Assembly (NCBI GenBank): GCA_016932935.1 | Contig: JAFGBX010000441.1 | Coordinates: forward strand, 1 to 32,296 | Direction: 5' to 3' | Source of the DNA: Promethearchaeota archaeon | GTDB lineage: Archaea > Asgardarchaeota > Lokiarchaeia > Sigyniarchaeales > Sigyniarchaeaceae | DNA length: 32,296 bases | In this document: piece by piece, positions 1 through 32,296 of the stretch | Numbering within the stretch: the first letter of the stretch is position 1 | Layout: each line of letters begins with the position of its first letter | Translations under genes and position numbers: made by a program | The notes under the pieces: generated by a model | What the model was told of the DNA's origin: nothing | The model's input: the letters and a program-made list of their open reading frames with translations, nothing else | Database searches by the model: none

Positions 1-1042
1 GGGAGAAGCCTCGCGACCGGAACTGGCCGAACTCGGTCGCACGCCGCTCGAACATGTCCAGGGCGATGGTTTTCGAGATGTACCCCGCGAGGAGGATCGC
101 TGGCAGGAGCATCACGACCATCAGCAGCATGTATATGATTAAGAAGACCGTGATCATGAAGCCCGCCATCGCGAGGGCTTGCATGTCGTTTGTGACCAGG
201 TAGGAGTACCCGTTGTAAGCAAGGCCCGTTTCGATGCGACTTCCAAGGAGGCTCACCTTTTCAACGATCTCGTTCACGTTGAATATGGTCGCGCTACTGA
301 GGTCGATCTGGACGTGGAGAATCGACCACCCGTAATAGCTGATGTACACGAAGTCGCTCTCCCCGATGGCACCGTGCAGCGTCACGAGGTCCGGATACTG
401 GATGAAGATCTCCTCGTTTGTATGGCTCGATCCCGAGACGATCCCGACGACCTTGAAGCCCGGCACCATCTGTTCCGTTTCCTCGTTGCAGATGGAAACG
501 TTGTCGTTGATGGTGATGTTGAACCCGGTCGCTATGAGATCGGATACCATGATCTCCTTCGGCGCCGCGGGGACGCGACCCACCAGCATCTGTTCAGGCC
601 CCGTTTCGTCATAACCGTCGAACTGATCTTCCACGACGAACTCGAAGTTCTGGAATGCAGTCGAGTTGAACACGAAACCCGTCCAGTTGATGGTCTGGTT
701 TTTCGTGAAGAAATACGTGACCATAAAGCTCGTGGGGCTATATGAGGTCACGCGGAGCTCGTGGATCACGTCCTCAACGACGTCCGTCCCCAGCGCATCC
801 GCTTCCAGTATCAGCTCGTCAAGGGCGTCGTATTCTGTCATGTTCAGCGAGTTGGCAGTCTGGCTCAAGTGGATGGGTTGGCGGAACGTGTGCAAGTACG
901 ACACGCCCATCTCGTGGCTCTGGTTGCTGGCAACCAGGAACAGCGCCCCGATGATGCTGATGGCGAGGATCAGGCCGCTCATGACGACGACGAAACGCCG
1001 CTTGTTGCGCACGACGAGCTTGAAACCGACATGAAAAGACAT
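1..1042 (-). CDS. ABC transporter permease, FtsX/MacB family (3' end outside window)
   Basis: This frame is open from an ATG at 1042 to the left edge, 347 residues, with an in-frame TAG just upstream of the ATG. A short basic N-terminus (VVRNKRRF) leads into a first membrane segment at about residues 18-40. A long, probably extracytoplasmic domain of about 250 residues follows, rich in N-x-S/T. A second hydrophobic block lies at about residues 290-325 (MITVFLIIYMLLMVVMLL), followed by cytoplasmic-looking basic sequence (FERRATEFGQFRSRGF) at the edge. This layout is that of MacB/FtsX-type permeases, which couple an ATPase to extracytoplasmic work or lipoprotein/peptide export. The ATPase partner and the remaining membrane segments are not visible. 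The substrate is unknown. The family call is fairly safe; the role is not. Confidence 0.75.
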   Translation of the reverse strand, partial: MSFHVGFKLVVRNKRRFVVVMSGLILAISIIGALFLVASNQSHEMGVSYLHTFRQPIHLSQTANSLNMTEYDALDELILEADALGTDVVEDVIHELRVTSYSPTSFMVTYFFTKNQTINWTGFVFNSTAFQNFEFVVEDQFDGYDETGPEQMLVGRVPAAPKEIMVSDLIATGFNITINDNVSICNEETEQMVPGFKVVGIVSGSSHTNEEIFIQYPDLVTLHGAIGESDFVYISYYGWSILHVQIDLSSATIFNVNEIVEKVSLLGSRIETGLAYNGYSYLVTNDMQALAMAGFMITVFLIIYMLLMVVMLLPAILLAGYISKTIALDMFERRATEFGQFRSRGFS

Positions 1043-1100
1043 GATGCGCCCCTAACGAAAGCTCATTCCTTTGAGTCTGAAATACCGCTCCCATAAAAAC

Positions 1101-1108
1101 TTATAATG
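1101..1108 (-). promoter_or_regulatory. Candidate TATA box for the ABC permease gene
   Basis: On the minus strand this reads CATTATAAG. It lies about 60 bp upstream of the permease ATG at 1042, which would leave a leader of roughly 35 nt. It is the only AT-rich patch between the permease gene and the crotonase stop. Confidence 0.4.
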
Positions 1109-1157
1109 GAAGAGATCCCGAGCTTACCACTGGATCGGGCTGCTGCAGTACACATCT

Positions 1158-1931
1158 TCATCTCGGGCGACTTCCCTTCAAGGCAGACATCCACGCGTCC
1201 TTGTCCTTCTGGAAGGTGGAGAGGAACGCGCCCTCCTCGAGCTTTGATGCATCATCGAACGTGGTCAAAAATGCGACTCTGTTCAAGCAGAACTTCGTGA
1301 ACCGCAGCACGTCCTGGTTCTTCCGGGAGAGCTCCTTTGCAGCCCGGATCGCCTCCCCGATGAAACCTTCCTTGGGGAGCAGCCGACTCACCAGGCCCAT
1401 GTCGAGGTACTCGTTCGCGGAATACGACCGTCCGGTGAAGATGATCTCCTTCGCGACGGCGAGCCCGACTTGCTTCACGAGCAGCGTCATGCAATTGGCC
1501 GCGGGGATGATGGACGCGTCGATCTCGGGCAGCCTGAACGTGGCCGAGTCGACCGCGTAGCGCAAGTCGCACGCCAGCGTGTACACGACGCCCATGCCCA
1601 TCGCCCGGCCGTTCACGGCGCAGACCGACGGCTTCCCCTCGAGCAGGAGCCTGCTCGTCTCCGCGCCGAGCCGTTCCATGCGGGCGGAGATCCGGGGGTT
1701 TTCCTCGACGGGGTATTCCTTGAGCGCGTTGATGTCCATGCCCGTCGTGAAGTTGTCGCCCGTGCCGGTGATGACGACCACGCGCACCTTGTCGTCCTCT
1801 TGCGCACCTTCCAACGCCCGCGCCAGCGACTCGAGCATGCCGGGGGTCAACGAGTTCGCTTTTTCTGGCCGGTTCAGCCGTACCACGCGAACCCGGCCTT
1901 CGTCCTCGGTGATAATGGTGTCTTCGGTCAT
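1158..1931 (-). CDS. Crotonase-family protein (enoyl-CoA hydratase/isomerase-like)
   Basis: 257 residues, the usual crotonase length. The oxyanion-hole region is visible as TGTGDNFTTGMDI (about 55-67) and GRAMGMG (108-114), followed by the family segment ACDLRYAV and LPEIDASIIPAA. The second catalytic glutamate of enoyl-CoA hydratases is present as Glu136 in PEI. The first one (GGGCE in rat hydratase) is replaced by Val116. Loss of one of the two acid/base residues argues against a standard hydratase and for an isomerase, hydrolase or other crotonase activity on an acyl-CoA. The start is the ATG at 1931. The flippase gene upstream is divergent. No acyl-CoA dehydrogenase or thiolase is in the window, so the pathway cannot be fixed. 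Confidence 0.85.
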   Translation of the reverse strand: MTEDTIITEDEGRVRVVRLNRPEKANSLTPGMLESLARALEGAQEDDKVRVVVITGTGDNFTTGMDINALKEYPVEENPRISARMERLGAETSRLLLEGKPSVCAVNGRAMGMGVVYTLACDLRYAVDSATFRLPEIDASIIPAANCMTLLVKQVGLAVAKEIIFTGRSYSANEYLDMGLVSRLLPKEGFIGEAIRAAKELSRKNQDVLRFTKFCLNRVAFLTTFDDASKLEEGAFLSTFQKDKDAWMSALKGSRPR

Positions 1932-2014
1932 ATGGATCCTACCTCGCCGATCGTTGTATCGACGCCGGCATTCTTGTAGGTTTTTTGAAGGTTGAGCACG
2001 AGGGAGGATCTATC

Positions 2015-4219
2015 ATGAGCGCGAACGATAACGTGAGCTCGCAAGGGGGCAAGGAATCGCTGTCGACCGTAATGAAGACGACGTCGACCAAGCGGGTGGT
2101 CACCGGTGGCGTCATCCTCACGACAGTCGACATCCTCGGCTCCATCTTCTTCACGATATACACCATGGCCGTGGCACGGTTGTCGGATCACGATGCGGCG
2201 GTGCTCACGGTCGTGAGCAGCTTCCAGTATATGCTGAAGGTGTTCGCGCTGCTCGGTTTCACCGGCGCGGGCGCTAAGTTCATCGCCGAGTACCTGGAGC
2301 GGGACAAGGCCGAGGCGCGCAAGTACGGCATCTCGGCCTGCAAGTACAACTTCCTCCTCTTCGGTCTGCCCATCATTGGCGTTGCCGCCCTGATGTTTTA
2401 CTTCAAGCTGCTTGGTGGAGATCCCGTCGAGATCCAAGCGTATTTCATCTTGATTTTCCTCGTCGCGATCGACCGGCTCAAGACCAACAGCGACACGTAC
2501 TTGACCGCCTACCAGCGCTACGACTTGTACGCGATCTCGTGGGGCGTTCCCTACGGGGCGATGTACCTGGCCGCTTTCATCTTGATCCCTTATCTGGGCG
2601 TTATCGGCCCGCTGATCGCTTGGACGCTCGGCGAGATCTCCATGCTCATCTTGGCCACGCGTTTTGTGAAGAAGATCTCCGACTTTCCCGTCCGAGACCT
2701 GTTTTCATGGCGCCATGAATACAAGCTCTTTACAAAAATGTTCTCCTTCAACTTTCTCTATTCCCTTGCAAACCTCTGCTTCTCGCTCCTCACCACGACG
2801 CTCCTCATCTTCATTGGTTCGAGCATAGGCATTTTGACGGACGCAGAAGTGCAATCCCTTGGCGTCGTGAGCACGTTCTCCAACATCCTCATCAACGTAT
2901 TCGGCATCGTCGCGGGGATCCAACCTGCAATTTCGCAGGCCTTCTCCTTGAAAAACAAGAAACTCATGGAGAACTACTTCCTCGCCTCGGTAAAATTCCC
3001 GGTGATGATGAGCATAGCGGTCATCACGTTTTTTCTCATTTTCGGCGAGGAGATGCTCGGGATCTTTTACGGCAAGAGGTACATCGTCATCGGGTTGCTG
3101 ATCATGGCCTTCCTCATACCATCCTATGCCGTCGGTTCGTTTGCGAGCCGTTACGATAACATCCTCGCTGGCATCGGGCGCCCCGAGACCGCAATCCTCC
3201 CTTGGTTCCTCGGGATGGGGGTTGCTATCGCTGGAATCATCTGCGTCTGGTTCTTCGTACCACGCGATATATACCTCATCAATAACGTTTTCCTTGTCAA
3301 GAATGACGAAGGTACCTGGGTGAACGTCGATTATGGGATCACGGTAACCTTCATCTGTTGCTTGGCTTTCCAAGCGATCGGGCTCATGATCCCCGGCATC
3401 TGGATCGTCCGTATTTCTGTGAAAGTGCTTGGGATCCGCGTTCCCCGCGGTTTCATAATCAAGCCCGCCATTTCAGCAGTGATAGCTGCCGGTATGTTGA
3501 TCGCGTTTAAAGTCTTCGTGCCGTTCAAGCAGATGCTCGAGCAATATCTCGTTCCCGCGATTCCCGAGGTGAGTGGCATCGTGTACACAGTGATCATGAT
3601 CCTCGTCGGGGTCTTGTTGTACCTGACCTCGGAGGTGCTCCTGGGTGGCTTCACCCGGGAAGACGGACGGTTCTGGAGGTCGGTCGCCGGCTCGATCCCC
3701 GTGGCTCGCTATTTGCTCGCCCCTGTTTTCTCGTGGGGGAAGCTCTGCTTGAAACTCGTCCACCCGAGGCTCCGTGCAACGGAGTACAAGTGGATCACGA
3801 GCACTAAGAAGGAACAGATGGAAGAAGGGAAGGAGTTCACGATCGTCGACGACTTCTACGAGCGTTATAAAGATAGCATTCCCTCCGATCGAGCCGTGGA
3901 CTTCTCGGTGAGTTTGACGGGCATCAAGAGCCCGTATTACCACGTCATCGTCTACCCGAAGGTCGACATGAGGCGGATCGAAGAAGCGATGGTGTACATC
4001 GAAAAAATTGAGCATGACACCGTCGTCCCCGTCAAGTTTTCCATCCCCGAGGAATTCGGCCCCGGGCACCACGAGCTCTACATCGACGTCGAGATGTTCA
4101 CGGCACCGAAGCCGGGCGCGGATGCCGACCAGATGAAGCGGCGGCCTTGGATCCGCCGGGCGTTCGACTTCACCTACGCGTGGTTCGACGAGAAGATACG
4201 TTACGTCACCATCGAATGA
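2015..4219 (+). CDS. Polysaccharide/lipid flippase-like membrane protein (MATE/Wzx/MurJ superfamily) with C-terminal soluble domain
   Basis: 734 residues from the ATG at 2015, chosen because GGGAGG lies 7 nt upstream; a TTG at 1985 has no such site. About the first 570 residues hold 12-14 hydrophobic segments. The opening (TGGVILTTVDILGSIFFTIY, then a G-A-K-F-I-A-E-Y loop) is typical of archaeal polysaccharide-biosynthesis flippases, which move lipid-linked glycans across the membrane. After the last helix, about 150 residues (from near 585 to the end) are soluble and charged. This part includes KEFTIVDDFYERYKDSI and a predicted beta-rich segment (YYHVIVYPKVDMRRIEEAM). Such a tail is not part of the usual 480-500 residue flippase. 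No glycosyltransferases lie nearby. The transport fold is confident; the tail is unassigned. Confidence 0.8.
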   Translation: MSANDNVSSQGGKESLSTVMKTTSTKRVVTGGVILTTVDILGSIFFTIYTMAVARLSDHDAAVLTVVSSFQYMLKVFALLGFTGAGAKFIAEYLERDKAEARKYGISACKYNFLLFGLPIIGVAALMFYFKLLGGDPVEIQAYFILIFLVAIDRLKTNSDTYLTAYQRYDLYAISWGVPYGAMYLAAFILIPYLGVIGPLIAWTLGEISMLILATRFVKKISDFPVRDLFSWRHEYKLFTKMFSFNFLYSLANLCFSLLTTTLLIFIGSSIGILTDAEVQSLGVVSTFSNILINVFGIVAGIQPAISQAFSLKNKKLMENYFLASVKFPVMMSIAVITFFLIFGEEMLGIFYGKRYIVIGLLIMAFLIPSYAVGSFASRYDNILAGIGRPETAILPWFLGMGVAIAGIICVWFFVPRDIYLINNVFLVKNDEGTWVNVDYGITVTFICCLAFQAIGLMIPGIWIVRISVKVLGIRVPRGFIIKPAISAVIAAGMLIAFKVFVPFKQMLEQYLVPAIPEVSGIVYTVIMILVGVLLYLTSEVLLGGFTREDGRFWRSVAGSIPVARYLLAPVFSWGKLCLKLVHPRLRATEYKWITSTKKEQMEEGKEFTIVDDFYERYKDSIPSDRAVDFSVSLTGIKSPYYHVIVYPKVDMRRIEEAMVYIEKIEHDTVVPVKFSIPEEFGPGHHELYIDVEMFTAPKPGADADQMKRRPWIRRAFDFTYAWFDEKIRYVTIE

Positions 4220-4624
4220 GCTGGGCCGCCGGTCTGGCGTGATGATGCAGAATACAGGCCCCGCCTCATTATACCTTCGTTCTTCGTTCGGTCGGGGATC
4301 CACGGCCCCCCGCGCTTCCCGCGCGCGGTGCGGGTATCTCGAGCGTCAGCATTCATGCCCAACGGCCGCTCTGGCCTGGATCCGGTGCGTTTCAGTCAAA
4401 ACTTATATATCGGGTGACCCAATCAACCAACACCTACTGACAATATTAGGAAATCAAGGTTTGAGGGGATATCTTCAAGGGATTCGCCCGATATCTAGGC
4501 CTCTAGGTTTCCTTATGAACCGTGTGGCGTGCTCCCTTGCAGCCTTTATGACAACACAAGGTTAATAAACCCACCGCGCAATGCTACTACCATCGAGCGA
4601 GTAGAACGGGTGCTGGCTTCAAAC
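4220..4624. other. 405-bp non-coding stretch with one strong promoter
   Basis: No convincing reading frame was found. The only clear signal is the TATA element at 4398-4411. An inverted GATATC pair flanks 16 nt at about 4470-4497. If transcription starts near 4433, the next gene would have a leader of about 190 nt, long for an archaeon, unless a GTG at 4529 is the true start. Confidence 0.5.
4398..4411 (+). promoter_or_regulatory. Archaeal BRE/TATA promoter element
   Basis: AAAACTTATATATC is a near-consensus TFB-recognition plus TATA element, on the plus strand, in a GC-rich background. The predicted transcript start is near 4433. Confidence 0.65.
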
Positions 4625-4900
4625 ATGGTTGGAGGCTTTTTTGAAACTTTCTTGATGCAGATGACCCGCGCCATCAACGAGAAATTCAACGCGGGTGCCG
4701 TTCTGGAAGTAAAGCACCTACGGAAGGTAATGGACATCCCGTCGTCTGAGAGATCCAAAGTGATATTCTTGTCCCGCGGCCTGCAGAAGCTGCACGAGCT
4801 CGGCTTCCTCGGGTACATCGGCCGAAATAGCCCGAAGAAGTACAAGGTCGTATGCAAGATCCCCCTGGACGAGCTCCAGCGCAAGATCCTTGGGAGTTGA
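4625..4900 (+). CDS. Small winged-helix-like protein
   Basis: 91 residues from the ATG at 4625; the frame is open back to a GTG at 4529 (123 residues). The body is helical and basic: LEVKHLRKVMDIPSSERSKV, then LSRGLQKLHELGFLGYIGR and a strand-like KKYKVVCKIPLDE. The order helix - helix - helix - beta wing resembles a winged helix-turn-helix with a G-Y-I-G turn before the wing. That suggests DNA binding or a regulatory adaptor, but no specific family was recognised. It has its own promoter and a terminator hairpin directly behind it, so it is probably monocistronic. Confidence 0.6.
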   Translation: MVGGFFETFLMQMTRAINEKFNAGAVLEVKHLRKVMDIPSSERSKVIFLSRGLQKLHELGFLGYIGRNSPKKYKVVCKIPLDELQRKILGS

Positions 4901-4908
4901 ACCGTTCC

Positions 4909-4932
4909 GGGAGGGCATGGATCTCCCTTTTT
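4909..4932 (+). terminator. Stem-loop plus T-run terminator
   Basis: GGGAG (4909-4913) pairs with CTCCC (4923-4927) across a 9-nt loop and is followed at once by TTTTT (4928-4932). It sits 8 bp after the stop of the small winged-helix gene, between convergent genes. Confidence 0.6.
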
Positions 4933-4963
4933 AGGAGAAAGAATGGAAGCAGCGCCCGTTCCT

Positions 4964-5548
4964 TCACAAGTACCAGGAAAACTTCGATTTTTGGTACTCG
5001 AATATCCGGAAGCGCGAGAACATGACGACCTGAATGTCGGTGACCCCATCGACCATGCGGATCTTGGAGAACAGCTTGTCGAGCATGTACAGGTTGGTGC
5101 CCTTGAAGCCAACGAGCAAATCCAGGCTGGTGCTGTGCAAGCAGTTCGCGATGAACTTGGTGAACGTCTTTTCGGCCTCCGGCTCGATCTTGGTCATGAT
5201 GTTCCGGAACACGGATTCCTCCTTGCCGCATTCCACGTCGATGAACACCATACCGTCGAGTCCTGGCTCCGATTCTATCGCATGCTGGATGTTTTCCATC
5301 GCGTCGAGGAAGAATACAGTCGTTTCGGTCACGCCCTTCAAGGCGCGAAGTCGATTGATGATGTATTTATTCAAGCTTTCCGGCTGCTCGCACCACAAGA
5401 AAGTAATGATGTCATAGGTCTCGAACTCGATGGCCATGGCGAGTGGTTCGATGCCATCATCCGACACGAGCGCCGACTGGAGGTTTTCCCAGACATCTTC
5501 AAGATCCCGCTTGAAGATGTTCAACGTGACGACTGCCATAAGGCCCAT
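4964..5548 (-). CDS. Protein with two RAM/AsnC-like ligand-binding domains, no DNA-binding domain
   Basis: 194 residues (191 if the ATG at 5539 is used). The first half contains a strand-helix-strand unit, IEFETYDIITFLWCEQ then LNKYIINRLRALKGVTETTV. It resembles the effector-binding RAM domain of Lrp/AsnC regulators, in which a helix ends in G-V-x-x-T. The second half repeats the pattern, with LDLLVGFKGTNLYMLDKLF then IRMVDGVTDIQVV. No helix-turn-helix precedes either copy. A two-copy RAM-like protein could be a ligand sensor or assemble with other Lrp-family proteins; no ligand can be named. The assignment is from pattern only. It converges with the small winged-helix gene. Confidence 0.5.
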   Translation of the reverse strand: MGLMAVVTLNIFKRDLEDVWENLQSALVSDDGIEPLAMAIEFETYDIITFLWCEQPESLNKYIINRLRALKGVTETTVFFLDAMENIQHAIESEPGLDGMVFIDVECGKEESVFRNIMTKIEPEAEKTFTKFIANCLHSTSLDLLVGFKGTNLYMLDKLFSKIRMVDGVTDIQVVMFSRFRIFEYQKSKFSWYL

Positions 5549-5660
5549 TGCGATCCAACTCGAATGAATGAATTCAGCCCGTCGGGGTACTGCTGGAAAT
5601 AAATGCGACGGCGCGGTATTGATAATTACTTGTCGCGTCCTCTACTAATAACTTGGCCCG

Positions 5661-7643
5661 ATGCCGATGGTGCCCATCGATTTCCCGATCATCGCCGAAG
5701 CGCACGACCCAATGCACGTGCAGCACAAGTACTGGTCTCGGAAGCCGACGAACGTGGTTCGGGCTCACATCGAAGCATCGACCACCCCTGGCAGCGTCGT
5801 GCTTGATCCGTTCTGTGGTTCTGGCACGGCTGTTTCCCAGTCCTTGATCCTCGGCCGGAAGGTGATGGCGTCGGACATCAACCCGCTCGCGGCGTTCATC
5901 ACGCGCAACATGATCGCCCGGTTCGACGTTGCCGAGCTGCTCGCCGTGTTCGCGCGCATCAAGGATGCGGTTTCGGGTAAGATCCACGGGCTGTTCAAGA
6001 CGAGGTGCCCGGATTGCTTGTCCATCGACGCGACGAAGACGATCTGCGTGCATTGGAAGGCGCACCATCCCGTCAAGATCTGGTACACGTGCTCGGCATG
6101 CACCAGAGCCGGGACGAAGCCAAGGAAGCGGCACAAGGTGCCTGATAGCGAAGATCTCGTGCTCATTGACAAGATCGACGCGATGGAGATCCCGTGCTGG
6201 TATCCCCGGGCCGAGATACCCCCCGGCATCGTGTTCGACCAGGCACGCCGCGAGGCCTCCCGGTTCGACGAGCTCTTCACGAGGCGGAACTTGATCGCCC
6301 TCTCATTGCTGCGGGATCAGGTCGACCGCCTCCCCGATGGCACGGATGCGGAGCGTGTGGCCAAGGATCTGTTCCTCTACACCTTCACGTCCATGGTGCA
6401 CCTCTGCTCAAAGATGGCCCCGATTCGGCCGTCCCGCCCCCACTCGAGCTTCTGGGCAACGAACTCGTATTGGCTCCCGAGGTTCTTCATGGAGAGCAAC
6501 GCGTGGGAGAGGTTCGAGTCCGCGGTGCTTGGCCCCCAGGGGCTCGTCGCGGCCAAGCGAGACGCGAACGCGAAGATCCCCGCAGGCGCCCGGCTCGTCA
6601 CGTCCTTCGAGGCACTGGCCGCCACGCCGGCCCCGTGCGCGTGCATCCTCCAGCACGACGCGACGCGCATCGATGAACTCGTGCCCCCCAACTCCGTCGA
6701 CTACATCTTCACTGACCCGCCCTATGCGGGCTCGATCCCTTACATGGAGTTGTCGTCGCTCTGGTGGGTATGGCTCGACAAGGGCGCGCGCGTGGGCGAC
6801 CAGTTCGACAAGGAGATCCTCGTCGATCCCGATCGCGGGAAAGGCCTCGAGCATTACGGTCACATGCTCGCCGCGTTTTTCACCAGCGCCTTCTCCATCT
6901 TGAAGCCCGGCAAGTACCTCACCTTCACCTATCATAACCTCGACGCGCGGGTGCGCAAGACGATCCTTGGCGCGGCGATGCGGGCGGGCTTCGACCTCGA
7001 GTCCATCTTCTACCAGGCACCCCCGCGTACCAGCCCGGCCCACACGCTCAGGCCGTTCAACTCGGCGGTCGGGGACTACATCGTCCACCTCTTGAAGCCA
7101 GTTCCAACGAAACTGGCGGGCACCGCAGCGGTGGAACCCGCGGAGGCAATCCCGGGCGCGGGAGGCGGCGAGGACGGGGGGGATCCCGCTGATGTCGAGG
7201 CGGAGATCGTGAACTTGCTCGGGAACATATTGCTCGACCGCGGCGAGCCCGCCGCCTTCACGCAGATCCTCAACTACTTGGACGCCCGGCTGTTTTCGAA
7301 ACCGTGGTATCTCCAGACCGACATCGATCCTCGGGCGGTGCTGAGAAGGCACGCCGGGCGGTCTTTCGTCGCCGTCAAGGAGCGCATCGGCTCCAAGGAG
7401 GGCATCAAATGGTGGCTCGAGCCCGCGTTCATGGGCAAGCTGCTTGAATCCAGGGGCCAACGTGCTGTCGTTCCTGTATCGCGCCGGATCGAACGATACC
7501 TTCACGAGCACGAGGGTGAGCTGGCCGACCTCCCGGAAGCCGATATCAAGCTCGCGGTGCTTAAGGAATTTCACGGGATCCTCCTCCCCGATGCGAGATT
7601 CCTTGAGAAAGCTATAAAACAGATGAAATCGAAGAAGAAGTGA
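5661..7643 (+). CDS. Orphan N4/N6 DNA methylase with internal zinc ribbon (COG1743/DUF1156-like)
   Basis: 660 residues. The SAM-binding motif DPFCGSGT is at 49-56 and the catalytic motif DPPY at 352-355. Between them lies a zinc-ribbon-like pair, CPDC (116-119) and CSAC (144-147). This order and the ribbon match the COG1743-type adenine-specific methylases that act on DNA in a restriction-linked or phage-defence setting. The last 160 residues after an Ala/Gly/Pro linker (about 495-520) form a helical domain I do not recognise. No restriction endonuclease or specificity subunit is present, so it looks solitary. The start is the ATG at 5661; an in-frame ATG at 5667 is equally possible. Its stop overlaps the next start (TGATG). 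Confidence 0.8.
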   Translation: MPMVPIDFPIIAEAHDPMHVQHKYWSRKPTNVVRAHIEASTTPGSVVLDPFCGSGTAVSQSLILGRKVMASDINPLAAFITRNMIARFDVAELLAVFARIKDAVSGKIHGLFKTRCPDCLSIDATKTICVHWKAHHPVKIWYTCSACTRAGTKPRKRHKVPDSEDLVLIDKIDAMEIPCWYPRAEIPPGIVFDQARREASRFDELFTRRNLIALSLLRDQVDRLPDGTDAERVAKDLFLYTFTSMVHLCSKMAPIRPSRPHSSFWATNSYWLPRFFMESNAWERFESAVLGPQGLVAAKRDANAKIPAGARLVTSFEALAATPAPCACILQHDATRIDELVPPNSVDYIFTDPPYAGSIPYMELSSLWWVWLDKGARVGDQFDKEILVDPDRGKGLEHYGHMLAAFFTSAFSILKPGKYLTFTYHNLDARVRKTILGAAMRAGFDLESIFYQAPPRTSPAHTLRPFNSAVGDYIVHLLKPVPTKLAGTAAVEPAEAIPGAGGGEDGGDPADVEAEIVNLLGNILLDRGEPAAFTQILNYLDARLFSKPWYLQTDIDPRAVLRRHAGRSFVAVKERIGSKEGIKWWLEPAFMGKLLESRGQRAVVPVSRRIERYLHEHEGELADLPEADIKLAVLKEFHGILLPDARFLEKAIKQMKSKKK

Positions 7644-8452
7644 TGACACCAGGCGCGAAACGGGCTGCGCTGTTCATCGCAATGATCTACGGCGCGTTCG
7701 CCTTCTACGTCGTGTTATTGGTTTATTCTGAGCCCGTCCAGGATTTAATACTTGATTTCTTCTCCTTCTTCACCGATATCAGCACGAAAGAGTTGGGCTG
7801 GATATTCCTACTCGTGTACGTGTTCATGGCGATCGGAAATTCCACGAACGTCCCCGTCGGCATCCCTGCGGTGTATCTGTTCGCCCCGGGTATCCTGCTG
7901 TACGAGCCATTCTGGCTCTTGCTCGCCTTGTTCGCGCTGGTCGCCGGCTTCGGGGCCGGGACGGGCGAGACCGTGATCTACGCCCTCGGCAGGGGGGCTG
8001 CACGCGTGCTTCACGACCGGAGAGGCGTCAAGAACCTTCGATACTTCGTAAAATTACTCACCGAGCGGCGTTCCCTCACCCCTGTGCTCGTGTATCTCTT
8101 CGGCCTCACGCCGCTCCCGGATCAGCTCATAATAGTCCCCCTTGGCGTCGCCCGCTATCCACTCAAGAAGGTGCTGCTCCCATGCAGCCTGGGAAAGGCC
8201 ACTTTCTCGTTCATCATCGCCCTGGGCGCCACGGTGTTCAAGCTTGCGGGGCCGAGCACGGTGACCCTCGCGTCCCTTGTACAGGAAGGTTTTTTCCTCG
8301 CCCTGGTGCTCACAATCCTCGTCATATGCGTTTCCATCAACTGGGAGCCGGTGTTCATGCGGTACACGAGGAAAGTCGAGGGAAGCATCGACGCAGCGAC
8401 AGCAAAGGTGCCGGGGGTCGATGGCGTGCAACCCTGCACCGATGCCCCTTGA
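7643..8452 (+). CDS. DedA/VTT-family membrane protein
   Basis: 269 residues. Five or so hydrophobic segments are visible. The family region includes NVPVGIPAVYLFAPGILL, a glycine-rich turn (GFGAGTGETVIYALGRG) and a P-x-P-D-Q-L segment (GLTPLPDQLIIVPLGVARY), as in DedA/SNARE-associated (VTT) proteins. Family members are linked to lipid scrambling and membrane homeostasis. The start at 7643 overlaps the methylase stop by one base, which suggests translational coupling, although no functional link is obvious. The C-terminal 35 residues are hydrophilic. Confidence 0.75.
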   Translation: MTPGAKRAALFIAMIYGAFAFYVVLLVYSEPVQDLILDFFSFFTDISTKELGWIFLLVYVFMAIGNSTNVPVGIPAVYLFAPGILLYEPFWLLLALFALVAGFGAGTGETVIYALGRGAARVLHDRRGVKNLRYFVKLLTERRSLTPVLVYLFGLTPLPDQLIIVPLGVARYPLKKVLLPCSLGKATFSFIIALGATVFKLAGPSTVTLASLVQEGFFLALVLTILVICVSINWEPVFMRYTRKVEGSIDAATAKVPGVDGVQPCTDAP

Positions 8453-8490
8453 GAGGGACGGTCGCGAGCTCCCGGGGTTTTATGGGCGGG

Positions 8491-9234
8491 CTATCCTCCC
8501 TGGTCGGTGTTCTCCGGGTGCTTGCGCTTCCCGATGCCGAGCGCCTCCCGCATGTCGTAGTTTTCGAGCGAGAAGTCGAGCATGCCGTGGCACACGGGGC
8601 ATATCTGGTTCGAGGGCGTCTGGAGCCATGACGCGAGGCACAAGAAGTGGCCAACACGCCGGCAGTGCGGGCACATGAGCACCTGGCCCTCTTGCTTCTT
8701 CTTGTCGATCTTCTGGAAGCAGACCATGCACGTTGCCTGGTCGGGGGCCTCGTCGGTGTCGGGGTTGTACACGGGCACCCGGTCCTCCAAGGATAGCGGG
8801 TTCCGCGCTTGCACGCGCTGGGCGAGCAACTCCTTGTACCGGTCGACGATGACCGCTTTTTCCTCGTCACTCCCCGCGATTTCCGTTCCCTTGTCGGCCG
8901 CCATCACGAGAGAATACATCTCCTCGGGGAGCTTTCCCATGACCCGGTAGGCTAGTGCCATATTCAGCCAGACCTGGCCGTCGTCGGCTTGTGCCTCGAT
9001 CATCTTCTTGTAGCACTCGATCTCGCCGTCGTAGTCGCCGGTCTCCCGGTACCCCTTTGCGAGCTCGAACCAGAGGCTCGCGTTCTCGGGCACGATGGCG
9101 GTCGCCTCCTTCAAGAGCCGGATCGCCTCGTCGTACTCCCCGACCTCGTACGCATCAGCGGCTTTCATCATCAGCACGTTCGCCCGAACCTGCTTCTGGA
9201 TGTCCTCGGGCATCTCCTGCTTGTTGTCCGCCAT
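8491..9234 (-). CDS. TPR protein with C-terminal RING/PHD-like C4HC3 zinc finger
   Basis: 247 residues from an ATG with AAGGAG upstream. Residues about 15-135 contain three TPR-like helical pairs (AADAYEVGEYDEAIRLLKEA, LWFELAKGYRETGDYDGEIE, VWLNMALAYRVMGKLPEEMY). After a linker comes C-x2-C-x14-C-x2-C-x4-H-x2-C-x12-C-x2-C. The second half (H-F-L-C-L-A-S-W-L then C-P-V-C) has the H-x2-C-L-x2-W-L...C-P-x-C signature of RING fingers, while the ligand order C4HC3 fits PHD/RINGv. Such fingers act in ubiquitin transfer or as protein-binding modules. A TPR-plus-finger layout suggests a substrate-binding adaptor. No E1, E2 or ubiquitin gene is in the window. Confidence 0.75.
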   Translation of the reverse strand: MADNKQEMPEDIQKQVRANVLMMKAADAYEVGEYDEAIRLLKEATAIVPENASLWFELAKGYRETGDYDGEIECYKKMIEAQADDGQVWLNMALAYRVMGKLPEEMYSLVMAADKGTEIAGSDEEKAVIVDRYKELLAQRVQARNPLSLEDRVPVYNPDTDEAPDQATCMVCFQKIDKKKQEGQVLMCPHCRRVGHFLCLASWLQTPSNQICPVCHGMLDFSLENYDMREALGIGKRKHPENTDQGG

Positions 9235-9258
9235 GGCGTCCGTCTCCTTGCTTGACGA

Positions 9259-10194
9259 TCAGCGCTTGAGCTTCTCTCGGTAGTATTCGACGATCCGGGC
9301 CGGGATGTCGGCCGGGCAGGCCCTCGACAGCCCCGTCCATCCCGGCGCGCAGTTGGCTTCGAGCACGACCCAGCCGCCGGCCCGTGCTGAATGCAGCAAG
9401 TCGACGCCGGCCACCTCGAGCCCGATCGCCGCCGCTGCCTCGATCGCCAGGTTCTGAACCTCCCTGGATGGCGAGAACGGCCGGGGCTCCGCGCCCTGGT
9501 GCACGTTCGTCTTCCACTGGCTCGCGTCCGGGCTCTCGCGGATCATGGCGCCGGCGACTTCGCCACCGATGACGAGAGCGCGCACGTCGAACGGGTGGCT
9601 GGCAGCGATGCCAACCGGCGATGACCACGGGTGGAACTGCTGCATATAGAAGGCACAACCGTTCCGGAACAGCTCGACCAGCAAGTGCTCGGCGACGCCC
9701 TTGTCCTGGATCCGGAACATGCCGATACCCAGGCTGCCATAGACCGGCTTGATGACGACGTCGCCACCGAGCCGGTCGAACGCGGCGATCGCGTGCTTGA
9801 GGTTTTCCGTGACGACCGTCGCTGGGGTCGGGATGCCCGCCGCGTCGATGGCCACGGAAGCCATGGCCTTGTTCATGGCCACCTCCGTTGCCCGCGCGCC
9901 GTTAATCAGCACCTTCCCACGCCGCTCGAGCGCGTACAACACGTCAAACCTGTAGAACGACCTGGTGAGCGTGGTGACCCCGATGCCACGCACGATAAAG
10001 CCCGGAACCGCGTCCACGTTGACCGCATCGTGCAAGAACGCGGGTTGCAGCGATGCACCTATCGAGACGTCCTCGGGTAGCATCTGCGCACACTTGAGCC
10101 CCGACCGCTCGAACGCCCTCTGGAGCTGCACGTTCTCCGCGTTGTCGATCGTACCGCACAGGATCCCGGCGTCAAGCCCGTCGGTTCGGTGCAT
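9259..10194 (-). CDS. RimK-family ATP-grasp ligase
   Basis: 311 residues. ATP-grasp landmarks are clear: NKAMASVAIDAAGIPTPAT before the ATP domain, VVIKPVYGSLGIGMFRI as the lysine/glycine-rich loop, FDVRALVIGGEVAGAMIRES, and EVAGVDLL...VVLEANCAPGWTG as the metal-binding end. It resembles the RimK/LysX/MptN branch, which joins an amino acid (often glutamate) to a carboxylate using ATP. MptN-type addition of glutamate to a pterin cofactor is one possibility, and amino-group carrier or protein modification others; the sequence does not decide. It lies 66 bp after fabG and 24 bp before the TPR-finger gene, all on the same strand. Confidence 0.8.
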   Translation of the reverse strand: MHRTDGLDAGILCGTIDNAENVQLQRAFERSGLKCAQMLPEDVSIGASLQPAFLHDAVNVDAVPGFIVRGIGVTTLTRSFYRFDVLYALERRGKVLINGARATEVAMNKAMASVAIDAAGIPTPATVVTENLKHAIAAFDRLGGDVVIKPVYGSLGIGMFRIQDKGVAEHLLVELFRNGCAFYMQQFHPWSSPVGIAASHPFDVRALVIGGEVAGAMIRESPDASQWKTNVHQGAEPRPFSPSREVQNLAIEAAAAIGLEVAGVDLLHSARAGGWVVLEANCAPGWTGLSRACPADIPARIVEYYREKLKR

Positions 10195-10219
10195 GACGGC
10201 TATATGGAATAGGTGGTAG

Positions 10220-10225
10220 AAAAAA
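10220..10225 (-). terminator. T-run downstream of the short-chain dehydrogenase
   Basis: Six consecutive T on the minus strand, 36 nt after the dehydrogenase stop. Archaeal termination often needs only a T-rich run, so this may separate the dehydrogenase from the ATP-grasp gene, at least in part. Confidence 0.4.
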
Positions 10226-10260
10226 GGATGTGTGTCGATGCGATATGGTCTACCGTCAGC

Positions 10261-11076
10261 TCACATGTTGAGCCCGCCGGCGACCTCAATCGTGATGCCG
10301 GTGACGTAGTCAGAGTCCTTCGACGAGAGGAACTTGACAGCGCCCGCGATGTCCTCGGGGAGGCCCATGCGCTGGAGCGGGATCTCGGCCACGAACTTGG
10401 CGATGACCTTCTCGGGCATCTTGTCGGTCATGGGTGTCTTGATGAAGCCGGGCTGGATGCAGTTCGCGTTGATGTTATATCGAGCCATCTCCTTGGCGAT
10501 GGTCTTGGTCATGGCGATGACACCCGCCTTGGAGGCAGTGTAATTCGCCTGGCCGATATTGCCGCCCTTGGCAACGATGGAGGAGATGTTCACGATGCGT
10601 TTCTTGGGGTAGAACGAGGGCTCCATCTTGACCTCCTTGGCGTCCGGCCCCGCGGGCGCCGGTGCCGCCGCTTCCGCCAGCTTCTTGGCAGCGCTGACCC
10701 ACCGACCGCACACCGCCTGGCAGATGAAAAAGATCCCCTTCAAGTTGATGTTCAAGACGAGGTCGTAGTCCGCCTCGCTCATCTTCAAGAGCATCGAGTC
10801 GCGGGTGATGCCCGCGTTGTTCACGACGAGGTCGACCTCACCGAACTCGAAGGCCTTCGCGACCATACTTTGCACGTCCGCGGCCTTCGAGACGTCGCAC
10901 TTCACGGCGATGGCTTCCTTCCCAATCGATTTGATCTGGTTCACAGCATCGGCCATCGATACCTCGTCGACGTCCACAATGACGATATTCATGTCCAGTT
11001 CCTTTGCCAGCTTGTTGGCGATGCCGAGGCCTATGCCCCGGCCCGCCCCCGTCACGATAGCCACTTTGTTGTCCAT
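10261..11076 (-). CDS. fabG: Short-chain dehydrogenase/reductase, FabG-like
   Basis: 271 residues. The NAD(P)-binding motif TGAGRGIG is at 9-16, NNAG at 86-89, the structural Asn at 111, and the catalytic Ser165 or Ser166, Tyr179 and Lys183 in YTASK. It closely matches 3-oxoacyl-ACP or acetoacetyl-CoA reductases. An insertion of about 30 residues rich in Ala, Pro and Lys (about 126-158) sits between the Asn helix and the catalytic serine strand; typical FabG proteins lack it and are about 245 residues. No other fatty-acid gene is nearby, and a crotonase lies 9 kb away. A good TATA box precedes it. The substrate is uncertain. Confidence 0.85.
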   Translation of the reverse strand: MDNKVAIVTGAGRGIGLGIANKLAKELDMNIVIVDVDEVSMADAVNQIKSIGKEAIAVKCDVSKAADVQSMVAKAFEFGEVDLVVNNAGITRDSMLLKMSEADYDLVLNINLKGIFFICQAVCGRWVSAAKKLAEAAAPAPAGPDAKEVKMEPSFYPKKRIVNISSIVAKGGNIGQANYTASKAGVIAMTKTIAKEMARYNINANCIQPGFIKTPMTDKMPEKVIAKFVAEIPLQRMGLPEDIAGAVKFLSSKDSDYVTGITIEVAGGLNM

Positions 11077-11144
11077 GGTAGATTCGCCTTTCTAGCATCA
11101 AATGATGCAAAACGAACACGTGGTGATCGCTCTTAGTGGCCGTT

Positions 11145-11158
11145 GCCATATAAAGCTT
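11145..11158 (-). promoter_or_regulatory. TATA box for the dehydrogenase gene
   Basis: The minus strand reads AAGCTTTATATGGC, about 75 bp upstream of the ATG at 11076. It probably drives the dehydrogenase, ligase and TPR-finger genes. Confidence 0.6.
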
Positions 11159-11193
11159 CGACGGCGGCGCTCTCGGCCAGCGAATCGAGATGA

Positions 11194-11499
11194 TTAGGGG
11201 AAGATGTCCTGCATGTCGCGGACGAACTTGCGCACCTTGCCCGCCGGCAGGTTCTTAAAGTCGGTGCCGTAGTTGTCGATCGGCTCGTCCTTGTGGAGCA
11301 AGCCGAGGATCAAGAGCAACGCGTTCTTGACGATGTCGCGCGGGTCGATGTTCTCTTCATTGTCCGCGTGCGCTTCGATCGCGGTACATGCTTCGACGAT
11401 GAGCTTGCCTACCTTCTCGTAATCCACGCCACCCTTGTCGTGGTAGAGGCTTACGATGCTGCTGTAGATCTGGTCTTCGAAGATCTTCTTTGCTATCAT
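11194..11499 (-). CDS. Small helical protein, unknown function
   Basis: 101 residues, all predicted helix: FEDQIYSSIVSLYHDKGG, VGKLIVEACTAIEAHADNEE, then DIVKNALLLILGLLHKD and a charged end. There are no cysteine clusters, membrane segments or signal peptide. I recognise no family. The start at 11499 is supported by a strong TATA box about 40 bp upstream, giving a short leader. It is separately transcribed from its neighbours. Confidence 0.7.
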   Translation of the reverse strand: MIAKKIFEDQIYSSIVSLYHDKGGVDYEKVGKLIVEACTAIEAHADNEENIDPRDIVKNALLLILGLLHKDEPIDNYGTDFKNLPAGKVRKFVRDMQDIFP

Positions 11500-11532
11500 G
11501 TAGGCTCGTCCGAGTTGTTGTAGCTAATTCAT

Positions 11533-11546
11533 AGATATATATTTAA
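11533..11546 (-). promoter_or_regulatory. Strong TATA box for the small helical protein
   Basis: The minus strand reads TTAAATATATATCT. The expected transcript start is near 11512, about 13 nt before the ATG at 11499. Confidence 0.7.
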
Positions 11547-11561
11547 TTCGTTCGCTAGTGT

Positions 11562-11576
11562 GTATTCTAAGAATAC
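11562..11576. promoter_or_regulatory. Perfect palindrome upstream of a TATA box, candidate operator
   Basis: GTATTC-TAA-GAATAC: 6-bp arms around a 3-bp centre. It lies about 16 bp upstream of the TATA box of the small helical protein gene, where an activator or repressor could act. Confidence 0.4.
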
Positions 11577-11730
11577 CAATTGCTGAGGGATAATAAAGGA
11601 TTATCTTTTACACACAATTTGGTTTTCGATATCATCGAGATGACACGCCACAGAATTGGGAAAACGAGCACCAACGGCCCCCGGCATTGATATACCGGCA
11701 TCGTGCATCTGCCGGCACCGGTTGGCACGA

Positions 11731-11746
11731 GGCGCCATCTGGCGCC
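11731..11746. repeat. GC-rich inverted repeat after the longin-like operon
   Basis: GGCGCC-ATCT-GGCGCC, a compact hairpin 40 nt past the stop of the minus-strand longin-like gene. It has no T-run, so a 3'-end structure or mRNA-stabilising hairpin is more likely than a classical terminator. Confidence 0.4.
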
Positions 11747-11785
11747 CGCGAACGAGGCCATTCGAACCTGCCGTAGAAACCATCT

Positions 11786-12751
11786 TCAGTTGTCGCGCAG
11801 CGTCTTGGGGAAGCGCTCGAGCAGGGTTTTGACGGCGGAGTACTTCGTCACCTCCCCCGAGAACTTCTCGGTGAAAAGGCCAGTCTGGGCGAAGAGCGGG
11901 GTAACAGAAGCTTGGAACACGTGTGCGAGTTCGGGATCCCCCTCGCTCATCACGATGAAGGAAAAATCATCTTGGAAGAGTGTCTTGCGGCCCGTGTCGT
12001 TCACGGGGAAGAAGTTCACGGTGAGCTGCCGCTCCGTGAACGAGAAGAAGTCCGTGAACTTGAGGCTGAGGTACGTGCAAGACGTGCCTTGGATGGTCGA
12101 CTCGTACGACAGCGTGGAGAGCTGGGCGGAGATCAAGTTCTCGAGGATCGAGTGCGCGTCCTCGGACTCCGAGACGCTGATGCGGAAGTGTGAGGCTATG
12201 TCCTCGTAGAAGTTCGAAGCGATCGGCAATCCTTGCACGGACACGGCGGAGAAGAGCAACTTCATCGTCTTCTCGCGTCGATCGGGCGCGTCGAGCATGA
12301 ACCCCGTCTCGATCTCCGCCATGAGTTGCCGCGTGCCCATGACCTCGCGGTAGACGTCGTCGCCGACCCTCTCGAACTCGGCCGGGTTCTCCGAGATCCT
12401 TTCGATGAGCTTGCCCTTGATCTTGACGCGTTCAAGAATCTTGTCGATGAAAAGATCGAGCAACTGCATCGCTGAGGCCTTATCATGTAACTCGGATTCA
12501 ACATAATCCAGACAGAAGTTCAGCACGATCTCTTGCTTGTCATAGAAGGTCTTCGTGCGCACGAACAGGACGTGGTTCTCCAGACGCTCGACTCCCTGGT
12601 AGGGGATGTGCCCGATCTCGTCGAGCCGCCCGTCCCGGACGTTTTGGGCGAACGAGATGGCATATTTCACGAGCAACAAGTAGTGCGTTATCTCGATGGA
12701 AGAACTCCAGAGGATGTTGTCACCCCGTTCGAGGATACCCATCGATGGCAT
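11786..12751 (-). CDS. Longin-like two-domain protein, paralogue 1
   Basis: 321 residues from the ATG at 12751; a TTG at 12817 would add 22, and an ATG at 12742 would remove three. The first domain, from GILERGDNILWSSS through RLDEIGHIPYQGVERLENHV and a helix LNFCLDYVESELHDK, has the longin order: strand, strand, helix, three strands, long helix. A helical linker follows. The second domain (LLFSAVSVQGLPIASNFY, then NLISAQLSTLSYESTIQGT, LKFTDFFSFTERQLTVNFFP) repeats the pattern. It is clearly paralogous to the protein encoded at 12932-14056. Longin and roadblock folds act as platforms for small GTPases or vesicle proteins. The fold is inferred from pattern, not measured. Confidence 0.6.
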   Translation of the reverse strand: MPSMGILERGDNILWSSSIEITHYLLLVKYAISFAQNVRDGRLDEIGHIPYQGVERLENHVLFVRTKTFYDKQEIVLNFCLDYVESELHDKASAMQLLDLFIDKILERVKIKGKLIERISENPAEFERVGDDVYREVMGTRQLMAEIETGFMLDAPDRREKTMKLLFSAVSVQGLPIASNFYEDIASHFRISVSESEDAHSILENLISAQLSTLSYESTIQGTSCTYLSLKFTDFFSFTERQLTVNFFPVNDTGRKTLFQDDFSFIVMSEGDPELAHVFQASVTPLFAQTGLFTEKFSGEVTKYSAVKTLLERFPKTLRDN

Positions 12752-12931
12752 GTCTTCCGCGGCCCGGTCAACAAATTGTGAGGGATTGGATGCACGATCC
12801 CGGTCTTTGACAAACAAGGTAGACTAGCGTTTGACCAAATTAAAGCGTTGTTTTTCGAAAACGGAGGTAAGTGTCGGCTGGACATGATCAATCCTATCTT
12901 CTTGCCCGGCCACCCGGAGCATTATGGGGCA

Positions 12932-14056
12932 TTAATTTTCGTCGTCAGGGTCGTCGCTGAAGTTGAGGGTGATGTTGTTCACGTCGAAGTCGGCTTGCTT
13001 GGCGCCTTCCTCGGGCTCGGGGTTCCCTTCCGGCTGCTCCTCGTCAATGTGGTCGGACGGCTGGGCGAACTCGTCGGGCATTTGCCCGAACAAGTCGAAC
13101 TTGTCGGGGAGTATCGCGAGCACGTCCGCCACGAGCTCGAAGTCCTTGAGGTTCCCCCGGAACTGCACGTGGAGGTACTTGTCGAGCATCGGCTGGCAAG
13201 CGATCATGAAGCCATCGACCTCCTCGCGCTTCCCCTGGAAGCAGACCTCCAGCGTGAACTGCTTCTGGAAGCCGATTGGGAAGAACGCGATCTTGAGCTG
13301 CGTCGGCTCCATCGACTCGATGTTCGTGTAGTTGATCGTGATCTCCGTGATGCGAGTGCCCGCCTGGATGAGGGACGAGTTGATGATGGCCGAGAACTGC
13401 GCCGAGATCAGCGAGCGAACGATCTCGTCCGGGGGGAGGTGCTCGTTCTGCGGTATCTTGAACATGGTCACGAGCTCCTTGCCGTAGAGCCTGTTCCTGA
13501 CGGGCACCCCGGCCGTCGAGATGCCGATGTAGTGGATGCGGGTGAGCGAGTAGTCGGCCTCCGTCACGAGGAAGTCGTCGTCCGAGTCCTGCATGTCGTG
13601 GATGAGGCTGATGCCCTGGTCGACCTTGTCCGCGGCACGGTGCAACCGCCTCGTGAAGTCGTCGAGCTTGTCCTGGTAGAATTTCTCCACCCGCTTGATG
13701 GGCACGGCATCCTCGATTTCCTTCGTGAAGTTATCGAGGATCTGCTGCTGGAAGCGCGGCGGGAGCTTCTCGTCCGATCCCGAGATGACGTACATGAGCG
13801 TCTTCTCGTTCACGACGCGCGCCTGGACGAGGGTCGTGTACGGCTTCCCATCGAGTTCGTGCTTGATCTTATAGAGCCGCCCGTCGTGGATGTTCATTGC
13901 GAACGAGTTCGTGTAGTTCACCACCTGCAGCAGCGGCTCGAACTGCTCGTTCGACATGAAGATGATCTCCTGGTTCAAGATGATGCCGTAGTTGACCAGG
14001 TGCACGTCGACGGTCTTGGGCGCGTTGTCAGTGAACTCGGGCGGCTTCTCTTCCAT
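12932..14056 (-). CDS. Longin-like two-domain protein, paralogue 2
   Basis: 374 residues from the ATG at 14056; an upstream ATG-like extension to 14107 looks non-coding. The N-terminal domain reads VDVHLVNYGIILNQEIIFMS, then VVNYTNSFAMNIHDGRLYKI and a closing helix with LDNFTKEIEDA. The second domain contains YIGISTAGVPVRNRLYGKE, then SLISAQFSAIINSSLIQAGT and TQLKIAFFPIGF. Matching positions in paralogue 1 are ISAQ-S, IQG-T and NFFP/AFFP, with F-G-(D/E)...LP-F at the end. The last 45 residues are an acidic tail (EEQPEGNPEPEEGAKQAD), probably disordered and absent from paralogue 1. The two genes lie 180 bp apart on the same strand. Confidence 0.6.
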   Translation of the reverse strand: MEEKPPEFTDNAPKTVDVHLVNYGIILNQEIIFMSNEQFEPLLQVVNYTNSFAMNIHDGRLYKIKHELDGKPYTTLVQARVVNEKTLMYVISGSDEKLPPRFQQQILDNFTKEIEDAVPIKRVEKFYQDKLDDFTRRLHRAADKVDQGISLIHDMQDSDDDFLVTEADYSLTRIHYIGISTAGVPVRNRLYGKELVTMFKIPQNEHLPPDEIVRSLISAQFSAIINSSLIQAGTRITEITINYTNIESMEPTQLKIAFFPIGFQKQFTLEVCFQGKREEVDGFMIACQPMLDKYLHVQFRGNLKDFELVADVLAILPDKFDLFGQMPDEFAQPSDHIDEEQPEGNPEPEEGAKQADFDVNNITLNFSDDPDDEN

Positions 14057-14190
14057 ATACCATACAACCTTAATGCTTAGGTTCGAACTTGTGCGCGAAA
14101 AACACATTTAGGCTTCGGTCTGTTCGTGTACACGAATCGCTCGTCTCGTGCGTTTCCGGCGGTGTACGCGGTTTAAGAAGTAAGTCGGAG

Positions 14191-14197
14191 AAAAAAA
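14191..14197 (-). terminator. T-run terminator after the branched-chain aminotransferase
   Basis: Seven T on the minus strand, 36 nt past the aminotransferase stop and directly preceded by GATCCCC. It probably ends that transcript before the longin-like genes. Confidence 0.5.
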
Positions 14198-14232
14198 GGG
14201 GATCGTTTGGGAATAGAACATCCCACGAGAGA

Positions 14233-15324
14233 TCAGCACACCTTCACGAGCCAGTCGTACGGGTCCTTCTTTTCGCCGTATTGGATGGCGACCAAATCGT
14301 CGTACAACCGCTGGGTTATCTTGCCGACCTTCCCGTCGTTGATGACCATACACTTGTCCTTGTAGCAGAGCTCACCGACGGGCGTGACGACCGCAGCGGT
14401 GCCCGTTCCGAACGCCTCGGTCAGCGTGCCGTTCTCCGAGGCGGTGATGACTTCGTCGATGCTCACGAGGCGTTCTTCCACCTTGTAGCCGTAGTCCTTG
14501 GCCATGTGGATGATCGAGTCCCGGGTTACCCCTGGAAGGATACTTCCCGTGAGGGGCGCGGTGAGGATCGTGTCGCCGATGACGAAGAACTGGTTCATTG
14601 TACCGACCTCTTCCACGTATTTGTGCTCCGCGGCGTCGAGCCATAGGACCTGCGTGTATCCCCTCTCTTTCGCCTTCTTGGCCGCCAGCAGCGACGCGGC
14701 GTAGTTCCCGCCAGCCTTGGTGAACCCGACGCCGCCCGGCGAAGCCCGGACGAACTTCTCCTCGACCAGGATCTTGACCGGGTTGAAGCCCGTGGCGTAG
14801 TACGCCCCGACGGGCGACAGGATGACGTAGAACAGGTATTCGGACGACGGCTGCACGCCGAGGATGGCCTTCGTGCCGATGTACGTCGGCCTGATGTAGA
14901 GCGACGTCATCGGCGATTTTGGTACCCAGTCCTTCTCGATCTTGACGAGCTCCTTTATGGCCTCCAGTACGAACGGCGCGGCGAAGGGCTGCATGACCAT
15001 GCGCTCGGCCGACGCGAGCATCCTCTCGAGGTTCTTCATCGGGCGGAAGAGGTAGATGTCGTCGTTCTTCCAACGGTATGCCTTCATCCCCTCGAAGACC
15101 TCCTGGCCGTAGTGGAACACGATGGCGGCTGGATCGAGTGATATGGGGCCGTACGGGCCAATCTTTGCGTCGTGCCACCCCTTGTCCCTCTCCTTCGCCT
15201 TCGATTCCGAGTAACTCATGGAGAACATGTGGTCGGTGAAGATCACGCCAAAACCAAGCGTGGATTCATCAGCAGGTAGTTTTCCGCACTTGTCTTTCGG
15301 CTTAATTTCTGTTTTCAATTCCAT
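14233..15324 (-). CDS. ilvE: Branched-chain amino acid aminotransferase
   Basis: 363 residues from the ATG at 15324; the frame stays open upstream, but that part overlaps the divergent gene and looks non-coding. This is the fold-type IV, eukaryotic-like BCAT. Landmarks are ALD-like PAAIVFHYGQEVFEGMKAYR, FRPMKNLERM, the PLP lysine Lys203 in GFTKAGGNYAASLL, VEEVGTMNQFFV, and the C-terminal EAFGTGTAAVVTPVG. It transfers the amino group between leucine, isoleucine or valine and 2-oxoglutarate. The N-terminal NPR-type region DHMFSMSY also fits. A class I aminotransferase is divergently encoded 93 bp away. Confidence 0.93.
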   Translation of the reverse strand: MELKTEIKPKDKCGKLPADESTLGFGVIFTDHMFSMSYSESKAKERDKGWHDAKIGPYGPISLDPAAIVFHYGQEVFEGMKAYRWKNDDIYLFRPMKNLERMLASAERMVMQPFAAPFVLEAIKELVKIEKDWVPKSPMTSLYIRPTYIGTKAILGVQPSSEYLFYVILSPVGAYYATGFNPVKILVEEKFVRASPGGVGFTKAGGNYAASLLAAKKAKERGYTQVLWLDAAEHKYVEEVGTMNQFFVIGDTILTAPLTGSILPGVTRDSIIHMAKDYGYKVEERLVSIDEVITASENGTLTEAFGTGTAAVVTPVGELCYKDKCMVINDGKVGKITQRLYDDLVAIQYGEKKDPYDWLVKVC

Positions 15325-15417
15325 GACGATCGGCCTCGAATGATCTGGTGATTGTTGGTGAGGTGGAAGCAAAGGGATGACTAAAATTCTTAGGTCGACG
15401 GACGAATTTTCATCACT

Positions 15418-16581
15418 ATGAAGCCATTGTCCGTCAGACTGTCGGGCGTGCCGAAGTCGAGCATTCGGAAGCTGTTCGATCTCTTGACCCAGGAGGACGC
15501 GATCAGCCTCGGCATAGGCCAACCCGACTTTCCCGCGCCGCAAGCCGTCATTGACGCGACCATCGCGGCGTTGAGAGAGGGGAAGGGATCCGTCTACGCG
15601 CCGACCATGGGGATCCCGCGGCTCAAGGCCATCATCGCCCAGAAATTGCAGAAGGAGAACAACATCGCCGCGGATCCAGAAAAGAACGTGATGGTCACGA
15701 ACGGCGGCAGCGGCTCGATCACCCTCGCGTTCGCGGCCATCCTGAACCCCGGGGACGAGGTGATCCTGTTCTCGCCCAACTTCCTGTCGTACTTCTACGT
15801 CGCCAGCTACTTCGATGCGAAAGCCGTCGAGGCCCCGCGGCGCCCCGACTTCGGCCCCTCCCTGGACGCGCTCGAGAAGCTCGTCTCCCCGAAGACCAAG
15901 GCAGTCCTCATCAATTCACCGAACAACCCGACCGGTTATGCGTGTTCACGGGCCGAGATCGAGGCGATCGCATCGTTTTGTATCGAGCACGACCTCTACC
16001 TGATAAGCGACGAGGTCTACGAGAAGATCATCTACGACGGGTTCACGCACGTGAGCCCCGCGTCGTTGGACGGGATGGCCGACCGGACGATCACGTTGAA
16101 CGCCGCTTCCAAGACCCTCTCCCTCACCGGCTTTCGTGTCGGGTACTTGTGCGCGCCGGAACCAATGCTCCCGTTGATGGAGAACTATATCCAGTACACC
16201 TGTGCCGGTACCAACCATCCGTGCCAGTACGGCGTCGCGGCCGGCCTGGAGCAGATCTTGAAGGAACCGGCCTCACTCGACCCCGTGATCAAGGCTTACC
16301 AGAAGAAGCGGGACGCGTGTTACGCGCGCCTGAACGAGGCGGGCCTCGAGTGCCCGAAACCGCGCGGGGCGTTCTACATCATGCCCCGCGTGGACGCCAC
16401 GGGCATGGACGGGGCCGCCTTCTCCCGGCGGCTCGTCGAGTCGAGCGGCGTTGCCGTGGTGCCCGGCGGCGGCTTCGGCAAGTACTCTGCGAACCACGTG
16501 CGTGTCTCCTACGCCATCGATGATCTTAAATTGGACGACGCGTTGTCCCGGATCGAGAGGTTCGTCAAGTCTGGGAAATAG
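15418..16581 (+). CDS. Class I/II pyridoxal-phosphate aminotransferase (AspC-like)
   Basis: 387 residues. Fold-type I landmarks: GIGQPDFPAP near the N-terminus, YAPTMGIPRLKAIIA, NGGSGSITLAFAAILNPGDE, the substrate/PLP motif NSPNNPTGY, ISDEVYEKIIYDG, the PLP lysine Lys232 in AASKTLSLTGFRVGY, and a C-terminal VRVSYA with the carboxylate-binding arginine. This is the archaeal aspartate/aromatic aminotransferase group, so the amino donor or acceptor could be aspartate, aromatic or another amino acid. It shares a 93-bp divergent promoter region with the branched-chain enzyme. Confidence 0.9.
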   Translation: MKPLSVRLSGVPKSSIRKLFDLLTQEDAISLGIGQPDFPAPQAVIDATIAALREGKGSVYAPTMGIPRLKAIIAQKLQKENNIAADPEKNVMVTNGGSGSITLAFAAILNPGDEVILFSPNFLSYFYVASYFDAKAVEAPRRPDFGPSLDALEKLVSPKTKAVLINSPNNPTGYACSRAEIEAIASFCIEHDLYLISDEVYEKIIYDGFTHVSPASLDGMADRTITLNAASKTLSLTGFRVGYLCAPEPMLPLMENYIQYTCAGTNHPCQYGVAAGLEQILKEPASLDPVIKAYQKKRDACYARLNEAGLECPKPRGAFYIMPRVDATGMDGAAFSRRLVESSGVAVVPGGGFGKYSANHVRVSYAIDDLKLDDALSRIERFVKSGK

Positions 16582-16632
16582 GCAAGGGAATTGCGAGATG
16601 GTGAGAAGGTGGAGACTGGCGCCCGTGAACTG

Positions 16633-17130
16633 ATGAAGGTGGATCTCAAGAAGACGATGCTCGCCCTCGACGAGGTCTCCGATGCCATGTCGAATGCCAC
16701 GTTCGACATCATGGGGAACCTCAGCATGGAGGAAGCGCGCATACTCCGCAAGTTCAAGGAGAAGCAAGCCGAGCACAAGAACCTGAAGGATCTCACGAAC
16801 CAGGCGGATCAGTTGCTCGATGCCTTGCTTCGCGAGAACGCGAAGCAGAAGAGGCTCGACGACGCGTTCAAGAAGCTGAAGGGCCTCCGGGACAAGAAGA
16901 TCGCCGTTTCCGAGGAGATCCGCGCCCTGGAGCAGAAGCTCGAGTCCTTGAAGATCGGGAAGGAGGGCGGGGGGCTCATCCAAGAGGCATTGACATCCAA
17001 TTTCGACGCGCTGCTGGGCAAGGTTCGTCGCATCTCAATGTTGTTCCCAGAACTCTATGCCGAGGTCGAAGACGAGATCCAAACGTTCTACAAGATCCAG
17101 CGCGACCTGGCGGACAAGCCCTCGTTCTGA
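16633..17130 (+). CDS. Coiled-coil protein, unknown function
   Basis: 165 residues from the ATG at 16633. The frame is open to a TTG at 16591, but no clear ribosome site distinguishes the starts. The sequence is nearly all heptad-like helix, with a central block from about residue 30 to 115 rich in Lys, Glu, Leu and Ala (AVSEEIRALEQKLESLKIGK). A glycine break (EGGG) separates it from a second helix that ends in EVEDEIQTFYKIQ. It follows the aminotransferase by 51 bp and may share its transcript. There is no membrane segment or cysteine. It is probably a structural or adaptor protein; I cannot name a family. Confidence 0.65.
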   Translation: MKVDLKKTMLALDEVSDAMSNATFDIMGNLSMEEARILRKFKEKQAEHKNLKDLTNQADQLLDALLRENAKQKRLDDAFKKLKGLRDKKIAVSEEIRALEQKLESLKIGKEGGGLIQEALTSNFDALLGKVRRISMLFPELYAEVEDEIQTFYKIQRDLADKPSF

Positions 17131-17139
17131 AGCCGTGCA

Positions 17140-18135
17140 TCACGTACGCAACCGGAGCACGGACCCGTCCGACGCGACCGAGAGCACCTGCCGGGCCCTA
17201 CTACAAGCCACGAGCTGCTCGACCGCCCGGCCGTGCGCCTGGAGGCACGCGAGTTGCTCCGCGCGGGTGCCGCCTTGGTTGCCCGGAGCCAGCAACCACG
17301 CGCCGATCGACCCGTCCGAGCTCGCGGTCCAGACCGTCAAGCCCCCACCCTGCCCTTGAACCGGCAGGACGTCCAGCAGCTTGGCCTGCCCGCTCCGAAC
17401 CTCGATGAGGGGCTCGAGTGCGCCCACCTTCCACGCGGCGACCACCCCGTCGCTGCCCGCCGAGAGGAACGCGGCCCCGCCGTTGCGGTGGCAGACGCCA
17501 CCCGGAAAAAACTTGATCGAGAAGACCGGCCCGTCGTGCCCTTTGAATGACCCGGTCTTGGAGAGCGCGTCGGGTTCGTACGATGCGATGCCGCCTCTCG
17601 CGTTGCCCGCCAGGAGCAGGGGCCCGTCAGGACATTGCCCGATCGCGAGCGAGAGCACCCCGTGCTTCGAGGGATCGTTGCTGGCCACCGGGTCGAGCGA
17701 CGGGAACCGCCAAGACTTGACGCGGCCGTCTAGCCCTCCGGTGAAGAGCAAGCTGCCGCGGGTGTCGAATGCCCCCGCGAAGATGCCGCGAGAATGGGCC
17801 TCATCCCGCTTGGTAATGAGGTGCAGATCCGCAACGTCCAGAACGGTGATCGAACCGTCCCCCGTGAGCAACACTAGGTTGTCATCGTCAACGAGTAACA
17901 TCCGCTCGATGCTGGCGCCCACGTGTGCCCTTTTTATGCCAGACGAGGGTTCCAGTGGCCACGAGAATAGCCACCCGTCCTCGCGACCCGTGAACGCTCG
18001 CGCATCGTCTCGGGACAGCGCTATGCAGAACGTGCGGTCGCCCCCGTTGGGGTTCCGTCCGGGAAGCAGTTCATCGATCTGCACGTCGATCCGGGAGGCC
18101 CGGTCTCCCAAACAAGCGTTAGTCTCGCCGCGCAA
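17140..18135 (-). CDS. WD40-repeat beta-propeller protein
   Basis: 331 residues. Repeats of about 40-45 residues recur with the pattern L-F-T-G-G-x-D-G-R-V-K-S-W. Examples are FTGREDGWLFSW, LLTGDGSITVLD, LFTGGLDGRVKSW, FLSAGSDGVVAAWKV and TASSDGSIGAWLL, and GH-D-GPVFSIKF precedes one blade. Six or seven blades fit the length. WD40 propellers are protein-interaction platforms. No extra domain, signal peptide or catalytic motif is visible. The start is taken as the TTG at 18135, because the frame upstream holds no ATG or GTG before a stop. Convergent with the coiled-coil gene (9-bp gap). Confidence 0.8.
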   Translation of the reverse strand: MRGETNACLGDRASRIDVQIDELLPGRNPNGGDRTFCIALSRDDARAFTGREDGWLFSWPLEPSSGIKRAHVGASIERMLLVDDDNLVLLTGDGSITVLDVADLHLITKRDEAHSRGIFAGAFDTRGSLLFTGGLDGRVKSWRFPSLDPVASNDPSKHGVLSLAIGQCPDGPLLLAGNARGGIASYEPDALSKTGSFKGHDGPVFSIKFFPGGVCHRNGGAAFLSAGSDGVVAAWKVGALEPLIEVRSGQAKLLDVLPVQGQGGGLTVWTASSDGSIGAWLLAPGNQGGTRAEQLACLQAHGRAVEQLVACSRARQVLSVASDGSVLRLRT

Positions 18136-18192
18136 GCTGATCGTGTTCCAGAATGCGGCGTGCAGAGATAAGATCCTAGTCTTCGTTGGAGT

Positions 18193-18202
18193 TGGATATA
18201 GG
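18193..18202 (-). promoter_or_regulatory. TATA-like element for the WD40 gene
   Basis: The minus strand reads GCCTATATCC, about 60 bp upstream of the TTG start, which would leave a leader of about 35 nt. Confidence 0.4.
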
Positions 18203-18322
18203 CTCTCCTCTTAGTCAGCTTGAATGGGGATCCCCCCGCCGAGCGGCAGTATGGATTTAAGATGGCGAAGCCGGATACGTAACAAGTGTACTTTTCATCA
18301 TCGAATCACGGATGATCCACAA

Positions 18323-18688
18323 ATGAGCAAAGCGTATACGGTGCTGTTCGTGATCGGCTACATCTTGGCCGTTGGCTTGATGGCACTCGGCGCGATCTTC
18401 TTGATGGCCGCCCCGGCTGTAGAGGCCACGTTCGTGTCGAACCTGGTAATCGGGCTCGTCATGCTCGCCGCGGGGGTCGTCATCATCGTCGGGCTGCGGT
18501 TGCGCCAGCGGGTCGTCGTCGAGGCGAAGGTGACCCTCAAGCCAACGCAGATGAGGGAGTTCAAGTGCAAGAACTGCAGCGCCGCGCTGTCGGAGAAGGA
18601 CTACACGATCGCGAAGAACGGCACGGTCATCGTCAAGTGCACCTATTGCGGTGCGCTCTACGAGATGGTCGACAACCCGATCTGGTAG
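18323..18688 (+). CDS. Small membrane protein with zinc ribbon
   Basis: 121 residues from the ATG at 18323; the frame upstream is not convincing. Two adjacent membrane helices (about residues 6-30 and 40-62) are followed by a basic linker. A CKNC...CTYC ribbon (about residues 84-87 and 107-110) ends the protein. The ribbon faces one side of the membrane and could bind protein or nucleic acid. It ends 2 bp before the first possible start of the DUF2207-like gene, so the two are probably co-transcribed. No family name is certain. Confidence 0.7.
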   Translation: MSKAYTVLFVIGYILAVGLMALGAIFLMAAPAVEATFVSNLVIGLVMLAAGVVIIVGLRLRQRVVVEAKVTLKPTQMREFKCKNCSAALSEKDYTIAKNGTVIVKCTYCGALYEMVDNPIW

Positions 18689-18690
18689 GC

Positions 18691-20712
18691 ATGGGAGTCG
18701 GCATGCGAAACATGGCAGGTGGGAAAATGCACACCAAACACACGAAATTCGTCCTCGCGATTGCCATCGCGTGCGCGGTGGTCGTCCCCGCGTGCACCGC
18801 CATCACCGCGGCGGTCGCGGGAGCCCCAGCGGTGCCGGATGGCGTCGCCGAACCGGCGGGTATCGCCCCGCGCGCGAGCGACTACCACTTCAAGGTCACG
18901 AACATGCTCGCCCGGTTCTACCTCGAGTACGACGGGTCTGTCACGATCAAGTATAACATCACCTTCAGGAACCTGTACTCGCCAGAGGACCTCGACGTCG
19001 CCGACATCGGCTTCCCGAACGGCAACTACTTGTTCGAATCCGTGAAGGCGAGCATCACGAGCGGTGGCGGGGCGACGTGGCACGAGCTGACCGGCATCAC
19101 GAAATCGCCCTACGTGCAGCACGGCGTCGCGGTCGACTTCGGCCCTTACACCATCGATTATCTGGACGAGGAAATGCTCTACGTCGAGTGCAACAACCCC
19201 CGCGTGCTCTACTCCGATTCCGAGGACTCGAGCAAGGCCTCCTTCGTCTTCACCCCCACGTGGTTCGACCCGTCTTATGCATCGAGCACCATCGACGTCA
19301 TGAACGTGACGTTGTATTTCGTCCCCAACGAGCTTGACGGCTCCCAGCTGAAGTACCACGAGAAGCCGTCACCGTGGGAGGTGCCGGAGGGGGGCCTGCA
19401 GAACTTCACTTCGCCGCTAGAGCAGCGGCTCTATTACGAGTGGAACTTCACGTCCCTTTACCAATCCGCACACGAGTTCGGCGCGTCCTTCCCGAAGAGC
19501 TGGGTGGCCGCCGGCGTCATCCAGACGGATCCCTGGCTGGTCGTGCTCACGTGGGTGCTGGTCGCCGTCGGGGCTGGCGCGGTCGTGCTGGTGAGCGTGG
19601 TCTACCTGGTGGCCCAGCACAAGAAGAAGGCGAGTTCGCAGTATTACCCGCCCGTACAGAAGGCGGCGAACCCCTTCGGGGGCATCATCTGCTGCTCTGT
19701 CGTGATCACGGCGGTGGTCGTCTTCGTGTTCGTCGAGGATTTCTTCATGCTCCTGTACGGCGTGACGATCGCCTTGCTCGTGCTCGCGTTCGTGTTCATC
19801 GCCTTCTTCATAGCCAAGGCGATCGACAAGCGGCGGCTCAAGTACGAGAAGCCGAAGCTGAGCATCGAGTGCGTCGGGGTCAACAAGAACCTGACCGTGC
19901 CCGAGGCGGCGATCATCAAGAACACGCCCCTTGGGACGGTCGTCTTCTTGATCATCTTCAGCATGATGCGGAAGGGCGTCATCGAGATCTCGAAGAACCA
20001 GCCGCTCCAGCTGGAGAAGAAAGTCAAGATCCTCACGGAGAACCTCCGCAAGGTCGCCGAGGAAGGGCGCAAGCTGCGCGACTACGAGGTCGACTTCTAC
20101 GACGCGATAGGGCCGAAGGGGGCGGTAATCGAGGCGAAGTTGAGGGAGACCCTCATCCGCATGATCAAGAAGACCCACACGAAGATGGTCGGCTTCGACT
20201 TGAAAGCGACGATCGCCTACCACGAGACGATGATGGAGAAGGCATGGAACCAGATCAAGAACACGAGCGGCGACATCAAGTTCGACGAGATCGCCGACCA
20301 GTTCGGGTACCTCTTGCTCGATGAAGACTTCTCCAAGAAGGCCCCCACGTACTTCGGCGGGAGGACCATCTACATGCCGTACTGGTACGCGCGCCCGTAC
20401 GCCTACTGGGGGGCGACGCCGGGCGTGTCTTCGAGCATCGCCGCCCCGTTCGCTCGCACCGGGGGTATGGGTGCCATCAACGCGGTGGACTTCGCCACGT
20501 CGATCTCGACCGGGCTCTCGAACCTGTCGAGCAGCATCGCCACGAACGCGTCGAACTTCTTCTCCTCTATCGTCAACGCGGTCTCCCCGACCCCGAGCCC
20601 CTCGTCCGGCGGGGGCGGTGGTGGTCGCAGCTATTCCGGCGGCTCGTGCGCTTGCGCGTGCGCTTGCGCGTGCGCGGGCTGTGCGTGCGCGTGCGCGGGT
20701 GGCGGGCGCTAG
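18691..20712 (+). CDS. DUF2207-like membrane protein with Cys-Ala repeat tail
   Basis: 673 residues from the ATG at 18691; ATGs at 18712 and 18727 are also possible, and AGGTGG stands just before 18727. An N-terminal signal-like hydrophobic stretch (FVLAIAIACAVVV) leads to an extracytoplasmic beta-rich domain (YHFKVTNMLARFYLEYDGSV, FDPSYASSTIDVMNVTLYF). One membrane helix follows at about 280-307 and a hairpin of two more at about 331-380. The rest is cytoplasmic and helical. The organisation matches DUF2207 membrane proteins, whose function is unknown and whose C-termini are usually glycine-rich. Here the tail is six glycines, then eight Cys alternating with Ala, then GGGR. The 3' end overlaps the convergent gene by 4 bp. 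Confidence 0.7.
   Translation: MGVGMRNMAGGKMHTKHTKFVLAIAIACAVVVPACTAITAAVAGAPAVPDGVAEPAGIAPRASDYHFKVTNMLARFYLEYDGSVTIKYNITFRNLYSPEDLDVADIGFPNGNYLFESVKASITSGGGATWHELTGITKSPYVQHGVAVDFGPYTIDYLDEEMLYVECNNPRVLYSDSEDSSKASFVFTPTWFDPSYASSTIDVMNVTLYFVPNELDGSQLKYHEKPSPWEVPEGGLQNFTSPLEQRLYYEWNFTSLYQSAHEFGASFPKSWVAAGVIQTDPWLVVLTWVLVAVGAGAVVLVSVVYLVAQHKKKASSQYYPPVQKAANPFGGIICCSVVITAVVVFVFVEDFFMLLYGVTIALLVLAFVFIAFFIAKAIDKRRLKYEKPKLSIECVGVNKNLTVPEAAIIKNTPLGTVVFLIIFSMMRKGVIEISKNQPLQLEKKVKILTENLRKVAEEGRKLRDYEVDFYDAIGPKGAVIEAKLRETLIRMIKKTHTKMVGFDLKATIAYHETMMEKAWNQIKNTSGDIKFDEIADQFGYLLLDEDFSKKAPTYFGGRTIYMPYWYARPYAYWGATPGVSSSIAAPFARTGGMGAINAVDFATSISTGLSNLSSSIATNASNFFSSIVNAVSPTPSPSSGGGGGGRSYSGGSCACACACACAGCACACAGGGR
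20638..20703 (+). repeat. Alternating TGC-GCG dinucleotide-like repeat coding for Cys-Ala
   Basis: In the 3' end of the DUF2207-like gene, TGC and GCG/GCT codons alternate as (TGCGCN)5, then GGC, then (TGYGCG)3. Codon choice varies slightly between units, so it is not a pure simple-sequence repeat. The alternation is kept at the protein level. Confidence 0.7.
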
Positions 20713-21587
20713 TCTCCTTTCAAATCCCTATCTTCTTTCTTCTCCTTCGCCGCGGGCGTCGTGCCTCCATTTACCACGGCCTCGTGGCCCTCCAACAGCC
20801 CGTGCACGAGCCCCGCCATCGTCTTTTCGAGTCCCGGTTCCCTCTTGAAAAAGTAGAGCCTCGCCCTCGAGTCCCACGGGTCGAGCCTGAATTCCTTGTT
20901 GCGCGGCAGGCCCGGGTCGAGGAAAAAAAGCGCCCAGACGTGTCCATCCTCGATGAACAACGACTTGACGGCGCTCCAATGCGCATCCTTCAACACCAGG
21001 ATCCCACAGCGGTCGAAGTGATCGGTCAGGAAGGCTTCGCCTGTCGAGCTGCCCTTTGGTTTGAGCCGTTCCTTTGCCCCCCGACCGCCTGTCACCGCCA
21101 CCATTGGCAGCGCGCCCGTCCCGTCCTCCGAGCCGGGAAAAACGACCTGCCTGTAACCGAAAAGGGCCATGAGCATCTTCACCTCCACGTTCGACTTGAC
21201 GACCGTGGCGTATGCTTCCAGCAGCTTCGCCGTGATCCCGCCCGTCTCCGTGTAGGCATCCAGCATATCAGCGATCGGCCCGCCTCCTCCCCGTTTCCCG
21301 CACAAGCGCACGCGCATCTCGTAAAGGATGACGGGCTGGATGTCCTCGTACACGGCCAGGTCATACTTGGACAGGGCCTCTTGGATGGCTTCGGACCTGG
21401 CTGCCCGGAGCAGGAGGTAGGTGGTGGCGAGTTGGTACCTCGTGCCAACCCGGTCGAGCGAAGGCTTCAAGCCGGGGTATTCCCGATCGAGCAGTTCGCT
21501 CGCCGCGTCGAGGAGTATCTTGCTGTTGGGAACCGACCCTGGCTTCAGGATCATGAGCGCCGAGGCAAGGCCGCATGCTGAACGCAA
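20709..21587 (-). CDS. Unknown protein, possibly with a frameshifted 5' end
   Basis: 292 residues from a TTG at 21587. The first 160 residues are helical with TPR-like spacing (YLLLRAARSEAIQEALSKYD, AKLLEAYATVVKSN). The rest is mixed, with a strand-rich block (RCGILVLKDAHWSAVKSLF, GHVWALFFLD) and a charged C-terminus (AAKEKKEDRDLKGD). No family was recognised. The frame stays coding-like upstream of the TTG (EHLDIEHYHQL) but lacks a start before an in-frame TGA. A GTG at 21660 in another frame (VTRLGVRDHE) would join it if one T at 21630 were removed. So the true N-terminus may be about 23 residues longer, or the 5' end may be damaged. Confidence 0.6.
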   Translation of the reverse strand: MRSACGLASALMILKPGSVPNSKILLDAASELLDREYPGLKPSLDRVGTRYQLATTYLLLRAARSEAIQEALSKYDLAVYEDIQPVILYEMRVRLCGKRGGGGPIADMLDAYTETGGITAKLLEAYATVVKSNVEVKMLMALFGYRQVVFPGSEDGTGALPMVAVTGGRGAKERLKPKGSSTGEAFLTDHFDRCGILVLKDAHWSAVKSLFIEDGHVWALFFLDPGLPRNKEFRLDPWDSRARLYFFKREPGLEKTMAGLVHGLLEGHEAVVNGGTTPAAKEKKEDRDLKGD

Positions 21588-21686
21588 CTGGTGGTAGTGC
21601 TCTATGTCGAGATGCTCGCGGACGTCTTTACTCGTGGTCGCGCACCCCCAGCCTGGTCACGGGCTTCTCGGTACCATCGCGGTTCA

Positions 21687-21760
21687 AGTGGGACGTACAT
21701 GGGAGGACGAGAAAAACGAGAACCCATTGCCCGGGGAATGCATGAATGAACCGTCCCACT
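21687..21760. repeat. 9-bp inverted repeat spanning 74 bp after eL37
   Basis: AGTGGGACG (21687-21695) is the exact complement of CGTCCCACT (21752-21760). Inside, ATGGG/CCCAT can pair, and on the minus strand a T5 run lies near the centre. It starts 3 bp after the eL37 stop on the minus strand. The length resembles a tRNA, but there is no T-arm, so it is more likely a structured 3' end or terminator. Confidence 0.45.
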
Positions 21761-21763
21761 AGA

Positions 21764-21952
21764 TCATACGATCCGGCTGCGGCCACTCACTTTCTTGGTC
21801 ATCCAGTTGTACCTTCGTATGCGCGTCGTTTTGCCGAATCCACATGCGGCGCAGAGCTTGTGCCGAATGTGGTACGACGTCCTGCCGCAGCGGCGGCAGC
21901 GGATGTGCGTTCTCTTGTTGTGTCGGCCTTTCGCCGGTGTACCCTTTCCCAT
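21764..21952 (-). CDS. rpl37e: Ribosomal protein eL37 (L37e)
   Basis: 62 residues, the standard archaeal length. The sequence opens with [20 protein letters not shown]. It carries the zinc ligands C-x2-C (RCRRCG) and C-x2-C (CAACGFG) separated by about 12 residues, and ends in a basic stretch. It is a component of the archaeal/eukaryotic large subunit and binds rRNA. It follows the LSm gene by 6 bp with GAGGAG upstream. LSm-eL37 is a conserved archaeal gene pair. Confidence 0.95.
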
Positions 21953-21958
21953 CGCTGT

Positions 21959-22231
21959 TCACTCCTCTTCATGCTTTTCGACGAGGTCCTCGCAGTTGAC
22001 GAGCAATACCGAATCCCCTCGCAGCACGATGGTACCGAGGGTCTCGATTTCGAGCGTGTGCGGGTTCGTCGTGACCGCGTTGTCGATGTGCAGGTTCAAG
22101 TGCTGGTCGAAGCCACGGAGTATCCCGTTCACGCTCAAGTCCCTCTTGAGCACGACGAGGCAGCGCTTGCCCAGCGCGCGCTTCAGCACCTTCACGAGGG
22201 AGGACTGAGACTGTTGCATCGGGGATGACAT
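21959..22231 (-). CDS. Sm-like (LSm) RNA-binding protein
   Basis: 90 residues from the ATG at 22231; the TTG at 22243 is less likely, as it coincides with the predicted transcript start. The Sm1 motif is visible as KRCLVVLKRDLSVNGILRGF with DQHLNLHIDNAV, and Sm2 as IVLRGDSVLLV. It is expected to form a heptameric ring that binds U-rich RNA in RNA processing or stability. The C-terminus is acidic (EDLVEKHEEE). It heads the LSm-eL37 operon. Confidence 0.93.
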   Translation of the reverse strand: MSSPMQQSQSSLVKVLKRALGKRCLVVLKRDLSVNGILRGFDQHLNLHIDNAVTTNPHTLEIETLGTIVLRGDSVLLVNCEDLVEKHEEE

Positions 22232-22262
22232 GGCGCTGACCAACCAGCACGTCGGTTGCTAT

Positions 22263-22273
22263 CCAATATATGT
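22263..22273 (-). promoter_or_regulatory. TATA box of the LSm-eL37 operon
   Basis: The minus strand reads ACATATATTGG. It predicts a transcript start near 22243, about 12 nt before the ATG at 22231. Confidence 0.65.
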
Positions 22274-22344
22274 CTATGATCTGTTGGTATTAAACGTCGG
22301 TGAATGACCCGGCTCCGACGGCCGTTCCGAACTAAAGGCTAATG

Positions 22345-23568
22345 CTACCGCGTGGATTTCAACACCTCTAAGACCTTTTGCTCCACGAAATCCGCGGGAT
22401 AGTCTAACATGTGGATCTCTGCCCGGCGGCCACGCGTCGAGATGTTTTTGATGCGTTCGTGGATCAAGTGTGATTGGTTGAGTTTTCGGAGGTATTTCCT
22501 GAACGCGGTCATAACATGGGTTCGTGCATCGCAGTTACCCAGCTCTTCGCACACGACCTTGTATTCCTCGAAGGCCTCCTTCGTCGTCGCGTAGCTGATG
22601 TTCCTCTGGCTCTTGTGTTTCAGAACCCGGGCGATCGAGAGCAAGACGAGCAGCTCGTGGGTCCTCAAGTCCTTGAGGATCGGCTCGCGGAATTCCGTCG
22701 AGACGTACTTGGCGGCGTTCCGTATCATCTCCGGCAGGATCTCGCTCGCGTCTTGCTGCTCCGCCAGTTTCCCGGCGTGGTGCATGACCTCGATCCCGTA
22801 GTAGACATTCCCCGTCTCGCTCATCTCCGCGATGAGTTCGACGTTCTCGTCCGACAGCACGCCTTCCTTGATGGCCAGATCCCGCCGGAACGCGAAGATG
22901 TCGACCATCTGCTCGAAGTCGTACTTCGGGAGGGCGATCGTGCTGTGCAGCCGCTGCGCGATCCTTGGCTCCGCGGCCATGAGGGCATCCCAATCGGCAG
23001 ACCGGGCGATGAGAATCGTGGAAAAATACTCCTTACCATCGGTTCCGGACTTAAACTCCTCGTTCACGGAGAGTATGCGCATCACGTCCTCCGGTTTCAA
23101 GTTCTGGATCTCGTCGATGACGAAGAGCAGTTTTTTATTCTCCCTCTGCAGGTTCTGGACGAGGAACGTGAGCATCTCCGAGATGCTGAAGCCTTTGCCG
23201 GAGATGAAATAATTCGAGGGGAGGTAATCCCTGAGCATGGTGCCGAGGGTGCGGAACTGGAAACACGTGTAGTACCGGCTGTCGAAGGTGATGCCGAGCT
23301 CGGCCGCGACTTTCGCTAGCTTCTTCTGCGCGAACCGGGCGATCGCGGTCTTCCCGAACCCCCCCTCGCCCCGGAGCGCGAGATTCACGGCCTTGTCCTC
23401 CTTGAAGATAATTTTGAGGTCAGAGGCGAGCTTCCGCAAGATGTCGTCGCGATGCGGCAGTTTCTCGGGGATGAACGACCTGTCGAACGTCTGCTCGCCG
23501 TTGCGCTTGAAGACACGATCCCCAAGTATGTTCCGCTTCAACTCCTCTTCGAAATCCGTAGCGATCAA
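22345..23568 (-). CDS. Orc1/Cdc6-family AAA+ ATPase (replication initiator-like)
   Basis: 407 residues from a TTG at 23568; no ATG or GTG is available before an in-frame stop. The opening FIPEKLPHRDDILRKLASDL matches the Orc1/Cdc6 lead-in (Y-x-P-x-x-L-x-x-R). The Walker A motif is GEGGFGKT at 67-74, which departs from the usual G-x-T-G-T-G-K-T, and Walker B is LLFVIDEIQNL at about 147-157. A sensor-like strand is STILIARSADW. The C-terminal 120 residues contain a winged-helix-like segment (LLVLLSIARVL, then YATTKEAFEEYKVVCEEL and FRKYLRKLNQSHLIH). In archaea such proteins recognise replication origins, often adjacent to the gene. The odd Walker A means a related AAA+ ATPase remains possible. 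Confidence 0.8.
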   Translation of the reverse strand: MIATDFEEELKRNILGDRVFKRNGEQTFDRSFIPEKLPHRDDILRKLASDLKIIFKEDKAVNLALRGEGGFGKTAIARFAQKKLAKVAAELGITFDSRYYTCFQFRTLGTMLRDYLPSNYFISGKGFSISEMLTFLVQNLQRENKKLLFVIDEIQNLKPEDVMRILSVNEEFKSGTDGKEYFSTILIARSADWDALMAAEPRIAQRLHSTIALPKYDFEQMVDIFAFRRDLAIKEGVLSDENVELIAEMSETGNVYYGIEVMHHAGKLAEQQDASEILPEMIRNAAKYVSTEFREPILKDLRTHELLVLLSIARVLKHKSQRNISYATTKEAFEEYKVVCEELGNCDARTHVMTAFRKYLRKLNQSHLIHERIKNISTRGRRAEIHMLDYPADFVEQKVLEVLKSTR

Positions 23569-23955
23569 CTCAACAGTTGTGACTATTCGTGGACGTCGTC
23601 ACCGGGAGGCATGCCACGTCGCAAGGGGCGCGTTCCTGGCCCCACGGCCGGGAGCCGATGGCACGATTTCCGGGTGGTTTACGTTGCTGGGAGTCGAGCG
23701 ACGAGCTCCCCGCCTCGCTCGCGGGGCGGGGGGCCGCGGGTTACCTCTAACGACCCGCCCGGGCGAGGTGTCCAACTTTGTTCAACCTCATAGTTAGAGT
23801 AACTCGGTGATGCGTTCTGAATAGCTTCGTGCTCGGCTTATCCCAACTCATGATTGTTCTTGCGGCATTATAAAGTTTGTAACCGGTTTTCGACGAAATT
23901 GCCCTACCCGGCACCGCACGTGAACGGCCTCCTTTCCTCACTCGTGGCGTGTCTT
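23569..23955. other. 387-bp structured intergenic region, candidate origin or non-coding RNA
   Basis: No reading frame convinces. Visible structure includes CCCCGC/GCGGGG around 7 nt (23708-23726), GGGCGGG (23724-23730) against CCCGCCC (23754-23760), a GTTA-CCTC-TAAC dyad (23740-23751), and AGTTA-GAG-TAACT (23792-23804). On the minus strand AACTTTATAATG (about 23866-23877) could be a TATA box, which would give a 280-nt leader or a separate RNA before the Orc1/Cdc6 gene. I found no match to the canonical archaeal origin recognition box. Confidence 0.5.
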
Positions 23956-25545
23956 TTACGATAACCGTGACAAGACCGTGCCGATCGAGTCGATCATCAT
24001 GCTCGCCGTGATGAACTGGCCGCCCATCTGTTGCTCGGAAGCCATGCCAGCTAGCCCGTTGACGTGGATCGCGGCGCATGCAACGGTGAACATCGAACCG
24101 GGATCGTGGCCGTACCGTGATGCAAGCCCGGCTGCGATGCCGGCAAGCACGTCCCCCGTGCCACCGACCGTCATCGCAGGCGTGTGGGTGACGTTGATCT
24201 TGCATCGCTGGCCGTTCATCACGACGTCCTCGGGCCCTTTGAGCACCAACTGGCAGTGGACTCCCCGAGTGAACTCCCGCGCGGCGAGGAGCCTCTGCTC
24301 CAGCGTCGTCAGGTTGCTCGCGTTCGTCTTGGAAACGATGGCGAATTCCCCCGCGTGTGGCGTGACGATCACGTTTGGATCATCGATCGTCAAGACGTCC
24401 TTTGCGATCGCCTTCAAAGCATCCGCGTCGACGACCAGCCTCTTTCTAGCTTCTACCGCAACTCTGCACACCGCCGCGATGGCCGCTTCAGTCCCTGGCT
24501 CGCGGCCCATGCCCGGGCCTATCAATATCGCATCTGCCCAGCGGATGCGGCCTTCCAGTTCCGGAACGTTCCGCTCCGTGATCGAACTCCCATCCAGAGG
24601 TGTCACTATCAAGTCGGGGGACGACATCCGGGCCACCAGGGCAGTTGGCTCGGGGATGCATAGGTTCACCAGGTCCACACCGCACCGCGAGGCGGCAAGG
24701 GCGGAGAGGATGGCGGCGCCCGAATACTGCTTACTGCCGCCGATCACGAGCACCTTGCCGTTCATACCCTTTACAGAACGGGGATCCCGCCGGTTCTTGA
24801 GGAGCAGCTTCACGTCGCCCTTTCCCACGAGCCATTCGGCTTCCGGGGGGATTCCAATGGGCACGACGTCGACGATCCCCGTGATGTCCTTCTTGTTGAC
24901 CATGCCCTTCTTCTGCAAGTGGAACGTAACGCTCCGTGTGGCCATCGCAAAGACGTCGCTTGTGGTTCCGTCGTCCATGTTCAGGCCTGATGGCACGTCT
25001 ACCGCTACGACCGGACAGGCAGCGCCCTCTCTAAGCGCGTTGATCTTGCGGATCGCCGCGGCCACCGGCTCGCGCACGTTTCCTTTTATACCCGCACCGA
25101 GCAAGGCATCGACGATGATGGATTTCGAATCGATTCCCTGGACGCGGTCGAGTTGCGAGGAGTCCTTGAGCACTTCAATCTGGATGGAAAAGGGTGCTTG
25201 CACCAGCGCGTTCCAGTTCGATCTCGCTTCTGCCGTGCCGATGAGCGCCGGATCCCCGACAATGTACACCTTGACGGCCCTCGCTGCTCTTCCGAGGTGC
25301 CTGGCCGCCACGAGGCCGTCGCCACCGTTGTTACCGAGACCACAGAACACGTGTATGGTTTTCTCTTGAAGTGGGCTGAAGTGCTCTGCTATTACCCTTG
25401 CCACCGCGGCGCCAGCGTTCTCCATGAGCTTGACCTTCTCGATCCCGAGACCTTCGGAGTTCTCATCGAGAACGAACATGTCCTCCGAGGTCATCGTGTC
25501 CCCGGGCGCGAAGGCCCTCATGAAAGCTGGGAATTCTATCTGCAT
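23956..25545 (-). CDS. nnr: Bifunctional NAD(P)H-hydrate epimerase / dehydratase
   Basis: 529 residues from the ATG at 25545, chosen because AAGGAG precedes it; a TTG at 25575 lacks this. The N-terminal epimerase half contains GNNGGDG, the AllGxG segment VDALLGAGIKG, and VDVPSGLN. The C-terminal kinase-like dehydratase half contains VIGGSKQYSGAA, the acidic VDADAL, VTPHAGEFA and the nucleotide motif GGTGDVLAG. Together they repair hydrated NADH/NADPH with ADP (or ATP) as phosphate donor. It is the last gene of the HdrA operon, which fits protection of the cofactor pool of a redox module. The two-domain fusion is the usual form. Confidence 0.95.
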   Translation of the reverse strand: MQIEFPAFMRAFAPGDTMTSEDMFVLDENSEGLGIEKVKLMENAGAAVARVIAEHFSPLQEKTIHVFCGLGNNGGDGLVAARHLGRAARAVKVYIVGDPALIGTAEARSNWNALVQAPFSIQIEVLKDSSQLDRVQGIDSKSIIVDALLGAGIKGNVREPVAAAIRKINALREGAACPVVAVDVPSGLNMDDGTTSDVFAMATRSVTFHLQKKGMVNKKDITGIVDVVPIGIPPEAEWLVGKGDVKLLLKNRRDPRSVKGMNGKVLVIGGSKQYSGAAILSALAASRCGVDLVNLCIPEPTALVARMSSPDLIVTPLDGSSITERNVPELEGRIRWADAILIGPGMGREPGTEAAIAAVCRVAVEARKRLVVDADALKAIAKDVLTIDDPNVIVTPHAGEFAIVSKTNASNLTTLEQRLLAAREFTRGVHCQLVLKGPEDVVMNGQRCKINVTHTPAMTVGGTGDVLAGIAAGLASRYGHDPGSMFTVACAAIHVNGLAGMASEQQMGGQFITASMMIDSIGTVLSRLS

Positions 25546-25605
25546 CTCCAACTCCTTACCTGGGTGCGGCTTCAAAAAGTGGATGCATTTAGCAGGTCGA
25601 GCTCG

Positions 25606-27189
25606 TCACGTGCCGTCGGCTTGGACCGGCGCCCCCTCCTTCTTCTTCGGGGGCGGTGGCGGCGGCAACTTCAAGAAGTAGGCGGGGTGGTAGCCCTTCT
25701 CCTCCACGCGTTTTGCTTCGGTTTTCTCGTAACTTCGTTTCTTGGCGAAGGAGAGTTTCTTCACGAGGGGGAGCCCTGGCTGGACCTCATCGATTGGTCT
25801 TTTCTCGATCAAGCCCGATTGCACCGCCGCGTCGAACAGCTCCTTCCCCGCACTTGTGCGAATGATGACCGTGTTCCAGCCGTCCGGGGATCCGATCGAA
25901 CCGACGGATACGTCTGCCAGCTCGGAGGTCAGGTCGTGGCAGCAATGGCAGCTGAGCCGGGCGAGTTTGGTCACGTCCTTCATGCTTGCCGACTTCGGCT
26001 CCCCGCTCGTGGGGTACGCGAAGAACTGCCCCTCCTTGATGTTCATCTTCCTCACCTGGTCGAGCGGGGTCTCGAACGTGCCCTCGCACAGCTGCTTGAT
26101 GCCGGCGTGGGTGAAGGACTCCATGCAGAAGATGCCGATGCGGTACTTGATGTTGCCGACGTCGACAGTCCCCGACGGATAGACCTCGGCCTTGCGGAGG
26201 GCTTGCATCATGCACGGGGTGCCGACGACGGCGATAGCCCTTTCCCGCTTCACGATCCTCAGCAGCCTCATGCTGGGCGTGTTCACGTACTTCGTCCCCG
26301 CGGCCCGAACGACGTCGGGAACGCCCTTCATGACGATGGCCTCGGGCTTCCACGGGACACCGCCCGCCCTCGCCGCGCCGATCGCGGCCTGGATCGCCTT
26401 CGACTCGAACGCGTGGATGAGCAAGGCCGATGACACCCCGCCGTCTTGCACGAGCGGCCGCAAGTCCTCCCGGGTGATCCTGGCACACCATGCCTCGGTG
26501 ATCACGCCCGTCTTGAGGTCTTCGGGGGTGGCCGGCTTGTCCATCATCGCCCACTCCATGGCCTTTCTCGGGAGCAGCGCCCGCGGGCACGCGGTGAGGC
26601 ACAGGCCGCAGCGGATGCACCTGTCCATGTCTATCGTGACCTTGCCGTCGTCCACCGAGATGCAATCGACGGGGCACACGGCCTGGCACGCGCCGCAACC
26701 GCTGCATGCCTTGCCTTCGTCGACCACCTTCACTGGCACGTAGACGGGCTGGATCTTGCTGGAATCTTCGGTGACAAAAGTGAACGAAACTGCATCCGGC
26801 CCGTCGAGATCGCACCGGACAAATCCCTCGAAGGCGAGTTGGAACGCGGCAGCGACGGCGGCCTTGCCAGGGATGCCGAGCGACTGCCCTTTCTGGGCCA
26901 AACCCTCGAGGTTCACGCCGCAGCCAGCGGCCTCTATCTCGCGCAATATCGCCGCTTTGCGCACTTCCTCGTCGAGCAAGGTTCCGAGCATGTCGTCGTA
27001 CTCGTTGCCATCGAGAGCGCCTGCTTTCTCTATGTCCGCCTTCGCGTCGACGAGGCAGCGGATTCGGAACGATCTCGCCGCGTGCAGCAACAACGGAAGC
27101 TGCCTCACGTGCTCGGGGTGCATCTCCTCCGCGACCATTTCGGTGGCCATCCACTTCATGGATCCGTTATCTGTCCTGGTTCTTATCAT
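25606..27189 (-). CDS. FrhB/FdhB-like flavoprotein with two [4Fe-4S] clusters
   Basis: 527 residues from the ATG at 27189; an in-frame ATG at 27159 is possible. An N-terminal region of about 150 residues is unassigned. A two-cluster ferredoxin follows, with Cys162, 165, 168, 172 and Cys191, 194, 197, 201. The FrhB-type domain from about 225 onward includes WCARITREDLRPLVQDGGVS, VVGTPCMMQALRKAE, the metal motif CHCCHDLTSELADVSVGSIG, and WNTVIIRT. FrhB-family proteins use FAD to pass electrons between iron-sulfur partners and F420 or other acceptors. The tail is six prolines and a charged end. It lies 85 bp after mvhD and is probably the electron-exchange partner of HdrA/MvhD. The acceptor is not determined. 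Confidence 0.88.
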   Translation of the reverse strand: MIRTRTDNGSMKWMATEMVAEEMHPEHVRQLPLLLHAARSFRIRCLVDAKADIEKAGALDGNEYDDMLGTLLDEEVRKAAILREIEAAGCGVNLEGLAQKGQSLGIPGKAAVAAAFQLAFEGFVRCDLDGPDAVSFTFVTEDSSKIQPVYVPVKVVDEGKACSGCGACQAVCPVDCISVDDGKVTIDMDRCIRCGLCLTACPRALLPRKAMEWAMMDKPATPEDLKTGVITEAWCARITREDLRPLVQDGGVSSALLIHAFESKAIQAAIGAARAGGVPWKPEAIVMKGVPDVVRAAGTKYVNTPSMRLLRIVKRERAIAVVGTPCMMQALRKAEVYPSGTVDVGNIKYRIGIFCMESFTHAGIKQLCEGTFETPLDQVRKMNIKEGQFFAYPTSGEPKSASMKDVTKLARLSCHCCHDLTSELADVSVGSIGSPDGWNTVIIRTSAGKELFDAAVQSGLIEKRPIDEVQPGLPLVKKLSFAKKRSYEKTEAKRVEEKGYHPAYFLKLPPPPPPKKKEGAPVQADGT

Positions 27190-27191
27190 CC

Positions 27192-27208
27192 CATCGCTCG
27201 CAGCGATG
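27192..27208 (-). repeat. Hairpin just before the frhB-like start
   Basis: CATCGC-TGCGA-GCGATG on the minus strand: a 6-bp stem with a 5-nt loop. It ends 3 bp before the ATG at 27189 and could affect translation initiation or form part of the SECIS region. Confidence 0.45.
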
Positions 27209-27210
27209 CG

Positions 27211-27252
27211 CCATCATTACCCCGTCGGCTTTGGTCAGGGTAAATCACGCGG
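27211..27252 (-). promoter_or_regulatory. Candidate SECIS element in the mvhD 3' untranslated region
   Basis: Downstream of the mvhD stop (27275-27277), on the minus strand, UGAU (27244-27247) and UGAU (27213-27216) flank a hairpin (27217-27243). The stem pairs UUACCC with GGGUAA, then U.G and G-C, an A.A mismatch and C-G. The apical loop of seven is CAAAGCC. The two UGAU segments face each other as U.U, G.A, A.G, U.U, the arrangement of the eukaryotic SECIS quartet. Below it a G.G mismatch and three G-C pairs continue. The location fits archaeal and eukaryotic SECIS elements, which sit in 3' UTRs. The fold was done by hand. Confidence 0.6.
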
Positions 27253-27274
27253 CTGGGGGATCGGGTGTGTCTCG

Positions 27275-27724
27275 TCATATCACGACATTCAAGCCCCGCG
27301 CCTTGTCCATTTTCAAGGGATTGGGGGGCAGGGCCTTTATCTTTGCCACGAACTCGTTGGTTGCCCGCATGAACCGGTCGATCTCCGCCGCCGACATGAA
27401 GAAGATGCCCACGCGATCGGGGTCGAAGCCAGACCGCTGGAGCATGAACTTCACCGCGTTGACGTGCCGCTCCGCGACGAGGTTTCCCGTCTCGAAGTCG
27501 CATTCCCCCTTGTGGCACGCGTAGATACCGACGCCATCGGCGCCGTCTCGCAATGCCTGGAGGATGTCCGAAACGTCAACGCGCCCCGTGCATTTCACCC
27601 TCACGAGGTATATCACGGGTTCGTACTGGTTCCTCGAAACGCCGACCAGATCCCCTGCGGAATAGCCTCACTTCTCGCAGCAGTATATAATTACTTTCCT
27701 GGGTTCTTGTTTGCTTCCTTCCAT
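27275..27724 (-). CDS. mvhD: Selenocysteine-containing MvhD/VhuD-type hydrogenase iron-sulfur subunit
   Basis: 149 residues from the ATG at 27724; ATGs at 27742 and 27745 are alternatives. Codon 19 (27668-27670) is an in-frame UGA. Reading through it gives YCCEKUGYSAGDLVGVSRNQ, which aligns with the MvhD motif F-C-C-x-W-C-S-Y-A-G-A-D-L-A-G, so the UGA stands for the second cysteine of a C-x-x-C pair. After it come the family features RVKCTGRVDVSDILQAL, ADGVGIYACHKGECDFETGN and GIFFMSAAEIDRF. MvhD links HdrA electronically to a hydrogenase or similar partner. Without read-through, only a 113-residue fragment missing its cluster-binding N-terminus would be called. The stop codon is itself UGA. 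Confidence 0.88.
27668..27670 (-). other. In-frame UGA read as selenocysteine in MvhD (codon 19)
   Basis: It replaces the conserved second Cys of C-x-x-C. Flanking coding sequence on both sides matches the family without any frameshift. Confidence 0.85.
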
Positions 27725-27765
27725 AGATCTCTCACGTTCCATCATTGATGATTAAACACGCGCCC

Positions 27766-27782
27766 GTTTGCTGCTTGCAAAC
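27766..27782 (-). repeat. Hairpin between hdrA and mvhD
   Basis: GTTTGC-AAGCA-GCAAAC: a perfect 6-bp stem with a 5-nt loop, 21 nt past the hdrA stop. It is preceded by GUGAAGG, so it may be part of a SECIS for hdrA. The match to a known consensus is incomplete. Confidence 0.4.
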
Positions 27783-27803
27783 CCTTCACCCGACTCTACG
27801 ATT

Positions 27804-29870
27804 CTACGATTTGCAGCCGGGCTGCATCGGTGCGGGCGCGTCGGTGGATTCTGGTGTGTCTTTGGGAGTCCGTGCCATGCTTGCTTCCCCGCCCTGCTTG
27901 ATTATGGCGCAGACCTTGCCCGCGAGCTGGCCGTCGCGGTAGTACCGGAGCTCGATGGCCCTCGCGGGACAAGAGGATATGCAGATGCCGCAACCCTTGC
28001 AGTTGAGGTCGTTGACCTCCGCGACGTTGCTCTCGGGGTTCACCTGTATCGCGTTGTAGTTGCAAGACTTCTCGCAGCGGTGGCACGCGATGCATCGGCC
28101 TGGATCGACGATGGCAGTGACGAGCTCCTTGGCATAGATGCCGGCGGTGACGATGTTCGCAGCGGCCGCGGCAGCACCGAGCGCAGACGAGACCGAGTAA
28201 GGAACGTTCTTCGGCCCGGCGGCACAACCCGCGATGAAGATGCCTGGGTTCTTGGTCTCCTGCGGGCTCAAGCACTGGTGCGTCTCCTTGAGGAACCCTC
28301 CTGGGGACTTGTCCAGGCCTAGCACCGCTGCGATCTCGTTCGTACCAACGGACGGGATCATTCCGGCCGAGAGCACGAGCAAGTCTACCGAGACCTCTTG
28401 CACGGTGCCATCGAGCGTGTTCTCGAACGTCAACATGATGTTGCCGGTCGCGGGATCCTCCTTGATGTCGCCCGGGATGCCTCGCACGAACAAGACGCCC
28501 TTCTCGCGGATGCGACGGTAGTATTCCTCGTTGTGCTTGTCCCAGCACCGCATGTCCATGTAGAAGATCATGACCTCGACCCCGTCGATCTCCTGCTTGA
28601 GCAGCTGGGCGTTCTTCAAGGCGAGGTTGCAGCACACCGCCGAGCAGTACGCGTTGGCATTCTCGTGCATGCTGCGGGAGCCGACGCACTGGACCATGGC
28701 AACACGCCGCGGGATCTTCTTGTCCGATATGCGGAGCACGTGCCCGTGGGTGGCGCCGACGGGCGAGAGCATGCGTTCGAGTTCCATCTGGGTGATCACG
28801 TTCTGGAACCGGCCATAGCCGTAGGAACCGTGTTGCAGCACGGGATACTCGTCCCAGCCGGTTGCCACGATGATCGCCCCCGCGATGACGGTCTCGAGCG
28901 TCTCCTTGTCGTCGTAGTTGATCGCGCCCCGCTGGCATGTCTTCGCACATAGGCCGCAGCTCATGCACGCCTCCTTGTCGATCAAGGCGACCTTCGGAAC
29001 GGCCTGGGAGAACGGGATGTAGATCGCCTTCCGCATGCCGATACCCCGGTTGAACCCGTCGGGAACCTCGATGGGGCACTTGGCAATGCAAGCGCCGCAG
29101 CCCGTGCAGAGTTTCGGATCCACGTAGCGGGGTTTTTGCTTGATCGTGACCGCGTAGTTGCCCGTGATGCCTGAGACCGCCGAGACCTCGGCGTTCGTGA
29201 AGAGCTTGATGTTGGGGTGCTTCGCGGCCTTGACCATGATCGGCGCGACGACTCAGATGGCGCAGTCGTCCGTCGGGAAGACGCGGTCGAGCTGGGCCAT
29301 GCGGCCTCCGATGGTCGGCTCCTTCTCCACGAGGTAGACCATGATCCCCTGGTTCGCCAGGTTGATCGCCGCGTTCATCCCCGAGATGCCAGCCCCAACC
29401 ACGAGCACGGATTTGGTCACATCTACTTCCTTGCGTGGCACGTCCTCCAGGGACATCGCGCGGTAGACTCCACCCGCGACAAGCGCCTTTGCCTTTTCAG
29501 TCGCCCGTTCCTTGTCCTTGCTGTGGACGAACGAGCAGTGCTCTCGCAAGTTGACCATTTCGAAGTAGTACGGCGAGAGCCCGGCGTCCACGAGCAGCTC
29601 CCGGTAGGTGGGCTCGTGGATCTTTGGCGTGCAGGCGGCCACGACCACGCGGTTCACTCCGAGTTCCTGGATGTCCCGCTTGATGATCTGCTGGCCGGGG
29701 TCGGAGCAAAAGAAAGTGAAGGTGCGCGCGACGAGCACGTTCGGCAAGATCTCCGAAAAAGCCCTCACTCCCTCGGCATCGACGAACTGGCCTATGTTTA
29801 CTCCTCATTGGCACACGTATACGCCGATGTTCACAGACTCCCTTGGTTTAATGGGTGTTGTATCACTCAT
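27804..29870 (-). CDS. hdrA: Heterodisulfide reductase subunit A-like protein with two selenocysteines
   Basis: 688 residues from the ATG at 29870 to a UAG at 27804, if two UGA codons (22 and 206) are read as Sec. Without this the gene appears as two ORFs plus an orphan leader. The start region reads VYVCQUGVNIGQFVD, where family members have C-H-C-G-x-N-I. CSDPGQ, AACTPKIHEP and LREHCSFVH follow, all typical. The FAD motif GAGISG is at 159-164 with TIGGRMAQLDRVFP. DDCAIUVVAPIM replaces the family D-C-A-x-C-I-L. Four iron-sulfur motifs follow: Cys255/258/261/265, then CMSCGLCAKTC, CIACHRCEKSC and CKGCGICISSC. HdrA is the bifurcating flavoprotein core of Hdr complexes. HdrB and HdrC are not in the window. 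Confidence 0.9.
29253..29255 (-). other. In-frame UGA read as selenocysteine in HdrA (codon 206)
   Basis: It stands at the second Cys position of the family segment D-C-x-x-C. HdrA homology continues without a frameshift directly on both sides (FPTDDCAI before, VVAPIMVKAAKHPN after). Confidence 0.87.
29805..29807 (-). other. In-frame UGA read as selenocysteine in HdrA (codon 22)
   Basis: It stands at the second Cys of the N-terminal C-x-C-G-x-N-I motif: VYVCQ before, GVNIGQFVD after. HdrA-like coding resumes in the same frame. Confidence 0.82.
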
Positions 29871-29878
29871 AGTTGCTT

Positions 29879-29903
29879 CACTTAATGGCCTGTGGATTAA
29901 GTG
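29879..29903. promoter_or_regulatory. 8-bp inverted repeat directly upstream of hdrA
   Basis: CACTTAAT and ATTAAGTG flank 9 nt. The repeat ends 8 bp before the hdrA ATG at 29870. At DNA level it could be an operator; in the mRNA it would form a hairpin in the leader, covering the ribosome-entry region. Confidence 0.5.
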
Positions 29904-30064
29904 ATTGCATGGCTTCGTTTCTAGTTTCTCGTGCCTCCAGTATAGGTTCTTCATGCCTCCTCGGGTACACCAAGACGACACGAGAAGGCGAGATGGCGAT
30001 GGGTAAGGATTGGCGCCCTACTGATTTTAATGTTGACTTGCTGCCTTAATCTTGTCGGCAAACG

Positions 30065-30071
30065 AAAAAAA
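30065..30071 (-). terminator. T-run after the 59-residue protein
   Basis: Seven T on the minus strand, preceded by GGCCCC, about 110 nt past the stop of the small gene. It probably insulates that gene from the hdrA operon. Confidence 0.45.
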
Positions 30072-30180
30072 GGGGCCAGTTCCTCGCGGATTCGATCATT
30101 TCACCTCGCCCCGATCGATGGAACTGCGCGTGAGCCCCCCGATCCATCGAGTTTCGATGCACGATCCTCGCCTGGCTCGA

Positions 30181-30360
30181 TCATGACAGGATCGTGGCCC
30201 TCTTGAGTGCCACGGCGAGCTTCTTGGGGTCCAACCCGACGTCTTTGACCAGGCGGGCAACCAGGATGCGGTATTTCTTGGTCGCCTTGAGACCGAGTTG
30301 CTCACACAAGCGATTCAGTACCTCGTCAGTGAGGTTTGGTTCATCGTTGCTAGCTGCCAT
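30181..30360 (-). CDS. Small helical protein, unknown function
   Basis: 59 residues from the ATG at 30360. A longer start at 30402 falls on top of the TATA box and is rejected. The sequence is charged and helical: LTDEVLNRLCEQLGLKATKK, then YRILVARLVKDVGLDPKKLA and ALKRATILS. The three-helix look recalls a small DNA- or protein-binding fold, without a recognised motif. The transcript is nearly leaderless, since the TATA box is about 25-30 bp upstream of the ATG. It is divergent from the IFT52-like gene, 118 bp away. Confidence 0.7.
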   Translation of the reverse strand: MAASNDEPNLTDEVLNRLCEQLGLKATKKYRILVARLVKDVGLDPKKLAVALKRATILS

Positions 30361-30383
30361 GTCATGGGTTTGTATCTCTGGCG

Positions 30384-30393
30384 TTATAAAAAA
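30384..30393 (-). promoter_or_regulatory. TATA box of the 59-residue protein gene
   Basis: The minus strand reads TTTTTTATAA. The predicted transcript start is at or just before the ATG at 30360, so the mRNA is probably leaderless. Confidence 0.65.
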
Positions 30394-30422
30394 CAGCGAC
30401 ACGGGTCAGCGGTCGAGTCAAG

Positions 30423-30430
30423 CATAAATA
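30423..30430 (+). promoter_or_regulatory. TATA-like element for the IFT52-like gene
   Basis: CATAAATA on the plus strand, about 56 bp upstream of the TTG at 30479, in the divergent promoter region. Confidence 0.45.
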
Positions 30431-30478
30431 GCAAAATTCCCTTGTCCAAATTGTTAGGCTTCACGAGCGTGCAAGGAT

Positions 30479-31435
30479 TTGCTCAGGCGCATCATCTCCC
30501 GATCGCAACATGGCGAGTCGATCTGCCTCGTCGACAAGGGCTTCAACGAGCTCCTCGACGTCCACGACGACAACTTCTCCGAGCTCTTCCATGTGCTCAG
30601 CGATATCGTCAAGGTAAGCATTGCGATCAACAGGGAGGACTTCATCCCCGAGGACCTGCTATCCGAGGCGGATATCTTCGTGATCGGGTGCCCGGCTAGG
30701 GCAAGACTCTCCGCCGACGACATCGAGACCATCGCAAAGTACGTCCGGGAGGGGGGAAACCTCCTCGTCATCACCGATGCGGGTGGCGACCTCGCCCACC
30801 AGACCAATCTGAACGACCTGGTGGCGGAATTCGGCATCGAGATCGAGTACACGACGGTTCGGGACACGCGAAACGTCGGATCCGCTGTGTCACCCGTGAT
30901 CGAGAACATCAACGTCAGCCACTCGGTAAACAAGAACGTGATGCGGCTGGTCGTCGGTGGTGGGACGACGCTCTCAGTCGTTTGGCCCGCAGTTCCCCTC
31001 TTCTCCACGGGCCGAAACAGCGTCGTCGAGCAGCTCGGCTTGTCGGCTAACGATAGTCACCCGTGGAAGATCGTGAAAGTGGGCGAGAATTACCCCATGG
31101 GCGCGGCAACGCTGCACGGGCAGGGCAAGGTTGTGGTGATCGGGGATGTCGACATGTTTTCAAACGATGGCGAATACGGCATCACCGCCTTGGACAACGG
31201 CACCTTCATCAAGAACGTCTTCGCATGGTTCCTGGCGCCCGTGGAAACCAGCACGGTCATCGACTGGTTGATCGCCAGGTTGTCGAACTTGGAGGAGAAA
31301 TATAACGCGGTATCGAAAAAGTGTGACAACATATCCGCTGAGAACGAGAAACTCAAAAAGATCTTGAAGGAAATGCACGCCACCCAAGGGAAGTATGCGG
31401 TCGTTGACAACGACACCTCCGAGGGCGCGGAGTGA
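30479..31435 (+). CDS. IFT52-like GIFT-domain protein with C-terminal coiled coil
   Basis: 318 residues from a TTG at 30479; no ATG or GTG is available in the early part of the frame. The segments ADIFVIGCPARARLSADDIE, YVREGGNLLVITDAGGD, NLNDLVAEFGIEIEY, GGTTLSVVWPAVPLFSTG and QGKVVVIGDVDMFSN occur in this order. They parallel human IFT52 (AGPREKF...LKKYLDTGG, GEGG, N-F-L-L-E-E-Y-G-I, GATLSVMKPAVAVLSTG, GGKLAVLGSCHMFSD). GIFT domains occur in IFT52 and in GldG-type proteins and bind protein or sugar-like ligands. The C-terminal 60 residues (LSNLEEKYNAVSKKCDNISA onward) form a coiled coil. No membrane segment is present, unlike GldG. Confidence 0.78.
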   Translation: MLRRIISRSQHGESICLVDKGFNELLDVHDDNFSELFHVLSDIVKVSIAINREDFIPEDLLSEADIFVIGCPARARLSADDIETIAKYVREGGNLLVITDAGGDLAHQTNLNDLVAEFGIEIEYTTVRDTRNVGSAVSPVIENINVSHSVNKNVMRLVVGGGTTLSVVWPAVPLFSTGRNSVVEQLGLSANDSHPWKIVKVGENYPMGAATLHGQGKVVVIGDVDMFSNDGEYGITALDNGTFIKNVFAWFLAPVETSTVIDWLIARLSNLEEKYNAVSKKCDNISAENEKLKKILKEMHATQGKYAVVDNDTSEGAE

Positions 31436-31504
31436 TCGATGGTACTTCTCCGTGCATCACGTTTCTCGATTGCATCCTTTTTTCGTGTTCGGCCAACATA
31501 GCAT

Positions 31505-31513
31505 GTTTTAATA
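31505..31513 (+). promoter_or_regulatory. TATA-like element for the proline-rich protein gene
   Basis: GTTTTAATA on the plus strand, 150 bp upstream of the ATG. Nothing else of note was found in 31436-31654. The leader would be about 115 nt. Confidence 0.35.
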
Positions 31514-31654
31514 GATCAAGGGGGGATCTAGCTTCGTATACCATCTCACATCCGAGCATCCCTCGCTGCCCGTTTCGGTCGCATGGGGTGGATGCGGTTC
31601 CGCCGAACTTGGCGTGGGTAACAGAGTGTTCAACGAAATCAAAGAATGATAACA

Positions 31655-32296
31655 ATGTCCCGTGAATTGAAGCTCTTCGTCGAGACGAAAGAGAACGTCG
31701 GCGACGACATCTACATTTCTAGTATTTCCGCAGAATCGCTTGGAGTGCGTGATGGAGACCTCGTCCAGGTGAGCATTCCAGAGGAGGGGTTCAACACGTC
31801 GCTCGTCGTGCACATCAACGAGAGCTTGTTCGACTTTGTCGTTCAGATCGACGAGAACCTGCCGGAGATACTGGGGTTCAAGTCTATGGAGCTAACGGTC
31901 ACGCCAGCCTCCCCCGGCACCCTCCCCGCTAGGCCTTCCAAGCCCGGTGCAGGGCCGGGCAGGCCTGTACCGCCGCCACGGGCTCCCGGAATGGCACCAC
32001 CCGTGCCGAGCCCGCCTGGCATGGTGGGGCCCCCACCAGGCCCTGGAGTGCCAGCCGTGCCGAGGATGCCGTCAATGCCTGGCGTGCCCGCCGTTCCCAG
32101 CGTGCCGGCCATGCCGGGGCTGCCGGCCATCCCGAAACCACCCTCTGTGCCCGGGGTGCCCGCCGTGCCGGCGGTTCCAAAACCACCGGCGATCCCGAGG
32201 CCCCCGTCCATGGCACCAGCGGCGCCGGCGATCCCGAGACCCCCGTCCATGGCACCAGCGGCGCCGGCGATCCCGAGGCCCCCGTCCATGGCACCA
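31655..32296 (+). CDS. Proline-rich repeat protein with N-terminal beta-barrel-like domain (3' end outside window)
   Basis: 214 residues are visible and the frame is open at the right edge. Residues 1-80 form a strand-rich unit (LKLFVETKENVGDDIYISSI, GVRDGDLVQVSIPE, FKSMELTVTP). The G-V-R-x-G-D-x-V pattern is common in double-psi or AbrB-like barrels. From about residue 85 the sequence is Pro/Ala/Gly/Val-rich with P-A-V-P, P-A-I-P and R-P-P-S-M-A-P units, low complexity and probably disordered. The last part is a 13-residue tandem repeat. Poly-proline segments of this kind can bind profilin, SH3-like or GYF domains; a profilin link is speculation. No membrane segment or signal peptide is seen. 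Confidence 0.7.
   Translation, partial: MSRELKLFVETKENVGDDIYISSISAESLGVRDGDLVQVSIPEEGFNTSLVVHINESLFDFVVQIDENLPEILGFKSMELTVTPASPGTLPARPSKPGAGPGRPVPPPRAPGMAPPVPSPPGMVGPPPGPGVPAVPRMPSMPGVPAVPSVPAMPGLPAIPKPPSVPGVPAVPAVPKPPAIPRPPSMAPAAPAIPRPPSMAPAAPAIPRPPSMAP
32186..32296 (+). repeat. 39-bp tandem repeat coding PAIPRPPSMAPAA
   Basis: Copies start at 32186, 32225 and 32264; the third is cut by the window edge. They differ by one synonymous base (AGG/AGA). Near identity implies recent expansion or gene conversion. Imprecise older units precede them. Confidence 0.85.

Follow-up and report, generated by a model that had tools for sequence, protein, structure and literature searches.

A candidate three-way-junction SECIS element behind the hdrA–mvhD selenoprotein genes of a Sigynarchaeum-like Asgard archaeon

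How does an Asgard archaeon insert selenocysteine (Sec) at the in-frame UGA codons of its hdrA and mvhD genes, and what part is played by the RNA encoded in the short spacer behind mvhD? The window, i.e. the whole stretch of DNA analysed here (32,296 nt), is a complete contig (C121) of a Sigynarchaeum-like Asgard genome. On its minus strand, hdrA is followed by mvhD, an 85-nt spacer and an frhB/fdhB-like gene (Table 1), a gene order that suggests co-transcription of hdrA and mvhD. A preliminary description of the sequence had placed a SECIS-like stem-loop with a eukaryote-style core in this spacer. From comparative sequence analysis, we consider it highly likely that the spacer encodes one SECIS element folded as a three-way junction, which would direct Sec insertion at all three UGAs of hdrA and mvhD. 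The fold recurs behind UGA-carrying selD, mvhD and vhuU genes and is conserved across Asgard families.

The hdrA–mvhD operon and its selenocysteine codons

The operon contains three in-frame UGAs, all at cysteine sites, two in hdrA and one in mvhD; the preliminary description had spoken of two selenoproteins but missed the third UGA, hdrA having two. Among named relatives, Candidatus Sigynarchaeum springense (L048) has the most closely related operon, with an mvhD that is 89% identical. In this genome and in L049, TGA is present at all three Sec positions; in L050, the first hdrA site is occupied by Cys (CQCG) and the second by TGA, which is the usual Sec/Cys exchange. The mvhD orthologues of L048–L050 carry TGA at the same position, as do those across Asgard archaea. 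The stop codon of mvhD is itself a TGA (27277-27275), but this was rejected as an additional Sec codon, as L048 and L049 have UAG there. L050 lies on a contig labelled Bathyarchaeota (WJJB01000214.1); its MAG is probably misnamed, because its hdrA–mvhD–SECIS operon is Sigynarchaeal, with 70% identity and the same three-way junction.

Table 1. Coordinates of the genes, Sec codons and predicted RNA elements in the window
Feature	Position	Strand	Evidence or context
hdrA, 688 residues with two in-frame TGA as Sec	27804..29870	-	translation with TGA=U; FAD/NAD and Fer4 domains
hdrA U22 codon	29807-29805	-	context VCQUGVNIG
hdrA U206 codon	29255-29253	-	context DDCAIUVVAP
mvhD/frhD/vhuD	27275..27745	-	Pfam FlpD, 133.5 bits
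mvhD Sec U26 codon	27670-27668	-	context YCCEKUGYSAG
FrhB/FdhB-like gene, same operon, downstream	25606..27189	-	Pfam FrhB_FdhB_C, 135.8 bits
Whole putative SECIS element, junction P1/P2/P3	27188..27261	-	RNAalifold (alignment A2); covariation, 0/500 shuffles; model R1
P1 5′ strand AUCC, pairs with GGAU 27191-27188	27258..27261	-	AUCC/GGAU identical in four species
Kink-turn C-stem 5′ strand GCCG, pairs with UGGC 27213-27210	27250..27253	-	register test, family-specific compensation
3-nt kink-turn bulge CGU	27247..27249	-	sequence, register test
Core 5′ side: G, A of tandem G·A/A·G and U of U·U	27244..27246	-	UGA invariant in four species
P2 NC-stem UUACCCUG (27243-27236) / CGGGGUAA (27224-27217), apical loop 27235-27225	27217..27243	-	covariation, four species
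Core 3′ side: U, G, A	27214..27216	-	sequence comparison
Kink-turn C-stem 3′ strand UGGC	27210..27213	-	register test, family-specific compensation
P3 hairpin CAUCGC[UGCGA]GCGAUG, loop 27202-27198	27192..27208	-	compensatory change in L048–L050
P1 3′ strand GGAU	27188..27191	-	RNAalifold (alignment A2), covariation

The genome to which the window belongs encodes a tRNA-Sec (66 bits), a selD containing one in-frame TGA, a SepSecS fragment at a contig edge and two L7Ae-family genes. aSelB was not found in this MAG (82% complete); candidates are present in three sister genomes, and the one checked has archaeal SelB as its best match (PDB 4ac9, E 1e-88). An elongation-factor-like protein (L008, 1345-2415), closest to 3wnb and archaeal SelB, was rejected as SelB, since its GTP-binding G-domain motif is missing and its best match is the EF1A-like 3wnb; it is probably a SelB-like paralogue. 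Because FrhA of the genome under study has Cys, a SECIS is not expected there; selD of this genome is followed by an element of the same shape as that behind mvhD (UGAA GGGUCGA..AAA..UCGACCC GGAG). In several Asgard genomes (L151–L170), the hydrogenase large subunit is split, with the C-terminal Sec motif in a separate short ORF (CYDCULSCGAH) that resembles methanogen VhuU.

Two further genes of the window were noted in passing. Adjacent to the operon, a protein encoded at 30479-31435 (+) matches the IFT52 GIFT domain (69.1 bits; cut-off 27.2), which is familiar chiefly from intraflagellar transport. An ORF at 31646-32296 (+), interrupted by the contig end, contains a long proline-rich repeat (PSMAPAAPAIPRP) and found no match in a Pfam search.

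A kink-turn arm related to known SECIS elements

The stem-loop is confirmed at precisely the coordinates first given. On the minus strand, UGAU (27247-27244) lies opposite UGAU (27216-27213), and the helix has eight pairs (one of them U·G) followed by an A·A mismatch and one more C-G, which makes the original figure of about 10 positions a reasonable one. The AAA of the apical loop ACCAAAGCCGA is at 27232-27230. The location of the stem-loop in the 85-nt spacer stands, while the reported distance of 28 nt needs correcting: the mvhD stop and the first U of UGAU are 27 nt apart. Folding of the spacer alone (z = -1.9) is not decisive, because 10 of 200 shuffles fold equally well. What decides the matter is comparison: in the spacers of L048, L049 and L050, GUGAU...AAA...UGAU is kept and the helix is almost rewritten. 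The four-species spacer alignment contains eight pairs changed on both sides, a number reached by none of 500 column shuffles, and seven of the eight NC-stem pairs show two-sided changes. The stem-loop had been proposed with the proviso that its reality would hang on covariation and on a conserved structure in homologous operons, and L048–L050 provide both. In the wider element set, for which the GA/[G/A]A core was itself a search condition, 65 of 66 elements have AA early in the apical loop. Given the in-frame UGAs, the tRNA-Sec, the UGA-containing selD, the retained core and the helix covariation in relatives, we regard the hairpin as very probably a real, working Asgard SECIS.

The predicted core is a regular kink-turn, consisting of a 3-nt bulge, tandem G·A/A·G pairs and a C-stem on the bulge side. 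This follows from a register test on 66 elements, whose parser made no use of the C-stem pairing examined: a bulge of 3 nt allows the first C-stem pair in 98% of them and the first two pairs in 88%, compared to 11–58% and at most 24%, respectively, for other registers. The first C-stem pair is moreover gene-specific and compensated, being G-C in mvhD and C-G in selD. C/D-type kink-turns (the targets of L7Ae/15.5K) share the 3-nt bulge, the G·A/A·G and U·U pairs, the C-stem and the NC-stem. The element described here differs in its AAA loop cap and in being embedded in a junction, and protein binding is in this case only predicted.

Among 1,439 selenoprotein genes of Asgard archaea, 85% have been reported to possess eukaryote-like SECIS structures (eSECIS), which have apical adenines and a core of the form AUGA_GA or GUGA_GA; one such element is common to hdrA and frhD (=mvhD) (Huang 2024, PMC11227280). 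That work builds on Mariotti 2016 and Sun 2021 (PMC9723677), and a search for Asgard selenoproteins with SECISearch3 gave no significant results (PMC11227280). The published structures are defined by a 5′ GA / 3′ [G/A]A core, a helix of 7–15 bp with at most two mismatches, and a loop of 8–20 nt (PMC11227280). The stretch 27247-27213 has such a core, with a helix of 8 bp and a loop of 11 nt; it lies 3′ of a Sec-UGA gene as an element common to hdrA and frhD, and it is conserved and covaries in orthologous operons. It thus resembles the published Asgard structures in its UGA/GA core, helix length, apical-loop adenines, 3′ location and sharing between hdrA and frhD/mvhD. The earlier proposal of one SECIS-type, eukaryote-like element for both selenoproteins of the operon is borne out, but it is not new, because such sharing was published in Huang 2024 (PMC11227280); its connection with an archaeal origin for the SECIS of eukaryotes is likewise already known.

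With eukaryotic type I SECIS elements, the arm shares the (A/G)UGA...GA tandem sheared pairs, the U·U pair, the helix, the unpaired adenines and the position 3′ of the ORF. The eukaryotic quartet and apical AA(R) are represented by GUGAU/UGAU and AAA (AUGA is usual in eukaryotes, GUGA rare). It differs in its 8-bp helix, in GUGA rather than AUGA, in the C-stem beside the bulge and in the presence of a second hairpin, P3, which is conserved here, whereas the eukaryotic SECIS is a single hairpin. Methanogen SECIS elements are also archaeal, located in the 3′ region, built on a kink-turn-like motif and able to serve several UGAs with one element. However, their GAA_A bulge with three G/C pairs is absent here, where the 5′ side reads GAU followed by U-A, U-A and A-U. 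Describing the element as eukaryotic rather than methanogen in logic is too simple given the C-stem, P3 and the junction, and given that it is matched by no Rfam SECIS model.

Two stems around the arm: P1 and P3

The hairpin is, as judged by comparison of related sequences, one arm (P2) of a conserved three-way junction that is closed by P1 and carries P3 directly 3′ of the arm. These two conserved flanking stems are absent from the preliminary description. P1 is nearly invariant among the four nearest species and covaries in selD of another family (GAGACCG/CGGUCUC, GAGGCCG/CGGCCUC, GAAACUG/CAGUUUC). P3 reads CGUCGC[CGCGA]GCGACG in L048 and L049, GUCGC[CGCAA]GCGAC in L050 and CUGCCG[AGCGA]CGGCAG behind selD of the same genome. 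Equivalent hairpins are found across Asgard selD, mvhD and vhuU, the last being a small vhuU-like gene (YDCULSCGAH) with the junction at its 3′ side (e.g. CACCC[CGCAA]GGGUG in L170). Strict N-GNRA loops cap P3 in 21 of 32 selD and 5 of 28 mvhD elements, a GNRA is contained in 13 of the 28 mvhD loops, and the loop measures 6–7 nt in several lineages.

Without structure input, RNAalifold returned P1, P2 and P3 together in five of seven selD and mvhD alignments: A1 (selD family f28), A2 (Sigyn mvhD), A6 (mvhD family f20), A7 (Lokiarchaeal selD) and A8 (Sigyn selD). These alignments were trimmed to the P1-to-P1 stretch found by our descriptor (A2 and A6 keep some flank), which favours P1 in this count and leaves covariation independent. 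For Lokiarchaeal mvhD (A5), RNAalifold gave P2 and P3 without P1, because the P1 strands are misaligned; the descriptor does find P1 there. No fold was returned for the visibly misaligned mixed-family A4, and the mixed-family MAFFT alignments (A3, A4 and A9), being structurally wrong, were replaced by family-wise ones. In each of the four alignments scored for covariation, none of the 500 shuffles and none of the slid registers reached the observed value; in A1, A7 and A8, P1 and P3 themselves show two-sided changes.

The descriptor, which fixes the length of the P3 loop but none of its letters (score cut-off 38), recognized 60 of 77 selD/mvhD regions in its strict form, compared to 46 of 4,620 dinucleotide shuffles (1%) and 49 of 2,676 random genomic windows (1.8%). 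When P2 was fixed and the 3′ flank shuffled, P1 and P3 were found in 54 of 70 real and 1,502 of 14,000 shuffled sequences (11%), with 25 real and 14 shuffled N-GNRA loops. As relatives are not independent draws, these shuffle counts are not probabilities. In 20 elements below the cut-off, a hairpin after GA is still visible by eye, by reading only.

A covariance model (R1) trained solely on selD elements of family f28, i.e. another family, had its single best match in the 32-kb window at 27263-27186 (minus strand, full length, E 0.049). Of the Rfam SECIS models (gathering score or E ≤ 10), none matched the element. R1 also detects L048, L049 and L060; a search across the whole genome under study found nothing, and a model from four selD elements (R2) missed the mvhD, Loki selD and vhuU elements altogether. 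In ViennaRNA, where non-canonical G·A pairs are unscored, the window sequence alone favours an alternative fold by ~6 kcal/mol, and the proposed fold is largely obtained for L048 and L049.

The published account of the Asgard structures speaks of an upper stem, an internal loop and a lower stem and makes no mention of a second hairpin; here, the 'internal loop' contains the kink-turn C-stem and P3, and P1 closes the junction. Neither the regular kink-turn core nor P3 and the junction was found described in the text of the papers covered, and the junction with its P3 hairpin seems to have been overlooked as a structural feature. The SECIS could still be the published eukaryote-like hairpin alone, with P1 and P3 as incidental neighbours such as an mRNA-stability hairpin. 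The published model is indeed limited to core, upper stem and apical loop, and the P3 loop is variable among mvhD elements. We nevertheless consider this improbable: P3 adjoins the arm behind selD, mvhD and vhuU alike, although these genes are unrelated, with P1 surrounding both hairpins, P1 and P3 accompany P2 far more often than in shuffled flanks, and both covary.

The structure ends immediately before the start region of the frhB-like gene, and might thus control the initiation or coupling of that gene instead of recoding. This is very improbable, as the structure is also present behind selD and vhuU, in different gene contexts, and the core agrees with the published Asgard eSECIS. Furthermore, three of five Cys-only mvhD regions have no parse, and the remaining two score only 33 and 20. 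That the RNA is a C/D-box-type guide, or is targeted by L7Ae in some other role, and that nothing but its kink-turn is functional, is hardly credible: weak Rfam matches to sR14 (13.7 bits, E 0.12) and sR21 (E 9.6) point that way, but scores are far under gathering (38 for sR14), the NC-stem, AAA loop, P1 and P3, all of them conserved, do not belong to the C/D pattern, and the element is consistently located after selenoprotein genes.

How the junction may work, and what it would mean

In the three-way-junction SECIS that we favour, P1 would close the junction and P2 would form the kinked arm (C-stem, bulge, G·A/A·G, U·U, NC-stem and AAA loop), with P3 as the accompanying hairpin. The arm may be bound by an L7Ae-family kink-turn protein or another factor, which would then recruit aSelB with Sec-tRNA-Sec. 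P3 may stack on P1 while the kinked arm leaves the junction, a possibility raised because no spacer lies between P3 and P1 in most parses (45 of 66). From there, P3 would position the bent arm or hold it in place, either through a GNRA tertiary contact with a neighbouring helix or by binding aSelB, L7Ae or the ribosome.

SBP2 is reportedly missing from every Asgard genome (PMC11227280). More generally, archaea lack SBP2, and the archaeal SECIS binder is not known (PMC9499178). A lokiarchaeal SECIS was non-functional in M. maripaludis (PMC11881835). P3 may take the part that SBP2 plays in eukaryotes. Going further, we tentatively suggest, as possible rather than probable, that Asgard SECIS elements are obligate three-way junctions in which the N-GNRA-type loop of P3 is a recognition or docking module replacing SBP2, and that eukaryotes kept the arm and lost P3. 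If so, P3 would have been lost in eukaryotes when SBP2 appeared.

How the archaeal SECIS is linked to the UGA without SBP2 is an open question (PMC9499178, PMC11881835), for which P3 is a candidate for the missing contact, and the junction makes this question directly testable. P3 is also one possible reason for the failure in M. maripaludis, if P3 was omitted or the host lacks a reader. Finally, the junction would provide a better descriptor for detecting Asgard selenoprotein genes, as well as a structural character that may be traced through the archaea-to-eukaryote transition.

Follow-up and report, generated by a model that had tools for sequence, protein, structure and literature searches.

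A probable selenocysteine codon at the cluster-binding site of an Asgard MvhD, with a three-way-junction SECIS element downstream

The mvhD gene discussed here most probably encodes a selenoprotein of the MvhD/VhuD type, and we put this reading at roughly 0.92: within an Asgard operon of hdrA, mvhD and an frhB-like gene, an in-frame UGA would be decoded as selenocysteine (Sec) at a [2Fe-2S] cluster-binding position, directed by a shared junction-type SECIS element downstream of mvhD. Comparison with homologues supports Sec at the CxxU motif of this gene and an Asgard archaeon of the genus Sigynarchaeum as host. The window, i.e. the whole stretch of 32,296 nucleotides that was analysed, carries the following features, given in the direction of transcription:

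27804-29870, minus strand: hdrA (688 aa), upstream of mvhD in the same operon, with two in-frame UGAs
29805-29807, minus strand: in-frame UGA, Sec22 of HdrA (VCQU, CxC motif, N-terminal domain)
29253-29255, minus strand: in-frame UGA, Sec206 of HdrA (DCAIU, CxxU)
27275-27724, minus strand: mvhD/vhuD selenoprotein gene (FlpD family), 149 aa with Sec19
27668-27670, minus strand: in-frame UGA, Sec19 of MvhD (C16-x-x-U19), cluster-binding CxxC site
27275-27277, minus strand: terminal UGA of mvhD, read as a genuine stop (UAG in Ca. S. springense)
27188-27261, minus strand: SECIS element, a three-way junction between mvhD and the frhB-like gene, 13 nt after mvhD
27257-27261, minus strand: SECIS basal stem P1, 5' strand AUCCC
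27214-27248, minus strand: SECIS hairpin P2, GUGA ... UUACCCUG-loop-CGGGGUAA ... UGA, with a kink-turn-type core
27193-27207, minus strand: second hairpin P3, AUCGC-UGCGA-GCGAU
27188-27192, minus strand: SECIS basal stem P1, 3' strand GGGAU
25606-27159, minus strand: FrhB/FdhB/FpoF-like F420-dependent subunit with a ferredoxin domain, downstream

An MvhD with a C-x-x-U motif hidden by an in-frame UGA had been proposed in an earlier note on this DNA, and the UGA is indeed found at the second CxxC cysteine of the family. A normal call starts after the UGA and loses the motif, as the note had also observed: the standard ORF covers 27275-27616 only (113 aa). When the UGA is read as Sec, the minus strand of 27275-27724 translates into MEGSKQEPRKVIIYCCEKUGYSAGDLVGVSRNQYEP...VVIU. 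This restores the predicted CCEKUGYSAGDLVG together with a full FlpD domain (Pfam PF02662), which is matched over residues 11-132 at 4.6e-39 (133.7 bits vs. a curated cut-off of 22.3; model positions 1-122 of 123). The best model for the protein is the VhuD family of NCBIfam (NF045873), yet its 138 bits lie below the curated cut-off of 215. The cluster-binding Cys set is present (C16-x-x-U19 and ACHKGEC), with U in place of one Cys. In the MvhD of 5odc, a solved Hdr-Mvh complex, the second Cys of FCCNWCTYGGAD (CCNWC) aligns with U19. In the MvhD of 9sfi, likewise a solved complex, an X is printed at the position matching U19, and another at the second MvhD site, which is Cys in the protein of the window.

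The same gene also ends in UGA, and the earlier note had seen a problem in the two UGAs that the ribosome must tell apart. Such an arrangement is common in the lineage: 17 of 43 Sec-encoding mvhD genes end in UGA, next to 16 in UAG and 10 in UAA. In several relatives the terminal mvhD UGA is the UGA of the SECIS core itself, and a terminal UGA within the SECIS core was reported earlier for Lokiarchaeia (PMC11227280). Among named relatives, Candidatus Sigynarchaeum springense stands closest (89% identical), and the assembly of the window is placed in its genus. Since the corresponding codon of Ca. S. springense is UAG, and relatives end in UGA, UAG or UAA, the terminal UGA acts as a stop. It lies 13 nt from the SECIS, whereas Sec19 is about 400 nt away and the two hdrA UGAs 2.0 and 2.6 kb. 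Its proximity to the basal stem is the likely cause of termination; a methanogen reporter study argues against strict distance limits (PMC9622424). Occasional decoding of the terminal UGA as Sec, giving a C-terminally extended MvhD, is improbable: the codon does stand in frame before the SECIS and a further in-frame UGA follows 10 codons on, but the added codons would reach into the SECIS stem and include no conserved Cys, and the UAG of Ca. S. springense and the varied stops of the relatives speak against it as well.

For the Sec19 site, 59 genomes (the window's own and relatives) were searched, and the fetched loci were translated with UGA kept visible. In the homologue alignment, which the earlier note had suggested, site 19 of the 47 distinct FlpD proteins of the lineage is occupied by U (43 proteins) or C (4), and by nothing else. 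The four proteins with C all belong to the window's own genome, as Cys paralogues. At the second MvhD site (Cys70 in the window), 36 of these 47 proteins have U and 11 have C. A second FlpD gene (locus L149, C107 of the own genome) carries an in-frame UGA at each of the sites 19 and 70.

The standard ORF call could also be taken at face value, with translation from the GTG at 27616, a short protein devoid of the CxxC as real product and the UGA as a regulatory stop. This is very improbable, however, as the upstream peptide RK(I/V)(I/V)IxxCEKUGYSAxDLxGxSR shows conservation, and its homologue in MvhD is the N-terminus that binds the cluster. The third-position bias also holds before the UGA: the differences from Ca. 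S. springense at the three codon positions are 2/2/8 before the UGA and 8/4/26 after it. Judging from this substitution pattern, the codons on both sides evolve as coding sequence, under purifying selection. It is hardly credible that the UGA arose through faulty sequencing or assembly, or through a mutation that disabled an ordinary Cys-containing mvhD. The window does come from a metagenome assembly and TGC-to-TGA is a single-base change, but the explanation is already refuted by the presence of the same in-frame UGA in other, independent genomes, whose identity is 89, 76, 70 and about 40-50%; the selection on the flanking codons, two further UGAs at conserved Cys sites in the adjoining hdrA and the SECIS downstream also stand against it. 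Just as hard to credit is a reading of the UGA as another amino acid (e.g. Trp) or a general read-through, which nothing specific favours, UGA serving as terminator here too: UGA alternates only with Cys (MvhD sites 19 and 70, HdrA site 22), UGA is otherwise an ordinary stop in the lineage (the 17 of 43 mvhD genes), and tRNA-Sec and Sec synthesis genes are present. We infer Sec at the CxxU motif because homology, the restriction of the site to U or C, the Sec pathway in the genome and genus and the downstream SECIS all point to it; the UGA at 27670-27668 would then be decoded as Sec at the position that binds the [2Fe-2S] cluster.

Decoding would follow the archaeal/eukaryotic pathway, with tRNA-Sec, PSTK, SepSecS, SelD and SelB. 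The earlier note had looked to this pathway, and most of it is present in the window's genome: tRNA-Sec (66 bits, above the curated cut-off), PSTK, SelD with its own in-frame UGA at GUSC, and a C-terminal fragment of SepSecS, which sits at one edge of the tRNA-Sec contig. The 82%-complete assembly of the window yielded no SelB, but three close relatives, two of them members of its genus, have it. Two matches were dropped as pathway evidence: the first, long SepSecS match (L012, C283 of the own genome) proved to be SepCysS, and C55, the top match for SelB, looks like EF-1 alpha. The presence of SepCysS implies tRNA-dependent Cys synthesis alongside the Sec pathway.

Sec decoding would be directed by one intergenic SECIS after mvhD. 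Its segment (27261-27188) reads AUCCC-CCAGCCGC-GUGA-U-UUACCCUG-ACCAAAGCCGA-CGGGGUAA-UGA-UGGCGC-AUCGC-UGCGA-GCGAU-GGGAU. The Asgard eSECIS-like model has a GA_[G/A]A core, an upper stem of 7-15 bp and an apical loop of 8-20 nt (PMC11227280). The inner hairpin fits this model, with a GUGA/UGA core, a UUACCCUG/CGGGGUAA stem containing one G-U pair and an 11-nt loop. By eye, no methanogen-type GAA_A bulge was seen in 27261-27188, and an Rfam scan of the window gave no matches. Sequence comparison and modelled folds support an eSECIS-like hairpin that is held within a three-way junction by the basal stem (P1) and the second hairpin (P3).

A SECIS model built from ten close sequences gave 82 matches in the fetched loci, the weakest two of which look like chance. 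In an alignment of about 80 sequences, whose pair counts lean towards the structure because the alignment was fitted to it, 19 of 19 pairs show changes on both sides and 94% of the cells pair; the observed values are reached in 0 of 500 shuffles, and slid partners drop to 38-56%. The structure-fitted alignment was used because MAFFT by itself brought the SECIS hairpin into register but left P1 and P3 unaligned, and it was backed by a separate test that is free of this bias, in which P1 and P3 were compared to dinucleotide shuffles of the same flanks. Over 69 non-redundant 3' regions of the order, the mean z was 2.2; 28 regions scored above all 60 shuffles, and in 51 at most three shuffles were as high. 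Unconstrained folding yields the junction in seven of seven representatives, including the window's. Within the window's own family P3 shows a compensatory change, from AUCGC/GCGAU to GUCGC/GCGAC, and similar junctions were seen by eye behind the mvhD genes of some genomes from other classes in the phylum. Model R1, which derives from AT-rich relatives, finds nothing in the GC-rich genome of the window, the window's own SECIS included; this element was placed from its structure and with the aid of three close relatives. Its fold energy is not exceptional (z -1.05, for a fragment that excludes part of P1); the case for it rests on covariation, not on fold energy.

The hdrA gene upstream is open only when both of its UGAs, which the earlier note had missed, are read, placing U22 in VYVCQUGVNIG and U206 in DDCAIUVVAP. 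Site 22 is U in 28 of 30 homologues, where it stands for a Cys of the N-terminal CxC motif, and site 206 is U in 30 of 30. Several Lokiarchaeal selenoproteins reportedly have more than one Sec (abstract of Mariotti et al. 2016), and U22 is therefore not claimed as new. U206 matches the CxxU Sec site known for HdrA (PMC13188914), a protein listed with one Sec in a table of PMC13188914, and the HdrA of 9sfi has an X at the corresponding site. Because a second convincing element is absent, the SECIS after mvhD probably serves the mvhD UGA and both hdrA UGAs. A conserved hairpin between hdrA and mvhD (27782-27766 in the window) has the stem GUUUGC/GCAAAC, with CUUUGC/GCAAAG and AUUUAC/GUAAAU in relatives; it was rejected as a second SECIS, since no conserved core is found on either side. 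Other HdrA copies carry three to five in-frame UGAs (L148, which is C307 of the own genome; L069, L070 and others). Sites 20, 22, 55 and 80 of HdrA resemble the invariant Cys quartet of the N-terminal domain, and Sec may thus putatively supply as many as three ligands to a single Fe-S cluster.

In the Elp-Hdr and Fdh-Hdr complexes, electrons reach the HdrA flavin from an FrhB/FdhB-like subunit by way of the N-terminal HdrA clusters and then the MvhD/ElpC [2Fe-2S] cluster (PMC12350162). By analogy, the FrhB-like subunit is the likely electron donor to MvhD-HdrA, and electrons would probably run from it to the N-terminal cluster of HdrA, the [2Fe-2S] cluster of MvhD and the HdrA flavin. U22 and U19 would lie on one electron path, the Sec residues thus being strung along a single wire.

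Asgard Sec-MvhD and Sec-HdrA have already been catalogued, which makes the mvhD of the window a known kind of gene. Huang et al. (2024) describe 1439 Asgard selenoproteins, with hdrA and frhD together and one common eSECIS-like structure; no SBP2 was found by them in Asgard archaea (PMC11227280). The window resembles the Sec-FrhD/MvhD/VhuD genes of that study in the Sec-HdrA that adjoins on the same strand, in the shared eSECIS-like element after the pair and in the archaeal/eukaryotic Sec pathway of its lineage. The published SECIS model, however, consists of one hairpin with an internal loop and a lower stem, whereas the lower stem in the window encloses a second conserved hairpin. The window's MvhD also carries a single Sec, its second site being Cys, whereas the majority of its relatives within the order carry two. 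The VhuD of Methanococcales likewise belongs to the FlpD family and has Sec at CxxU and a Sec-HdrA neighbour; the vhuD of M. maripaludis has two TGA codons (PMC9622424). The earlier note had compared the site to the VhuD-type Sec of methanogens, which holds for Sec at CxxU but not for the host, an Asgard archaeon, and the methanogen SECIS is of the GAA_A bulge type. MvhD/ElpC of the Mvh-Hdr, Fdh-Hdr and Elp-Hdr complexes (PMC12350162, PMC6019823) is of the same family and has an HdrA partner, a partnership that is read here from the gene neighbourhood alone; an FrhB/FdhB-like subunit adjoins as in the Elp/Fdh complexes. The MvhD of 5odc has Cys where the window has Sec, and the heterodisulfide role belongs to the known complexes. 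Eukaryotic SECIS elements share with that of the window the (A/G)UGA...GA core, the unpaired A in the loop and the location in the 3' untranslated region, and differ from it in that P3 and the closing P1 form a three-way junction in the window.

The mvhD gene is in itself ordinary, confirming and extending a known Asgard trait, while its SECIS is above the ordinary. The less expected results are the junction-type SECIS and the candidate new selenoproteins found with its model. No description of such a junction was found in the literature searched, which did not cover Mariotti et al. 2016, and an earlier description is possible. According to a review, the Lokiarchaeal SECIS has a single apical loop (PMC9499178), and no archaeal SECIS-binding factor is known (PMC9499178, PMC8211752). 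The conserved second hairpin, with its recurrent UGCRA-type loop and fixed junction, offers a concrete site to mutate, or a bait, for a SECIS-binding factor. The operon also amounts to a natural test, in which a ribosome would read three distant UGAs as Sec and stop 13 nt before the signal. A wider proposal is evenly poised: an undescribed three-way-junction SECIS may serve both this operon and much of the selenoproteome of the lineage, a single copy decoding three UGAs in two genes over up to 2.6 kb and sparing the UGA 13 nt upstream, and its model may find uncatalogued selenoprotein genes, one with two adjacent UGAs.

When eight relatives were searched with the SECIS model, 44 matches were obtained at E up to 0.1. 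Apart from those at hdrA-mvhD, several follow a short VhuU-like ORF (RCFDCULSCAAH; L200, L207, L208, L211, L212 and L219), and the frame of this ORF closes at, or close to, the UGA that belongs to its own junction-type SECIS. A protein of about 150 aa at L215, L216 and L223 has two adjacent in-frame UGAs (HADUUAD or GCUUEK) at about the same aligned place. Coding conservation is seen on both sides of these UGAs, and a SECIS-model match follows the ORF (weak for L223, E 0.019). The three proteins have no Pfam match above the cut-off, and L216 has no NCBIfam match. This UU protein is a candidate for a new selenoprotein family; like the other ORFs that precede matches of the model, it is a lead rather than a finding. 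Very short ORFs at L203, L204, L205, L213, L218 and L221 have one apparent membrane helix, a tail rich in glycine and a UGA in frame (GGPSULC, GGGUPC, GGCGUGG, DDCFUH), and each is followed by a SECIS-model match; as small membrane selenoproteins they are weak candidates. At the end of the window (31900-32296), a tandem repeat of GGTGCCATGGACGGGGG... units would code for a glycine/alanine-rich stretch.

Follow-up and report, generated by a model that had tools for sequence, protein, structure and literature searches.

The window, by which we mean the whole 32,296-nucleotide stretch of DNA that was analysed, comes from a Sigynarchaeota metagenome-assembled genome (MAG; 81.9% complete, 5.1 Mb, 476 contigs) and carries on its minus strand an hdrA gene with two in-frame UGA codons, followed by frhD, two hairpins and an F420 dehydrogenase-like gene:

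27804..29870, minus strand: hdrA, 688 residues when UGA is read through twice (predicted Sec22 and Sec206), TAG stop
29805..29807, minus strand: UGA codon 22 of hdrA, second Cys/Sec position of C-x-U-G-x-N-I
29253..29255, minus strand: UGA codon 206 of hdrA, the U of C-x-x-U
27275..27724, minus strand: frhD/mvhD/vhuD, in-frame UGA at codon 19, UGA terminator at 27277-27275
27668..27670, minus strand: UGA codon 19 of frhD (CCEKU), aligned with the residue X (taken as Sec) of VhuD chain 9sfi_K
27210..27253, minus strand: SECIS-like hairpin with a GUGA core, an upper stem of ~8 bp, AAA in the apical loop and UGA on the 3' side
27192..27208, minus strand: second hairpin directly 3' of the SECIS, present in four Sigynarchaeota family members, with one compensatory pair
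25606..27189, minus strand: FrhB/FdhB-like F420 dehydrogenase subunit with a ferredoxin domain, the next gene after frhD

The minus-strand frame running from 29870 to 27804 comprises 689 codons and is interrupted only by the UGAs of codons 22 and 206, exactly as given, coordinates included, in the initial annotation, which had pointed out neither the in-frame UGA codon of frhD nor the SECIS. Solved HdrA chains aligned unbroken to the read-through protein over residues 14-658 (9sfi, E=1e-220; 5odc, E=9e-200) and NCBIfam HdrA models matched it as well, bearing out the earlier claim that HdrA homology continues past both UGAs. Pfam matches in the read-through protein were to Fer4 and Pyr_redox, the top matches of a structure search were HdrA without exception, and the N-terminal Fe-S, FAD/thioredoxin-reductase, inserted ferredoxin and C-terminal ferredoxin domains were found in the order that characterizes HdrA. 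Judged from its sequence, the window protein is an HdrA of the electron-bifurcation kind, with bifurcation activity as the predicted function. The Cys-containing HdrA of the HdrABC-MvhAGD complex (5odc) shares its fold and 47% identity with it in the structure search; in contrast to the window HdrA, that protein is all-Cys, fed by the Mvh hydrogenase and associated with HdrBC. No hdrB, hdrC or hydrogenase genes were recognised among the window genes scanned. The FrhB/FdhB-like gene is likely the electron-donor module, and its proximity suggests F420H2 as the electron donor. Continuing the FrhB-like frame past its UGA (25608-25606) joined it to an unrelated NAD(P)HX repair enzyme, so that this UGA is an ordinary stop.

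The closest matches among genome contigs were Sigynarchaeum springense (L010, 88%) and Sigynarchaeota archaeon SQRJ_79 (L009, 81%), followed by Lokiarchaeota at ~60%. Both TGA codons of hdrA recur in these two congeners (L010/L144 and L009/L145) and, since the latter were assembled separately, do not stem from sequencing error. When compared to L010, dN/dS amounted to 0.035 over codons 23-205 and 0.10 over codons 207-660; the corresponding values relative to L009 were 0.052 and 0.093. The hdrA frame is thus under purifying selection on either side of codon 206. Over the 21 codons ahead of UGA22, where sites are few, dN/dS was 0.27 (L010) and 0.58 (L009). That the window derives from a fragmented MAG might have argued for a pseudogene or for an assembly or sequencing error, but this explanation is already refuted by conservation, the codons being found again in two congeners of 82-88% protein identity and in ~70 other Asgard sequences, and dN/dS being well under 1 both before and after codon 206; we accord it practically no weight.

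Alignment of 92 HdrA homologues, most of them from Asgard genomes and 77 of which contain Sec, revealed U or C exclusively in columns 22 and 206, in agreement with the assignment of both UGAs to conserved HdrA cysteines by the initial annotation. Column 22 is U in 71 and Cys in 21 of the 92 sequences, and the same-family sequence L146 combines TGT (Cys) at codon 22 with TGA at codon 206. Cys in homologues, the mark of an in-frame UGA in a selenoprotein, is thus seen at both codons and, because the two UGAs fall on invariant Cys columns, they are not there by chance. Across the alignment, U was counted 71 times at column 22, 7 at 55, 17 at 80, 77 at 206, 3 at 305 and 5 at 308, and all six columns are Cys in other homologues. 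Columns 305 and 308 are located in the inserted ferredoxin domain; neither the C-terminal ferredoxin domain nor the flavin-domain cysteines 395-414 include a Sec column, and C20 and C203, invariant in the 92 homologues, are never encoded by UGA. Outside the six Cys columns there were two stray UGAs, in one sequence each. The one at column 660 in L143 is probably its stop; the one at column 169 in L079 stands where others have Ile/Leu, in an HdrA with three further UGAs, and reflects either an error or odd decoding.

Every one of the 77 Sec-containing HdrA carries U206. The most frequent pattern was 22+206 (n=48), ahead of 22+80+206 (n=10), 206 alone (n=5) and 22+55+80+206 (n=4), with fewer representatives of the others. 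Two Sec in a single HdrA, one of them in the N-terminal motif, had been regarded as unusual by the initial annotation; with U22 in 71 of the 77 Asgard Sec-HdrA, double Sec is on the contrary their usual state. UGA occurs at 22, 55, 80 and 206 together in the L120, L122, L125 and L130 genomes, and in L122 additionally at 308; a SECIS-like motif was noted ~520 bases downstream of these four-UGA genes. On a tree built without the UGA columns (a quick FastTree, from which change counts do not separate gain from loss), column 206 required a single change, whereas columns 22, 55, 80 and 308 required 6, 5, 7 and 4, respectively. The latter columns have thus changed repeatedly. The genome of the window harbors HdrA paralogues with UGA at 22, 80 and 206 (L056, and L060, which is truncated by a contig end) as well as Cys-only paralogues.

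The predicted hairpin at 27253-27210 would provide the SECIS expected in the transcript of a selenoprotein gene. With its GUGA / UGA core and the loop ACCAAAGCCGA, it has the features of eSECIS type I, for which the relevant passages on Asgard archaea describe a [A/G]UGA_[G/A]A core, an A-rich apical loop and no apical ministem (PMC11227280). Relative to shuffles, the fold scored z = -2.2 for the 51-base stretch around the element and z = -2.6 for the 44-base element itself. The SECIS is found in the same place in four family members, with double-sided changes in 7/8 of the upper-stem pairs; over the whole structure, 8 pairs displayed such changes vs 2.8 in shuffles, and 0/500 shuffles reached 8. 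In L146, the upper stem is off by one in the alignment and the fold is no better than shuffles, which makes the case slightly less strong. A SECIS scan, with dinucleotide shuffles and Cys-HdrA loci as controls, yielded a median of 17 at Sec-HdrA loci (n=74), as opposed to 6 at Cys-HdrA loci (n=13; P = 5e-5) and 8 in shuffles (n=740; P = 4e-18); the scan rewards pairing and serves for comparison only, and the P values are too small because the loci are related. The intergenic stretch between hdrA and frhD was scanned without revealing a SECIS and did not fold better than shuffles. The hairpin behind frhD is presumed to serve both genes. No SECIS was found in the scan behind the three-UGA paralogue L056, and an Rfam search of the window returned no RNA family.

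Much of the machinery for Sec synthesis and insertion was identified in the genome. It comprises a tRNA-Sec (C359:8310-8398, 66 bits, anticodon read as TCA), a SelD (L035, G000:C155:8836-9729) which has an in-frame UGA of its own in the UxxK motif known from this protein (PMC9312934), a PSTK-like protein scoring under the curated cut-off and only the C-terminal end of SepSecS, where the contig with the tRNA-Sec breaks off. Of the components that the initial annotation had proposed to look for, EFSec/SelB was the one not found in this 81.9%-complete MAG, including with a congener's protein as the query; it is present in close relatives (G001, G002 and G004, of the same genus or the same family), and we take its absence as MAG incompleteness. 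Most SelB candidates in the genome proved to be EF-Tu relatives such as EF-1alpha and aIF2-gamma; L049, an EF1A/SelB-like protein nearest to 3wnb, was not accepted as EFSec. The Pfam model euk_SelB_III had no match anywhere and was uninformative. The SepSecS candidate L039 (G000:C283:3752-4501) turned out to be SepCysS, the presence of which indicates that Sec decoding may occur alongside tRNA-dependent synthesis of Cys.

The lack of EFSec in the MAG would be in line with ordinary UGA suppression, whereby Cys, Trp or another residue would be inserted and selenium would play no part. We consider this highly improbable in view of the tRNA-Sec, the UGA-containing SelD and the covarying SECIS, of the EFSec of the congeners, and of the use of UGA for normal termination in other genes of the window and at the end of frhD. 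Genome-wide reassignment of UGA was ruled out, as UGA ends other window genes and frhD itself. The Cys columns, the Sec machinery and the hairpin with its compensatory changes instead support the Sec reading already put forward in the initial annotation and, with a probability of about 85%, the locus would represent a functional hdrA-frhD selenoprotein pair, in which UGA codons 22 and 206 of HdrA and 19 of FrhD are decoded as Sec with the help of one SECIS. This element, lying behind frhD and ~2.5 kb from the first UGA, would direct Sec insertion at all three codons.

A second UGA is common in the frhD genes of relatives; the window's frhD has Cys at that site. The stop UGA of frhD (27277-27275) precedes the SECIS core by 27 bases, in the same gene in which the UGA of codon 19 would be read as Sec, and Sec and stop UGAs may be separated by their distance to the SECIS. 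The corresponding end of frhD is TAG in the congeners L009/L010 and UGA in the same-family L146.

As to the role of the Sec residues in HdrA, residue 206 corresponds, in a gapless alignment, to Cys197 of 5odc and to an unknown residue X (taken as Sec) in 9sfi, and the 5odc equivalents of residues 22, 55 and 80 are Cys13, Cys46 and Cys71. Cys197 of one subunit serves as a ligand of the N-terminal [4Fe-4S] cluster in the partner subunit, in the ferredoxin branch (PMC9012536). Clusters HA3, HA5 and HA6 form the low-potential path, and HA3 acts as a moving shuttle cluster (PMC6019823, PMC12350162); by our own reading of these texts, HA3 is the N-terminal cluster, one figure legend terming it C-terminal. 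The N-domain cysteines 20, 22, 55 and 80 are U or C throughout the 92 sequences. In an AlphaFold model of moderate quality (pLDDT 67), C20 and C22 follow strand 1, C55 strand 2 and C80 strand 3 of the N-domain, a predicted placement compatible with a common site. Furthermore, fused and split HdrA proteins of the same genome distribute these elements over two parts, one with the N-domain cysteines and without 203/206, the other with 203/206 and without the N-domain. Taken together, the equivalence of 206 to Cys197, the placement of the N-domain cysteines and the complementarity of the fused and split proteins lead us to infer a single inter-subunit [4Fe-4S] cluster held by 22, 55, 80 and 206 but not by 20. 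Cys20, equally conserved and never UGA, is presumed to be the non-ligand.

Sec would thus have repeatedly replaced the ligands of a single low-potential cluster (HA3), and the inserted ferredoxin domain with columns 305/308 comes next along the low-potential branch. We regard it as fairly probable that Asgard HdrA recruited Sec in a stepwise manner to the ligands of one low-potential [4Fe-4S] cluster (206 always, 22 usually, 55/80 sometimes, and all four in L120, L122, L125 and L130, resulting in an all-selenolate cluster), with further Sec only at 305/308. Selenolate ligands might tune the potential of the cluster, the rate of electron transfer, or ligand exchange as the HdrA arm moves. Both Sec residues of the window HdrA also belong to C-x-U or C-x-x-U motifs, as is typical of redox-active selenoproteins, HdrA is listed under CxxU (PMC9312934), and C20 and C203 never vary, which would be expected if Sec22 were no ligand and the CxU/CxxU motifs formed redox-active selenenylsulfide pairs close to the flavin or to the cluster. 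Residue 206, however, aligns to a known cluster ligand, UGA also occurs at 55 and 80, where there is no adjacent Cys, and at 305/308, within a ferredoxin motif, and the fused and split HdrA proteins separate the N-domain cysteines from 203/206; selenenylsulfide pairs are thus an unlikely account of the two Sec, and recruitment to cluster ligands is preferred.

Sec-HdrA with CxxU, Sec-FrhD and their shared SECIS have already been described in the pertinent sections of earlier reports (PMC11227280, PMC9312934, PMC11097638). The Sec-HdrA of Methanococcales (HdrAU, of which kind 9sfi_A appears to be) resembles the window protein in its domain order and in having Sec (X) in C-x-x-U at the equivalent of 206, and its partner gene vhuD has Sec positions, as does the window's frhD. 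9sfi_A differs in having Cys and not Sec at the equivalents of 22, 55 and 80; in the relevant passages of two studies, the methanogen SECIS structure is unlike the Asgard one (PMC9499178, PMC11227280). The Asgard HdrA/FrhD selenoproteins of Huang et al. 2024 (PMC11227280) also resemble the present locus, the passages concerned describing neighbouring hdrA and frhD genes, one eSECIS-like element behind frhD with an [A/G]UGA_GA core and an A-rich apical loop, and Sec machinery of the archaeal/eukaryotic type, all as in the window; these passages do not state the number or identity of the HdrA Sec residues. A 2026 review speaks, in its relevant sections, of multiple Sec in FrhD/VhuD and not in HdrA (PMC13188914).

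What the present analysis would add to known Sec-HdrA is the identification of the Sec sites as cluster ligands. A mapping of Sec sites onto the ligands of one cluster, including the case of all four, was not found in the searchable literature, of which Mariotti et al. 2016 does not form part. The latter authors reportedly described multiple Sec in three Lokiarchaeota families, and multi-Sec HdrA may be among them. Should the low-potential cluster and those that follow it indeed be bound through the Sec sites, selenium would be tied to one defined step, the movement of the low-potential electron, a link testable by single-residue swaps in a culturable methanogen. Asgard HdrA would then offer a natural series of iron-sulfur clusters graded by their number of Sec ligands, from one to four, along with cases in which six or seven Sec codons, spread over two genes, appear to depend on one SECIS.

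Two further observations concern other parts of the window. The frame at 8491-9234 (minus strand) encodes TPR repeats and, C-terminally, a RING-like zinc finger with a weak score in Pfam, an arrangement reminiscent of eukaryotes, and the window edge (32186-32296) consists of 2.8 copies of a 39-base tandem repeat unit with 97% matches.
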